Source of the DNA: an uncultured Prolixibacteraceae bacterium
GTDB lineage: Bacteria > Bacteroidota > Bacteroidia > Bacteroidales > Prolixibacteraceae
Length of the DNA stretch: 64,000 nt
Direction: 5' to 3'
NCBI GenBank assembly: GCA_903834475.1
Contig: CAILJH010000123.1
Coordinates: forward strand, 42,962-106,961
Shown: piece by piece, positions 1 to 64,000 of the stretch
Position numbering within the stretch: position 1 is the stretch's first letter
Layout: every line of letters starts with the position of its first letter
Notes under the pieces: generated by a model
The model's database searches: none
What the model was told of the DNA's origin: nothing
What the model saw: the letters and a program-made list of their open reading frames with translations, nothing else
Position numbers and translations under genes: made by a program

Positions 1-2
1 AC

Positions 3-3000
3 ATTCGCACAGCCCAGGTTAAACTGAAGAATGGCAAAACTGAAACAGTAAATTGGTATCAGTTCAAAATCCCGGTTCGGAGTCCCAACGAGGTTTTCGG
101 TTCAATGACCGATTTTAAATCCATCCGTTTCTTGAGGATGTTTATGAGGGGCTTTTCAGAACCTACGGTTTTACGTTTTGCAACTCTTGATCTGGTTCGT
201 GCCGATTGGCGCAAATACACCAAATCGGTGGATGGAAATGTAGGAGTTGGTAATTTGAAGACTCAATTCGATATTACTGCAGTGAACATTGAAGAAAATG
301 CCAGTCGTAAGCCAGTAAATTACGTGCTTCCTCCGGGCATCGAGAGGGTGATCGATCCTGCCAATCCTCAGCTTCAGAAGCTCAATGAACAGTCGCTGTT
401 GCTGCGGGCCATTGATTTGGAATCGGCACAGGGGGTAGCTGCATATAAAAGCATTGGCATGGATTTCCGTAATTATAAACGGCTCAAGATGGAAGTTCAC
501 GCAGAGGCGATAGAAGGTTACCCACTCAAAAACAATGATTTGTCATTGTTTATACGACTGGGCTCCGACTACAACTTTAACTATTATGAATACGAAATTC
601 CACTGTCACTTACTCCATATGGCAGATACAGTAGTGATAATGAAGCCGACCGTTTAGTCGTTTGGCCTGATGCCAACCGGCTCGACATTCTCCTGGATGT
701 TTTTTCTAACTTGAAGTTGCAACGGAACGATGAAATGCGAAAGTCTGGTTCCGGAGTCAATATGTCGACAGTTTTTTCTATTGACGATGGAATCCGGAAG
801 ATAAAAATCAAGGGAAATCCAAATCTGGGCGGTGTTGAAGGAATCATGATCGGAATTCGGCATAATAAGGGCAGCACCATAGATCCTGATCCGCTTTCAG
901 TTATTGCCTGGGTAAACGAACTCCGCTTATCCGATTTCGAGGAAGGTGGCGGATGGGCTGCTACCGGTCGGGTTTCTGCCCGTTTGGCTGATTTGGGTTC
1001 GGTTATTTTTGCCGGAAGGACCCGAAGCGCCGGGTTCGGGAGCATCGATCAGAAAATGAATCAGCGGGCAATGGACCAACTGACCCAAGTGGATCTTTCG
1101 GCAAACCTTGAATTGGGGAAATTTTTCCCTGAAAAGGCTCAGGTCAGAATACCGGTATATTTAGGTTTTTCGCAAAGCAAAAGCAATCCGAAATACAACC
1201 CTCTTGATCCGGATATTACGATGCAACAAGCCCTGAATTCGGCTAACACTAAGGCCGAGAAAGATTCGGTGAATAGAATTGCACAGGATGTGGTTACCCG
1301 TAAAAGCATCAATTTTACGAATGTAAAAATTGATAAAACAAGTAAATCGGGAAAACCAAAAATATATGATCCGGCCAACTTCTCGGTGACCTATTCATAC
1401 AACGAGTTGACCAAGAGGAGTATTAATATTGAACATAGTCTGGATAAGAATTACCGGGGTTTGTTCAGCTACAGTTACAATGGGCGCCCTGAAATTATCG
1501 AGCCATTTAAAAACTCAAAACTTTTGAAGAAAAATATTTTCAGGCTGATCCGTGATTTTAATTTTTATCCACTTCCGTCGCAATTCTCCTTCAGGACCGA
1601 CATGTGGAGGCATTATAACGAGTCGCAGACCCGAAACATCGCGAATCCAAATATGATTATTCAGCCTACGTTTAATAAAGACTTCATCTGGAACCGCTAT
1701 TTCGATTTGCGCTATAACCTGACACGTAGTCTGGAACTCGATTTTTCTTCTGAAAATACTGCCCGAATTGATGAGCCTGCCGGAAGTATGAATAAATATG
1801 AAGATGGTTATGCCATGAAGAAAGATTCAATAATCAGAAATCTGATGAAAGGCGGACGACCAACTTTATATCATCACACCGTCAATGCGAACTATATGTT
1901 GCCGATCAACAAACTTCCATTTCTCGACTGGACTTCTCTTTCGGCACGTTATCAGGCCATGTACAACTGGCAGGCCGGACCTATAACAGAGAAATCGGTG
2001 GTACTTGGCAATGTGATTGAAAATTCGCGGCAAGTTCAGTTGAACGGTCAGCTCAATTTGGTGACATTGTACAATAAGGTAGGGTATTTGAAAGAAATCA
2101 ACCAGAAATACGGAACCAGTTCTAAACAGCAACAGCGCGTACAGCGACAGAATGCGCCCAAAAAAGGACAGCCTGCTCAGTCGAAACCCGCAAGTACCGA
2201 AAAGGAGAAAGCTGAACCACGAATCAAGGAAGTTCAGTATATCATCGAAAATGTCAGACTCAAAGCAAAAACGCCAAAATCGATATTTCATAAACTGGGC
2301 ACTCAGAAAGTTGAAGTTATAGCCACGGCTAAGGATGGGACAAAGATTGAAGGAGAAACGGTTGTGATCAATGAAAACCGGGTTAGTTTTACTTCGGATA
2401 AAAATATGTCAGGGGTTAAATTTGTGGTGAAAGGCAAGGTTGAGGTAAAAGGAGACCTTGGAAAGAAACTGGTTTTGTTTTCTGCCAGATTATTAATGAG
2501 TGTCCGAAGTATTTCCGGAAGTTACGCCACAACCGATGGAACTGTTCTGCCGGGATATATGCCTGAACCTAAAGTTTTTGGAAACAATAGTTTTAAGCCT
2601 TCTGGAAACATAATCAGTAATTCTTCAGGTCCGTCATTTGCTCCGGGGGTTCCTTTTCTTCTTGGATGGCAGGACAAGGCATTTGCGATGAAAGCTGCCA
2701 AAAGCGGTTGGCTTACAAGTGATTCGTCGCTTAATGCTCCTTTTGTTATGTCCCGCAGTGAAACGTGGAATTTCCGTGCCAATGTGGAACCAATCCCTGA
2801 TTTGCGAATTGATGTGAATGCGAACAGAACCTATTCAGAACGCATGACTGAATTTTTAAATTACAACAACAATTCAGGAACTTTCGATGCTGTAAACAGC
2901 TCGATCCGTGGCAATTTCACCATGTCGATAAATTCCATGCGTACCTCATTCAGCAAAATGGGGAAAGAAAGTATCCCGGCATCGAAGGCGTTTCAAAACC

Positions 3001-3917
3001 TGAAAGATAACCGGTTGATTATAGCTGAACGTCTTGCAAATCAGCGAACTGCCGGCAGTAAGAATGGATATACCGGAGCACTTGATCCGGCAACAGGATT
3101 TCCAGCTGGATATGGACCGACCTCGCCACAAGTATTGATTCCTTCATTTATTGCAGCATACACCGGGCAATCTCCCGATAAAGTTGCTTTAGACCCTTTC
3201 CCGTCGTTGAAATATATGCGTCCGAACTGGCGGATTACCTACGAGGGTGTGGTCTCCAAGTCTGAACTTTTGAAAAAGTACTTTAAAACATTAAGCTTTA
3301 ACCATGCCTATCGGTCGAGTTACAATGTTGGTTCATTCATCTCTAATCTCGACTACGATGAGAAAATGTACGATGATGGCTTTAGTTATATCAGGAATAA
3401 ATTAGGAGATTTCATCGGCCCGAGTGACATTAGTGCAGTAAGCATTTCAGAGCAGTTTAGTCCGTTACTGAATATCGATATTACCTGGATCAACGATTTC
3501 GAAACCCGGGCAGAGTTTAAAACCTCCCGGAACCTTGCACTGAGTTTTGCCAATAACCAGATTACTGAAGTATTGAGTAATGAAATGGTATTTGGAACGG
3601 GTTATCGCTTTACCCGTATGGATTTGATCGTTAAAACAAAAAAATCACAAAAGGCCTATTCGAATGATTTAAATATTCGTGCCGACCTTTCATTCCGGAA
3701 AAACAAAACCATTCTACGGAAAATTGTGGAAGGTGTTGACGATCTGACAGCCGGCCAGGATGCGATTACATTAAAGACTACGGCTGATTACCAGCTTAGC
3801 GACCGTTTTCAGTTACGGGTTTACTACGACAAAATCCTGAATAAGCCAAAGGTTGGATCATTCAATACTTCAAATACAAATTTCGGGGTTAGCTTCCGGT
3901 TTACGCTGGCACAATAG
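3..3917 (+). CDS. sprA: SprA family outer-membrane translocon / gliding motility protein, C-terminal part (5' truncated by window edge)
   Basis: Frame is open from base 3 (IRTAQVKLKNGKTETVNWYQFKIPVRSPNEVFGSMTDFKSIRFLRMF...) and continues into the 1270-aa ORF; long beta-strand-rich C-terminus ending in a typical outer-membrane 'FGVSFRFTLAQ' strand. Confidence 0.9.
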   Translation: MRTAQVKLKNGKTETVNWYQFKIPVRSPNEVFGSMTDFKSIRFLRMFMRGFSEPTVLRFATLDLVRADWRKYTKSVDGNVGVGNLKTQFDITAVNIEENASRKPVNYVLPPGIERVIDPANPQLQKLNEQSLLLRAIDLESAQGVAAYKSIGMDFRNYKRLKMEVHAEAIEGYPLKNNDLSLFIRLGSDYNFNYYEYEIPLSLTPYGRYSSDNEADRLVVWPDANRLDILLDVFSNLKLQRNDEMRKSGSGVNMSTVFSIDDGIRKIKIKGNPNLGGVEGIMIGIRHNKGSTIDPDPLSVIAWVNELRLSDFEEGGGWAATGRVSARLADLGSVIFAGRTRSAGFGSIDQKMNQRAMDQLTQVDLSANLELGKFFPEKAQVRIPVYLGFSQSKSNPKYNPLDPDITMQQALNSANTKAEKDSVNRIAQDVVTRKSINFTNVKIDKTSKSGKPKIYDPANFSVTYSYNELTKRSINIEHSLDKNYRGLFSYSYNGRPEIIEPFKNSKLLKKNIFRLIRDFNFYPLPSQFSFRTDMWRHYNESQTRNIANPNMIIQPTFNKDFIWNRYFDLRYNLTRSLELDFSSENTARIDEPAGSMNKYEDGYAMKKDSIIRNLMKGGRPTLYHHTVNANYMLPINKLPFLDWTSLSARYQAMYNWQAGPITEKSVVLGNVIENSRQVQLNGQLNLVTLYNKVGYLKEINQKYGTSSKQQQRVQRQNAPKKGQPAQSKPASTEKEKAEPRIKEVQYIIENVRLKAKTPKSIFHKLGTQKVEVIATAKDGTKIEGETVVINENRVSFTSDKNMSGVKFVVKGKVEVKGDLGKKLVLFSARLLMSVRSISGSYATTDGTVLPGYMPEPKVFGNNSFKPSGNIISNSSGPSFAPGVPFLLGWQDKAFAMKAAKSGWLTSDSSLNAPFVMSRSETWNFRANVEPIPDLRIDVNANRTYSERMTEFLNYNNNSGTFDAVNSSIRGNFTMSINSMRTSFSKMGKESIPASKAFQNLKDNRLIIAERLANQRTAGSKNGYTGALDPATGFPAGYGPTSPQVLIPSFIAAYTGQSPDKVALDPFPSLKYMRPNWRITYEGVVSKSELLKKYFKTLSFNHAYRSSYNVGSFISNLDYDEKMYDDGFSYIRNKLGDFIGPSDISAVSISEQFSPLLNIDITWINDFETRAEFKTSRNLALSFANNQITEVLSNEMVFGTGYRFTRMDLIVKTKKSQKAYSNDLNIRADLSFRKNKTILRKIVEGVDDLTAGQDAITLKTTADYQLSDRFQLRVYYDKILNKPKVGSFNTSNTNFGVSFRFTLAQ

Positions 3918-4344
3918 AAAAAGGAAAGGGTCATTAGTCGCTCAGTATGTTGGCATAAAGTTCATAAACGAATAACTTTGAAAATGGGAAGGGCCTTGGG
4001 GTTCAGCCCTGAAAGGGTGACAGATAATAGCACAGGGCTTCGGCGTGAGCTCAGTCGAACGGCTTCGCCCTGTGTTATATGGGAAAAGGACCACATTGTC
4101 CGCGCAAAATGGTTTTCAAGGAATTAACCTTCTTTCGGACGAAACCATATTGGCCTTCAAAAAAGCAGTTACATAAGAGTAAATAGGAAAGTGGAAAAAG
4201 GAATATCAATTACCAATCGATTTACTCCCTTTTTCCTCTTTTCTTTTCCCATTTTTCGAGTGGCTATTGACTTTTTTTAAACTTTATCTCCGAACCCTTG
4301 TTATTCTGTTATTAATTTCATTTTTTTACACCAGAATTTAAAAC

Positions 4345-4404
4345 ATGATTCAAAATACAAATACAATATGGCTTCCGTGGTGGGGTCTTCTTTCTAACAA
4401 GTAA
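4345..4404 (+). CDS. Candidate trp operon leader peptide, 19 aa: MIQNTNTIWLPWWGLLSNK*
   Basis: ATG 4345, stop TAA 4402-4404; three Trp codons (4369-4371, 4378-4380, 4381-4383) in a 19-codon ORF directly upstream of an intrinsic terminator and trpE. Confidence 0.75.
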   Translation: MIQNTNTIWLPWWGLLSNK

Positions 4405-4581
4405 GAAGTAAGAGCCATATTGGTATTTTTAAACGATACTAAGGCCTGCTTCTCTTCGGATTGGCAGATTTTTAATTTAAGCTGAGTAGGATGAATGTAA
4501 TGAGAAATATTTGGTGGTGGCACAGAAACTTTACACAATACCGTGGAAGGAAGTAGCTATCATTGTTCAAATTGAACGGAA

Positions 4582-4619
4582 AAGCGGCTTATCGGAACAC
4601 GGTAAGCCGTTTTTTTTTA
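4582..4619 (+). terminator. Intrinsic terminator between leader ORF and trpE (candidate attenuator terminator)
   Basis: CGGCTTA (4585-4591) / TAAGCCG (4603-4609) stem followed by an uninterrupted T run (4610-4618). Confidence 0.8.
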
Positions 4620-4622
4620 GGG

Positions 4623-4764
4623 AAGCCCCTCTAAATCTCCCCGATGGGGAGACTTAAAGAATGTTCAATCAAGGAAAAATGAAATCAAGAATATTGAGAA
4701 TATAACGGAAAATAATCGCAATGCTTTTAAGCCTCCCCTTCTGGGGGAGGTTTTGAGGGGGCTT
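4623..4764. repeat. Pair of short G/C palindromes, A copy 4623-4655 (AAGCCCCTCTAAATCTCCCCGATGGGGAGACTT) and B copy 4729-4764 (AAGCCTCCCCTTCTGGGGGAGGTTTTGAGGGGGCTT)
   Basis: Read directly; inverted copies bracketing the segment before trpE. Confidence 0.9.
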
Positions 4765-4779
4765 AAAACCATATATCGC

Positions 4780-6189
4780 ATGAAACAAATTAATGTACAA
4801 GTCAGTGTAAAAAAGATACTTGCCGATACTTTGACCCCGGTGAGTGTTTACCTGAAATTCAGGGATTTATTCCCGAATTCAATTTTGCTCGAAAGCTCCG
4901 ATTACCATGGTCATGAAAATGCATACTCATTTATTTGCATCAAGCCTATGGCTTGCTTTACAGCCGATTCGGGCGAAATCACCATCGAATACAATGGTCG
5001 TGAGAAGCTGAGCAAAACCATTTCTCAGGAATGCAGGGTAGATCAGCAACTGGAAGCTTTTTTCAAGTCGTTTAATTTATCCGGAGAAACTGAGAACCTT
5101 CCGGCTAACGGACTTTTCGGCTACATCAGTTACGATGCTGTGAAATATTTTGAGAAGATTGAAATTGCAGCTGCCGCCAAAGAAGCCTACTCGGTTCCCG
5201 AGGTAAAATACTGTTTCTATAAATACATCGTGGCCATCGACCATCACAAAGACATGATCTACCTGATCGAAAATCTGATGGAGGGCGAAACTAAAGAAAT
5301 CGGACAAATTGAATCGTTGCTGCGGAACCTGACATTCTCCCCAACACAATTTGATACTGTAGGCGAAGAAGTTTCTAACATTACCAATGAGCAGTATAAG
5401 TATATGGTCAGTAAAGGAAAGGAACATTGTTTCCGGGGCGACGTTTTCCAGATTGTGCTTTCGCGACAGTTTTCACAGCCATTTAAAGGCGATGAGTTCA
5501 ACGTTTACCGTGCCTTGCGTTCGGTAAATCCATCACCATATTTGTTCTTTTTCGACTACGGAACATACCGGATATTTGGTTCAAGTCCTGAAGCTGAGTT
5601 GCGGATTAAGAAAGATCGCGCCATCATCAACCCAATTGCAGGTACTTTTAAACGCTCCGGAAATGATGACGAAGATCGCGTTTCAGCAGAGCGTTTGTGT
5701 GCCGACCCGAAGGAAAACGCAGAACATGTGATGCTGGTTGATCTGGCACGGAACGATTTGAGCCGCAATGCCAGCGATGTTAAGGTTGACAGCTATCGCC
5801 AGGTTCAGTACTTTTCGCATGTCATCCATTTGGTGTCCGAAGTTTCAGGTAAGCTGCCGGAGAATACCAATATGATTACCGTATTAGGCGATTCATTTCC
5901 AGCCGGAACTTTGTCCGGAGCACCAAAACATCGCGCCATGCAACTGATCGACACCTACGAAAACCAGCGTCGCAGCTATTATGGAGGTTGTATCGGTTAT
6001 CTCGGATTTGATAATTCATTGAACCATGCCATCATGATCCGTTCGTTCCTGAGTAAAGGAAATGTTCTGTTTTATCAGGCTGGTGCCGGTATCGTTGCCG
6101 ACTCAGTGGAAGAAAGTGAACTCCAGGAAGTGAACAACAAACTGGCCGCCTTGAAAAAAGCATTGGAAATTGCGAAAGAGATTAATTAA
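4780..6189 (+). CDS. trpE: Anthranilate synthase component I
   Basis: ORF 4753-6189, more likely start at ATG 4780 (MKQINVQVSVKK); chorismate-binding signature ...FQIVLSRQFS..., SSPEAELRI, GSFPAGTLSGAPKHRAMQLI. Confidence 0.95.
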   Translation: MKQINVQVSVKKILADTLTPVSVYLKFRDLFPNSILLESSDYHGHENAYSFICIKPMACFTADSGEITIEYNGREKLSKTISQECRVDQQLEAFFKSFNLSGETENLPANGLFGYISYDAVKYFEKIEIAAAAKEAYSVPEVKYCFYKYIVAIDHHKDMIYLIENLMEGETKEIGQIESLLRNLTFSPTQFDTVGEEVSNITNEQYKYMVSKGKEHCFRGDVFQIVLSRQFSQPFKGDEFNVYRALRSVNPSPYLFFFDYGTYRIFGSSPEAELRIKKDRAIINPIAGTFKRSGNDDEDRVSAERLCADPKENAEHVMLVDLARNDLSRNASDVKVDSYRQVQYFSHVIHLVSEVSGKLPENTNMITVLGDSFPAGTLSGAPKHRAMQLIDTYENQRRSYYGGCIGYLGFDNSLNHAIMIRSFLSKGNVLFYQAGAGIVADSVEESELQEVNNKLAALKKALEIAKEIN

Positions 6190-6194
6190 ATAAG

Positions 6195-6342
6195 AAGCCC
6201 CTCTAAATCTCCCCGAAGGGGAGACTTTTGGATAATGGAAGTTCAGAACATTTAAACTTTTAAATAATGAATACAAATTCAAACCCCAAAAATATGCATC
6301 CCGGTTCTTTCACTCCTCCTTCGGAGGGGAAGGGGGAGGCTT
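6195..6342. repeat. Palindrome pair: A 6195-6227, B 6311-6342
   Basis: AAGCCCCTCTAAATCTCCCCGAAGGGGAGACTT starts 5 nt after the trpE stop; CACTCCTCCTTCGGAGGGGAAGGGGGAGGCTT lies within the trpG 5' coding end. Confidence 0.9.
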
Positions 6343-6953
6343 CTATAGTAGTCATAGATAATTACGATTCGTTCACATACAACCTGGTGCATGCCATCAA
6401 AAAAATATCGGGTTTGCAGGTTGATGTTTTCCGGAACGATGAAATTGCACTGGAAGATCTGGATCAGTACGATAAAATTGTGTTGTCGCCCGGTCCCGGA
6501 ATTCCGGAGGAAGCCGGATTGTTGCTGGATATTATACGCAGATACGGACCTACCAAAAGTATGCTGGGCGTGTGTCTCGGGCATCAGGCCATAGGCGAGG
6601 CTTTTGGAGGCACACTGACCAACATGAACCGTGTTCTGCATGGTATTTCAACACCGGTTACCACAACCAAAGTTGCAAGCAGATTGTTTGATGGTTTACC
6701 TGCTACTTTTGAAGTCGGTCGCTATCATTCATGGATTGTCAACGAAACTGATCTTCCGGAATGTTTGCAGGTTACCAGCTATGACGATAAAGGCATGATC
6801 ATGTCGATGAAACACACTACTTTTGATGTTGAAGGAGTTCAGTTTCATCCTGAATCAGTCTTGACACCACTCGGCGAACAGATGATTGCAAACTGGCTGG
6901 GAAAAGCCTCCCCCAACCCCTCCGAAGGAGGGGAGTTAAAGGCTTCGAAATAA
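6267..6953 (+). CDS. trpG: Anthranilate synthase component II (glutamine amidotransferase)
   Basis: IVVIDNYDSFTYNLV, LGVCLGHQAIGEAFGG, GVQFHPESVLT; both termini carry repeat-encoded extensions (TPPSEGKGEAS and KASPNPSEGGE). Confidence 0.93.
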   Translation: MNTNSNPKNMHPGSFTPPSEGKGEASIVVIDNYDSFTYNLVHAIKKISGLQVDVFRNDEIALEDLDQYDKIVLSPGPGIPEEAGLLLDIIRRYGPTKSMLGVCLGHQAIGEAFGGTLTNMNRVLHGISTPVTTTKVASRLFDGLPATFEVGRYHSWIVNETDLPECLQVTSYDDKGMIMSMKHTTFDVEGVQFHPESVLTPLGEQMIANWLGKASPNPSEGGELKASK

Positions 6954-7017
6954 TTGTAATATATAAATGGTAACATTTTCCAATCGTTCCCCCTTCGGGG
7001 GAATATGAAGGGGGCTT
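6904..7017. repeat. Palindrome pair: A 6904-6937, B 6986-7017
   Basis: AAGCCTCCCCCAACCCCTCCGAAGGAGGGGAGTT (inside trpG 3' end) and GTTCCCCCTTCGGGGGAATATGAAGGGGGCTT just before trpD. Confidence 0.9.
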
Positions 7018-7019
7018 TT

Positions 7020-8015
7020 ATGAAAGATACATTGAACTACCTGTTTACAGGGAATAACCTAATGAAAGCTGAGGCTCACCAGATGCTGATTCGAATTGCT
7101 GAAGGGCAGTTTTCGGATAGTGAAATTGCTTCATTTCTGACTGTATTCCGGATGCGCCGGATAACTGGCGAAGAATTGGCAGGATTCAGGGAGGCATTGC
7201 TCGAGCTGTGTGTTGCCATTGACCTTTCGGAATTCAACACCATTGATGTGGTTGGTACCGGTGGCGATGGAAAAGACACTTTTAATATTTCCACTCTCAG
7301 CGCATTTGTTTTGGCCGGAGCGGGTTATAAAGTAACCAAACACGGTAATTACGGATTGTCGTCAGTGAGTGGATCATCGAACATGTTTGAGTATTTTGGG
7401 TACAAATTCAGCAGCGATCAGGGCAAGTTGCGCCGTGAAGTGGAAGATGCAGGGATTTGTTTCCTACATGCTCCGCTGTTTCATCCGGCTATGAAAAGTG
7501 TTGGTTCGGTTCGAAAAACACTAAAAGTAAAGACACTTTTCAATATGATGGGGCCAATTATCAATCCATCCTTCCCGAGAAATCAATTAGTAGGCGTGTA
7601 TGATTTGGATGTCATGGATTTATATCATCAGGTTTTCAGGGAAAGCGGACAGAATTATATCATCGTGAGTAGTCTGGATGGTTACGACGAGATATCGCTT
7701 ACCGGCGATGCCCGTTTTGTTTCGAACCTGACGGAAGATAATCTCTCTCCGGCTGATTTTGGTCTGGCGCAGGTTTCTCCGGAAGAACTTTATGGCGGTG
7801 AAACGGTTGAAGCCGCTGCAGCAATTTTCAGAAGTGTATTGGAAGGAACTGGGACAACAGCACAGCAAAATGTAGTAGTTGCCAATACTGGCCTGGGAAT
7901 TCAATGTATTAATCCGGAGAAATCGCTGGTCGATTGTGTTGCTGAAGCCTCTGAATCATTAGAATCAGGAAAGGCATTGGCTGCTTTTAAAAAATTGATG
8001 ACAATGAATAAATGA
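7020..8015 (+). CDS. trpD: Anthranilate phosphoribosyltransferase
   Basis: DVVGTGGDGKDTFNISTLSAFVLAGAGYKVTKHGNYGLSS signature; ORF-track start at 7005 lies in the repeat, so ATG 7020 preferred. Confidence 0.95.
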   Translation: MKDTLNYLFTGNNLMKAEAHQMLIRIAEGQFSDSEIASFLTVFRMRRITGEELAGFREALLELCVAIDLSEFNTIDVVGTGGDGKDTFNISTLSAFVLAGAGYKVTKHGNYGLSSVSGSSNMFEYFGYKFSSDQGKLRREVEDAGICFLHAPLFHPAMKSVGSVRKTLKVKTLFNMMGPIINPSFPRNQLVGVYDLDVMDLYHQVFRESGQNYIIVSSLDGYDEISLTGDARFVSNLTEDNLSPADFGLAQVSPEELYGGETVEAAAAIFRSVLEGTGTTAQQNVVVANTGLGIQCINPEKSLVDCVAEASESLESGKALAAFKKLMTMNK

Positions 8016-8167
8016 AGCCTCACCCCCAATCCCTCCCCGAAGGGAAGGGGAGCCGGAATCGCATTGCGGGTGAAAATGGCGTTGAAGTCGAAGAAATGAA
8101 TGTGAAATATTAATCAAAATTAATGTAGTACCAAAAGCCCCTCCTTCGGAGGGGTTGGGGAGGCTCT
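8015..8167. repeat. Palindrome pair: A 8015-8054, B 8135-8167
   Basis: AAGCCTCACCCCCAATCCCTCCCCGAAGGGAAGGGGAGCC begins at the last base of the trpD stop; AAGCCCCTCCTTCGGAGGGGTTGGGGAGGCTCTT ends directly before trpC ATG 8169. Confidence 0.9.
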
Positions 8168-8168
8168 T

Positions 8169-8954
8169 ATGAATATACTCGATCAGATTAACAACAATAA
8201 AAGAACCGAAATTGCTGAGGCAAAAAGTAAGGTTTCGTTGGAACAATTGAAGGAATCGCCCTATTTTAAGCGGAAGACGAACTCGCTGAAAGCCGCATTG
8301 CTGGCCGAAGGGGCGAGTGGAGTTATTGCCGAATTCAAAACGCAATCGCCTTCAAAAGGGGTAATAAATGCTGAGGCCGAAGCTTTGGAAGTAACCGCCA
8401 CATATGTTTCTGCCGGGGCAAGCGGATTGTCGGTTCTGACTGATGAACGGTTTTTCGGAGGCTCATTTGAGAATCTGGCATCAGCACGTTGGGCCAATAA
8501 AAACACTCCGATTTTGCGTAAAGATTTTATGCTCGATCCATATCAGATTTACGAAGCCCGCGCACATGGCGCCGATGTGATTTTGCTGATTGCCGAAAGT
8601 CTGAGCAAAAGTTTGCTGCTCGAACTGACCCAAACGGCCAAGGAAATCGGGCTGGAAGTTTTGGTGGAAGTTCACAGTGCTGAAGAACTGGAAAAGCTGA
8701 ATCCCCAGATCGATTTGGTTGGAGTGAACAACCGAAACCTGAAAACTTTTGAAGTGGATATTCAGACTTCAGTCCGGTTGAGCAAGCTCATTCCGGAACA
8801 GTTTGTGAAAATTTCGGAGAGTGGAATTTCTGATCCTGAAAGCATTTTACAGCTTCGTGCTGCCGGATTTAAAGGCTTCCTGATTGGTGAAACTTTTATG
8901 AAAACCGATAACCCGGGTAAAGCCTGTGCTGAGTTTATTGAGAAATTGAAATAG
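8169..8954 (+). CDS. trpC: Indole-3-glycerol phosphate synthase
   Basis: IAEFKTQSPSKG, LRKDFMLDPYQIYEARAHGADVILLI, VGVNNRNLKTFEVD, ISESGI. Confidence 0.95.
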   Translation: MNILDQINNNKRTEIAEAKSKVSLEQLKESPYFKRKTNSLKAALLAEGASGVIAEFKTQSPSKGVINAEAEALEVTATYVSAGASGLSVLTDERFFGGSFENLASARWANKNTPILRKDFMLDPYQIYEARAHGADVILLIAESLSKSLLLELTQTAKEIGLEVLVEVHSAEELEKLNPQIDLVGVNNRNLKTFEVDIQTSVRLSKLIPEQFVKISESGISDPESILQLRAAGFKGFLIGETFMKTDNPGKACAEFIEKLK

Positions 8955-8963
8955 TAATTCTAC

Positions 8964-8998
8964 TATTCACGGGGTGACTCCAAGTCACCCCGTGAATA
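8964..8998. repeat. Perfect 16-bp-stem hairpin between trpC and trpF
   Basis: TATTCACGGGGTGACT (8964-8979) / AGTCACCCCGTGAATA (8983-8998), 3-nt loop. Confidence 0.9.
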
Positions 8999-9010
8999 AA
9001 ATATAGAACT

Positions 9011-9643
9011 ATGAACACCTTAAAACTAAAAGTCTGTGGTATGCGCGATCCTGAAAACATTTCAGGAGTAGTTGCTGCATTGCCCGACTTTCTGGGATTC
9101 ATTTTCTATCCGAAAAGCAAACGATTTGCAGGATTCGAACCTTCTTCAGAAATACTGGAAGCTATTCCTGATTCGATTAAGAAAGCAGGCGTTTTTGTTG
9201 ATGAAATTCGAGAAAGAGTACTGGAAATTGCTGCGAGCTGGAAATTGAATGTAGTTCAACTCCATGGAAATGAAACTCCGGAATATTGTGAGCTGATAAA
9301 GAATTCCGGAATGGTCGTTTTCAAAGCCTTTTCGGTTGATGAACAATTTGACTTTGCAGGTTTAACTGCTTATTCCAAAGTCTGTGATTATTTTCTGTTC
9401 GATACCAAAGGCCAGTTACCGGGCGGAACCGGGCAGAAATTCAACTGGAAATTGCTCGAAAATTACACTGGCGTTGTTCCGTTCTTTTTGAGTGGCGGAA
9501 TTGGTCCGGATGATCTGCAGACCATTCGTAATTTTGAACATCTCCGATGGTATGGAATAGATATCAACAGCGGTTTTGAAATCATTCCTGGATTGAAAGA
9601 TGTTGATAAAGTCAGAGAATTTATATCAGGAATAAGAGTTTAA
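9011..9643 (+). CDS. trpF: Phosphoribosylanthranilate isomerase
   Basis: LKVCGMRDPENI, FIFYPKSKRF, VVQLHGNE, FLSGGIGPDD, GIDINSGFE. Confidence 0.95.
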   Translation: MNTLKLKVCGMRDPENISGVVAALPDFLGFIFYPKSKRFAGFEPSSEILEAIPDSIKKAGVFVDEIRERVLEIAASWKLNVVQLHGNETPEYCELIKNSGMVVFKAFSVDEQFDFAGLTAYSKVCDYFLFDTKGQLPGGTGQKFNWKLLENYTGVVPFFLSGGIGPDDLQTIRNFEHLRWYGIDINSGFEIIPGLKDVDKVREFISGIRV

Positions 9644-9689
9644 AGGAGAATATTTAAAGAGAATCAAAGTTTAATTCAATAGCCCAAAT

Positions 9690-9722
9690 CTTTCCCCCTC
9701 CGGGGGAATAAGAAGGGGGCTT
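9690..9722. repeat. Single B-orientation palindrome upstream of trpB
   Basis: CTTTCCCCCTCCGGGGGAATAAGAAGGGGGCTT. Confidence 0.85.
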
Positions 9723-9735
9723 ATATTTTAAAAAT

Positions 9736-10917
9736 ATGAGTTATCAGGTAAACGAAAAAGGTTATTATGGCGAATTCGGCGGGGCATACATCCCCGAAAT
9801 GATGGTGCCAAATATCGAAGAATTGCAACATAACTATCTCGAAATCATCAACTCGTATGATTTCAGACAGGAATTTGTTGATTTGTTGAAAAACTACGTG
9901 GGGCGGCCATCTCCCTTGTATTTTGCCAAACGGCTTTCAGAGAAATACCAAAGCAAGATTTATCTGAAGCGTGAAGATTTGAATCATACCGGTTCCCACA
10001 AAATAAACAACACGATCGGACAAATTCTGGTTGCACAAAAATTGGGTAAGCACCGCATCATTGCTGAAACTGGGGCAGGTCAGCACGGATTGGCAACTGC
10101 CACGGTTTGCGCTCTCATGGGTTTGGAATGCATTGTTTACATGGGAGCAGTTGATGTGGAGCGTCAGGCGCCGAATGTCAAAAAGATGCGGATGTTGGGA
10201 GCTGAAGTTATTCCAGCCGTCAGCGGCAACCAAACGCTGAAAGACGCTACCAACGAGGCCATGCGCGACTGGATCAACAATCCCGTGGATACGCATTACA
10301 TTATTGGTTCGGTTGTCGGTCCGCATCCGTATCCTGATATGGTAGCACGGTTTCAGTCTGTGATTTCAGAAGAGATCCGCTGGCAGCTCGAGGAGCAAAC
10401 CGGGCGCGAAAATCCCACCCGTGTGATTGCCTGCGTGGGCGGTGGAAGCAATGCTGCTGGTGCTTTCTATCATTTTTTGGATCAGGAAAATGTGGAACTG
10501 ATTGGGGTCGAAGCTGCAGGTAAAGGCATAGAAACCCACGAAACGGCAGCCACCTTGACTCTTGGAACTCCGGGAGTTTTGCACAGTTCACGTTCGATTC
10601 TGATGCAAACCAAAGATGGTCAGATTACCGAGCCCTATTCGATTTCTGCCGGATTGGATTATCCCGGAATTGGACCATTGCACGCCAATTTGTTTACCAG
10701 CAAACGTGCCAAATACCTTTGGGCAACCGATGCCGAAGTGCTTGATGCCGCTTTGGAACTGACCCGGCTGGAAGGAATTATTCCTGCATTGGAGTCTGCC
10801 CATGCTTTAGCGGCACTAAAAAAGCTTCAGCTAAAGCCAGAAGAAGTTTCAGTTATTAATCTCTCCGGAAGGGGCGACAAAGACATGGAAACATACTTAA
10901 ATCATTTTGGATATTAG
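9736..10917 (+). CDS. trpB: Tryptophan synthase beta chain
   Basis: [26 protein letters not shown] (PLP lysine), [22 protein letters not shown]. Confidence 0.97.
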
Positions 10918-11101
10918 AAGCCTCCCCTAACCCCTCCGAAGGAGGGGGATGTGAAAGCTGAGTTCTGAAGTTATTGTAAAAAAATAAAATATCGTGAATA
11001 TGTACCGCCTCAAGTCTCACCCTTCGGGGGAGATTTAGAGGGCGCTTAAACCTTAAAATATGCCATCATCCAAGTCCCCCTTCGGGGGATTTAGGGGGCT
11101 T
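10918..11101. repeat. Palindromes: A 10918-10949, B 11012-11047, B 11072-11101
   Basis: A copy starts at the base after the trpB stop; the two B copies precede trpA. Confidence 0.9.
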
Positions 11102-11109
11102 CTAAAACT

Positions 11110-11892
11110 ATGAAAAACAGAATAAACAAACTCTTTCAGGAGAAAAAAGAACGAGTACTCTCCGTCTATTTTACGGCCGGATACCCGGATTTGGAGGATA
11201 CTGTTCCAATCATTAAGGAACTGGTGAAAAATGGCGTTGACCTGATTGAGATTGGGATGCCATTTTCAGATCCGGTAGCTGACGGACCGGTGATTCAGCA
11301 CAGTAGTTTGATTGCATTGCAGAATGGAATGAGTATTCGCAAACTGTTCGACCAGTTAAAAGATATTCGGCAAGTGACAGACATCCCTCTGATTCTGATG
11401 GGTTATATCAATCCGGTGCTGCAATATGGTGTGGAAGCTTTTTGTGAAAAATGCAGGGAAGTCGGAATTGACGGGCTGATTATTCCGGACTTGCCATTAT
11501 CGGTTTATGAAGAAGATTTTCGGTCTGTTTTTGAAAACAACAATCTGCACAACATTTTCCTGATCACTCCCCAAACTTCGGAAGATAGGATGAGAACCAT
11601 TGATGGAATTTCGGAAGGATTTATTTACATGGTTTCGAGCAATGCCACTACAGGTGCCAAATCGAGTGTAACCGACTTCCAGAAAGATTATTTTGAACGG
11701 GTCAATTTGATGAAATTAAAAAATCCTCGGATGATTGGGTTTGGCATATCAAATTCCGAAACTTTCAGGAATGCCTGTCAATATGCAAGCGGAGCCATTT
11801 TAGGAAGTGCATTTGTAAAAGCACTTGAAGGAACTGACCTTTTGGAGCAAAAAGTGTCGCGATTTATTAATTCAATTGTTACTGAATCGTAA
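11110..11892 (+). CDS. trpA: Tryptophan synthase alpha chain
   Basis: YFTAGYPDLEDT, LIEIGMPFSDPVADGPVIQHSS, IIPDLP, GFGISN. Confidence 0.95.
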   Translation: MKNRINKLFQEKKERVLSVYFTAGYPDLEDTVPIIKELVKNGVDLIEIGMPFSDPVADGPVIQHSSLIALQNGMSIRKLFDQLKDIRQVTDIPLILMGYINPVLQYGVEAFCEKCREVGIDGLIIPDLPLSVYEEDFRSVFENNNLHNIFLITPQTSEDRMRTIDGISEGFIYMVSSNATTGAKSSVTDFQKDYFERVNLMKLKNPRMIGFGISNSETFRNACQYASGAILGSAFVKALEGTDLLEQKVSRFINSIVTES

Positions 11893-12111
11893 TCCAAAAG
11901 CTGTTTGTTTGTGCAATTAAGTTTTGACATCAAAGATGTTTAGAAGCAGCCTGGGACGCAGTTTCGATAGCCAGCTGTATTCCAGATGCTTATCTGAAAC
12001 ACTTCCGAAAAGTACTGTTAAACTCTGTTAATCCTGATTTTGGACATACTTTGGATTGATGAAAATTCGTTATTTTTAAGAAACAATTGTAGAAAACAAA
12101 AAACAGCAATC

Positions 12112-12303
12112 ATGTTAGAATACGCAAAAGATATTTTACCGAAAGTTAGTTTTAGCCGTGAATTATTCAGGAAGGAACTTGCCAAATGCATCAGCTGGGT
12201 TGGAGAATCAGAAATTAACTCTTTGAAAGAATGGTGCTATGAGAATTTCCTTGAGATTTATCCTGATATTCTGACCAAAGCATTCGCAATGAGAGCGGCC
12301 TGA
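12112..12303 (+). CDS. Small conserved-looking protein of unknown function (63 aa)
   Basis: MLEYAKDILPKVSFSRELFRKELAKCISWVGESEINSLKEWCYENFLEIYPDILTKAFAMRAA; clear ATG at 12112 and an intrinsic terminator 72 nt downstream. Confidence 0.6.
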   Translation: MLEYAKDILPKVSFSRELFRKELAKCISWVGESEINSLKEWCYENFLEIYPDILTKAFAMRAA

Positions 12304-12374
12304 TTGCCAGAAATTTTGATTTTAAAGGCAATTACCCGTTATTTTCCTGCATCGGGAATTCGTATAAATCCATC

Positions 12375-12402
12375 AAGCTTCCGACTTCGGAGGCTTTTTT
12401 TT
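12375..12402 (+). terminator. Intrinsic terminator
   Basis: AAGCTTCCGA (12375-12384) / TCGGAGGCTT (12387-12396) followed by T run. Confidence 0.85.
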
Positions 12403-12486
12403 ATTTAAGGTTACGAATTTGAAGAACTATTTTTTTGTTTCTGAAAAGTGAACGACGTAGAAAATTGGAAATGAAGTATTAAAAAC

Positions 12487-12770
12487 CTACGAATTAAGTT
12501 ACATCTTTCCGAAATCAGGCACATCAAAGGGCTGAGCGAATATGTGCAGATATTCACCGAGAAACGGAAAATCATCACCAAAACCAGCACGGCACAGATG
12601 GAAGAGAAATTATCCGGCGAAAATTTCCTTCGGATTCATATATCATTCATCGTTTCTGTCAGTAAGATCGAGGCGTTTACCGCCAACACCATTGAAATTC
12701 TGAGGAAGAAATTACCAATCGGGCGCAGCTTCAAAAACGGAGTGCTCAGTGCTTTAATTTTGCAGGTTCT
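12487..12770 (+). pseudogene. Orphan LytTR-type DNA-binding domain remnant (no receiver domain)
   Basis: Frame 1 reads ...LHLSEIRHIKGLSEYVQIFTEKRKIITKTSTAQMEEKLSGENFLRIHISFIVSVSKIEAFTANTIEILRKKLPIGRSFKNGVLSAL; in-frame stops immediately upstream, no plausible receiver. Confidence 0.7.
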
Positions 12771-12808
12771 ATGGCGGGTGTATTAAAAAATCAAATTTGT
12801 GGTGTCAG

Positions 12809-14983
12809 TTAACTTTTGTTTCTTGATTTGCGATGATCACGTTTTAACAAATTCCCCAGATTCTTACCAAATTTCTGAACTTGTTCATAACCCTGATTTA
12901 GCGGTTCAGGGTTGATATCGCCGTATTCACTGAATTTACTGTCGATGTTGAAGGTCCCCGGATAAACAATGATCTTGCTTTGGCTGCCGAATTGCTTTTC
13001 AAGCTTTTCCTGAATTTTATCCATGCAGTTATCAAATGAAACCGAAGTGCGGCGCGCAGCGATGTATATCAGGAGATCTTCAGGCGAAACGTACTTCTGA
13101 AGAACCTTGAAATTTGGTAAATCATATTCATCAGAAAAAGCAAATCCGCCGTTGAGTTTTTGCTGGCTGAAATGATTGGTAATCGCTTCCTTCGATTTGT
13201 TATTGCAATAGCACAGGATATTTATACTTAGCTCTTTGGAAAGAACTAATATTTTTGAAAGCCAGATGTCAAAACCGGGTTCGAACTCTCCCAAATGTGG
13301 ACAAACTAAAACGATTTTTTTGTGACCGACCAGCGGAATTTCAAAATGGCAAATATATACGGCTTTGCTTGTCCGTGAAATAATCGAATCGGTTTTTGTT
13401 TCAATGAACCGCTCAATCATTCCGGTTTTCCGGGGCCATCCAATCATAATCGTGTCCGACATAATTTCGCGTGACGTCCGGATTATCCCTCCGGCAATAT
13501 TGTGGTCGATGGTAGCAATGATATTGACCGTTGTGTCGTTTGCCAAAGCCATTTTAACGAGCGATTGAAGGTTCTTTTTGGCCCGTTCCAGATTTTTCTC
13601 CGCCTCCTCATTATTGGGAACAACCGATAAAATGGTGATCGGATTTCCGGACTTTTTATTTTTCACATAAAGTGCAAACTCGAGCAACAATTCCATGTTG
13701 TTCAAATTGGCTATTGGCATCATAATATGCTCAACTTCAGGCGAAGGTTCTCCAGCGACAGGTTCGTCTTTTTCATTTGAAAGTATTTTCCGCGAGGTGT
13801 TCTCTGTCACTAAAGTCGCAGTCAGACAAGTTACAAGGATCAGTAAAATAGTACCATTCAGTGCGTTTTCGTCGATTATTTTGGTTTGGAAGCCAACCAG
13901 AATTACAGCAAGAGTAGCTGCAGCATGCGAACTGCTTAATCCGAAAATGAGGTTTCGCTGATCGGATGTATATCTGAAAATTGTACTGGTAGCCGAAGCG
14001 GCCAGCCATTTCCCAATCAAGGCAACTACAGATAATGTAACTGCAATAATTACAGCGGTTGGTCCATTCAGAAGGACAGAAATATCGACCAGCATTCCCA
14101 CGCTAATCAGAAAAAATGGGATGAAAATTGATTGTCCGATAAATTCTATCCGGTTCATTAAAGTGGACGAATATGGGATTAGTTTATTGAGTGCAAGACC
14201 TGCAACAAATGCTCCGATAATTGGCTCTACTCCTGCGAGTTCTGCAAGGAAAGCCGAGAAAAATAAAACCGACAGCACGAAAATAAAGTGGGAGGTTTTC
14301 TCACTTTCAAGTTTCTGGAAAAACCATGCAGTGATTTTTGGAATGATCCAGAACATAATTCCTGCAAATACGGCAAGCGACACAATCAATTGAGCCCAAA
14401 AGGAAACTCCCAGTCCTCCTTTGTCTGAAGTCAAAATAACAGCTAAAAGAATCAATACTGCGGTATCAGTCAGAATGGTGCCGCCGACAGTAATGGCAAC
14501 AGCTTCGTTTTTTGAAATCCCGAACTTGCTCACGATGGGGTACGAAACCATGGTGTGAGTCGAAAACATACTGGAAATGAGCAGGCTGGCGGTAAAATCA
14601 TAGCCAAGAAAATAATAGCAAACCGGAAATCCGAATACCAGTGGGATGGTAAAAGTCAGGAATCCAAATATCAGACTCTTGTTTTTATTGCGCTGAAATT
14701 CCTGCAAATCGAGCTCCAGACCGGCAATAAACATGATGTATAAAAGACCAATAGTCGAGAAAAGTTTGACGGCCGAATTTTGTTCAAGTAAGTTGATGCC
14801 GTGTGGTCCAATAATTACTCCTGAAATAATTAGCCCGATAATTGCCGGAACTTTGAGTTTTCGCAGCAAGATTGGTGAGAGCAGGATAATGAATAGAATG
14901 ACAGAAAAAACCAGTACAGGGTTTTGGAATGGCCTGTCAAATTCCTGAGCTATATGATTGAAAAAATTAGTTGTCATCCTCAA
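12809..14983 (-). CDS. Cation:proton antiporter, CPA2/KefB-like, with C-terminal universal-stress-like region
   Basis: 724 aa, multi-TM N-terminus (LRKLKVPAIIGLIISGVIIGPHG, FIAGLELDL), soluble C-terminal region. Confidence 0.85.
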   Translation of the reverse strand: MRMTTNFFNHIAQEFDRPFQNPVLVFSVILFIILLSPILLRKLKVPAIIGLIISGVIIGPHGINLLEQNSAVKLFSTIGLLYIMFIAGLELDLQEFQRNKNKSLIFGFLTFTIPLVFGFPVCYYFLGYDFTASLLISSMFSTHTMVSYPIVSKFGISKNEAVAITVGGTILTDTAVLILLAVILTSDKGGLGVSFWAQLIVSLAVFAGIMFWIIPKITAWFFQKLESEKTSHFIFVLSVLFFSAFLAELAGVEPIIGAFVAGLALNKLIPYSSTLMNRIEFIGQSIFIPFFLISVGMLVDISVLLNGPTAVIIAVTLSVVALIGKWLAASATSTIFRYTSDQRNLIFGLSSSHAAATLAVILVGFQTKIIDENALNGTILLILVTCLTATLVTENTSRKILSNEKDEPVAGEPSPEVEHIMMPIANLNNMELLLEFALYVKNKKSGNPITILSVVPNNEEAEKNLERAKKNLQSLVKMALANDTTVNIIATIDHNIAGGIIRTSREIMSDTIMIGWPRKTGMIERFIETKTDSIISRTSKAVYICHFEIPLVGHKKIVLVCPHLGEFEPGFDIWLSKILVLSKELSINILCYCNNKSKEAITNHFSQQKLNGGFAFSDEYDLPNFKVLQKYVSPEDLLIYIAARRTSVSFDNCMDKIQEKLEKQFGSQSKIIVYPGTFNIDSKFSEYGDINPEPLNQGYEQVQKFGKNLGNLLKRDHRKSRNKS

Positions 14984-15116
14984 TCAGCTGAATGATTAAT
15001 CACTGTTCAAATCTGTTGCAAGATAGCAGAATTAAGCATTCAAACGAATAGTCCTAAACTTGAAGGTTTTGAGTTGGAAATGTAGGGATTCGATGAGCAG
15101 TTTGTAAAGTAAAAAT

Positions 15117-15887
15117 TCAAAGTATTCCTTTCTCCGGAAGATATTTCCAGAATCGTTTGGGAAGCAACTGACGGTGGACCTTGTCGTTTTTTCTCTCCTG
15201 AATGCAGATGCTCCGGTAGTATTGTTTCCACAACTTCTGAAACAGAATTTCGTCAACAGCAAGAAGAGCCGAATGCAATTGTCCGTTTTGGGTGTTTACT
15301 TTTAGCTCGTCAAACACAACCCGTGAAACGTTTTTCAAGTCATAAAGAAATCCGTAATTGCGTTTCAGGTCATAAATAATCCAGGATTGGTCGGCGTACC
15401 GATCGCGGAAATGTGGAATACACAAAGGAAGAACATCGTACATGGGGGCAAACGAAGCGTAATAACTTGCTTCGATCGTTTTCTGAAACCGTACAAACAT
15501 CTGAACCCGATGGGCTTCCTTGCAGACCTTCTGATGGATTTTGTGAACCTCGAGTACAAGCGGCTCAGCAAAATTAGTTTCTTCGTTTTTGACAGAATCG
15601 ATGGTAAAACAGATGAATTTCGCCAACAGCAAAGGCGTATCCCGAATATCGGCCAGAAAAACACGGTAAATGCGGTGTGCATTTTCTTCCGAAGAGTGAG
15701 AAATGATTCCTTTCCATACCCGTTCAGCTTTCCGGTCATCGGTTTCAACGAGTATCGTCGAACCAAACAAAACGCCCGGACTTCCTTCTCCGGAAAGGAT
15801 TTCATCGGGAAACCGTCCTTGCCGGTAGCTTTCAAAGATCAGTGTTAATAGTCCTTCAAAAGTGTTGTCGAATGAAAAAACGTTCAT
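15117..15887 (-). CDS. DUF4130 / TIGR03915-like putative DNA-metabolism protein
   Basis: MNVFSFDNTFEGLLTLIFESYRQGRFP...; partner of the adjacent radical SAM protein as in the usual two-gene arrangement. Confidence 0.8.
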   Translation of the reverse strand: MNVFSFDNTFEGLLTLIFESYRQGRFPDEILSGEGSPGVLFGSTILVETDDRKAERVWKGIISHSSEENAHRIYRVFLADIRDTPLLLAKFICFTIDSVKNEETNFAEPLVLEVHKIHQKVCKEAHRVQMFVRFQKTIEASYYASFAPMYDVLPLCIPHFRDRYADQSWIIYDLKRNYGFLYDLKNVSRVVFDELKVNTQNGQLHSALLAVDEILFQKLWKQYYRSICIQERKNDKVHRQLLPKRFWKYLPEKGIL

Positions 15888-15985
15888 TAGATGCGGGTTG
15901 TGTGGTGGAGTTTAGTGTTGCTCCCTTCGATACGCTGCGCTACTCAGGGAGCGGTTCTTCGGACTTCTTTTTTGCCAACTTGCCT

Positions 15986-17266
15986 CTATCTCAGTGCGGG
16001 CATCATCGGATGAAACAGTTTGAGCTGAACAGCTCCATCGTTACCAATCGCTTTCTTTTCGAGCAAAAGCTGGCGAACCAGTTCCGGTTTCAACTCCTGA
16101 ATGTTTTGCGAACGGAGTTCGTTGCAGGTGATAAAATACCGTGCCCGTTTCATTACCACACCCATTTTTTTTAGATGCGTCGAATTCAACCGCTGGTGCT
16201 GACGTGCTAACAAAATGAGCGGAACTGATCGGGTGCCGATTCCGGGAATTCGCAACAACATCGCCGGGTCAGCCTTATTGATATCAATTGGAAATAAGTG
16301 TGGATTACGCAATGCCCAACTGACTTTTGGATCGAGTTCCAGGTCGAGGTTCGGATTCTCGGGATTCACAATCTCCTGGCTTCCGAATCCGTAAAAGCGC
16401 AACAGCCAGTCGGCCTGATACAGGCGGTGTTCGCGGCGAAGTGGGGGAGCGTTTAATACCGGAAGTCGGGTATCGTAACTATTCACCGGAATGTAACCCG
16501 AATAATAAACCCGCTTCAAATCGCGACGGGAATAGAGCGCTGACGATAGTTTCAGGATGGTGTGATCGGTATCGTCGGTGGCCCCGATAATCAGTTGGGT
16601 ACTTTGTCCGGCCGGACTGAAAAGCGGTGCATTCCGGTGAATTTTTCGCTCTGCTTTCGATTCCAGAATGTTCGCTGAAATGATTTTCATGGGTTCCAAA
16701 ACACTTTTGAAATCTTTGTCGGGAGCCAATAGTTTCAGGTTGTTTTCTGTTGGGATTTCAATGTTCACGCTCAGTCGGTCGGCCCAGCGACCCGCATCGG
16801 CAATCAGTTGCGGGCTTGCTCCGGGAATGGCTTTCAGGTGAATGTATCCGTTGTAGCGGTGTTCTGTTCTCAATAATTTGGCAACCGAAACAATCCGCTC
16901 CATGGTATGATCCGGATTGACCAAAACTCCGGAACTGAGGAAAAGTCCTTCGATGTAATTCCGGCGATAAAACTCGATGGTGAGCTTGGCAATTTCATCC
17001 GGAGTGAATGAAGTTCGCGGAATCTCGTTGCTTTTGCGATTGATGCAATAAGCACAATCGTAAATGCAGTAATTACTAAGCATGATTTTCAGGAGTGAAA
17101 CACAGCGCCCGTCTTCGGTAAAACTGTGGCAAATTCCCCATGCCGAAGCATTTCCGATTCCTCCGTTGGTATTGCTTCGCTGGGTTCCACTCGATGCGCA
17201 CGATACATCGTATTTGGCCGCTCCGGCTAAAATTTTCAGTTTCTCAAGGCTGCTTTCCGAAATCAT
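15986..17266 (-). CDS. Putative DNA modification/repair radical SAM protein (TIGR03916-like)
   Basis: CIYDCAYC (CX3CX2C) motif; C-terminal helix-hairpin-helix-like IPGIGTRSVPLILLARQH. Confidence 0.85.
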   Translation of the reverse strand: MISESSLEKLKILAGAAKYDVSCASSGTQRSNTNGGIGNASAWGICHSFTEDGRCVSLLKIMLSNYCIYDCAYCINRKSNEIPRTSFTPDEIAKLTIEFYRRNYIEGLFLSSGVLVNPDHTMERIVSVAKLLRTEHRYNGYIHLKAIPGASPQLIADAGRWADRLSVNIEIPTENNLKLLAPDKDFKSVLEPMKIISANILESKAERKIHRNAPLFSPAGQSTQLIIGATDDTDHTILKLSSALYSRRDLKRVYYSGYIPVNSYDTRLPVLNAPPLRREHRLYQADWLLRFYGFGSQEIVNPENPNLDLELDPKVSWALRNPHLFPIDINKADPAMLLRIPGIGTRSVPLILLARQHQRLNSTHLKKMGVVMKRARYFITCNELRSQNIQELKPELVRQLLLEKKAIGNDGAVQLKLFHPMMPALR

Positions 17267-17390
17267 GATTCTTTGTTTTTTTTGACAGCCAATTAATCAT
17301 TGGCGCTTAAACAAGATAATAGAATCGGGCGAAATGTATTCAGAATGTCCAATTTTTTAATCGAATTCAACTATTTTTTTCTCGTGGAGA

Positions 17391-17421
17391 TGAAAAGAGG
17401 CTGCCTATTATGACAGCCTCC
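17391..17421 (-). terminator. Intrinsic terminator (minus strand) downstream of SGNH hydrolase
   Basis: Minus strand GAGGCTGTCATAATAGGCAGCCTCTTTTC. Confidence 0.75.
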
Positions 17422-17458
17422 TGAAATGTTGAAATCTGGTAAAACCATCCGGTAGTAT

Positions 17459-18148
17459 TTACTTTTTGCTCAGTGCTTTCTGAATTGCTGCTTCAGCCAA
17501 TGGTTCCATGATTTTATATCCTGCTAAGTTGGGGTGAACCCCGTCACCTGATAATTCTTTTTTAAGTCCTTTTCGTTCATCGACCGTGGCTGAAAAATAA
17601 TCGAGGTAAACGAATCCGTTCTTTTCAGCGTAGTTTTTGATCATCAAATTCAGGGCAATTATCTTTTCAGCCGGTTGGAGACCTGGTTTCCATGGATAAT
17701 CAAAAACAGGCAACACAGAACTCAGGACTACTTTTATCTGGTTGGCTTTTGCCAGTTCGGACATCGAAATCAAATTATCCATGATCATCTCCAGAGTTGA
17801 AGGGCCTGTATTTCCGGCAATATCGTTGGTGCCAGCCAGAATTACGACAACTGCCGGTTTAAGATTGATTACGTCGGGGCGGAACCGAACCAGCATCTGA
17901 GGTGTGGTTTGGCCGCTAATTCCACGATTGACAAAGGATTTGCCGGAAAAAAAGTCAGGGCAGGTATTGATCCAACCTTCAGTGATGGAGTTTCCCATAA
18001 ATACAATACGTTTTTCTCCTGATGCAGGCAGCCCGATTTTTGCATTGTCGTCTTTGAACCGTGCTGTATTCGACCAATCCTGGGCAAAAGTTAATCCAAC
18101 CACAAACATGGATAGAAAAAGCGTAAAAGCTATTTTCAAATTTTTCAT
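17459..18148 (-). CDS. SGNH/GDSL-family hydrolase, secreted
   Basis: Signal peptide; FMGNSITEGW, GISGQTTPQML, VVILAGTNDI, DGVHPNLAGY motifs. Confidence 0.88.
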   Translation of the reverse strand: MKNLKIAFTLFLSMFVVGLTFAQDWSNTARFKDDNAKIGLPASGEKRIVFMGNSITEGWINTCPDFFSGKSFVNRGISGQTTPQMLVRFRPDVINLKPAVVVILAGTNDIAGNTGPSTLEMIMDNLISMSELAKANQIKVVLSSVLPVFDYPWKPGLQPAEKIIALNLMIKNYAEKNGFVYLDYFSATVDERKGLKKELSGDGVHPNLAGYKIMEPLAEAAIQKALSKK

Positions 18149-18232
18149 TATTAAGTATTTAGAAGTGAATTGATGTCAATAGAATACTAAATATAGATTA
18201 CATTTTCAAACTTCAAGGCATTCTGACTGTCC

Positions 18233-18264
18233 AAAAAGAGGCTGCCCTTTTGAGACAGCCTCCT
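18233..18264 (-). terminator. Intrinsic terminator (minus strand) downstream of nrdJ
   Basis: Minus strand GAGGCTGTCTCAAAAGGGCAGCCTCTTTTT. Confidence 0.8.
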
Positions 18265-18300
18265 GAAATTTTGGTTATGGCAACACACAAACCTATGTGT

Positions 18301-20868
18301 TTATCCGCATTTGGAAGTTCCGCAGTCGGGGCAAATCAGGCAACCTTCCTGATAAGTTACGTGGTGTGAACCACATTCACCGCAAACAGCGCTTTCCGAA
18401 ACCGTTCCGTCCGGAACATATTTTTTCAGGGCGCGGGCGACTCCGGCTTTCCAACTGTTGATGGTGTCGTTATCGAATTGAAGGCTGGTAACTGTATCAA
18501 CCACTTTATGGATAGGCATTCCGTGACGCAGAACACCTGAAATCAGCTTGGCATAGTTCCAGAATACCGGGTTAAATTTATAAGATAAACCTTCGATTGT
18601 TGTCCGGTAGCCTTGTTTGTTGGTGTATTGGAAATCGTAGCGTTTCGATCCGTCGTTATTGACATTTTTGATGATTTTTCCACTTACGACTGAGCGCGGC
18701 AACAAAATCCCGTCTTCGTCGTCGGAAAGCCCGGTGAAAATTTCATATGGACGTCCTTCGATGGTTCCGATAAATGCCACCCATTTGTCTTTTGAATTTT
18801 GGAAACGCACGATATCTGCATCCAGTTCGGTTGGCCTTTTAGTTGGGAATACGCTGTAAACGGCTTCGTCTTCTTGTTCCTCTTCCTTTTTATTGGAGAT
18901 GAGTACTCCTGAACGGCATCCGTCACGATATACGGTTACGCCCTTGCACCCGCTTTTCCATGCTTCAAAATAGAGTCTTCCAACCAGTTCTTCATCAGCG
19001 TCGGCTGGTAAATTGATGGTTACGCTGATGGAATGGTCAACCCATTTCTGGATTTTTCCCTGCATGCGCACTTTATTCATCCAGTCCACATCGTTCGAAG
19101 TGGCTTTGTAATAAGGTGATTTGGCAATCAGTTCATCTAAATCAGCTTCAGGATAATTCTTTTTGAGTTCAAATCCATTCACTTCCATCCAATCTTTGAA
19201 TTTGTGATGGAAAACAACATATTCTTCCCACGAATCGCCCAGTTCATCAATAAAGTCAACTTTAACATTTTTATCGCCCGGGTTTACTTTCCGGCGGCGT
19301 TTATAAACCGGCATGAAAACGGGTTCAATTCCTGATGTGGTTTGGGTCATCAAACTGGTTGTTCCTGTTGGCGCTATGGTTAGCAGAGCAATGTTTCTGC
19401 GGCCATATTTTGCCATATCCTGATACAATTCTTCGTCGGCTGCACGAAGTCGTTTGATCATTGGATTGTTTTTCTCGCGCTCGGTACTGTAAATAGTAAA
19501 AGCACCGCGTTCCTTGGCCATATTGACCGATGAACGGTAGGCTTCCAGGGCCGTAGTTTTATGTATTTCTTCGCTGAAATCAGTTGCATCATCGCTTCCG
19601 TAGCGCAATCCCAGAGCTGCAAGCATATCGCCCTCAGCGGTAATACCTATTCCCGTACGACGTCCTTCTTTGGCTTTGGTCTGAATCTTCAGCCACATGG
19701 ATCGTTCGATGTGTTTCAGATCTTCGTTTTCAGGATCTTCATCAATCTTTCCAAGTATTCCATTGATTTTCTCCAATTCGAGATCAATAATGTCATCCAT
19801 CATGCGCTGGGCATAGGCGACATGTTTTCTGAACAGTTCGAAATTAAATTTGGCCTTTGTCGTGAACGGATCTTCAACATAAGCGTACAGGTTGACCGCA
19901 ATTAGCCGGCAACTGTCGTATGGACACAGCGGGATTTCGCCGCATGGATTGGTCGAAACGGTTTTGTAGCCAAGGTCGGCATAACAGTCGGGTACCGATT
20001 CCCGAATAATGGTGTCCCAGAAAAGGATACCTGGTTCAGCAGATTTCCATGCATTGTGTACAATCTTACTCCAGAGACTGTCTGCATCAATTTCTTTGAC
20101 ATATTTTGGATGTTTCGAGTCAACCGGATATTGGGTGTGGTACTGTGTGCCTGCCTCAACCGATTGCATAAAATCATCATGAATTTTAACTGAAACATTT
20201 GCACCGGTTACTTTACCTTGTTCGAGTTTGGCATCGATGAAAGATTCGGCATCAGGATGTTTAACTGATACTGACAGCATCAGTGCCCCACGACGGCCAT
20301 CCTGGGCGACTTCGCGTGTCGAATTGGAATAGCGTTCCATAAAAGGAACAATACCTGTAGAAGTGAGTGCCGAATTTTTTACCGGCGAACCTTTTGGGCG
20401 GATGTGTGAAAGATCGTGTCCGACACCGCCACGCCGTTTCATCAGTTGTACCTGTTCCTGATCAATTTTCATGATTCCTCCGTACGAATCAGAGTCTCCA
20501 TCGTTTCCGATTACAAAACAATTGGACAGCGAGGCAATCTGAAAGTCGTTGCCGATGCCTGTCATCGGACCACCTTGAGGTACGATGTATTTAAAATCTC
20601 TGAGAAGATCAAAAATCTCATCTTCGGCCAGTGGATTTTCATAATTCTTTTCAATTCTTGCAATTTCTGATGCAAGTCTGCGATGCATATCATCAGGAGT
20701 CTTTTCATACAGATTGCCGAATGAATCCTTTAATGCATACTTGTTGATCCATACAGTAGCTGCAAGTTCATCTCCTTTAAAATAGTCCCGAGAAGCTTCA
20801 AATGCTTCATTTTGGGAGTACGTTACTCTCCCCGTTTGGGGCTCAACTGCCACGTTTTTGAATGCCAT
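18301..20868 (-). CDS. nrdJ: Adenosylcobalamin-dependent (class II) ribonucleotide reductase
   Basis: Start at MAFKNVAVEPQTGRV (20868); SNCFVIGNDGDSDSYGGI, STNPCGEIPL, IAPTGTTSLM; C-terminal CxxC zinc-ribbon-like CGECGSHHVTYQEGCLICPDCGTSKCG. Confidence 0.9.
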   Translation of the reverse strand: MAFKNVAVEPQTGRVTYSQNEAFEASRDYFKGDELAATVWINKYALKDSFGNLYEKTPDDMHRRLASEIARIEKNYENPLAEDEIFDLLRDFKYIVPQGGPMTGIGNDFQIASLSNCFVIGNDGDSDSYGGIMKIDQEQVQLMKRRGGVGHDLSHIRPKGSPVKNSALTSTGIVPFMERYSNSTREVAQDGRRGALMLSVSVKHPDAESFIDAKLEQGKVTGANVSVKIHDDFMQSVEAGTQYHTQYPVDSKHPKYVKEIDADSLWSKIVHNAWKSAEPGILFWDTIIRESVPDCYADLGYKTVSTNPCGEIPLCPYDSCRLIAVNLYAYVEDPFTTKAKFNFELFRKHVAYAQRMMDDIIDLELEKINGILGKIDEDPENEDLKHIERSMWLKIQTKAKEGRRTGIGITAEGDMLAALGLRYGSDDATDFSEEIHKTTALEAYRSSVNMAKERGAFTIYSTEREKNNPMIKRLRAADEELYQDMAKYGRRNIALLTIAPTGTTSLMTQTTSGIEPVFMPVYKRRRKVNPGDKNVKVDFIDELGDSWEEYVVFHHKFKDWMEVNGFELKKNYPEADLDELIAKSPYYKATSNDVDWMNKVRMQGKIQKWVDHSISVTINLPADADEELVGRLYFEAWKSGCKGVTVYRDGCRSGVLISNKKEEEQEDEAVYSVFPTKRPTELDADIVRFQNSKDKWVAFIGTIEGRPYEIFTGLSDDEDGILLPRSVVSGKIIKNVNNDGSKRYDFQYTNKQGYRTTIEGLSYKFNPVFWNYAKLISGVLRHGMPIHKVVDTVTSLQFDNDTINSWKAGVARALKKYVPDGTVSESAVCGECGSHHVTYQEGCLICPDCGTSKCG

Positions 20869-21192
20869 AACCCAAAAATTTTGATCTTTAATAATTGATA
20901 ATCGATTGAAAACGTGACGGAAATTTTGCTCACGTTCGTTTGTTTTAGCTGTATGCAATATAGGGTCTGTAATTAAAAAAACGAATACTTATTTCAATAA
21001 AAATTTCGAAAGTTATCAACGCAACGATGTTAGTATGTTGAAAAAGAATATATTAACATTTTTTCAACTGGAAATTGTTTGCAAAAATGAAAATTTATAT
21101 TCTGCAGAAATGAAATTTTTATTCCGGAAAGAAGCTGTAATAAAGCAGTTTGAGAATGATCACTATTTCAGTGAATCGGATGGATTCGAATT

Positions 21193-22431
21193 TCAGGAAT
21201 TGTTAAAAACTTTGTTTAAAATTAGCTGTGTTGCTCCAATATTTTGTTTAGTAAAATTAATACATTCCAATCGGATTGAAGCTCGTTTTTCAGCATCAGT
21301 AAGCAATTTAACAAGTATAGTCCGAAGTTCCGGGTAATCATTGACAGGGAATGCAACACCTAACTGAACCATACTTGTGGCTTCATTAAACTTCATGTAA
21401 TTTGGGCCAAATACAATCGGCATTCCAAAAATTGCAGCCTCAAGTGTGTTGTGAATACCGACTCCAAAACCACCTCCGATATAGGCCAGATCAGCGTATT
21501 TGTATATCGATGACAAGATGCCAATGGTATCAACAATCATGACCTGCTTGTTGATAACTGAAACTTCGGTTGCCTCGGTAAAACAAATAACCGGTGTTTT
21601 CAACAGGGTTATCAACCGCTCGATATTTCCCTTCTTTGTTTCGTGGGGCGCTATGATGAATTTGGTTTCGGGATTGTCATGAATAAATTGAGCCAGTAAT
21701 TCTTCGTCGGGTTTCCAGGTGCTTCCGGCAACCACCAATTGGCTGTTCCCTTTAAAAATTTCGACCAGTGGAATGTTTTTCCCGTTGCGGGCAATCTCAG
21801 CCACGCGGTCGAATCGGGTATCACCGGCTTTGGTGACATTCTTTATTCCAACCCAATGTAGCAGATCAACCGAACGATTGTCCTGTACAAAGAAGTGATT
21901 GAAATTGAAAAGCATTTTCCGATACCATTTTCCCCAGGGTGAGTTTTTGAAAAACAATTGTTCTTCGCGGAAGATGGCTGAAAACAAGTAAACGGGTATA
22001 TTTCTTTTCTTTAATTCGTTAAGGTAGTGAAACCAAAATTCATATTTTACAAAAAACACAATTTCAGGCCGAATGCATTCAATGAGTTTTTGAGCGTTCT
22101 TTTTTGTATCGGCAGGCAAATAATAAATGTAATCGGCGAGATCATAATTTTTGCGGATTTCATATCCTGATGGTGAAAAAAATGTCAGAAAAATCCGGTA
22201 TTCAGGATTTTGCTTTTTAATGGCCTCAATAACCGGCCGGCCTTGTTCGAATTCGCCCAACGAAGCACAATGAATCCATACGATTGGCTTGTCGTGTTTA
22301 ATTTTGGCCGGGATTCCGGGAAAAACCTGTGAACGTCCGGTGTTGATCTGCTTCGCCTTGATGTTGAAGGGAGCCGTCAGCTTAATCAGAATGGAATACA
22401 AAAAAATGGAAATGTTGTAAAGGGCCTTCAT
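21193..22431 (-). CDS. waaA: 3-deoxy-D-manno-octulosonic acid transferase
   Basis: WIHCASLGEFEQGRPVIE, FFVKYEFWFHYL, AGSTW, IGGGFGVGIHNTLEAAIFGMPIVFGPNYMKF. Confidence 0.93.
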   Translation of the reverse strand: MKALYNISIFLYSILIKLTAPFNIKAKQINTGRSQVFPGIPAKIKHDKPIVWIHCASLGEFEQGRPVIEAIKKQNPEYRIFLTFFSPSGYEIRKNYDLADYIYYLPADTKKNAQKLIECIRPEIVFFVKYEFWFHYLNELKKRNIPVYLFSAIFREEQLFFKNSPWGKWYRKMLFNFNHFFVQDNRSVDLLHWVGIKNVTKAGDTRFDRVAEIARNGKNIPLVEIFKGNSQLVVAGSTWKPDEELLAQFIHDNPETKFIIAPHETKKGNIERLITLLKTPVICFTEATEVSVINKQVMIVDTIGILSSIYKYADLAYIGGGFGVGIHNTLEAAIFGMPIVFGPNYMKFNEATSMVQLGVAFPVNDYPELRTILVKLLTDAEKRASIRLECINFTKQNIGATQLILNKVFNNS

Positions 22432-22490
22432 TCAGGTTTTCTTTTGAATCGGTAAAAATAATGGATTACTTCGAAATATCTTCACTTCGA

Positions 22491-22946
22491 TCAAAGGCTT
22501 GCCAAATATCCGGTATCCTTTTTAAGGTTTGGTTGCATCGAAGCCTCAACTGCCAGCTGGTCGCACCGTTCATTCTCAGGAATATTGGCATGTCCTTTTA
22601 TCCAGACAAATTTCACCTGATGTTTTGGGTAGATTTTCAGGAACCTGAGCCAGAGATCTTCATTTTTTTTGCCTTTAAAGCGTATTTTTACCCAGTTCCA
22701 AATCCAGCCTTTGGTAACAGCATCGACAACATACTTCGAATCTGAATATATTGTCACCGTCGAATTTTCAACCTTCAAGGTTTCCAGACCTACTATAACC
22801 GCCAGTAATTCCATCCGGTTATTGGTTGTCAATTCAAATCCGTCCGATAATTCTTTTCTGAATTTTCCGGAAAGAAGGACTGTTCCAAATCCGCCAGGAC
22901 CTGGATTCCCGCGTGCTGCGCCATCGGTATAAATGGTAATGTTCAA
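22491..22946 (-). CDS. rnhA: Ribonuclease HI
   Basis: IYTDGAARGNPGPGGFG, NNRMELLAVIVGLE, VTIYSDSKYVVDAV, KGHANIPENERCDQLA. Confidence 0.95.
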   Translation of the reverse strand: MNITIYTDGAARGNPGPGGFGTVLLSGKFRKELSDGFELTTNNRMELLAVIVGLETLKVENSTVTIYSDSKYVVDAVTKGWIWNWVKIRFKGKKNEDLWLRFLKIYPKHQVKFVWIKGHANIPENERCDQLAVEASMQPNLKKDTGYLASL

Positions 22947-22964
22947 AGTAAAATGTATGAATTA

Positions 22965-23088
22965 GTCATTTATAGTCATTAGGTCATTCGTGATCATTTA
23001 TTGTCATTTGGTCATTTGTAGTTATTGATAGTTTGCAGACGCAAAGCAAATGACGATTAATGACGCGAAGGTAATGACCACTAATGAC
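22965..23088. repeat. Phased GTCATT / AATGAC array forming a long imperfect inverted repeat
   Basis: GTCATT at 22965, 22975, 22983, 23003, 23011; AATGAC at 23049, 23059, 23073, 23083; central TTTGC-AGAC-GCAAA hairpin 23032-23045. Confidence 0.85.
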
Positions 23089-23100
23089 CTGAATTCATCT

Positions 23101-25254
23101 TTAGTTGGCAATGGTCATTTCATCCAGGAGGTTCTGTGCTCCCGCCATTTTATCGATGGTCCAAAGTACAAAACGGATATCGACGTTGATGCATTTTTGC
23201 AGGTCATTTTCAAAGGTCAGATCGCCACTCATCGCTTCCCAGTTGCCGTCGAAAGCAATTCCAATCAATTCGCCTTTTCCATTGATAACCGGACTTCCGG
23301 AGTTGCCGCCAGTAATATCGTTGTTCGAAAGGAAGCAGGTATGAAGACTTCCGTCAGAATCGGCGTATCGCCCATATTCTTTTGAGTCATAGAGAACTTT
23401 CAGTTTAGCTGGCACGTCAAATTCTTCATCTCCGGGAATCCCTTTTTGCACATAACCCTGCAAGGTGGTGAAATAGTCGTATTTAACCCCGTCTCGCGGA
23501 ATATAACCGCCGATAGTTCCGTATGAAAGACGCATGCTTGAATTGGCATCCGGGTAGAAATTTTTGCCGGCTTCCATCTCCATCAATCCTCCGACAAAAA
23601 GGCGATTTCCTTTTGTTAGCGCGTCTTTTGTTTTCTCTGTTTCTTCTCCAATCATAGCCCTCATTCTGAAAATTTCAAGAGCGACCTGAAAGAGCTGATC
23701 TTTTTCGAGAATTTTGGCCTTTGGCGCCTCGAAAAAGTGAACCAACTTCGCTTCGCTTCCAAAGATTGATCTGGAATACAAATCCTTCATGTATTTGTCA
23801 AAGTCATTGCCATATTTGCTTTTTACAATTTTGAAAAAAGGCGGATGATATTGTGGCGCAACATTTTCCTGATAGATATGGAACAGTGCTGCGGCAATTT
23901 TTTGGTCTGTTTCTGAGTCGTAATCTTTAAAAAACTCATCCAAACCACCTTTTACCCGTTCGGTGGCCAGACTAACTTTTTCTGAATTTTTATCCATTTT
24001 CAACGCTTCGAATAGCGGACGGGTGCGGTAAGCGAAATAAAAAATTTCAGGTCCGCGAACCATGGCCTCCGACATATATTCCGAAGCTGATTCATCTACC
24101 ACATCTTTATATGCACTGGCAATCAGGCTAAGTGCCTCGCCATACTTGGCTTTTCGCTGCGTATCGCTATTTGCCCATTGCGTAAACTGATCTTCAAGCT
24201 GTTTCTTCTTTTCGATCACATTCAGGCTTTCAAGTCCTTTGTTTTGCCCGATGCTGTATTTGTAATAATTTGAGCTTTGCGCAAATTTGGCAGAATACAT
24301 GATTTTTGATTTCTGAGATGTTCTCATAAAATCTTTCATGATACGTTGTTTTTCTTCCCGAACTTTGATCACAATCGGATTGGTCACATTCATCGTAAAT
24401 TCAATTCCGAAGGAGGTTTTGAAACGGTTGGTGTTTCCCGGATAGCCAAGAACCATGGCAAAATCGTTTAACTTGTATCCTTTCAGTGAGATCGGAAGAT
24501 GATATTTTGGTTTGTATGGCACATTATCAGCCGAATAGGATGCCGGTTTTCCATCTTTTCCGCAATAAATACGAAACATACTGAAATCGGCGGTATGCCT
24601 TGGCCACATCCAGTTGTCAGTTTCTCCGCCGAATTTACCCATCGATTGTGGTGGTGCACCAACCAGACGAATATCCTTGAATGTTTCATAAACAAAAAGA
24701 TAATAACGGTTATCATTATACAACGATTGAACACGTGCTTCATACGGATCGCTTCCAGTGGCTTCTTTTTCAATAGTCGAAGAGATTTCGCGAATTTTTC
24801 TGCTTCGTTCGTTGCTTGTCATCTCGTCGTTTAATTCGGGTAGAATTTTTGCTGAAACATCTTCGAAACGGATCAGGAATGAAGCTGATTTTCCGGAATT
24901 AGGTAATTCTTCTTCTTTTGTTTTGGCCCAAAATCCATCCCTCAGGAAATCGTGTCCAACGGCACTGTGTTGCTGAATTTCATCAAATCCGCAATGATGG
25001 TTCGTCAAAAGCAGTCCTTCTTCTGAAATAAGTTCGGCAGTACACGATCCGTAATCAAGCGAAACTACCGCATCTTTCAGGCTCGAATGGTTAATGCTGT
25101 AAATATCCTCCGCATTCAGCAAACATCCTTCTTTCTTCATTTGGTTAATATTCAGCTTTTCAATCAAAGCCGGCAACCACATCCCCTCATCAGCCCGCAC
25201 CATTGCAGAATTAAATACCTGAATGAATGTGATTAGTACTATTAATTTCTTCAT
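23101..25254 (-). CDS. S46 family serine peptidase (dipeptidyl-peptidase 7/11 family)
   Basis: LLLTNHHCGFDEIQQHS (His), GGNSGSPVINGKGELIGIAFDGNWEAMSGD (Ser). Confidence 0.92.
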   Translation of the reverse strand: MKKLIVLITFIQVFNSAMVRADEGMWLPALIEKLNINQMKKEGCLLNAEDIYSINHSSLKDAVVSLDYGSCTAELISEEGLLLTNHHCGFDEIQQHSAVGHDFLRDGFWAKTKEEELPNSGKSASFLIRFEDVSAKILPELNDEMTSNERSRKIREISSTIEKEATGSDPYEARVQSLYNDNRYYLFVYETFKDIRLVGAPPQSMGKFGGETDNWMWPRHTADFSMFRIYCGKDGKPASYSADNVPYKPKYHLPISLKGYKLNDFAMVLGYPGNTNRFKTSFGIEFTMNVTNPIVIKVREEKQRIMKDFMRTSQKSKIMYSAKFAQSSNYYKYSIGQNKGLESLNVIEKKKQLEDQFTQWANSDTQRKAKYGEALSLIASAYKDVVDESASEYMSEAMVRGPEIFYFAYRTRPLFEALKMDKNSEKVSLATERVKGGLDEFFKDYDSETDQKIAAALFHIYQENVAPQYHPPFFKIVKSKYGNDFDKYMKDLYSRSIFGSEAKLVHFFEAPKAKILEKDQLFQVALEIFRMRAMIGEETEKTKDALTKGNRLFVGGLMEMEAGKNFYPDANSSMRLSYGTIGGYIPRDGVKYDYFTTLQGYVQKGIPGDEEFDVPAKLKVLYDSKEYGRYADSDGSLHTCFLSNNDITGGNSGSPVINGKGELIGIAFDGNWEAMSGDLTFENDLQKCINVDIRFVLWTIDKMAGAQNLLDEMTIAN

Positions 25255-25479
25255 CTGCGAATTGGAGTATTGTAATTATTGGAAAACAGACCGCAAAGAT
25301 ATCGATATATGGTTATTTCCAATTGCTTTTAATGGAAGACTTGTCATAAAATTAGTTAAAATCTGCCGGAAACAGAATTGCGACAATCTGTATCAACGAA
25401 TTTCAATGGATAGCTTGTCAATTAGAATCACAACCTTCAGAAATGTTATCTTTGAGGCAAAATTATAATCAGCAATATC

Positions 25480-27006
25480 ATGGAAAGAAAAGTGAGGGTT
25501 CGGTTTGCTCCAAGCCCAACAGGCCCGCTACACATGGGTGGGGTTCGGACAGCTTTGTTCAATTATTTATTTGCCAAAAAACATGGAGGCGACTTTTTGT
25601 TGCGCATCGAAGATACCGATCAGAACCGGTTTGTGCCGGGAGCCGAAGAATACATCATCGAAGCGCTGAAATGGTGCGGATTAGTTCCTGACGAAGGCGT
25701 CGGTGTTGGCGGAAATTTCGGGCCTTATCGTCAAAGCGAGCGCAAACCGATGTATAAAAAATATGCTGATTCCCTGATCGAAAACGGGTTCGCCTATTAT
25801 GCCTTCGACTCGGCAGAAGAACTGGACGGATTACGAAAAGAATTTGAACTCCGGAAAGAGGTGTTTTCATACGATTTGCATACCCGGAACAATTTAAAGA
25901 ATTCGCTCACGCTTTCACCTGAAGAAGTTTCGGAGAGGCTGCAAAGTGGCCAGTCGTATGTAATTCGTTTCAAAATGCCTGAAAATCGCGATATCGTTGA
26001 GGAAGATCTGATTCGTGGTCGGGTGTCCTTCAATACCAACCAGCTCGACGACAAAGTTTTGTTTAAATCCGACGGCATGCCAACCTATCATCTGGCCAAT
26101 GTGGTCGATGATCATCTGATGCAGATTACGCACGTTATTCGTGGCGAAGAATGGCTGCCATCCATGCCTTTGCATATCTTATTATATGAATCTCTGGGTA
26201 TTTCAGAAAACCGACCTCGTTTTTCACATTTACCGCTCATTCTGAAACCTGAAGGAAAAGGAAAGTTAAGCAAGCGCGACGGTGATAAAATGGGATTCCC
26301 TGTTTTTCCGCTGCTTTGGAAAGATCCGGAAACCAGTGAATTTTCAAGAGGATACCGTGAAGATGGTTATTTCCCTGATGCATTCATCAACATGCTGGCT
26401 TTGCTGGGCTGGAGTCCCGGAACGGAACAGGAATTCTTTTCGATGGATGAACTGATTGAAATCTTCGACCTTTCGCGGGTTGTCAAATCGGGTGCCCGAT
26501 TCGATCCTGAGAAAGCCAAATGGTTTAACCGCCATTATCTGCAGCAGAAATCGCCCGCAGAATTGGCTGGTTTGTTTATGCCGGTGCTGAATGAAAAAGG
26601 CATTTCTCCTGAAATCCATCAACTCGAAAAGATTGTTGGAATGATTCAGGAGCGGTGTGAATTTGTGAAAGATTTGTGGGAGCAGGGACATTTCTTCTTT
26701 CAGGCTCCTAAAAGTTACGACGAAAAAACCATTCAGAAGAAATGGAAACCCGACACCAATGAAAAACTGGAATCAATTGCTGAACTTTTCGAATCCATTT
26801 CGGATTGGAAAGCAGAATCCATCAAGGAAACATTTTCAGCTTTTATGACTCAAAAAGAATGGGGTTTTGGCGTGGTGATGGTTCCAATTCGCCTGGCTTT
26901 GGTAGGCAGCAGCAGCGGCCCTGACTTGTTTGATATCTGTGAATTAATTGGCAAGGCAGAGACTATCGGCAGAATAAGAACAGCCTGCGAAAAAATTAAC
27001 GGATAG
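25480..27006 (+). CDS. gltX: Glutamate--tRNA ligase
   Basis: RVRFAPSPTGPLHMGGVRTALFNYL, LKPEGKGKLSKRDGDKMGFPVFPL. Confidence 0.96.
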   Translation: MERKVRVRFAPSPTGPLHMGGVRTALFNYLFAKKHGGDFLLRIEDTDQNRFVPGAEEYIIEALKWCGLVPDEGVGVGGNFGPYRQSERKPMYKKYADSLIENGFAYYAFDSAEELDGLRKEFELRKEVFSYDLHTRNNLKNSLTLSPEEVSERLQSGQSYVIRFKMPENRDIVEEDLIRGRVSFNTNQLDDKVLFKSDGMPTYHLANVVDDHLMQITHVIRGEEWLPSMPLHILLYESLGISENRPRFSHLPLILKPEGKGKLSKRDGDKMGFPVFPLLWKDPETSEFSRGYREDGYFPDAFINMLALLGWSPGTEQEFFSMDELIEIFDLSRVVKSGARFDPEKAKWFNRHYLQQKSPAELAGLFMPVLNEKGISPEIHQLEKIVGMIQERCEFVKDLWEQGHFFFQAPKSYDEKTIQKKWKPDTNEKLESIAELFESISDWKAESIKETFSAFMTQKEWGFGVVMVPIRLALVGSSSGPDLFDICELIGKAETIGRIRTACEKING

Positions 27007-27024
27007 ATTTGAGATTCTACAGAA

Positions 27025-27055
27025 GTCAGGGTGTGACTTGAAGTCACGCTCTGAC
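27025..27055. terminator. Hairpin after gltX, possible terminator without T run
   Basis: GTCAGGGTGTGACTT / AAGTCACGCTCTGAC with only G-U wobbles. Confidence 0.5.
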
Positions 27056-27073
27056 TAATCGTCTGTGTTCCAA

Positions 27074-28084
<1,011 letters not shown>

Positions 28085-28314
28085 TTAATGATGATACAAA
28101 TATCAAACAGAAATACCCTTAAAAATAACAAAAACCAAACGATAAGATACGAAATTCAAACAATTATATAATGATATTCAATCTGCTAATCCCCAATCCT
28201 GTTCAGGTATAAATTCCAAAGTTTACTAATATCCAGATACTCAGAAAAAATTCTTATTTTGGTGGGTATTAAATTGTTGATGTACATTATCTAAGAACCT
28301 AACGAAATAAATAT

Positions 28315-30729
28315 ATGAATAAGAGTGTAAAAATTACATTGATAAGTATTGGGTCAGCAATGTCCCTTTTAGTTATTGCAGGACTTGTGGGTTGGTTGTA
28401 CCTGAGTTCCAGGTTTCTCAAGTTTGAAAAAGATTATCCTGAAAATCACGACCTTAAAGAACTTACAATCGATGGATATAAATTCCTCGATCGAAATGGA
28501 AACGGCAAGCTTGATGTTTATGAAGATGACCGAAAGTCGATCGAAGAACGAGCTGGAGATTTGCTTTCCCAGATGACAACCGAGGAAAAAATCCATCTCT
28601 TGAAGGGTTCGGGTATTGCCTCAGCCATGGGAAATGGAGATCCTCAAACAGGTATTGCAGGTGCCGTGGGTACCATTGTTCCAACACCACGACTTGGTAT
28701 ACCAACCGTTTATTTATCAGATGGTCCGGCAGGATTGCGAATTGAACCAACACGCAAGAATGAAACCAGAACATACTACTGTACCGCTTTTCCGATTGGT
28801 ACCATGCTTGCATCGACCTGGAATACCGACCTTGTAAAAGAAGTTGGGAATGCGATGGGTAATGAAGCTCTTGAATATGGATTGGATGTCATTCTTGGGC
28901 CTGGCGCCAACATTCACCGCAACCCACTTTGCGGCCGGAATTTTGAATATTATTCTGAAGATCCCGTGCTAACGGGATGGATCGGAGCTGCCTGTGTCAA
29001 TGGAATACAATCGAATGGAGTAGGCACTTCGGTGAAGCATTTTGCAGTCAACAATCAGGAAACTGAACGAACCAAGAACGACTCCCGGATTTCAGAACGT
29101 GCCCTTCGTGAAATATACCTGAAAGGGTTTGAAATTATTGTGAAAAAATCACAGCCATGGACCATCATGTCCTCCTACAACAAGTTGAATGGAACCTATA
29201 CTTCAGAAAATAAATACTTGCTGACTGATATTTTGCGCAATGATTGGGGATTTAACGGACTTGTTATGTCCGATTGGTTTGGAGGCCAAACTGCTCCGGC
29301 ACAAATAAAGGCTGGCAACGACCTGTTGGAGCCCGGCACAAAATTGCAATGGGATGCTTTGACAAAGGCTGTCAAGAGCGGGGAACTTCCCATGACATTT
29401 GTTGATACTTCTGTAAAACGAATACTGAAGATGGTTTTGGCATCCAGAAAAATGCAGCAGTATGCCTACCAAAACAATCCGGATTTGAAGGCACATGCAC
29501 AGACTGCACAGCAATCAGCCTCTGAAGGTATTGTGCTCCTTAAAAATGAGAATACCCTGCCTCTTCAGAATAAGAAAAATGTAGCACTTTTTGGCGTTAC
29601 CTCGTACGATTTTATTGCCGGGGGAACCGGGTCCGGAGATGTCAACGAAGCCTATACCGTATCGCTGGGAGAAGGTTTGAAAAATAAAGGATATGAAATA
29701 AACAAAGCGATCGAAAAAAGTTTTGAAGCGCATAAAGCTGCCAATGCAAAGGCCTTTGTAAAACCGGTAGGCATGAAGGCTATGTTTCAAATGTATAATC
29801 CACCGCAATGGATTCCTTCGTCTGAAGAGATCGCTCAAAGCTTAAGTTCAGCCGAAATTGGAATCATCACCATTGGAAGAAACAGTGGAGAAGGTGCTGA
29901 CCGGAAAGAAAAAGATGACTTTCTGCTGACTTCGATGGAACAGCAATTAATTGAAGTGACCTGCAAGGCATTTCATGAAGCCGGCAAAAAAGTTGTTGTC
30001 GTATTGAATATTGGCGGAGTAATCGAAACTGCTTCATGGAAAAACCTACCTGATGCCATTGTACTCGCATGGCAGGGTGGACAAGAAGGTGGAAACGCTG
30101 TGGCGAATGTTTTAAGCGGCGAAATCAATCCGAGTGGTAAACTTCCAATGACTTTCCCAATTCATCTGAATGACCATGCCTCAACTGCAAACTTCCCATT
30201 AGATAGCAAGCCCATGGGAATATTCGATATGATAGGTACTCCGGGAACTAGACCCGAGAAAGATCAGGTTCGGAATTATGACTACACGAACTATGAAGAG
30301 GGTATTTATGTTGGATACCGACACTTTGACAAAGCCAAAATTGAGGTATCCTATCCGTTTGGCTATGGGTTGTCGTACACCCAATTTAAATATTCTGACA
30401 TGGCTGTTGCCGTGTTGAATGATACGATGAAGGTTGATTTAACAATCACCAATACAGGTGAGATTAAAGGAAAAGAAGTTGTACAGATCTATTCCTCAAA
30501 ACCGGATTCGAAGATTGACCGGCCGGTTCAGGAGTTAAAGGCTTTTGCTAAAACAGCAAACCTCGAACCTGGGGCATCGGTGAATCTGATATTTAAAATT
30601 CCGGTTCATGACTTGACTTATTGGAGTGAAGAGGCTGCAAAATGGACTTTAGAAAAAGGACAATATATCGTTCACGCAAGTTCCTCGTCACGGGATATTC
30701 GGTTGAGTAAAGATGTCATCATTGAATAG
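28315..30729 (+). CDS. Glycoside hydrolase family 3 (beta-glucosidase-like), membrane-anchored/exported
   Basis: N-terminal TM; LGPGANIHRNPLCGRNFEYYSEDP, GLVMSDWFGG, C-terminal FnIII-like domain. Confidence 0.92.
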   Translation: MNKSVKITLISIGSAMSLLVIAGLVGWLYLSSRFLKFEKDYPENHDLKELTIDGYKFLDRNGNGKLDVYEDDRKSIEERAGDLLSQMTTEEKIHLLKGSGIASAMGNGDPQTGIAGAVGTIVPTPRLGIPTVYLSDGPAGLRIEPTRKNETRTYYCTAFPIGTMLASTWNTDLVKEVGNAMGNEALEYGLDVILGPGANIHRNPLCGRNFEYYSEDPVLTGWIGAACVNGIQSNGVGTSVKHFAVNNQETERTKNDSRISERALREIYLKGFEIIVKKSQPWTIMSSYNKLNGTYTSENKYLLTDILRNDWGFNGLVMSDWFGGQTAPAQIKAGNDLLEPGTKLQWDALTKAVKSGELPMTFVDTSVKRILKMVLASRKMQQYAYQNNPDLKAHAQTAQQSASEGIVLLKNENTLPLQNKKNVALFGVTSYDFIAGGTGSGDVNEAYTVSLGEGLKNKGYEINKAIEKSFEAHKAANAKAFVKPVGMKAMFQMYNPPQWIPSSEEIAQSLSSAEIGIITIGRNSGEGADRKEKDDFLLTSMEQQLIEVTCKAFHEAGKKVVVVLNIGGVIETASWKNLPDAIVLAWQGGQEGGNAVANVLSGEINPSGKLPMTFPIHLNDHASTANFPLDSKPMGIFDMIGTPGTRPEKDQVRNYDYTNYEEGIYVGYRHFDKAKIEVSYPFGYGLSYTQFKYSDMAVAVLNDTMKVDLTITNTGEIKGKEVVQIYSSKPDSKIDRPVQELKAFAKTANLEPGASVNLIFKIPVHDLTYWSEEAAKWTLEKGQYIVHASSSSRDIRLSKDVIIE

Positions 30730-30754
30730 TTGGGAATCCGAAAAGCATATCCTG

Positions 30755-31306
30755 TCAGATAGTTTTGACGACTTTTGCCGGAATTCCAGCTACAACTGTA
30801 TTAGCAGGAACATCCTTTGAAACAACTGCTCCGGCTGCAACCACGGCATTTTCGCCAATGGTTACACCGGGCAGAATAGTTGCACCGGCACCGATCCAGG
30901 CGTTTCGTTTGATGATAACCGGTTTTACCAAGAGTGCTTTTCGCTCGGCGGGATTTAGCGGATGACTCTCGGTAATCACGCTTACCTTGGGGCCAATCAG
31001 CACATCGTCTTCAATAGTTATTCCGCCAATGTCGAGAAAAGAACATCCATGATTGATAAACACATTTTTACCGATCCGGGTAAAAACGCCTAAATTGATA
31101 TAAAATGGCGGAAGAACGGTTATGCTTGTATCAAGAGGTATTCCTGTTATTTCACTCAACAGTTCCCTTATCTGATCGATATCGGCAGAAACATTGAGTT
31201 CTGCCGATAATTTCATGGTTCGGGAAGCGATCTCGAAGATCTTCGGATATTGGGGATCGTTAAATGGAACCGTTTCCCCGGATTGTAATCTTTCAAAAAT
31301 GTCCAT
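30755..31306 (-). CDS. Sugar O-acetyltransferase (LacA/NodL/Maa-like, hexapeptide repeat)
   Basis: [69 protein letters not shown]. Confidence 0.88.
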
Positions 31307-31391
31307 GTCAGCTTCAAATTGGATTTATAAGTGCACTAGTAATCATATATTTGGTAATCGGCTTATCACCTGATGTATATATGATTCAGAA

Positions 31392-32003
31392 TTAATAGGA
31401 ACTTCTATTGATGTATTTTTTCAATAATTGTTGATAAGTTTCAGGGGTATCCATGTCTTCCAAAAGTTCACCACCATCCAAAAAGGTTATGTGTTTTTCG
31501 TGGCGTTTAAGGACTTTTTTTGCGCCTTCATCATTGCCCAATTCAGTAAGTTCTTTAAAATAACACTTATCAAAAAGCACGGGAACTCCTGTCCATCCTG
31601 AAGCAGAGTGTGAGACCAGGATTTGTTGCGTACCAAGTAGAATGGTGCCAATCATTTTTTGGAAATAGGAAGTTGTAATCAATGGTTGGTCCAACAGCGT
31701 GATCAAAACACCATTGGCATCCGGAAATTTTTGGATGATCTGACCAATTCCGAGTGAAATGGAGCTTCCCATTCCACTATTCCAATCAGTATTTATGAAG
31801 ATGGTTACGGGAAATTTCTCAATTACAGGAATGATGAGATTTGAGTTTGAACCTAAAACTACATTGACAGGATTCCCAGTTTTTAATAATGTCTGAATTT
31901 GATGCTCAATCAGGGTTTGGTCACCCCATGGAAGCAACTGCTTGGGTTGTCCCATCCGTGAGGAACTTCCGGCAGCTAAAAGTAAAATTGGAATTTCAGC
32001 CAT
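31392..32003 (-). CDS. Nucleotidyltransferase family protein, MocA (molybdenum cofactor cytidylyltransferase)-like
   Basis: LLLAAGSSSRMGQPKQLLPWG, LLDQPLI; overlaps xdhC-like gene. Confidence 0.85.
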   Translation of the reverse strand: MAEIPILLLAAGSSSRMGQPKQLLPWGDQTLIEHQIQTLLKTGNPVNVVLGSNSNLIIPVIEKFPVTIFINTDWNSGMGSSISLGIGQIIQKFPDANGVLITLLDQPLITTSYFQKMIGTILLGTQQILVSHSASGWTGVPVLFDKCYFKELTELGNDEGAKKVLKRHEKHITFLDGGELLEDMDTPETYQQLLKKYINRSSY

Positions 32004-33012
32004 GGATGGAACCTACTATATTTCGTAATTCTTCAGGTTTTTTATTCCGAACCACGGCCAGAATCTCAGCCAGAATCGAAACAGCAATCTCAGATGCACT
32101 TTCTGCGCCAATATTAATTCCTGCCGGGCTGTGAATTTGGTCCAAAAAGTCAAGCGGCGCATTCGGAAAATAATCGAGTAGGGTCGATAATAACCGCTCT
32201 CTTCGCTGAACTGAACCTACAATCCCGAGGTATGCCGGTTTTATATCTTTCAGCGCCATCAGGTACTGAACGTCTTTGTTGAAACTGTGAGTCATGATCA
32301 CCACAGCCGTTTGTTCATCAATGACTGATGTGTCGATAGTTTCGAATGTAGGTGTGATCAATGAGGAAGCACCCGGAAAATAATCGCAGGATTTCGATTC
32401 TTCGGTGGAAGCAACTACGGTGACTTCCCACCCCAATAGTTTTGCTGCCTGACACAACTGAACGGCATCATGTTCGGCTCCAAATATATAGATCTGAAAA
32501 AGTGGATTAAACGATTGCGAAAAGCAATCCTGATCTTCGATTTGGCTGGTTTGGAAATAAGGATTTAAGGAATAGGCTTTTTCATTCAGGCTTATCACTG
32601 TTCCGGCATTTTTATATTCGCCTACAGGAGGAAAATAATAGGCATCTATCCTGAAATTTTTTCTGCTTTTTAATACAGACTCGAAGTCATTCAAAAGTTC
32701 TTCGGAAAGGGAAACAGGTTCGATCAGAATGTGGATAATCCCCTCGCAGCCAATCCGTAAACGACCATCGTAGGTCATCAGTTTGGCGTTGCCGGTTCTA
32801 AATACACTTTGTGCCTGTCGCTCAATTTCTTTTTCAACACAACCTCCGCTAACCGCTCCAACTGAATCGCCATCTTCGTTGAAGACCATCCGAACCCCCG
32901 GTCGTCGATAAGAAGAGCCTTCGAGGGCAACTACCGTAACTAAAACCGATTTCTTGCCGAGCAGTTGCCAGGTTTTTACAGTTTGAAACAATAGTTTTAT
33001 TTCGTGTGTCAT
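31996..33012 (-). CDS. XdhC/CoxF family protein
   Basis: VTVVALEGSSYRRPGVRMVF, GAVSGGCVE, IFGAEHDAVQLCQAAKLLGWEVTVV. Confidence 0.9.
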   Translation of the reverse strand: MTHEIKLLFQTVKTWQLLGKKSVLVTVVALEGSSYRRPGVRMVFNEDGDSVGAVSGGCVEKEIERQAQSVFRTGNAKLMTYDGRLRIGCEGIIHILIEPVSLSEELLNDFESVLKSRKNFRIDAYYFPPVGEYKNAGTVISLNEKAYSLNPYFQTSQIEDQDCFSQSFNPLFQIYIFGAEHDAVQLCQAAKLLGWEVTVVASTEESKSCDYFPGASSLITPTFETIDTSVIDEQTAVVIMTHSFNKDVQYLMALKDIKPAYLGIVGSVQRRERLLSTLLDYFPNAPLDFLDQIHSPAGINIGAESASEIAVSILAEILAVVRNKKPEELRNIVGSIHG

Positions 33013-33073
33013 TGGTAAATCAGGAGTTTGGGTTATTCGTCACCTAAAAAATTATAACTCTTATTTTTGTTGA

Positions 33074-33204
33074 ACCTCTACGAGGTACTCTTTTCTGGCG
33101 GCTAATTTCTTCTACAATACTGAATCTCCTACGGAGAAATTTCCGCTTAGCGGATAAATTGTTGTAGTATATTTAGATTTAGAGTTCTATTTCCGCGTAG
33201 CGGA
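33074..33204. repeat. Cluster of four mini-hairpins (5-bp stems, 3-nt loops containing TA)
   Basis: ACCTC-TAC-GAGGT (33074-33086), TCTCC-TAC-GGAGA (33125-33137), TCCGC-TTA-GCGGA (33142-33154), TCCGC-GTA-GCGGA (33192-33204). Confidence 0.85.
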
Positions 33205-33221
33205 TAAACTTTCCTTTTACA

Positions 33222-35465
33222 TCACTCAAATTTATTCTTAACAAACGGCTGATGATAATATCGGGTTCCGGTGGCTTTGTATAAGGCATTTGCCAATGCC
33301 CCCATCACTGGTGGATAAGGTGGTTCACCCAGACCTGTTGGATTAATTTCATTCTGAACAAAATGAACTTCAATCTCTTTGGGAGCTTCGGCATGCCGGA
33401 TTAGCCGATAACTATCGAAATTGTCCTGATCCGGCTGACCCTTGCTTAAGGTGAGTTGTCCATACATGGCCTGCCCGATTCCATCCACAATTCCACCTTC
33501 AGTCATGTTGATGGCAGCATCCGGATTTACCACAATACCGCAATCTACAGCAGCATACACTTTCTGAATGATTGGGGTATTCTTTTCAACCGTGAGGTCC
33601 ACCACATTGGCCACATACGAACTGTGACAGAAATAAGCCGCAACTCCGCGATTTTTTCCGGCAGAATTTTTGTCCCAGCCTGATTTTTCGCGCACCAGTT
33701 CAAGGACCCCTGCATAACGGGCGGCATCGTAATCGTTCCTTTTACCTACCGGATTTTCCTTTGCCCGTTTCAACAAATCGAGACGGAACTGGATGGGATC
33801 TTTGCCTATTGCTTCAGCCACTTCGTCCAAAAACGACTGCTCGGCTACCGCATTAAAGTTGGAGCCGGGCGCACGCATTGCACCAACGCTGATGTTGGAT
33901 TCAATGGCCCAGCTTTCGGCTAAATAGTTATCAATTGCTCCGGCAGGAAACCTGTTGGCATGAAGTGCATTTTCAGGAATGCCGCCCATCCTGACATGAA
34001 AAGCTGTGAGATTATTTTTGGCATCAAGCGCTGCACGATAAAAGGCATGATAAGCGGGGCGATAAATGCCAAATGTTATTTCATCCTCGCGGGAATAAAT
34101 CAGTTTAACCGGCGCCTTCATTTTCTGTGAGATCAATGCGACTTCCACCATAAAGTGTCCGTACAAACGTCTTCCGAAGCCACCTCCCATGCGGGTCATC
34201 TGAATGTCGATCTTTTCAAGTGGCAAACCCAGCCGTGCTGACAAGGTTTTTTCCATGGATTCCGGAGACTGAATAGGACCAACTAATTTCGCATTGTCCG
34301 CTGTGACATCAGCAAAAAAGTTCATGGGTTCCATCGGTGTGTGTGCCAGAAATGGAGCTGTGTATGTTCGTTCAATTACCTTCGCTGCATTTTTAAAGGC
34401 TTCTTCCGGATTGCCATCCCGTCGTTCAATCTTTCCGGGTTGGGCTGCTGCTGCAGTCATTTTTGCATGATGGTCGGCGGTGCTTTCCAGTCCGGCGGGA
34501 ACGCTGACCAGCTGATCGCCACCCCAGCCAGCCATGGCAATTTTATGATCTGCAAACGGTTCCCATTCAACTTTTAAATAATCCCTTGCACTCATTACTT
34601 CCCAGGTTGAATTGCCAACAATGGCGACCAGTTCCGTGAATGAAGTTGTATCGCACCACTGAGGTTTATAATCGTCGTTGTAGATTTTAATCCGAAAAAC
34701 GTCCTTGATTCCGGGCTTGGCTTTTGCATCCGTTGCATCGAACGATTTCAGTTTCATTCCAAAAGCCGGCGGATGGACGATCATGGCAATAAGCATTCCT
34801 TCTTTTTTGTAATCGAGGCCAAACAAGGGTTGACCTGTCACTATTTTTTGTCCATCCACATTTTTTCTGGAAGTCCCGATAATTTTAAAATCTTTCAGGT
34901 CTTTCAATTCAACCTCTTTGGGTACAGGAATTTGGGCAGCAGCTGAAGCCATTTCACCATAACCTGCTTTTTTACCACTTTTTTGATGATATAAAATGCC
35001 TAATTCAGTTGTAATCTCTGCAACCGGTACATTCCATTTTTTCGCCGCAGCTTCCTTTAGCATTTTTCGTCCGGTAGCCCCGGCTAAACGAAGTCCGGGC
35101 CAGCTTTGTTTGATCGAATCACTTCCTCCGGCCAATTGTCGGTTAAAAATGGCCGTGTTCAGCGGAGCCTGCTCCACCAGCACATTTTTCCAGTCCACAT
35201 CCAACTCTTCGGCCACAATCATGGGCATTGAGGTTTTTATATTCTGTCCGATTTCCGGATTTGGCGACATGATGGTTATCGCGCCGTTTTCTCCAATCTT
35301 TAAATATCCGGTGATTTCAAACCATTCATTAGGCAGCTTAACCACCTCGGCAGCTTGTGCATTCAGTGACGCAAACCAGTTAAAACCGATCATCAGTCCG
35401 CCACCTGCCAGAGCAGAGCTTTTAATGAAAGATCTTCTTCCAAAATTTATTTTTGCTGTTGTCAT
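33222..35465 (-). CDS. Xanthine dehydrogenase family molybdopterin-binding subunit (IorB-like), Tat signal
   Basis: Preferred start 35465 MTTAKINFGRRSFIKSSALAGGGLMIGF; GAMRAPGSNFNAVAEQSFLDEVA, RMGGGFGRRLYG, VGAMRAPGS. Confidence 0.88.
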   Translation of the reverse strand: MTTAKINFGRRSFIKSSALAGGGLMIGFNWFASLNAQAAEVVKLPNEWFEITGYLKIGENGAITIMSPNPEIGQNIKTSMPMIVAEELDVDWKNVLVEQAPLNTAIFNRQLAGGSDSIKQSWPGLRLAGATGRKMLKEAAAKKWNVPVAEITTELGILYHQKSGKKAGYGEMASAAAQIPVPKEVELKDLKDFKIIGTSRKNVDGQKIVTGQPLFGLDYKKEGMLIAMIVHPPAFGMKLKSFDATDAKAKPGIKDVFRIKIYNDDYKPQWCDTTSFTELVAIVGNSTWEVMSARDYLKVEWEPFADHKIAMAGWGGDQLVSVPAGLESTADHHAKMTAAAAQPGKIERRDGNPEEAFKNAAKVIERTYTAPFLAHTPMEPMNFFADVTADNAKLVGPIQSPESMEKTLSARLGLPLEKIDIQMTRMGGGFGRRLYGHFMVEVALISQKMKAPVKLIYSREDEITFGIYRPAYHAFYRAALDAKNNLTAFHVRMGGIPENALHANRFPAGAIDNYLAESWAIESNISVGAMRAPGSNFNAVAEQSFLDEVAEAIGKDPIQFRLDLLKRAKENPVGKRNDYDAARYAGVLELVREKSGWDKNSAGKNRGVAAYFCHSSYVANVVDLTVEKNTPIIQKVYAAVDCGIVVNPDAAINMTEGGIVDGIGQAMYGQLTLSKGQPDQDNFDSYRLIRHAEAPKEIEVHFVQNEINPTGLGEPPYPPVMGALANALYKATGTRYYHQPFVKNKFE

Positions 35466-35484
35466 TTTTCGATCAGTTTTGGAT

Positions 35485-35940
35485 TTAGGAATGGGATGCG
35501 GTTTTAATGGCTTTTTTGATACGGGTATAGGTGCCGCACCGGCAGATGTTTCCATTCATAGCTTCTTCAATATCAGTGTCAGAAGGATGAGGATTTTTCT
35601 TTAACAAAGCGGCTGCAGTCATGATTTGTCCACTCTGGCAATAGCCGCATTGCGGAACATCATGTTCAATCCATGCCATTTGAAGCGGATGGTCGCCATT
35701 CTCGGAGAGCCCTTCGATGGTTGTAATTTCCTTGACGCCCACTTCAGATATAAATGTGATACATGAGCGCACAGCCTCACCGTTGAGGTGAATGGTACAG
35801 GCACCACACTGAGCAATGCCGCAACCGAATTTGGTTCCCACCAGGTTCAGATGATCCCGGAGCACCCAAAGCATTGGTGTCGATGGATCAACATCTACCT
35901 TGTATTCTTTTTTATTGATCTTTAAATTAAATATGGCCAT
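35485..35940 (-). CDS. (2Fe-2S)-binding subunit of xanthine dehydrogenase family (IorA-like)
   Basis: GCGIAQCGACTIHLNG, CGYCQSGQIMTAAALL, NICRCGTYTRIKKAI. Confidence 0.93.
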   Translation of the reverse strand: MAIFNLKINKKEYKVDVDPSTPMLWVLRDHLNLVGTKFGCGIAQCGACTIHLNGEAVRSCITFISEVGVKEITTIEGLSENGDHPLQMAWIEHDVPQCGYCQSGQIMTAAALLKKNPHPSDTDIEEAMNGNICRCGTYTRIKKAIKTASHS

Positions 35941-36134
35941 AGTAAAGTGAGTTTTATAATCTAAAATTTGGGTTTATTAGGCTAAATGAACTTACAAATA
36001 TCAAATAATCAGATACTAATAAAATTCGATAAGAATTTCTAAGTCAATAGCATAACAAGGGGAAAATCTATTTAGTTCACGAAACGTTATCTTTTGAAAG
36101 TATTCTTGCCTCATAGGGTCCGGGAAAGCGTGAA

Positions 36135-37142
36135 ATGGCTGAACAAATCAATTCATCTGTGGTTAATTTAGGCATGATTAAGCTTGAAGACAATCTGGGA
36201 AGGCGATTCGAAAAACTGAGAATAAGTTTATTGAATGAATGTAACTTTTCGTGTGTGTACTGTGTCAGCGAGGATTATGGAAACGTAAAGCCAATCCATA
36301 AGACAATTGCCAACCAGCCACTTGCTCCTGAAGAGTTTGCAAAACTAATTGAGGCAGTCCATCGTTTGACCGGCTTGAAAAGCATTCGGTTAACCGGAGG
36401 AGAACCGCTGCTATATGGAAACCTTTTCCCGTTGATCAGTCACATTCAGAAAATTGGGATTTCTGATATTCGCCTTACAACGAATGCTTATTACCTGAAA
36501 GAAAAAGCAGCAAAACTTTTTGACGCCGGGGTGAAATCAGTCAACATTTCTGTTGATGCAATCGATCAGGATATTTTCAATCAGATTTCGCGCCATCCAA
36601 ATACATCGCGGGTTTTTTCCGGAATTGAGGCTGCTGTAAAAGCGGGAATGAATGTAAAATTAAACGCTGTAATCATGCATGGAAAGAACGATTCTCAAAT
36701 CATTCCAATGCTGGATTACGCTACTGACCTTGGCGTTAAGATTCGTTTTCTGGAGTTGATGAAAATGGGGCATTTATACCATGCTGAGAATGAACTCTTC
36801 TTTTCAGAAAAGGAAATGCTGGCTGTCATTCAGGAAAAGTATGCCATTGAATTTATACAGCGGGAACATGCCGAAACATCAAATTACTGGCGTGCTTCCA
36901 ACGGTGGAACTTTCGGGATTATTGCAAATGAATCAACGCCGTTCTGTCACGATTGCAACCGTCTGCGAATGGACAGCAACGGAATTTTCTATGGTTGTCT
37001 GAGCAATGCTCACGGCGAAAAACTTTCAGAATATATGGATGACGACGATCTTCTGACCGAGAAACTGCGAGGATTGCTGCGACTGAAACAACCGGTTAAA
37101 TTTCATGGAAGTGAATTATCAATGAGAAATATAGGAGGATAA
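36135..37142 (+). CDS. moaA: GTP 3',8-cyclase (MoaA)
   Basis: CNFSCVYC, RLTGGEPLLYGNL, C-terminal cluster CHDCNRLRMDSNGIFYGCL, terminal GG. Confidence 0.9.
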   Translation: MAEQINSSVVNLGMIKLEDNLGRRFEKLRISLLNECNFSCVYCVSEDYGNVKPIHKTIANQPLAPEEFAKLIEAVHRLTGLKSIRLTGGEPLLYGNLFPLISHIQKIGISDIRLTTNAYYLKEKAAKLFDAGVKSVNISVDAIDQDIFNQISRHPNTSRVFSGIEAAVKAGMNVKLNAVIMHGKNDSQIIPMLDYATDLGVKIRFLELMKMGHLYHAENELFFSEKEMLAVIQEKYAIEFIQREHAETSNYWRASNGGTFGIIANESTPFCHDCNRLRMDSNGIFYGCLSNAHGEKLSEYMDDDDLLTEKLRGLLRLKQPVKFHGSELSMRNIGG

Positions 37143-37143
37143 A

Positions 37144-37395
37144 ATGGATAAAAGAACAATCAAAATAATCTGCTTTGCCGGACTTCGAAAATATTTCGGG
37201 AGCGAAATAACTGTTCTGGTTGAATCAGGGGGCAGCTATTCACGAGTCATCGATGAATTGAAAGCAATCAACACTGAGGCCGCTGAAGTTTTGTCGAGTT
37301 GCAGAATTGCCGTAAATGAAGAATTTATTTCGTTGGACGAGCCGTTAAAAACTGAAAACACGATATTTCTGATTCCACCGTCAAGTGGAGGGTGA
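37144..37395 (+). CDS. moaD: MoaD/ThiS family sulfur carrier
   Basis: 83 aa, ubiquitin-like, ends IFLIPPSSGG (C-terminal GG). Confidence 0.85.
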   Translation: MDKRTIKIICFAGLRKYFGSEITVLVESGGSYSRVIDELKAINTEAAEVLSSCRIAVNEEFISLDEPLKTENTIFLIPPSSGG

Positions 37396-37526
37396 GAAGT
37401 GATGAAGTTGAAACAATTTTTGTCTTTTTAATACTTGACTCATATTGTCATACTGGAACCGGTCGACCACCACTCTTTTTAAGCTATACCTTACACCTAT
37501 CTATTTGATGATTAATAGACAATCTA

Positions 37527-37801
37527 ACGGCCTGAAGGGCCAGCATAATCTATGCCCAGGGCAAACGAAGTGTCGCCCTGGGTTGGATTATTGGCATTAA
37601 AATCGTCCGAGCGAAAACATTTATAGAAGTGTTGTCCTTATTACGGACGAAAAAGCATGAATTCCAATTCCCTGCTGGAGGCTGGCAGGCGTCCGAAAAA
37701 AGACTTCGCTTTGATTTATGTCTTTGCGCGGACGGTCTTCTCTTTATTTTTTTTACCCCAGGCGTTGCCTGGGACTAGATTATACTGGACTTTCAGGCCG
37801 T
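37527..37801. mobile_element. 275-bp MITE-like element with 26-bp terminal inverted repeats
   Basis: ACGGCCTGAAGGGCCAGCATAATCTA (37527-37552) vs reverse complement of 37776-37801: 23/26 identical; internal CCCAGGGC/GCCCTGGG and CCCAGGC/GCCTGGG hairpins; no convincing ORF. Confidence 0.6.
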
Positions 37802-37904
37802 GATTTATATATAAAGTAGCAGAGCATCACAAGATGCAACAGAGCGAGTCAAGTAATAGAAGTCGCAACTGCGACATTATTAGTTCCAATTACAATTTTT
37901 AACA

Positions 37905-38372
37905 ATGAAAAACATACAATATACCGACCTGAATTACAGTGAGCTTTTCGATGGATTTCGGAATCCAAACAGCGGAGCAGTGGTGCTTTTCAGCGGCGAA
38001 GTCAGAGACAATAACAAAGGCAGGGAAGTTAGGCACCTTGAATATGAGGCGTACGAACCCATGGCTAATAAAATGATTGATGAGATTGTTGATGAAGCCA
38101 TTTCTCGATTCAAGCTAACCCAGGCCGTTTGCGTACACCGTTTGGGGCGGGTTGAAATTAGCGGATGTGCAGTTGTGGTCATCACCGGTTCCGGGCACCG
38201 AAAAGAAGCTTACGATGCAAATCAATACATCATCGACAGGGTAAAAAATGAAGTGCCCATCTGGAAGCACGAGTTTTTTACCGATGGTACCAGCGAGTGG
38301 GGACAAAACTGCGATTGTGTTACAGACAACCACACGCATAAACATGATCACCACTATGAGAAAGCTGAGTAA
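37905..38372 (+). CDS. moaE: Molybdopterin synthase catalytic subunit
   Basis: GAVVLFSGEVRDNNKGREVRHLEYEAYEPMA, HRLGRVEI, VPIWKHEFFTDG. Confidence 0.92.
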   Translation: MKNIQYTDLNYSELFDGFRNPNSGAVVLFSGEVRDNNKGREVRHLEYEAYEPMANKMIDEIVDEAISRFKLTQAVCVHRLGRVEISGCAVVVITGSGHRKEAYDANQYIIDRVKNEVPIWKHEFFTDGTSEWGQNCDCVTDNHTHKHDHHYEKAE

Positions 38373-39072
38373 AGAAGATTTTTCAAGATTTACCCGGCAT
38401 TTTTCGCTTGGAGAAATAGGGCAGGAGGGCCAGGAGAAAATCAAAAATTCCCGGGTTTTGGTTATTGGAGCTGGAGGTCTGGGAAGTCCGCTATTGATCT
38501 ACCTTGCTGCGGCCGGAATCGGGACTATTGGTATTGTTGATGATGATGTGGTAAGCAGTTCAAATCTTCAACGACAAATTTTATATACTACCGCTGAAGT
38601 GGGTTTCAAAAAGGTGGTGGTGGCTTCACGGAAGCTAACGGCCTTATATCCTGAAATTGAAATCCAACTATTCGATTTAAGACTGAATGAGGAAAATGCT
38701 GAGAATATTTTTAGAAATTACGACGTAATAGCCGATTGTACTGATAATTACAAAACAAGAGCGCTGATTGGAGAAGTATCAGCAAGATTAAATAAACCAT
38801 TGGCATTTGCTTCGGTTTTGAATTTCGAAGGGCAAATAAGCGTGTTTAATTTTCAGGGTGGACCAGCCTATAAAGATTTGTACCCCAGTGTTCCAATTGA
38901 TGGAATTTACAAAGAAAATGAAATCGGTTTATTGGGCGTTTTACCGGGAATTGCCGGGACGCTTCAGGCTAACGAAATTATCAAAATCATTACCGGATAC
39001 GGCGAAATAATCAGTGGAAAATTATTGGTCTTCAACATTCAGGAAAACAGATTTAATCTTTTCAGATTTTAA
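38344..39072 (+). CDS. moeB: HesA/MoeB/ThiF family adenylyltransferase
   Basis: VLVIGAGGLGSPLLIYLAAAGIGTIGIVDDDVVSSSNLQRQILY; starts within the end of moaE (ATG 38344 or 38356). Confidence 0.85.
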   Translation: MITTMRKLSKEDFSRFTRHFSLGEIGQEGQEKIKNSRVLVIGAGGLGSPLLIYLAAAGIGTIGIVDDDVVSSSNLQRQILYTTAEVGFKKVVVASRKLTALYPEIEIQLFDLRLNEENAENIFRNYDVIADCTDNYKTRALIGEVSARLNKPLAFASVLNFEGQISVFNFQGGPAYKDLYPSVPIDGIYKENEIGLLGVLPGIAGTLQANEIIKIITGYGEIISGKLLVFNIQENRFNLFRF

Positions 39073-39135
39073 TAGATATCAATTGTCCTGATCGAATATC
39101 TGAATTGATAACTCTTGAATTCATTAATATATTTT

Positions 39136-40080
39136 TCAAATATTCCGGAACTTCAGCGGACTCAACTGAACATGTTTTTTGAAGAAGTTATTGAAGTGGG
39201 TGACTTCGGTGAAGCCCAGCGCGTAGGCGATTTCTGAAACTGTCCAGGCACTGTGTTTCAGCAAAATTTTGGCTTCCTGTAAAATGCGTTCACCAATGAT
39301 TTGTGAGGTCGTTTTCCCGGTTGTTTCCTTTGCTGCCCGGTTTAAGTGGTTCACATGTACATTGAGCTGATCGGAAAAATCGGATGCAGATCGCAGGCGG
39401 AATGTTTGATGGTTTTCGTCAATCGGGAACTGACGTTCGAGCAATTCCAGAAACAAGGTTAAAATCCGCTGCGAAGCATTGATTTGTTGCTTGCCGGATT
39501 TTGTCGCAGGCTGAATTTTCATTCCAAAATGCAGCAATTCAAATACCAGGTTCCGCAGCACATCGTATTTATGAATGTAATCGGAATTGATTTCGTCGAA
39601 CATCTTTTTGTAAATGCCGGAAATTTGTACTACCTGTTCGTCCGTCAATTCGAACACATGATTTCCGCCCGGCTGAAAAACTGAATATTGATTTAAATCG
39701 CCAAACTGATGAAAAAAGTGCTGATTGAAAATGCAATAGAACCCATCTTCAATCCGTTCCAGATTTTCGCAGTTGTAAGGAATCTGCGGGTTGGAGAAAA
39801 ACAAAGCCTGCTTTTTTACTGAAATAACGCTATCGGCATAGTTCATATTGATGTTGCCAATCACCAGCATGACTTTATAAAAATCACGTCGTTTATAGGG
39901 AAGTTGCTTCGTTTTTCCGGGTTCAATGGGCTCGTGCTGAAACACATTGAAATGCCCGATCTCATTGCGGATAGTATCCGGAATCCAATCGAATTTCCGT
40001 TGGTAAAATTCTTCTATGCTTTCAACTTTACTCATCTCCCACAAACTTACTGATTTTATGGTTTTGTTATTGTCCGACAT
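39136..40080 (-). CDS. AraC family transcriptional regulator
   Basis: C-terminal HTH: LNVHVNHLNRAAKETTGKTTSQIIGERILQEAKILLKHSAWTVSEIAYALGFTEVTHFNNFFKKHVQLSPLKFR. Confidence 0.92.
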   Translation of the reverse strand: MSDNNKTIKSVSLWEMSKVESIEEFYQRKFDWIPDTIRNEIGHFNVFQHEPIEPGKTKQLPYKRRDFYKVMLVIGNINMNYADSVISVKKQALFFSNPQIPYNCENLERIEDGFYCIFNQHFFHQFGDLNQYSVFQPGGNHVFELTDEQVVQISGIYKKMFDEINSDYIHKYDVLRNLVFELLHFGMKIQPATKSGKQQINASQRILTLFLELLERQFPIDENHQTFRLRSASDFSDQLNVHVNHLNRAAKETTGKTTSQIIGERILQEAKILLKHSAWTVSEIAYALGFTEVTHFNNFFKKHVQLSPLKFRNI

Positions 40081-40834
40081 ACTTTTTATTAAAGGAGTAT
40101 ATGAGACTTAAATTCCAGACAAAGTTTTTGCTTGCAGAGATATCGGTCTGAATGACTTTATTGATGACTGAAGTTATTGAAACCGGAATTTTCCGGTTGG
40201 CTAAAGACAGGGCAGAGGTGAAGTAAAATCCATTCTGATGATCCATTTTTAAATAGTAAACCTGTGGGATAAACTTTAGATAGAATTGTTTCGTAAGCGG
40301 GATGTTTGAAAAGTTGGCATTCAGGGTTAGAAAATTTGTATTCTTTGTTGTTCCAACATCAATACCCCGCGAATACAGGTAATACAGTCCAACACTTACG
40401 TCTTTCGAAAGATGATAATTCGGAGTTAATTCGCCTGCCAGATATCGCTTTGCTGTTATGGTTTCAGTTGTAACACCATTCCTGGTCTCAGTAATTGTCT
40501 TGAATGGAAGTCCAAGATGAGTTCCGGCCGTGAACGAAAACTTATTGGTTTTAAGTAACTTATACCGAAACCAAAAAAGGAAAGACCATGGCTTCCCATC
40601 GAGTGCAAACCGGAATTGGGGATCAAAACTGAGTCTTTTGCCCACAGACAGATCAAATATTGCTGCCGGTTTCTCCAACGAGAAAGTGGGTATAAATGAA
40701 ATGCCATTATTTGTAACAGTTACAGCGCCACCCAAATGAACGGGAACTTTTGTGCATTCCACTTCCTGCGAAAAAGAGAAGTGAGCAAGCAATATAAAAA
40801 CGATAAGTAAATAGCCAGATTTCTTTTGCATCAT
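40067..40834 (-). CDS. Hypothetical exported, probably beta-barrel, protein
   Basis: Signal peptide (LLIVFILLAHFSFSQ) and alternating beta-strand pattern; 14-nt overlap with AraC gene. Confidence 0.6.
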   Translation of the reverse strand: MMQKKSGYLLIVFILLAHFSFSQEVECTKVPVHLGGAVTVTNNGISFIPTFSLEKPAAIFDLSVGKRLSFDPQFRFALDGKPWSFLFWFRYKLLKTNKFSFTAGTHLGLPFKTITETRNGVTTETITAKRYLAGELTPNYHLSKDVSVGLYYLYSRGIDVGTTKNTNFLTLNANFSNIPLTKQFYLKFIPQVYYLKMDHQNGFYFTSALSLANRKIPVSITSVINKVIQTDISASKNFVWNLSLIYSFNKKYVGQ

Positions 40835-41189
40835 GTTGATTGTGTTAGATTTTCACGATACAAAAGAACACCATCCGGCCAGGCTTTTCTAACGAAATTC
40901 AAAGCGATAATTACGAATTTCAAACAACTAATAATAAAATCAAAATCAGTTAAAAGATTTTGAAGAATCTTCCGACTGCCGGTAATTCTGATTTTTTGTT
41001 TTTTGTTGATTTAATGTCGCCATATATGTCGAACAACAGCTTATCACATGCTTTATTATGAGCAATTTACATAGGTTTTATCTTTCTTCTTTTCTAAATT
41101 TAGAGTAAACATTCTGCATCCTGATTCGGCAATCCATTTTGGAAAATATATATATTTTAAGATTCAACATCTAACTAATAATTTGCCTC

Positions 41190-41657
41190 ATGAATCCCGT
41201 TTCTGATCTCATCAAAAATCTGGCGGACCAGCATGGCCGCAACAGGAAAAACCTGCTCCCGATTCTCCAGGGAGTTGTTGAGCAGGAAAAATACCTATCG
41301 GAATATTCGATGATCGAAATTGCCCGCGAGCTTGATCTGCCTGCCTCGGAAGTGTATGGCACAGCAACTTTCTATTCATTTTTGGAATATAAAAAAATGG
41401 GCAAATACATCATCCGGATCTGCAAAACCATAACCTGTTCAATGAAAGGCAAAAATCAGGTTTTGCTTGCTATTCAGGATATGCTGAAAATCAATGTCGG
41501 AGAAACTTCTTCTGACGGAAATTTTTCTCTTCTCCAAACCAATTGCCTCGGTTTTTGCCACAAAGCACCTGCTATGCTAATAAACAACGAGGTTTATACA
41601 GATCTGACTCCTGAAAAAGTCCGTGACATTTTAAGTGGATACCTGAAAAAGAAATAA
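41190..41657 (+). CDS. hydC: NuoE-like subunit of NADH-dependent [FeFe] hydrogenase (HydC)
   Basis: 2Fe-2S pattern ICKTITCSMKGK ... LQTNCLGFCHKAP; adjacent to hydB/hydA. Confidence 0.88.
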   Translation: MNPVSDLIKNLADQHGRNRKNLLPILQGVVEQEKYLSEYSMIEIARELDLPASEVYGTATFYSFLEYKKMGKYIIRICKTITCSMKGKNQVLLAIQDMLKINVGETSSDGNFSLLQTNCLGFCHKAPAMLINNEVYTDLTPEKVRDILSGYLKKK

Positions 41658-41670
41658 GAAGGAGGAAATT

Positions 41671-42855
41671 ATGACTGAAAGTTATCAGCTAAAAAGAGCC
41701 GATTTCATTTTTAAAAATGAAAATGATTGGGAAGAGGTGATGAGCAAAAGCTTTAGCCGGACGCCTCAGGAACTGATTAATGAACTGATTAGCTCTGAGT
41801 TGAAGGGCAGGGGTGGTGCCGGATTTCCTACAGGATTGAAATGGAAACTTACCGCTGAAGTTGTTGGTGACACCAAATATGTGATTTGCAATGCCGATGA
41901 GGGCGAACCCGGAACATTCAAAGACCGGGAAATCTTGTCGATGGTGCCTTTTAAAGTACTGACATCGATGGCCGTATGCGGCTATGTGATTGGGGCCAAG
42001 GAAGGATATATTTATCTGCGTGGCGAATACTTTTTTTTGCTTCCGGAGCTGAATAAGGCCATCAGTGAGTTTGAATATTATTGCAAAGAGATCAATGTTG
42101 ATTTTACCATCCGGATTTTTATGGGCAGCGGTGCTTACATCTGCGGCGAAGAAACTGCCCTGTTCGAATCAATGGAAGGAAAACGCGGTGAGCCACGGAA
42201 CAAACCTCCGTTCCCTTCTGATTTTGGATACCTTGGTAAACCAACGGTAATTAATAATGTAGAAACACTGGCACATACCTATACCATTTTTAAATACGGT
42301 GCCAAGCGCTTTTACGATTTGGGTGTTCAGTATTCACGCGGATCAAAACTGTTTTCGGTTTCAGGAGATACTCCAAAACCCGGAATTTACGAGCTTGAAC
42401 TGGGGATGAGCCTGTATGATTTTGTAGATGAATTTGGCGATGGCGACACCAAAGCAGTGCAAGTTGGCGGTGCTTCAGGGTTTCTGGTGCCAAGAAAAAG
42501 GTTTCAGGAAACAGCGATTGGATACCAGGGAAAACTGGTCGGCATTTCCTTGCCAACGGGAGGTTCCATGATGCTGTTCAATAGCTCGCGATCCATGTAT
42601 AATGTGCTTGATAATTACCTGGAATTCTTCCGTGAAGAATCATGCGGGCAATGTACTCCTTGCCGTGTCGGTTGTCAGCAATTGCTCAAAGGCATAAAAG
42701 CGGTAAAGCGCGGTGAAAAGAAAACGCAATACCTGGATAAATTGCTCCGCCTGACCGATACCATGAAATTGACCGCCAAATGCGGTCTTGGGCAATCTGT
42801 AGCCAATTCGTTCTCGTCGATTGTCGAAAATTTCAGGGAAGAAATGATTTATTAA
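41671..42855 (+). CDS. hydB: NuoF-like subunit of NADH-dependent [FeFe] hydrogenase (HydB), short form
   Basis: GRGGAGFPTGLKWK, NADEGEPGTFKDR, GAYICGEETALFESMEGKRGEPR, ESCGQCTPCRVGC; ends EEMIY with no C-terminal ferredoxin domain. Confidence 0.9.
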   Translation: MTESYQLKRADFIFKNENDWEEVMSKSFSRTPQELINELISSELKGRGGAGFPTGLKWKLTAEVVGDTKYVICNADEGEPGTFKDREILSMVPFKVLTSMAVCGYVIGAKEGYIYLRGEYFFLLPELNKAISEFEYYCKEINVDFTIRIFMGSGAYICGEETALFESMEGKRGEPRNKPPFPSDFGYLGKPTVINNVETLAHTYTIFKYGAKRFYDLGVQYSRGSKLFSVSGDTPKPGIYELELGMSLYDFVDEFGDGDTKAVQVGGASGFLVPRKRFQETAIGYQGKLVGISLPTGGSMMLFNSSRSMYNVLDNYLEFFREESCGQCTPCRVGCQQLLKGIKAVKRGEKKTQYLDKLLRLTDTMKLTAKCGLGQSVANSFSSIVENFREEMIY

Positions 42856-42873
42856 TTCTGAAAATCAGTTGCC

Positions 42874-44664
42874 ATGGCAAAAAAAATAAAACTCAGTATC
42901 AATGGAATTTTTGTTGAAGTGGAACATGGAACGACTATTCTCGATGCAGCCCGTCAGATAGGAATCCTAATTCCAACACTCTGCTACCACAAGGACCTTT
43001 GTATCGCAGGGAATTGCCGGGTATGCATGGTTGAAGTTGCCGGACAGAAACGACTCGCCGCAGCCTGCGCTACTCCGTGCGAAGAAGAAATGGAGATCTA
43101 TACCAATTCGCTGAACGTACTTCACTCCCGAAAGCAAATCATCGAACTTTTATTGTCGGAACACAATGCCGATTGCACCAGTTGTTTTAAAAATGGAAAC
43201 TGCGAATTACAAAAGCTATCGTCGGATTATAAAATTCTGAAGCAGGATTTTATCCGGCTCGTTCCTTTGCAGAACTATACCATCGATAAGTTGTCCCCAT
43301 CAATCATTAAAGACGACAGCAAATGTATCCGGTGCCAGCGCTGTGTAAGAACCTGTGAAGAACTTCAGGGAGTGAATGCCCTGACTGTTGCATACAAAGG
43401 TGATCAGATGAAAATCACAACCTTTTTTGAGAAACCGATTCACAGTGTGGTTTGCTCTACCTGTGGTCAGTGTATCAATCACTGTCCGACCGGGGCATTG
43501 GTCGAACGTAATTACATTGAAAAAGTGTGGGATGCCATTTCGGATAAAACCAAACATGTGATTGTGCAGACTGCTCCCGCCGTGCGGGTTGGCCTTGGAG
43601 AAGAGCTTGGCTTTGAACCGGGTAAGCGGGTAACCGGCAAAATGGTCGCTGCTTTGAAACGATTGGGTTTCGATGCGGTAATGGACACCGATTTTACAGC
43701 CGATCTGACCATCATGGAAGAAGGAACTGAATTACTCATGCGGTTGAAAGCAGCTTTGGTTGATCATGATCCGGAAGTGAAACTACCCATGGCAACTTCG
43801 TGTTCTCCCGGATGGATCAAATACATCGAACACATGTATCCTGAATATCTGGGTCATCTTTCTACCTGTAAGTCACCCCAGCAAATGTTTGGTGCACTGG
43901 CCAAAACCTATTATGCCAAAGCCCGCAATCTCGATCCTGAAACCATAGTTTCCGTTTCGATTATGCCGTGCACGGCCAAGAAGTTTGAAGCCAACCGGCC
44001 CGAAATGCACGATAGCGGCTTCCGCGATGTGGATTATGTATTAACCACCAGAGAGTTGGCCATCATGATTAAGCAGGCTGGTCTGGATTTTCTGAAAATG
44101 GAAGATGCACATTTTGACCGCTTAATGGGCGAATCAACCGGTGCTGCCGTAATTTTTGGTGCAACGGGTGGTGTAATGGAAGCAGCCTTGCGCACAGCTT
44201 ATGAACTGGTTACAGGGCGCGATGTTCCTTTCGAAAACCTTAATATTACTCCGGTTCGTGGAATGGAAGGAATAAAGGAGGCTTCTCTGAAAATTGAAAA
44301 TCCATTGGAACAATGGGCTTTTCTGGATGGGGTTGAATTGAAATGCGCCGTGGCACATGGCTTGGTGAATGCCAAGAAAGTGATGGATTCAATCCGGACG
44401 GGTGAATCGAATTATCATTTTATCGAAATTATGGCGTGCCCGGGAGGTTGTTTGGGCGGCGGAGGACAGCCAATTCCGACCAGTCCCGAAATTCGTCGCA
44501 AACGTGCGGAAGCCATTTACGCTGAAGATACCGGAATGACACTTCGCAAATCGCATCAAAATCCGGAAGTCATAAAAATTTACAAAGATTTTTTAGAGAG
44601 TCCGGGAGGCGAAAAATCGCATCATCTTTTGCACACTCATTATACAGCAAGAGAAAGATTTTAG
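42874..44664 (+). CDS. hydA: [FeFe] hydrogenase catalytic subunit (HydA)
   Basis: N-terminal 2Fe-2S, HNADCTSC, two 4Fe-4S; H-cluster motifs TSCSPGWIKYIE, MPCTAKKFEA, MACPGGCLGGGGQP. Confidence 0.95.
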   Translation: MAKKIKLSINGIFVEVEHGTTILDAARQIGILIPTLCYHKDLCIAGNCRVCMVEVAGQKRLAAACATPCEEEMEIYTNSLNVLHSRKQIIELLLSEHNADCTSCFKNGNCELQKLSSDYKILKQDFIRLVPLQNYTIDKLSPSIIKDDSKCIRCQRCVRTCEELQGVNALTVAYKGDQMKITTFFEKPIHSVVCSTCGQCINHCPTGALVERNYIEKVWDAISDKTKHVIVQTAPAVRVGLGEELGFEPGKRVTGKMVAALKRLGFDAVMDTDFTADLTIMEEGTELLMRLKAALVDHDPEVKLPMATSCSPGWIKYIEHMYPEYLGHLSTCKSPQQMFGALAKTYYAKARNLDPETIVSVSIMPCTAKKFEANRPEMHDSGFRDVDYVLTTRELAIMIKQAGLDFLKMEDAHFDRLMGESTGAAVIFGATGGVMEAALRTAYELVTGRDVPFENLNITPVRGMEGIKEASLKIENPLEQWAFLDGVELKCAVAHGLVNAKKVMDSIRTGESNYHFIEIMACPGGCLGGGGQPIPTSPEIRRKRAEAIYAEDTGMTLRKSHQNPEVIKIYKDFLESPGGEKSHHLLHTHYTARERF

Positions 44665-44685
44665 CCTGAAAATCAGAATTCTATC

Positions 44686-44753
44686 GTCACCCCGAATTCA
44701 TTTCGGGGTCTGAAAATTATTTGGATGAGATCCTGAACCAAGTTCAGGATGAC
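44686..44753. repeat. GTCACCCCGAATTCATTTCGGGGTCT...GAGATCCTGAACCAAGTTCAGGATGAC repeat, copy 1
   Basis: Two internal hairpins; second copy at 61780-61872. Confidence 0.9.
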
Positions 44754-44794
44754 GCGTTTTGTGTTTTTGTGGCTGCTTTTCTTATTTTTGGGGA

Positions 44795-45274
44795 ATGGAA
44801 TATCAATCTTCGCTTTCAAGTCCGTTGGGATTTCTGATTATCAGATCAGATGGCCGGTCGATTAACGGAATTTCTTTTTCTGAAACCGACCTTCAGACGC
44901 AGATTTCATGCGAAGTCTTGGAAGTATGCAAAGATCAACTTGAAGGTTATTTTTCCGGAAAAACAATTGCTTTCGACCTGTTGCTTCAACTTGAAGGAAC
45001 TGAATTTCAGCAGAAAGTATGGGCCGAATTGCTGAAGATTCCATATGGCGAAACAATCACATACATGGAATTGGCTGTCAGACTGGGAGATCCAAAGGCG
45101 GTAAGAGCAGTCGGAACTGCGAATGGCAGAAATCCACTGGCCATTGTGATTCCATGCCACCGGGTAATTGGTGCCGGAAATAAACTGACCGGTTATGCCG
45201 GAGGAATCTGGAGGAAGAAGATTTTGCTTGAACTTGAAATGAAGCACAATCCTACCAAACGAACACTTTTTTAA
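44795..45274 (+). CDS. ogt: Methylated-DNA--[protein]-cysteine S-methyltransferase
   Basis: FQQKVWAELLKIPYGETITYMELA, NPLAIVIPCHRVIGAGNKLTGYAGG; start at MEYQSS. Confidence 0.93.
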   Translation: MEYQSSLSSPLGFLIIRSDGRSINGISFSETDLQTQISCEVLEVCKDQLEGYFSGKTIAFDLLLQLEGTEFQQKVWAELLKIPYGETITYMELAVRLGDPKAVRAVGTANGRNPLAIVIPCHRVIGAGNKLTGYAGGIWRKKILLELEMKHNPTKRTLF

Positions 45275-45351
45275 AAGACTGGTCAATGTCGTTTGTTAAT
45301 TGAATTGCACAAATCAAATCTATACGGACATAATTTCAGGAATAGGATTAA

Positions 45352-45469
45352 GGTGCTCTGCACCTAAAATTACGTTTGATGAATGTATTTCTACAAATAT
45401 TTCGCAGCTCTGCAGCTCTGCAATACTGCAATACTGCAAAGGTGCAGAGCACCGTTATATTTGTAGAAA
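45352..45469. repeat. Two interlocked perfect 13-bp inverted repeats plus 8-bp tandem units
   Basis: GGTGCTCTGCACC (45352-45364)/GGTGCAGAGCACC (45441-45453); TTTCTACAAATAT (45388-45400)/ATATTTGTAGAAA (45457-45469); (GCAGCTCT)2(GCAATACT)2 at 45404-45435. Confidence 0.9.
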
Positions 45470-45579
45470 AAAGTCGAATAAAAAAAGCGTTCGCGAAGTG
45501 AAACAAATCGAAGCATTGACCTTTTTTCGAACGAAACAGCATCGGTCATAAAAAAAATCAAAAAAGAGAACAATCCAAA

Positions 45580-46206
45580 ATGGCGACAAAAAACTTAATT
45601 TTCGAAGCTTGCGTTGAAACGCTGGAAGATGCGCTTGCAGCCGAAAAACGTGGTGCCAATCGCATTGAATTGTGTTCGGCTCTCGATCAGGATGGATTGA
45701 AGCCTTCGGCTGAATTAACCATGCAATGCCTTCGGCATTTATCGATTCCCATCATGGCCATGGTTCGTCCCCGTGGAGGCGATTTCGTTTATTCTGAAAG
45801 TGAAATCCTTCAAATGGGAATGGATATTGAGTTCTTCAAACAAGCGGGAGTGGCCGGAGTCGTTTTTGGTTTGCTCACCGGTGATAGTGAAATTGACATT
45901 GAAAATACAAGGCATCTGGCCAAACTCGCTTTTCCTTTGGAAGTTACTTTCCACAAGGCAATCGATTACACAACCAATATCCTGAAATCCTTTCAGGAAC
46001 TTAATGAAATTAACGGAATTACCCGGGTTCTGACTTCAGGAGGAAAGGACACTGCCTGGAATGGCCGTTTGGTGCTGAAGGCGATGAATGAATTTCCGGA
46101 GCGAAGGATTCAGATTATTGCCGCCGGAAAAATAGTTCCTGAAAACCGGATTGAAATTGCGGAGTTTACGGGGATAACTGAACTGCACGGCATGCGGATA
46201 GTCTGA
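45580..46206 (+). CDS. cutC: Copper homeostasis protein CutC
   Basis: FEACVETLEDALAAEKRGANRIELCSALDQDGLKPS, MVRPRGGDFVYS, VTFHKAID, RVLTSGG. Confidence 0.94.
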   Translation: MATKNLIFEACVETLEDALAAEKRGANRIELCSALDQDGLKPSAELTMQCLRHLSIPIMAMVRPRGGDFVYSESEILQMGMDIEFFKQAGVAGVVFGLLTGDSEIDIENTRHLAKLAFPLEVTFHKAIDYTTNILKSFQELNEINGITRVLTSGGKDTAWNGRLVLKAMNEFPERRIQIIAAGKIVPENRIEIAEFTGITELHGMRIV

Positions 46207-46214
46207 TAAAATAG

Positions 46215-46305
46215 ACTGTTGCTGTTTCAAATGTCGTTGATCAGGTCGTACTAAATTCGGCGTAACAAAGATCATGGGTGTTTTGACATTTAAGACAGCA
46301 ACAGT
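46215..46305. terminator. Bidirectional terminator-like 21-bp imperfect inverted repeat with 49-nt loop
   Basis: ACTGTTGCTGTTTCAAATGTC (46215-46235) and GACATTTAAGACAGCAACAGT (46285-46305), 19/21; T run on both outer sides; sits between convergent genes. Confidence 0.65.
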
Positions 46306-46338
46306 TTTTAGATTTAGTAGAAATTTTCAGGGTTACAA

Positions 46339-47712
46339 TTACTTCCAAAGGTCTTCTCCATAAGCAAATCCTTCCCGCATCGGTTCTTTAATGTAGGCAT
46401 TCAATTCCGGGTGATTGGTAACTTTCATGTTTGCAGCATCATACTCAATACGAGTGTTAAACCTCTGTGCCAAAACTCCGGTAAGCGACATCTCAACCAG
46501 TTTGGTGGCGTAATCAAAATTTGAACCGGGTAGAGTTCCGTTTTTTATGGCGTCAATCCATTCGCGCTGTGGATTTTCGTTAAATGTTCTGGGAATAGTT
46601 TGCGCCGGTGGATTCTTCTGAAATTCTTTCCATTCCTCCGCCTTCATTAAAAGTTTTGGGTCATTGGGTCTGCCACCTGTCATCAGGCATTGCTTGTCGC
46701 CAACCATAATCATTCCGGTATCGGGTAGTTTTTCAAGATTCCATTCCGGACGGTTCTCTGGTTTCAATCCGCCTTCATACCAGCGCATGGTAACCGGTGC
46801 TTTATTCCCTCGTGCAGGAAAATCCCAGCGAATAATGGCCTGGTCTGATACAAATCCGGTATCCTGAACCGGAGTTTTAAACTCAGCTTCAACTACCGAA
46901 GGCATTCCCAGATCGAGTGACCAAAATGGTGCATCCAGTGTGTGGCAACACCAATCACCAAGCTCACCATTTCCGAAATCGAACCAGCTGCGCCATGTTT
47001 TTGGCACATAAATTTGGTTATATGGGCGGAAAGCAGCCGGACCAAGCCACAAATTCCAGTCAAGATTAGCTGGGACAGCCTGTTCTACAGGTGGAAAACT
47101 CTCCGGCTTATTAAAATACTTGTCCGGTCCAAAAGTTGGTCCGTCAAACCAGGCAATTACTTCAGTTACATTACCAAGAAGTCCGGCTTCATACCATTCT
47201 TTTACCAAACGAATTCCGTTGGTGGCGTGTCCCTGGTTGGCCATTTGGGTAGTTACCCCATAATGTTTTGCTGCTTTCTGAAGAGTCCGTAATTGCCAGA
47301 TATTGTGTGCAAGCGGTTTTTCAACAATAACATGTTTCCCCAGCTGAATGGCCGCCATGGCTGCCGGAAAATGAGAATGGTCAGGTGTGCAAATCATGAC
47401 TGCGTCAATTTCCTTGTGCATCTGGTCGAACATGACCCTGTAATCCTTAAAACGTTTTGCATTTGGCATTGCTTTGTACCCTTCTGCCGCGCGATTGTCA
47501 TCCACATCGCAAAGGGCCACAATATTTTCATTCCATTTTGGATCTTTCTGGTGTATCAGTTTACTCCAATTGGATTGTCCTTGTCCTCCCACTCCAATTA
47601 CTGCAACATTAAGCCGGTTGGAAGGTGAACAACTCATCAGGTTTGGAATAAAAAATGCTCCTGCAGAAACGAGGGAGGCAGTTTTAAGAAAATCTCTTCT
47701 GTTAGGGTTCAT
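46339..47712 (-). CDS. Gfo/Idh/MocA family oxidoreductase, Tat-type N-terminus
   Basis: MNPNRRDFLKTASLVSAGAFFIP; VAVIGVGGQGQSNW, ICTPDHSHFPAAMAAIQLGKHVIVEKPLAHN. Confidence 0.92.
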   Translation of the reverse strand: MNPNRRDFLKTASLVSAGAFFIPNLMSCSPSNRLNVAVIGVGGQGQSNWSKLIHQKDPKWNENIVALCDVDDNRAAEGYKAMPNAKRFKDYRVMFDQMHKEIDAVMICTPDHSHFPAAMAAIQLGKHVIVEKPLAHNIWQLRTLQKAAKHYGVTTQMANQGHATNGIRLVKEWYEAGLLGNVTEVIAWFDGPTFGPDKYFNKPESFPPVEQAVPANLDWNLWLGPAAFRPYNQIYVPKTWRSWFDFGNGELGDWCCHTLDAPFWSLDLGMPSVVEAEFKTPVQDTGFVSDQAIIRWDFPARGNKAPVTMRWYEGGLKPENRPEWNLEKLPDTGMIMVGDKQCLMTGGRPNDPKLLMKAEEWKEFQKNPPAQTIPRTFNENPQREWIDAIKNGTLPGSNFDYATKLVEMSLTGVLAQRFNTRIEYDAANMKVTNHPELNAYIKEPMREGFAYGEDLWK

Positions 47713-47753
47713 AGTTGGTTGGTTATAAGAAATTAAGCTATAAATGTAGAAAA

Positions 47754-48830
47754 TTATTTCTTGGAAAAATGTTTTGAATCGCCCCATTCGCCGTAACCAA
47801 TTTCGCAACCGGCCAGCTCAATGCGGGCTTCCAGACAATTCCGGCATAATTCTGCATCTTCATCCAAACATGGTTTGTTTTCGTACAATTGATATTCTTT
47901 CCGATAAATGCAGGGAGTCAGGTTTGGCATCAGGATATTGGCTCCGATCGTCAGCGCCTTTTCGCGGCCAGCCGGGTCGATAGCCTGCAAGGCAGTGGCA
48001 GCTGCAATATTAATATCCGGCATCAGCAGTCGCAAAGTGGCAACCATTTTCAAGGCCAGATCAAAACGCTGCTGTTTGGTTTTAAGTTGATTCCTGAATT
48101 GGTACATCGGAGTATCTTCGTGTTCAATGTAAGGTCCCATGCCAACCATATCAACATCCAGTCGCTTAAAAAAGAGCAGATCATCTGCTAAATCTTCCAG
48201 AGTCTGAAACGGAAATCCGATCATTACACCAGTGCCAACCTGATAGCCGGCAGCTTTTAAATCTTTTAAAGCCTGAAGTCGTCGGTCGAAGGAATGAAAT
48301 TCATTATCCGGATGAATTTTTCGGTACAAATCCGGATTGGAACTTTCGATGCGCAACAAGTACCTGTGCGCCCCGCTTTCGTGCCATTGACGGTAGGTTT
48401 CAGGACTTTGTTCGCCGCACGAAAGCGTAATTCCCAGTTCGTTATTGGAGGTTTCCTTGATTTTCCGAAGGAGTAAATTGATGCGTTGAACAAAGGCGGG
48501 AGATGAATTTTCTCCGGATTGCAAAACTACAGAACCAAACCGGTTAATCCATGCAAACCGGCAGGCTTCCAGAATTTCGTCATCCGAAGCTTCGTACCGG
48601 ATCACTTTTTCGTTACTCTTCCGGATTCCGCAATACAGGCAGTCTTTGGAGCAAATGTTTGAGAATTCGACCAAACCTCGAAAATACACTTTGTTTCCAA
48701 CAGCCGGAAGCTTAATGTTCTGTGCCTGCTGAAAGAGTTGCTGACGTTCCCCGCCTTCCGAGTTTAGCAAAAGAACCAGCTCTTCACGGGTAAAATCCTT
48801 GTCTTGCAGTATTTCTGAAAAAGTTTTCAT
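47754..48830 (-). CDS. hydE: [FeFe] hydrogenase H-cluster radical SAM maturase HydE
   Basis: FRGLVEFSNICSKDCLYCGIRKSNEKVIRYEAS (CX3CX2C), SGENSSPAFVQRI, MGPYIEHEDTPM. Confidence 0.9.
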   Translation of the reverse strand: MKTFSEILQDKDFTREELVLLLNSEGGERQQLFQQAQNIKLPAVGNKVYFRGLVEFSNICSKDCLYCGIRKSNEKVIRYEASDDEILEACRFAWINRFGSVVLQSGENSSPAFVQRINLLLRKIKETSNNELGITLSCGEQSPETYRQWHESGAHRYLLRIESSNPDLYRKIHPDNEFHSFDRRLQALKDLKAAGYQVGTGVMIGFPFQTLEDLADDLLFFKRLDVDMVGMGPYIEHEDTPMYQFRNQLKTKQQRFDLALKMVATLRLLMPDINIAAATALQAIDPAGREKALTIGANILMPNLTPCIYRKEYQLYENKPCLDEDAELCRNCLEARIELAGCEIGYGEWGDSKHFSKK

Positions 48831-48852
48831 GATTGGCGAAGATACAAAATAA

Positions 48853-48969
48853 AAGCCCCTCTAAATCTCCCCGCAGGGGAGACGTTGAGCGATTCCACCT
48901 AAAATTATATAAACTTATAAATACCGATTTTTTAAGCCCCCTCTTTTGGAGGGGGTTTGGGGGAGGCTT
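48853..48969. repeat. Palindrome pair: A 48853-48884, B 48934-48969
   Basis: AAGCCCCTCTAAATCTCCCCGCAGGGGAGACGTT and AAGCCCCCTCTTTTGGAGGGGGTTTGGGGGAGGCTT between divergent hydE and marR-like gene. Confidence 0.9.
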
Positions 48970-49034
48970 CAGCGGTTGGCTAAAAAATTTTCTAATTTAG
49001 TTGTTCGTTTAAACTTACTGCCTATATTTACTGT

Positions 49035-49451
49035 ATGGAAAAAATGGTAGAATTGATCGCAAAATTTTCATGGACAATCGGACAATTGGAAGAAGCTGCC
49101 AAAGAGCAATTCAATTTTAATGATTTGACTTTGACGCAGATGAACTATCTGGAAACCATCAGTCAGCTTCATAATCCAAATCTGACTGAATTGTCCATTG
49201 AGTTGAATTTAACGAAACCAACGGTAAAAGTCGCTATCGATAAGCTGATAGAGAAGGATTACATATACCGCGTTAAATCTGATGAAGACCGTCGCAGTGC
49301 TCATTTGCACCTGACTGAAAAGGGGAAAGTAATTAATCAGATGCACGATGAGGCACATCAACGAATGGTTGAGCTGATTAAGAAGAGTGTTGGAAAAACA
49401 GAACTGAAGCAGTTGGAGAACATCCTTGAAAAAATATTCCTGAAGCGATAA
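49035..49451 (+). CDS. MarR family transcriptional regulator
   Basis: LTELSIELNLTKPTVKVAIDKLIEKDYIYRVKSDEDRRSAHLHLTEKG winged-helix pattern. Confidence 0.9.
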   Translation: MEKMVELIAKFSWTIGQLEEAAKEQFNFNDLTLTQMNYLETISQLHNPNLTELSIELNLTKPTVKVAIDKLIEKDYIYRVKSDEDRRSAHLHLTEKGKVINQMHDEAHQRMVELIKKSVGKTELKQLENILEKIFLKR

Positions 49452-49555
49452 AAAATTTGCATATATGGTTAGTATTTTCTAATCAAATAATTAGCTTAAA
49501 ACAAGCTTATGAAACGAGCCATGTGAAATAATCATCTACGTAACTTTGGTTAACG

Positions 49556-52147
49556 ATGGCGAGTTACATCTGGCATTTAAAAACAAATTATTATCAAATG
49601 AAAATCGATTTAAAATCAGACAAATTTCACGGATTAAGCAGCGAGCAGGTTGCAGAGAAACAAAGAGCTGAAGGTCTAAATGAATTGCCCTCGTCAAAAC
49701 CTAAGAATCTGTTCACCATTGCCTGGGGTGTGGTTAAAGAACCTATGTTTCTGTTGCTTGTTGCCTGTGGTACTTTGTACCTGGTTTTGGGCGATATTCA
49801 GGAAGGCCTGATGTTGCTTGGTTTTGTCTTCGTCATCATGGGGATTGAATTTTATCAGGAAAAGAAAACTGAGAAAGCCCTGGATGCGCTGAAAGACCTT
49901 GCCAGCCCGCGTGCTTTGGTCATTCGCGAAGGTGTTGAAAAACGCATTGCCGGTCGCGAGGTGGTTACAGACGACCTGGTTATTCTGCAGGAGGGCGACC
50001 GGGTACCAGCCGATGCCACCGTTTTGTATTCGGTGAACCTGATGGCCGACGAATCGTTGCTGACCGGCGAATCGGTTCCCGTCAGTAAATCGGAATGGAA
50101 TGGTAGTGATCTGGAAACTCAGCCAGGAGGTGACGAATTGCCGTTCGTATTTTCAGGTTCGATGATAGTTCAGGGAAATGGAATTGTGAAAGTGACTTCC
50201 ATTGGTCAAAATACCCAGATTGGGAAAATCGGGAAAGCACTGGCTTCAGTGGTGGAGGAACCTACCAAACTGAAAACCGAGATGGCTTCGCTGGTAAAAA
50301 AACTGGCCATAATCGGGATCTCTCTTTGTGTGGTAGTAATTCTTGTTTATACATTCACTCGTGGTGATTTGCTGAAGGGATTCCTGGCCGGAATTACTCT
50401 GGCAATGGCCATGCTTCCTGAAGAATTCCCGGTGGTACTGACCGTTTTTATGGCTCTCGGTGCCTGGCGGATGTCCAAAAAAAATGTGTTGACTCGCAAG
50501 CCTTCGGCCGTTGAAACACTGGGTTCAGCAACAGTTTTGTGTACTGACAAGACGGGTACGCTTACCCAAAATAAAATGACGGTCACTCAGTTGTATAATG
50601 GAATTGAATTTCATGCAGTCAGTAAAACCAATGGATTTCCGGAAGAGTTTCATGAAATTATCGAATATGGCATTTTGTCGAGCCAGACGAATCCATTTGA
50701 TCCGATGGAGCGGGCCATTACCAATATGGGCGATTCCTACTTACAGAATACCGAGCACATTCATGCCGACTGGCACATGGTGAAGGAATACCCGCTTTCG
50801 AAAGACCTGCTGGCTATGTCGCGGGTTTTCACCAATAGGCAAAATCAGCAGCAAACAATAGCCACCAAAGGAGCGCCAGAAGCTATTTTTGATTTGTGCC
50901 ATCTTTCGGAAAACGAGAAGTCAAAATTTGCAGACGCTGTTTCTGAAATGGCTTCTGCCGGCTTGAGGGTGCTGGGTGTTGCCCGAGCGATGATCGGGTC
51001 TGAAGATCTGCCGGCAATACAGCATGATTTCGATTTCGAATTTATCGGGTTGCTGGCTTTGTCGGATCCGATTCGTGAAACTGTTCCGGAAGCGGTCCGC
51101 GAATGTTATCAGGCTGGAATTCGGGTGATCATGATCACTGGGGATTACCCGGTAACCGCTATGAATATTGCCAGGGAGATTGGATTGAAAAATTACCAGG
51201 TTTCAATCAGCGGGACCGAGTTACATCAGATGACTGAGGAGGAATTATGCGAACGAATCAAGGACGTGAATGTTTTTGCCCGTGTGATTCCGGAGCAGAA
51301 ACTGAAAATTGTGAATGCCCTCAAACGAAACGGTGAAATTGTAGCCATGACTGGTGATGGTGTGAATGATGCCCCCGCACTGAAAGCATCAAATATTGGT
51401 ATTGCCATGGGCGAAAAAGGAACCGATGTCGCCCGGGAAGCTTCATCGCTGGTGCTCATGGATGACAATTTTGCGTCGATTGTCGGGGCCATAAAAATGG
51501 GTCGCCGGATATTCGATAACCTGCAAAAAGCGCTTGGATATATTTTTGCCATTCACGTTCCAATTGCCGGACTGTCGCTCATTCCGGTGTTCTTTGCCGA
51601 CTGGCCGCTTCTGCTATGGCCGGTACATATTGTTTTCCTCGAACTGATTATCGATCCGGCCTGTTCCATTATTTTTGAAGCCGAGCTGGAAGAGAAAAAC
51701 GTGATGAACCGTCCGCCAAAAGATATCAATGAACCATTCTTTGGAGCAGGTAAAATCTGGCTGAGTTGTACCCAGGGAATCGGAATTCTGGCAACTGTTT
51801 TTGCCGTTTATTTCTTTGGACTGAAAATGAATTATTCCGAGCAGGAAGTACGTGCTCTGGCTTTTACTACCCTGATTGCATCAAATATTGCAGTGATTTT
51901 ATCGAACCGTTCATGGACACGGAATATATTCAAGATCATTGCAACCCCCAACAAAACTGTAAAATGGGTTGTTGGCGGAGCTGCTTTTTTCCTGGTTTTA
52001 ATACTGAATGTTCCATTCCTGATGAATATGTTTCAATTCAAAGCAATCAGTTTAACTGAAGCAGTGGTATGCGTAGCTCTTGGATTTTCGAGCATTATCT
52101 GGTTCGAATTGTATAAGGTGTATTCGAATTGGGAAAAAAAAATTTGA
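49556..52147 (+). CDS. Cation-translocating P-type ATPase (P2-type)
   Basis: DKTGTLTQNKM, TGDGVNDAPALKASNIGIAMG, LTGESVPVSK; start may be 49598 (MKIDLKSDKFHGL). Confidence 0.93.
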   Translation: MASYIWHLKTNYYQMKIDLKSDKFHGLSSEQVAEKQRAEGLNELPSSKPKNLFTIAWGVVKEPMFLLLVACGTLYLVLGDIQEGLMLLGFVFVIMGIEFYQEKKTEKALDALKDLASPRALVIREGVEKRIAGREVVTDDLVILQEGDRVPADATVLYSVNLMADESLLTGESVPVSKSEWNGSDLETQPGGDELPFVFSGSMIVQGNGIVKVTSIGQNTQIGKIGKALASVVEEPTKLKTEMASLVKKLAIIGISLCVVVILVYTFTRGDLLKGFLAGITLAMAMLPEEFPVVLTVFMALGAWRMSKKNVLTRKPSAVETLGSATVLCTDKTGTLTQNKMTVTQLYNGIEFHAVSKTNGFPEEFHEIIEYGILSSQTNPFDPMERAITNMGDSYLQNTEHIHADWHMVKEYPLSKDLLAMSRVFTNRQNQQQTIATKGAPEAIFDLCHLSENEKSKFADAVSEMASAGLRVLGVARAMIGSEDLPAIQHDFDFEFIGLLALSDPIRETVPEAVRECYQAGIRVIMITGDYPVTAMNIAREIGLKNYQVSISGTELHQMTEEELCERIKDVNVFARVIPEQKLKIVNALKRNGEIVAMTGDGVNDAPALKASNIGIAMGEKGTDVAREASSLVLMDDNFASIVGAIKMGRRIFDNLQKALGYIFAIHVPIAGLSLIPVFFADWPLLLWPVHIVFLELIIDPACSIIFEAELEEKNVMNRPPKDINEPFFGAGKIWLSCTQGIGILATVFAVYFFGLKMNYSEQEVRALAFTTLIASNIAVILSNRSWTRNIFKIIATPNKTVKWVVGGAAFFLVLILNVPFLMNMFQFKAISLTEAVVCVALGFSSIIWFELYKVYSNWEKKI

Positions 52148-52205
52148 TGTTTGGATTTATCGGCCGTTAGAAATTTTCCCAATTCGATATCCTGAAAGAA
52201 TTTTA

Positions 52206-52781
52206 TTATTTCGGATTTGTTGGAAGCTGTTTTGAAAAATCGGTATAATTTCTGACTATCATTTTTGCGATTTCTTCAATGCTTGAATTTGTGGTATCAA
52301 TTACCAAATCGTAATTTCTTAAATCGCCGCAATCTACACCGTATATCGACTTGAAACGCTTATCCTCTGCAGCTCTCCGCTCCAGCAGGTTTAACGATTT
52401 TTCGTGAGCATCTTCAATCATGGGTTCACCTTGCCGCTGATTGTCTGCAATTACTCTTTGCGCTGCTACCATTGGATCGACAGTCAAATATATTTTAAAT
52501 GATTTGCGAATGAAGTGCCAGGCCATTCTTGAGTCGAGAATATAGGAATCTTCTTCGTCATTTATTTTGATTACCTGATCGTCAATGTACTTGTCAATAT
52601 CCAGGTTTTTTTCTGAAAAATAATTCAGTTCCAGCGTATTCATCCCGTTTTCTTTACCAATCTGACGTTGGATGCTACCGGTGGAAATATATTTGAAGTT
52701 TAGTATTTCACACAAGACCCTTGCAACGCTGCTTTTACCACTTCCCAGGTCGCCGGTGATTGTAATATCAAGTTTGGCCAT
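52206..52781 (-). CDS. Cytidylate kinase-like protein
   Basis: ITITGDLGSGKSSVARVLCEILNFKYISTGSI P-loop. Confidence 0.85.
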   Translation of the reverse strand: MAKLDITITGDLGSGKSSVARVLCEILNFKYISTGSIQRQIGKENGMNTLELNYFSEKNLDIDKYIDDQVIKINDEEDSYILDSRMAWHFIRKSFKIYLTVDPMVAAQRVIADNQRQGEPMIEDAHEKSLNLLERRAAEDKRFKSIYGVDCGDLRNYDLVIDTTNSSIEEIAKMIVRNYTDFSKQLPTNPK

Positions 52782-52897
52782 TTTAATAATTTGATGGCAA
52801 AGATATATTTTTCCGGCATTTGGTTTTAAAAATTGCAGCGACTTTCACCATTCGATTGAAGATAGTGTTTCCCGGTGAAAAATGGTTTCTTATCGAA

Positions 52898-54211
52898 TTA
52901 CCACCAGCGTATGCCAGCCAGTCTGCACAAATCCATGCCTGAAAGTAAAAGGTTGTATTCGAACTGAAGTTGGCTCAACTGTGCTTCTTTGGAATTTGAA
53001 ACAGCGGTCAACAGTTCAAGGTTAGTGATCACGCCATACTTGTAGCGGTCGGTAGCCAGGTCCTGAGCCATTTGCGCCTGATTGATCAAAGTATCAGCAC
53101 TGGCCAGCTTTTTCTGATTCCGGCGGATATCATCAAGCGCATTCAACAGGTCTTTATTCAAAACTACTTTCTGCGTTTCGAGAGCCAGCTTCGAAGCGTC
53201 ATGATTAATAAGTGCCAGTTTTCGCTGGAATGCTGGACGTGAAGCGGAAAGAATGGGTATTGTGATACCAAGCCCGGCAAAATAATTAAAATTAATATCG
53301 TCAATTTGTGGCATGTACCCGTTTTTGTAGCCAAGTCCGGCCTGTAGGTTTAGAACAGGCAGACGGCTGCGCTCAGCAGTAACAATGTCCCAGCCGGTCG
53401 ATCTGATTTTATCTCCGGCAATACGAATGTCAGGATTATTACGGTATGCCAGGGCTGAAACTGAATCGGTCACCAGGTTGAAAGCAGACTGATTAAAACT
53501 GGTATCGTTCAGGTAATCTTTTCCTGAATTGCCGGTCAGCATTCCAAGCATATTGTACTGCTTGTCGAGCTGTGACTTCAAATCAGTATAAAAATTTCTG
53601 GCAACGGTATATTTTACCTGGGTCGAGACCAGATCATAATTCAGGGCATCCCCGTTGTTCACTTTTACACTGATCTGCTTTAAAGTGGATTGAAGCAATT
53701 TAATCTGTTCCTGCTGAACGGACAGACTTTTATTCAGGAAAATAATGGAATAATAAATCTGCGCAACCTGGTAGGCCAGAGTTATTTTAAAGCCTTCCAA
53801 ATTGTCTTTCGAGATGTCCAGGTCACATTTTGCTTTATTCAATAACGAATTGACTCGCAAATCAATCAATGGCTGGGCAAGGACAATGGAAGCATTGTAA
53901 TTGTCAGCCGGCTGTATCCTTATTTCCTGGTTATGACCATTTCCGTCGGGAAAAAGTATGGCTGGTGTCGGATACTGTTTTCGGTATGAAAGATCGCCCA
54001 TGGCTGTAGGGAAATAGGCTGTTTTTCCAAGGTCCACCTTCACTTCATTCAGGCTAACCAGATCATTCATTTCACCCACTTTTGGATATTTTTGGAAGGA
54101 CTGTTCCACCAGCGTTTTTAGCTCTGCCGGAACTTTAAGTTCCTGTGCAGATATTTGATAAACCGAAAGGACGATTGTGAGTAATAAAAACAGGACTTTC
54201 ATAGTGTGCAA
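52898..54211 (-). CDS. TolC family outer membrane efflux protein
   Basis: Signal peptide; coiled-coil repeats typical of OEP; adjacent to MFS/HlyD genes. Confidence 0.88.
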   Translation of the reverse strand: MHTMKVLFLLLTIVLSVYQISAQELKVPAELKTLVEQSFQKYPKVGEMNDLVSLNEVKVDLGKTAYFPTAMGDLSYRKQYPTPAILFPDGNGHNQEIRIQPADNYNASIVLAQPLIDLRVNSLLNKAKCDLDISKDNLEGFKITLAYQVAQIYYSIIFLNKSLSVQQEQIKLLQSTLKQISVKVNNGDALNYDLVSTQVKYTVARNFYTDLKSQLDKQYNMLGMLTGNSGKDYLNDTSFNQSAFNLVTDSVSALAYRNNPDIRIAGDKIRSTGWDIVTAERSRLPVLNLQAGLGYKNGYMPQIDDINFNYFAGLGITIPILSASRPAFQRKLALINHDASKLALETQKVVLNKDLLNALDDIRRNQKKLASADTLINQAQMAQDLATDRYKYGVITNLELLTAVSNSKEAQLSQLQFEYNLLLSGMDLCRLAGIRWW

Positions 54212-54237
54212 AAATTAATTCAGTTTCTTAATATATT

Positions 54238-55800
54238 TTAAACTTCTTCAGCGGCTAACATTGTCAGCTTGTTTAGTTTGCGGTTTTTCCGGGCCAGCAG
54301 AATCAGCGGAAAGGCGAATAAAATAAAGATCGTAGCGTACAGAAAGGCATCGAGGTAACTCAGCAAAAAGGATTGTTTCATTATCGTAAGCTCGATTACC
54401 TGGTAGGTTTGTTTCTGTAAATTAGCTGCCAGCGGCAGTTTCGACTGCAGTCCCTGGTAAATCTGGTTATAGCGTTCGGTAAATTGAGCACTTCCGCTGT
54501 AGATGTTGCTGATCAGGTCGATCCGGTGAATGGCTACCCGGTGAGCGATATAATTGTTGATGATGGCAATTCCGAAAGATCCGCCCAACTGACGCATCAT
54601 GTTGTTCAGGGCAACTCCCTGCGGAATGTCTTTGGGCTGCAATCCCGCAACTGCCATGGCATTCAGCGGAACAAAAAGGAAGGCGAGACCGGCCCCGCGT
54701 ATCATCAAAGGCAGCGCAAAAAAACTTGAGCTTACATTCTGATCTGCCTGCGACATCAATATTCCGAAGCCCATCAGGGTTATAAATCCGAGGGTCACAA
54801 ATAGTTGAGGTCGGATTCCATTTTGCAACATCTTACCTATAAAAGGCATCATGATTAGGGATAAAAAAGATGCTGGCAAAAGTGTGATGCCTGTTTCATA
54901 GGCTGTGTAACCTAAAACCCTTTGTAACATCAGTGGGAAAATAAACACCGAGGTAAATAGGATAAACCCGACAATAAATGTGAGCAATGTGGTAATTGCC
55001 AGGTTCCAGTCCTTCAAAATACGAAGGTTGACAACAGGCTCTTTCTGTTGCAGTTCCCACCAGATAAACGTGATCAGGCCAACCACCGCGACAACAGTTA
55101 GTCCGATGATCAACCTCGAATCGTACCAGTCTTCTGCTTCGCCCCGCTCAAGCACATATTGCAGGGCACCTACACCGATGGTAAGCAGGAAAATCCCTGA
55201 CCAGTCGATGCTGGGCTTGAAATGGGCGATAGCCCTTGGTGGTATAAAACGATAGGCAAGCATACTGGCTATGATTCCGAAGGGAACATTGATAAAGAAA
55301 ATCAATGGCCAGGAATAACTGTCGATGATAATTCCACCAACTGTTGGTCCGAGTGTTGGTCCGAGCACCACGCCCATGCCGAATAATGCTGCTGCCATTC
55401 CCCGCTGTTTTCCTGTGAATGTCTCAAACAGAATGGCCTGTGAAGTAGAAAGCAGCGCACCTCCGCCCAATCCCTGGACAAATCGCCACAAAACTATTTC
55501 CCATAAAGTGGTTGAGGTGCCGCAAAGAACCGATGCTACGGTAAAAATTGCAATGGAAGCCATGTAATAGCGCAACCTGCCGAAATAAGCAGCCAGAAAA
55601 CCCGTCATGGGAATAATGATCACATTGGCTATGGCATACGAAGTAATGACCCAGGCGATGTCTTCGATGGAAGCACCCAGGTTTCCAGCCATTTGGTTCA
55701 GCGCTACATTCACAATGGAAGTATCGATCAGCTCCATGATGGCAGCCGAGATCGTTGTGATCGCGATGAAGATTTTCGCCGTCTTACTGAGAGATTCCAT
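54238..55800 (-). CDS. DHA2 family MFS multidrug transporter (EmrB-like)
   Basis: LIDTSIVNVALNQMAGNLGASIEDIAWVITSYAIANVI, GLGGGALLSTSQAIL, 14-TM layout. Confidence 0.93.
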   Translation of the reverse strand: MESLSKTAKIFIAITTISAAIMELIDTSIVNVALNQMAGNLGASIEDIAWVITSYAIANVIIIPMTGFLAAYFGRLRYYMASIAIFTVASVLCGTSTTLWEIVLWRFVQGLGGGALLSTSQAILFETFTGKQRGMAAALFGMGVVLGPTLGPTVGGIIIDSYSWPLIFFINVPFGIIASMLAYRFIPPRAIAHFKPSIDWSGIFLLTIGVGALQYVLERGEAEDWYDSRLIIGLTVVAVVGLITFIWWELQQKEPVVNLRILKDWNLAITTLLTFIVGFILFTSVFIFPLMLQRVLGYTAYETGITLLPASFLSLIMMPFIGKMLQNGIRPQLFVTLGFITLMGFGILMSQADQNVSSSFFALPLMIRGAGLAFLFVPLNAMAVAGLQPKDIPQGVALNNMMRQLGGSFGIAIINNYIAHRVAIHRIDLISNIYSGSAQFTERYNQIYQGLQSKLPLAANLQKQTYQVIELTIMKQSFLLSYLDAFLYATIFILFAFPLILLARKNRKLNKLTMLAAEEV

Positions 55801-55802
55801 GG

Positions 55803-56858
55803 TTATTTTTCAAGTGGAACAGATACGACCACGCTCATACCGGCCCGGAGTAAATCTTTGTATTTTTCAACATCCAGAATTTCTATTCGCACCGGAACAC
55901 GCTGGGTGACTTTAACAAAGTTTCCGGTAGCATTGTCGGGAGGAAGCAACGAAAATTTGGCTCCGGTTGCATCCGATATGGAAACAACTTTACCCTGAAC
56001 ATCAAGACTTGGATAACCGTCAATTTTAAGATGTACGATTTGTCCGACCTTTACATTTTTCAGCTGGCTTTCCTTAAAGTTTGCAACCACCCACTGACTT
56101 TGTGTATTTACAATGGTGAAAAGTGGAGCTCCTGCCTGAATGAATTGACCTTCGTCGATGTTTCTTTTTCCCAGTTTGCCATCCGCTATGGCATAAATCC
56201 GGCAGTATGAAAGTTTCAACCGTTGCTGATCGATACGGACTTTTTTTATCTCCGTCTGCGCTATGTTTTTATTTACCAGAGAACTTAACACTGCAAGCCG
56301 TGTTTCCGCAACCCGCACATCAATCCGGCTTGTTTCGAGTTGCATGGATGTGACATCGAAAATCGACTGAGTATCATCCAGTTGTTTTTGAGTGATTGCA
56401 TTTCCTTCTAAAAGGCTTTTGTCACGTTTCAGGTCACTTGTTGTTTTGGCCAGTCGTAATTTAATCACCTCTAAGTTTCCTTTGGAAGAGGCAAGCGAAG
56501 CTTCAGCATTGACGAGCGAGGCTCTGGCATTATCGATATCCGAAAGAGATTGCGTGTAATCAGCCTGCATTTCCTGAAGCTGCAAGGTGAGTTCTGCAGA
56601 ATCAACCACCATCAGCAACTGACCTTTGGTTACGGTGGAATAGTCGTCGGCATAAATTTTATTAACATATCCGGAAACCCTTGAAAGAATTGGGACCAGT
56701 CTCATTTCAATCTGAGCATTATCCGTTTCTTCATGATGAATTGCGAACCAGACTTCTTTCACCAGAAATATTAAACCGATAATCACAACGGTGCCGATGA
56801 TGATACGGGGAAGTACTTTCATCCCTTTTGCCGGTTCTGTTTTGGATTTAGTATCCAT
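55803..56858 (-). CDS. HlyD/EmrA family efflux periplasmic adaptor
   Basis: Single N-terminal TM, VDSAELTLQLQ...coiled coil, QWVVANFKESQLKNVKVGQ. Confidence 0.92.
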   Translation of the reverse strand: MDTKSKTEPAKGMKVLPRIIIGTVVIIGLIFLVKEVWFAIHHEETDNAQIEMRLVPILSRVSGYVNKIYADDYSTVTKGQLLMVVDSAELTLQLQEMQADYTQSLSDIDNARASLVNAEASLASSKGNLEVIKLRLAKTTSDLKRDKSLLEGNAITQKQLDDTQSIFDVTSMQLETSRIDVRVAETRLAVLSSLVNKNIAQTEIKKVRIDQQRLKLSYCRIYAIADGKLGKRNIDEGQFIQAGAPLFTIVNTQSQWVVANFKESQLKNVKVGQIVHLKIDGYPSLDVQGKVVSISDATGAKFSLLPPDNATGNFVKVTQRVPVRIEILDVEKYKDLLRAGMSVVVSVPLEK

Positions 56859-56931
56859 AGATTTTAAGTTTTATTATTTGTAATTCAATGTTTTTAGCAA
56901 AGTTAGCTGACTCGTTTTTGCTCTCTGGTTA

Positions 56932-56962
56932 ATAACGAAAAAGGAGCACTTATGCTCCCCGT
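56932..56962 (-). terminator. Intrinsic terminator on minus strand
   Basis: Minus strand GGAGCA-TAAG-TGCTCC followed by TTTTT. Confidence 0.65.
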
Positions 56963-57228
56963 AAAAAACAGCCAGTGTGAACATAACCATTCAAGAGTCA
57001 AAAAGTTTTTTAACAATGGAAAAACACAATCTGCGAAGGTAGTTTTTTTAACCAATATGCTTAAATCGTATTTCCAATTCAAGTCAGGATTTGAAAACCA
57101 CTTTTTACAAGTTCTTTTATGAAATTTCCGGAAGGTATGTATATACTGTCCATCTCTTTTAATTTCATTAGGCAAATCCTTCTCGAGTTCAGGTATAGCT
57201 GACAATACAATCCAGTTAGCTATCGGGA

Positions 57229-57804
<576 letters not shown>

Positions 57805-57984
57805 AATGTGTAATTCCGGTTTATTTACAATGTTGCGCAATGAACTGCAGATAATAGTGGTGACGGTTTTGTAGCCATAAACTGTCGAAACCAATAAAAG
57901 TTTATTCGTAATCCAAGCAATTGTTTTCGCAATTCCTGTTCTATTTCTCAGGTGCTGTTTCCGGTCGTGAGTTGTCGTTTCTTC

Positions 57985-58392
57985 TCAAATTGCTTTCATT
58001 TTGTTTCCCTTTGCTTCATGCGTCACTTCCGCAAGTCCAAGTTTTTCCATCAAAGGAGGGATATACATTCCAAAGCGACCACGAAGTCCTTTCTTTAGAC
58101 CATACCAACCTTTAACCGGATTTTTCTCTGAGCGCCCCCAGGCTTCTACCGTTCCTTCTTTTGCAGGCTTTTGTTCGTCGGCACTTCCAAGCTCCATCCA
58201 GTCACCGTGTGCTTTCAGCATGGAATGAAGGTCATTCAGGCAACTTATGTCGTATAGCAACACTGTTTTGCCAACGGTGCAAACTAAAACTTCCTTGCCA
58301 TCTTTTTCGTCAACATGCATTGTATATTCTGATGACAATGGTGGCGTTTTTAAAACCAAAGGTTTTTCTTTTGTTCCGATTTTATTTTTCAT
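57985..58392 (-). CDS. Conserved hypothetical protein (135 aa)
   Basis: Complete ORF with Bacteroidota-like codon use; MKNKIGTKEKPLVLKTPPLSSEYTMHVDEKDGKEVLVC... Confidence 0.7.
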   Translation of the reverse strand: MKNKIGTKEKPLVLKTPPLSSEYTMHVDEKDGKEVLVCTVGKTVLLYDISCLNDLHSMLKAHGDWMELGSADEQKPAKEGTVEAWGRSEKNPVKGWYGLKKGLRGRFGMYIPPLMEKLGLAEVTHEAKGNKMKAI

Positions 58393-58927
58393 TTTTCTTT
58401 TATTTGAGTTAAAAAAATGTCTTGTAATGAGCCGGGCAAAGCAAGTAATTCTTGATTGTACAGAACTTCTGGTCCGCTTAATTTCAATTGTACCTGAAAA
58501 AGATTCTGTTCATCTTCCGATTTAACAATGCAGTATGAATAAAAGTTTTGTTAACGCTCGATAAACATACGATGTATTTGATGGAAAGATAATTAAGCCT
58601 TTTAAAATCGGTCAATATGCTTTTTATATATCTCTGAAATTCTTCCGAGAACTCTGTTTTAGTTGTCTAAGTTACTTTAACTATTTCCATGTTGTATTAA
58701 GGTACATGAATGATGTACCAATTAGAATTATTAGAAAAGAAGTCCGGAATGATTCCCTTCTCACGTTTTAATTGTCATGCAGGGGTGGATTTCGGGAGAT
58801 TTCCTTTCAAGCCAAGAAGTTATCTGAGCTGAATGATACACACCGAAAATCCTTGCTTCAAAAGTTTCGGGTAGCTGGTTCAATAGCCAAGTGCTTTGTA
58901 TACTGCCGTTTAGTTGTCGGTTTAATT

Positions 58928-60886
58928 TTAGTTTTTCTTGAAATACTTTTGAATTAACGCCAAAAATTGATCTTTGTTGATAGGTTTTACAATATAATCG
59001 TTACAACCCGCTTCAATTGCTTTTTCTCTGTCGCCAGAAAGTCCAAAGGCAGACTGTGCTATGATGACAACTTCCTTATTAAATTGACGGATCTGACGGG
59101 TAGCATCGTATCCATTCATATCCGGCATTTTAATATCCATCAGAACTAAGTCTAAGTTTGGATTATTTCGACACGTTTGAATAGCTTCCTCTCCGGTTTT
59201 GGAATGTAAAAACCGATGGCCTGTTTTTTTGAGTAACTTCGAAATTAGTAAATCAGAAATTTTATCGTCTTCAACAATTAATATTTTCAGGTTTCTAATT
59301 TGAACCTCTTCCACATTGTCCGATGCGAAAGTTGTAAGATCGCTTTTGGGATGAGCCTCTGATTTATATGGAATCGTAAAATAAAATGTTGAGCCTTTTC
59401 CTACTTCGCTGCTTACCCTGATTCTTCCACCCAGTAACTCAACAAATGCTTTGGAAATCGACAAACCCAAACCTGCTCCCTGCCGCGCCATTTTATCCGT
59501 TATATCAGCCTGAATAAACCGTTCAAATATGGCTTCCTGCCGGTCTATTGGAATTCCAATACCTGTGTCTTTAATGAAAAATTCCAATACCTCAGTCTGA
59601 TTCTCCGTTTTTAGGCTATAACCAAAATCGATTGATCCTTTATCGGTATATTTAATGGCATTTTTGACAAGATTGGTAAGAATCGCATATATTTTCTCAC
59701 GGTCGGTATAAATGATATCTTCTTTCTCAGGTAAACCTTTTTTGGAGGAAAAATGGATTTTCTTTCTATCCATTTCAGGTTTGAAGAAGGTATGAATATA
59801 ATCTATTTGCTCGTTAATATTCGAATCCTTCAAATTAACTTCCATCAGGCCCGATTCTATTTTAGAGATATCGACTATATCATTGATGATATTGAGCATA
59901 CGTGCACCACTTCTCTCAATAATTTCAATATATTCATGCTGCTCCTTGCTAATAAAATCAAAATCTTTTAATAAGCTGGAAAACCCTAAAATGCCATTCA
60001 TGGGAGTTCGAATTTCATGCGACATATTGGCCAAAAAGGCTGATTTTAGACGGTCACTTTGTTCAGCTTGTTCTTTGGCAATAACCAACTCCGCTGCACG
60101 TTTCTCTTTCTCCTCGTTTTGAAAGATAAGTTCTTTATTTGCAATGATTAATTCAGCAGCACGTTTTTCTTTCTCTTCGTTTTGAAAGAGAAGCTCTTTA
60201 TTTGCAATGATTAATTCAGCGGCACGTTTTTCTTTCTCCTTGTTTTGAAAAGCGAGCTCCTTATTGGCAAGGATTAACTCAGCTGCACGTTTTTCTTTTT
60301 CCTTGTTTTGAAAGAGAAGCTCTTTATTTGCAATGATTAATTCAGCGGCACGTTTTTCTTTTTCCTTGTTTTGAAATTCGAGTTCAATATTTGCCACAAT
60401 CAACTCATTGGCCCTGTTTTCTTTTTCGATATTTTGGTAGGTCAGTTCATTGTTTGCTATACTTAATTCAGCAGCCCGGTTTTCTTTTTCATCATTTTGA
60501 AAAGCAAGTTCAATATTTGCAATGATTAATTCCTTGGCACGTTTTTCCTTTTCATCATTTTGAAATGCGAGTTCTTTATTGGCAATTATTAACTCAGCAG
60601 CACGTCTCTCTTTCTCCTCGTTTTGAAAGATAAGTTCTTTATTTGCAATGATTAATTCTGCGGCGCGTTTTTCCCTTTCATCATTTTGAAAAGCAAGTTC
60701 GTTATTGGCAAGAATTAACTCAAAGGCCCGTTTTACTTTCTCTTTATTTTGAAAAAGTAGTTCATTGTGTGCTATTAGAAAATCTGCTTCACGTTGTTCT
60801 TTTAATGTCTTTAAAGAATCACTCTCATGAAGTAATTCCTTTAACTCGCTTATGAGTTCTTCCTTGGTTTTGTTCTGATTGTCCAT
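58928..60886 (-). CDS. Hybrid histidine kinase/response regulator with N-terminal 21-aa repeat coiled coil
   Basis: [19 protein letters not shown]-box, [18 protein letters not shown], receiver [18 protein letters not shown]; 11 copies of [21 protein letters not shown]. Confidence 0.95.
60065..60757 (-). repeat. Eleven tandem 63-bp (21-codon) units inside the histidine kinase gene
   Basis: Counted from residues 44-274 of the ORF. Confidence 0.9.
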
Positions 60887-60995
60887 AACAAAATTTGTTT
60901 TAAATGGCGAACTGCCAGTTGCTGTGTTTTTTGTAGCATTTGCTACAACTCAACTATCGTTGATTATATTTTTGTTAATTATAATGATAATTAAA

Positions 60996-61330
60996 TTAGA
61001 AATTATCGAACCTTGTGTTTATTTTGCGTGAACTTAATTCCGATGTATCATTATAGATTTTGGTTGATTTTGAGCTGTTGTGACCCAACAGTTCTTGTAA
61101 GTAACTTAAAACCGTAGCCGATTTGAGCAGATGGATAGACCCAGTCAGCGCTGGGATAAGCTCCCGAATACCTAATCTAGTGTAGGTTGACTGGTTTCGA
61201 TATATTGGTTTTTTCAAGTGCCAGCTTCAATACGCACTGAATGCTTTCGCTAAATTGTTCTCCGGTAGTCTGTCCTTGAGACAGCAATTTTATTGGCAGG
61301 TAATTTTTGTAATATTCTATCAGTATGTCA
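60996..61330 (-). pseudogene. Tyrosine recombinase/integrase C-terminal remnant
   Basis: Frame 1: YYKNYLPIKLLSQGQTTGEQFSESIQCVLKLALEKTNISKPVNLH*; shifted frame: SIHLLKSATVLSYLQELLGHNSSKSTKIYNDTSELSSRKI (degenerate HLLE.GTDLRYIQELLGHNSSKTTEIYTHVS). Confidence 0.75.
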
Positions 61331-61331
61331 A

Positions 61332-61727
61332 TTACGGTATCTCTCCCGATGCATAAACCCATTTCCCATTTTCGCGTTCAAAGAGCGATTTTTCGTGAAT
61401 CTGCTGAAGTTTTCCGTTTTCGAGATAAAGCGCTTTGAACTCTACATAGCCGATTTCATCGTCGGCCTCTCCATCCTCGAAATGTAGAATGGTCAATCCC
61501 ATCCAGCTCACCGACTTCGCCCACTTTTCGATGCTTTTGCCCTCATGGATTGGCCGTGTTTTTGCTGAATGGCTGCTCATCAGGTAAGCGCCATCGGCCC
61601 GGGTAAACGCAGTATAGCGCGAACGCATCAGTTGCTGAGCAGTTTCGGCAACCGTCTTTCCGGAGATGATGGGCTGGCAGCAGGACGGGTAGGAGAGACC
61701 CGAACCGCATGGACATTGGTCTTGCAT
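61332..61727 (-). CDS. YchJ family protein with N-terminal SEC-C motif
   Basis: MQDQCPCGSGLSYPSCCQPIISG...AQQLMRSRYTAF; ORF-track N-terminus upstream of 61727 is repeat-derived. Confidence 0.9.
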   Translation of the reverse strand: MQDQCPCGSGLSYPSCCQPIISGKTVAETAQQLMRSRYTAFTRADGAYLMSSHSAKTRPIHEGKSIEKWAKSVSWMGLTILHFEDGEADDEIGYVEFKALYLENGKLQQIHEKSLFERENGKWVYASGEIP

Positions 61728-61779
61728 GATTTTTGGGTTATCTAAAAATCTTATTAAACTTAAAAACCCCGCCAATCCC

Positions 61780-61872
61780 GTCACCCCGAATTTATTTCGG
61801 GGTCCAAGTTGTTTTTCTTTGAGATCCTGAAACCCCACCTGACAAGCGAGCGGGCAGGAGGTTCAGGATGAC
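61780..61872. repeat. GTCACCCCGAATTTATTTCGGGGTC...GAGATCCTGAAA..TTCAGGATGAC repeat, copy 2 (expanded second hairpin)
   Basis: Same ends as 44686-44753; second hairpin enlarged by CCCACCTGACAAGCGAGCGGGCAGGAGG. Confidence 0.9.
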
Positions 61873-61913
61873 TGCTCTATTGGCTTTCGATATTGAATTA
61901 TATTATTTCCAAA

Positions 61914-62882
61914 TCAGGCTTTCCAGCGAGTATTCTTCCATTTGTTCTGTTCCTCGGTGTTGAGGAATGTCCATGCCACAATCCGGCTGATTTTATTTCC
62001 CTGTCCCATCGGGATGGTTTCCATGCCGAAGGCTCCGGCTTCTTCGAGGGTGCGATAAACGCTGCGAAGGTTCGATTCTTTCGAAATCATGGTCGAAAAA
62101 CAAAAACAGTTTCCGGCGTATTTCTTGCTTTGCTGAATCAGGTTCCGGACGAATTTTTCTTCGCCTCCATCGCACCAGAGTTCATGGTTCTGGCCACCAA
62201 AATTCAGGATCGGTTCCGGTTTTTTGTCCAGATTCAAATGGTGTATTTTCCGGAGTGTACCTGCCTGTGCTTCCTTTTCAGAAGCATGAAACGGTGGATT
62301 GCAGATCGACAGATCGATCAGTTCGTCTTTCCGGATAATTCCGTAGAAAAAATCTTTCGCATTGCTCTGAAGTTTACATTCCACTTTTCCCTGCAAAGCG
62401 GGATTGCTTTCAATAATCCGGTTCGCCGATTCAATGGCAACCCGATCGATATCGGAGGCAATAAACGACCAGTTGTATTCCTGTATTCCGATGATTGGAT
62501 AGATGCAACTGGCGCCAACACCGATATCGAAACATTTGATTTCAGGCCCGGCAGGGATTTTTCCGTAGTTGTTGCGGCATAAAAAATCGGCAATATGATG
62601 AATGTAATCTGCCCTTCCGGGAATCGGCGGGCACAGATAACCAGCCGGAACATCCCAGTTGCTGATGCCGTAATGATGCAGCAGTATGGCTTTGTTCAGC
62701 GCTTTTACTGCATGCGGATCGGCAAAGTCCACCGATTCGTCGCCGTAAAGGTTCGGCTTGACAAACGGTGCCAATTCCGGAAAACTTCCGACTAATTGTT
62801 TGAAATCGTAGCGTTCCCTGTTTTGGTTTCGGGGATGGATCTTGGATTTTTCTTTGGGTTGTTCTTTTTTATTCTGCAGCAT
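61914..62882 (-). CDS. rlmF: 23S rRNA (adenine(1618)-N(6))-methyltransferase RlmF
   Basis: KIHPRNQNRERYDF, CDIGVG/CFDIGVGASCIYPIIG, DLSICNPPFHAS. Confidence 0.9.
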   Translation of the reverse strand: MLQNKKEQPKEKSKIHPRNQNRERYDFKQLVGSFPELAPFVKPNLYGDESVDFADPHAVKALNKAILLHHYGISNWDVPAGYLCPPIPGRADYIHHIADFLCRNNYGKIPAGPEIKCFDIGVGASCIYPIIGIQEYNWSFIASDIDRVAIESANRIIESNPALQGKVECKLQSNAKDFFYGIIRKDELIDLSICNPPFHASEKEAQAGTLRKIHHLNLDKKPEPILNFGGQNHELWCDGGEEKFVRNLIQQSKKYAGNCFCFSTMISKESNLRSVYRTLEEAGAFGMETIPMGQGNKISRIVAWTFLNTEEQNKWKNTRWKA

Positions 62883-63086
62883 GGCAATAAATTCTCTGAA
62901 TTGTGTCGTTGCAAAGTTAAAATATAAAAAGTAGAATCCACGGACATCTGTTTTAACCGCAGTCTGAAGCATTTTGAATACTCCTTTCTGCAAATAGTTA
63001 AAAAGAAATAGCGTCTCAACTAAAAAGACTCCGGCTTATTCTTAATTTCGACGCTTTAAAAAATGTAATAGTGAATCCATAAGATT

Positions 63087-63887
63087 ATGAAGCAACACAT
63101 GTTTAAGATAGTATCATCTAGCCTGTTTTTACTTAGTTTTTTCCTCGTGGTGAATAGTCAGGCACAAACGGCCGGCAATTTTACTTTTACCATAAATCCT
63201 GTTGCGCACAATGGTAAATATGGAGCCAAACATGTTGTTGCCATGTGGTTGGAGAATTCTTCCGGTGCATTTGTCAAAACCAAGCTAAGGCAATCTTCGG
63301 GCGGTACGATCGATCATTTGGCAACGTGGACCTCAAAGTCTGCCTCAAATGTGGTTGATGCTACTACAGGAGCTACGTTAACATCCTACACTGCTATAAC
63401 TGTTAAATGGGATGGCTCCAATGTTGCAAAAGCAATAGTGGCTGACGGAGATTATAAAATCTGGATTGAAATGGCCTGGGACGATAGCAAAACCACCGCA
63501 AAAACAGTGACCTCTTTTACCTTCACCAAAGGAGTATCCCTGATTCATCTTACCCCTGCAAATACTACCCTTTTTACTGGTATTGTTCTGGATTGGGTAC
63601 CAACAAGTACTTCTGTTGAAGATATTTCGCAATCAAGAATAGTCAATGTTTTTCCGAATCCAACCAGCGGAATTGTGAATTTGGAATTTAAATCGGAAAT
63701 GGGTGATTGTCATATTCAGGTTGTTGATTCCAAAGGATCAGTTGTTTACTTCGAACATGTGGCAAAAGGAACAAGCGGGATTAAAAAGTTTGACTTAGGA
63801 AAATATAGCAATGGCCTTTATCTGGTGAATATACTCTTTCCCAATAAGAAAGAAGACTTGCATTACAAAGTTGTACTGAAAAAGTAA
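63087..63887 (+). CDS. Secreted DUF2271-like protein with T9SS type A sorting domain
   Basis: Signal peptide; C-terminal VFPNPTSGIVNLEFKS...DLGKYSNGLYLVNILFPNKKEDLHYKVVLKK. Confidence 0.85.
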   Translation: MKQHMFKIVSSSLFLLSFFLVVNSQAQTAGNFTFTINPVAHNGKYGAKHVVAMWLENSSGAFVKTKLRQSSGGTIDHLATWTSKSASNVVDATTGATLTSYTAITVKWDGSNVAKAIVADGDYKIWIEMAWDDSKTTAKTVTSFTFTKGVSLIHLTPANTTLFTGIVLDWVPTSTSVEDISQSRIVNVFPNPTSGIVNLEFKSEMGDCHIQVVDSKGSVVYFEHVAKGTSGIKKFDLGKYSNGLYLVNILFPNKKEDLHYKVVLKK

Positions 63888-64000
63888 TTACTTTCCGGGC
63901 AATCCATATCATATAATTGGAGAATCTTTAAATTAGACCATTTTCAAATCTCAAATTATTTGGTCTTATACTCACCGGCATAGTCAATCGCACACATCGA

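Follow-up and report, generated by a model that had tools for sequence, protein, structure and literature searches.

The trpE leader in the window, the 64-kb stretch of DNA analysed here, most probably consists of a pair of ribosome-mediated transcription attenuators arranged in series, each of which would read charged tRNA-Trp (probability roughly 0.8). Short ORFs with Trp clusters (W/WW in ORF 1, WWW in ORF 2) are conserved across genera, an intrinsic terminator lies between ORF and gene, the window's own T1 being degenerate, and a competing antiterminator is identified for unit 1 by covariation. The ORFs, the terminators, their conservation, the coupled presence of ORF 1 and T1 and the covariation of the unit 1 antiterminator were all computed here. 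The layout is as follows:

4297..4328, + strand: candidate promoter, as predicted from CTTG (4297–4300), 20 nt and TTTTTTTA (4321–4328)
4345..4404, + strand: leader ORF 1, MIQNTNTIWLPWWGLLSNK and stop; Trp codons at 4369, 4378 and 4381 (W/WW)
4360..4427, + strand: unit 1 hairpin (1:2); outer stem AATACAATATGGCT / AGCCATATTGGTATT, inner stem CUUCUU/AAGAAG
4403..4416, + strand: unit 1 region 2, AAGAAGTAAGAGCC, the antiterminator partner; paired with region 3, it covaries across genera
4443..4473, + strand: terminator T1; region 3 GGCCTGCTTCTC (4443–4454), 3' arm, T5 (4469–4473)
4480..4593, + strand: unit 2, Bacteroid-trp-type leader element (model R2, 41 bits, E 3e-5)
4500..4556, + strand: leader ORF 2, MRNIWWWHRNFTQYRGRK and stop; Trp codons at 4512, 4515 and 4518
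4539..4545, + strand: TACCGTG, partner of CACGGTA (4598–4604) in T2
4585..4618, + strand: terminator T2; stem 4585–4594/4600–4609, T9 at 4610–4618
4780..6189, + strand: trpE, first gene of trpEGDCFBA (operon to 11892)

The gene 5' of the leader region encodes the C-terminal part of SprA. The candidate promoter is a weak fit to the Bacteroidota consensus TTTG / TAnnTTTG (quoted in PMC7366714); of 93 genomes, 23 carry the pattern TTTG-N18-21-TWNNTTT 5' of unit 1, where shuffled sequences gave 1.6. Folding of the leader beats 200 of 200 dinucleotide shuffles (z -3.8), the unit 1 hairpin contains the conserved segment UUCCGUGGUGGGGUC, and ORF 2 has an additional in-frame ATG at 4491. G+C-rich short repeats, themselves containing inverted repeats (AAGCCCCTCTAAATCTCCCCGATGGGGAGA and relatives), were also observed between the trp genes of the window (4622–4768, 6194–6227, 6904–6933, 6982–7021, 9687–9726 and 10917–10950).

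A preliminary description of this DNA had proposed that trpE of this Bacteroidota is preceded by a ribosome-mediated Trp attenuator in which a single leader, ORF 1, governs the terminator at 4585. All of its coordinates are correct on re-check of the sequence, including those of ORF 1 with its three TGG codons, of the terminator before trpE (its stem and T9) and of the exact inverted repeat CAATATGGCT (4364–4373) / AGCCATATTG (4413–4422), which is the 1:2 hairpin of unit 1. Attenuation as such is retained. The single leader is not, ORF 2 (three TGG codons, 4512–4520) and a degenerate terminator at 4445–4473 having been missed. The terminator at 4585 belongs to the closer Trp leader at 4500–4556, which is why the distance between leader and terminator had looked too long.

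Conservation of the leader in Prolixibacteraceae

The regions upstream of trpE in about 75 relatives exhibit two Trp-rich ORFs in constant order, with the typical peptides NTIWLPWWGLL (ORF 1) and (N/I)WWW(R/H)xNF (ORF 2). ORF 2 occurs far beyond Prolixibacteraceae, whereas ORF 1 does not. Conservation of the ORF 1 core extends to the nucleotides (AATACAATATGGCTTCCGTGGTGGGGTCTTCTT ... AGCCATATTGGTATT), and R1, a covariance model of the unit 1 core which scores the window's hairpin at 94.1 bits, matches 103 of the 141 genomes of the family; the observation, for which a comparison with relatives had been suggested as a check, is thus not due to chance. Outside Prolixibacteraceae, R1 gave three weak matches only (L158–L160), none of which resembles the unit 1 core. 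An exact-pattern scan for this core across 85,462 species genomes returned 65 records, most of them named as Prolixibacteraceae or its genera (Draconibacterium, Maribellus, Mariniphaga, Prolixibacter, Sunxiuqinia and Mangrovibacterium); a few metagenome bins labelled Chitinophaga, Odoribacter or Chlorobiota correspond to genomes placed in Prolixibacteraceae (G001, G019 and G026). Zero matches were found in the viral contigs searched.

Ninety-three genomes were classified into 78 long and 15 short forms. In all 78 long forms an ATG lies in frame 6, 7 or 9 codons 5' of the core, with a variable N-terminus, and the ORF 1 frame and its Trp codons are kept. T1, a hairpin between ORF 1 and ORF 2 (typically GGCCTGCTTCT...AGCAGGTTTTTT), is recognized by a hairpin-plus-U-run criterion in 76 of these 78 genomes and in 0 of the 15 without ORF 1. 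The two exceptions, the window and G011, both have a degenerate T1. In the window one closing G-C pair is gone (GCAGA, as opposed to GCAGG in the intact sister genome G021), a change which may be an assembly error since the assembly is 66% complete.

Three further leaders depart from this layout. One genome has a lone unit-1-like leader (MNQLITVWFWWLSCFPGKK) without unit 2 (L039, G023), another carries both units, but its first peptide, NWSWWQILLYR, has diverged (L029, G045), and a third is a diverged short form in which a hairpin-internal ATG frame with its own Trp codons continues into ORF 2 (L040, G040).

Antiterminator of unit 1 and the proposed series

Region 3 forms the 5' arm of T1, and its pairing partner in the long forms is region 2 (AAGAAGTAAGAGCC and its variants). 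The energy of this 2:3 duplex averages -14.2 kcal/mol for cognate pairs and -10.2 kcal/mol between genera, and none of 2000 genus permutations was as low as the cognate mean. This covariation is the strongest structural evidence of the analysis. The effect of a ribosome was computed by masking its footprint and taking the probability that region 3 pairs into T1. The mean probability is 0.96 with no ribosome, 0.96 with a ribosome at the stop codon and 0.78 with one stalled at the last Trp codon; the corresponding values in the window are 0.76, 0.77 and 0.01. A stall therefore moves pairing fully to the antiterminator in the window, but only in part when averaged over the genomes. Because T1 still beats the antiterminator at equilibrium in 67 of the 78 genomes despite a stalled ribosome, the switch must depend on the order in which the RNA is synthesized.

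Translation, stalling, the response to Trp and the logic of the series are proposed from this arrangement. A ribosome stalled at the TGG codons of ORF 1 would cover the 5' side of the unit 1 hairpin, leaving AAGAAGUAAGAGCC free to pair with GGCCUGCUUCU and thereby blocking T1, whereas a ribosome completing ORF 1 would cover region 2 and allow T1 to form. With no ribosome, the 1:2 hairpin would form and T1 would form too. Polymerase that has passed T1 would reach unit 2, whose ORF 2 would control T2 likewise through its UGGUGGUGG run, and trpE would be transcribed only when both units are read through. As read-through of both is needed, the response should steepen or widen; with T1 weakened in the window genome, unit 1 may leak there.

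Another leader with two Trp units was encountered in family f7 (L047, reverse complement). Its two leader ORFs, both with WWW, lie at about -299 and -139 from trpE, and a separate terminator follows each of them. Judged from its sequence, it is an independent tandem outside Prolixibacteraceae.

Unit 2, short forms and alternative readings

Model R2, built from 12 relatives outside the window's genus, three of which pass the gathering score of RF01692 (Bacteroid-trp), matches the window across the whole element. At that score of 49 bits, the passing leaders are L051 (49.3), L053 (49.8) and L062 (53.0), while unit 2 of L005 reaches 31.9 bits and stays below it. The Rfam search of the window gave no match at gathering score, RF01692 and RF00513 included. 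By this homology, unit 2 is to be regarded as a diverged Bacteroid-trp leader. The second-best R2 match on both strands of the window is unit 1, weak (18.2 bits, E 0.41) and in register, and several relatives give the same outcome, from which we infer that unit 1 is a diverged duplicate of unit 2. RF01692 itself aligns end to end with unit 1 (4322–4450) at 23.1 bits, below 49. Two sub-threshold matches of mir-299 to T2 (26.8 and 24.3 against 67) come from its palindromic stem and were disregarded.

T2 is present in most examples of unit 2. The TACCGTG/CACGGTA pairing pointed out in the preliminary description is kept, with the core CGTG/CACG in 74 of 86 unit-2 leaders and C:G, T:G or T:A as the next pair in 70. 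Permutation tests of the 2:3 pairing of unit 2 gave no covariation signal, and an antiterminator competing with T2 is weakly supported.

The 15 short forms have no in-frame ATG, GTG or TTG and no T1, and a stop codon often lies directly before the core. Their core lies about 95–100 nt from ORF 2, as opposed to at least 143 nt elsewhere. In the TrpE tree they form two separate clades, one nested among long forms (support 97/98) and the other corresponding to genus g12. The 33-nt core is 99% identical in the 12 main-type short forms, the adjoining upstream sequence 59%. The near-invariance of the unit 1 core seems to exceed the needs of a leader peptide plus hairpin and speaks against the tandem attenuator, and a core kept although no usual start codon would allow its translation in that frame requires some function of the RNA as such. 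A role of the core in short forms through base-pairing between T2 and the arms of unit 1 was considered and rejected, as g12 does not keep it. An alternative frame from an internal ATG (MASVVGSS) was likewise rejected, its length and continuation not being conserved.

The unit 1 core might instead be the sensor itself, a hairpin or three-way junction binding Trp, tRNA-Trp (perhaps uncharged) or a protein. It would act translation-free in short forms and be joined elsewhere to a leader peptide and terminator, ORF 1 and T1 being one of two ways of using it; if true, one element would be usable as an RNA switch or a ribosome switch. The retention of the core without start codon or T1 in two TrpE clades speaks for this reading, as do an inner stem altered on both sides in one short form (L022, CCUCCCG/CGGGAAG) and the g12 genome G033, in which the WLWWG peptide frame is broken and GGUGGGG retained. 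However, the outer stem barely varies and shows little covariation, unit 1 reaches the gathering score of no Rfam family, every long form retains the ORF 1 frame with its Trp codons, and no expression platform is visible adjoining the core in short forms, so that a sensor RNA appears rather unlikely.

Far less probable is that unit 1 is a functionless, decaying duplicate and that regulation is by unit 2 alone. Its resemblance to unit 2 and the degenerate T1 of the window and G011 would fit, but unit 1 is retained in 103 of 141 genomes, and its mean identity of 98–99% exceeds the 76–88% of unit 2. The wiring of the preliminary description, a single attenuator in which ORF 1 controls the terminator at 4585, is largely refuted and has hardly any probability left. 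It drew on a 10-bp complementarity with one bulge (GGCTTCCGTG / CACGGTAAGCC), namely GGCTT-CCGTG (4370) with CACGG-T-AAGCC (4598), which is lost in g12, where T2 is CACGATAAAACGC, and is therefore more likely incidental. Moreover, ORF 1 has a terminator of its own (4445–4473 in the window, clear in 76 of the 78 genomes with ORF 1) with a covarying antiterminator, and ORF 2 sits between ORF 1 and T2.

Comparison with known leaders

A single attenuator is the norm for amino acid operons. A pair in series for the same amino acid, family-wide and recurring in another family, would offer a natural setting in which to ask what a cascade adds, possibly a steeper response, a wider range or a lower leak; the open-licence PMC literature yielded no paper on serial attenuators that share one signal. 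The lineages which lack the unit 1 ORF and terminator and keep the core offer a direct test of the RNA's own role.

Bacteroid-trp (RF01692) is listed by Weinberg et al. (2010; PMC2864571) as a Bacteroidetes RNA with a candidate cis-regulatory role and is cited 5' of the trp operon of Flavobacterium psychrophilum (PMC6414381). Unit 2 fits it in its position before Bacteroidota trp genes, its AUG, its UGGUGGUGG run and its GGCUUGUC-type terminator start; however, one leader is described there, whereas here an extra unit 1 precedes. The trpB motif (RF04312; PMC11109978) also has a hairpin followed by a terminator, and some of its members lie near trp genes, but it belongs to Firmicutes and Fusobacteria, and the match of L005 (29.3 bits against 59) is a generic resemblance only. 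Neither this motif nor Trp_leader was accepted as the identity of unit 1, the matches being weak and generic. With E. coli trpL (RF00513, Trp_leader) the proposed units share the four-region logic (1:2, 2:3, 3:4) and the Trp codons in region 1, and differ in their leader sequences and in their arrangement as two units in series. The Salmonella mgtCBR leader RNA likewise has two leader ORFs, each with its own attenuator-like control, in a two-signal tandem called a singular example by its authors (PMC3641672). There, however, the signals are two (ATP and proline), whereas here Trp codons occur in both units, and both possess an intrinsic terminator.
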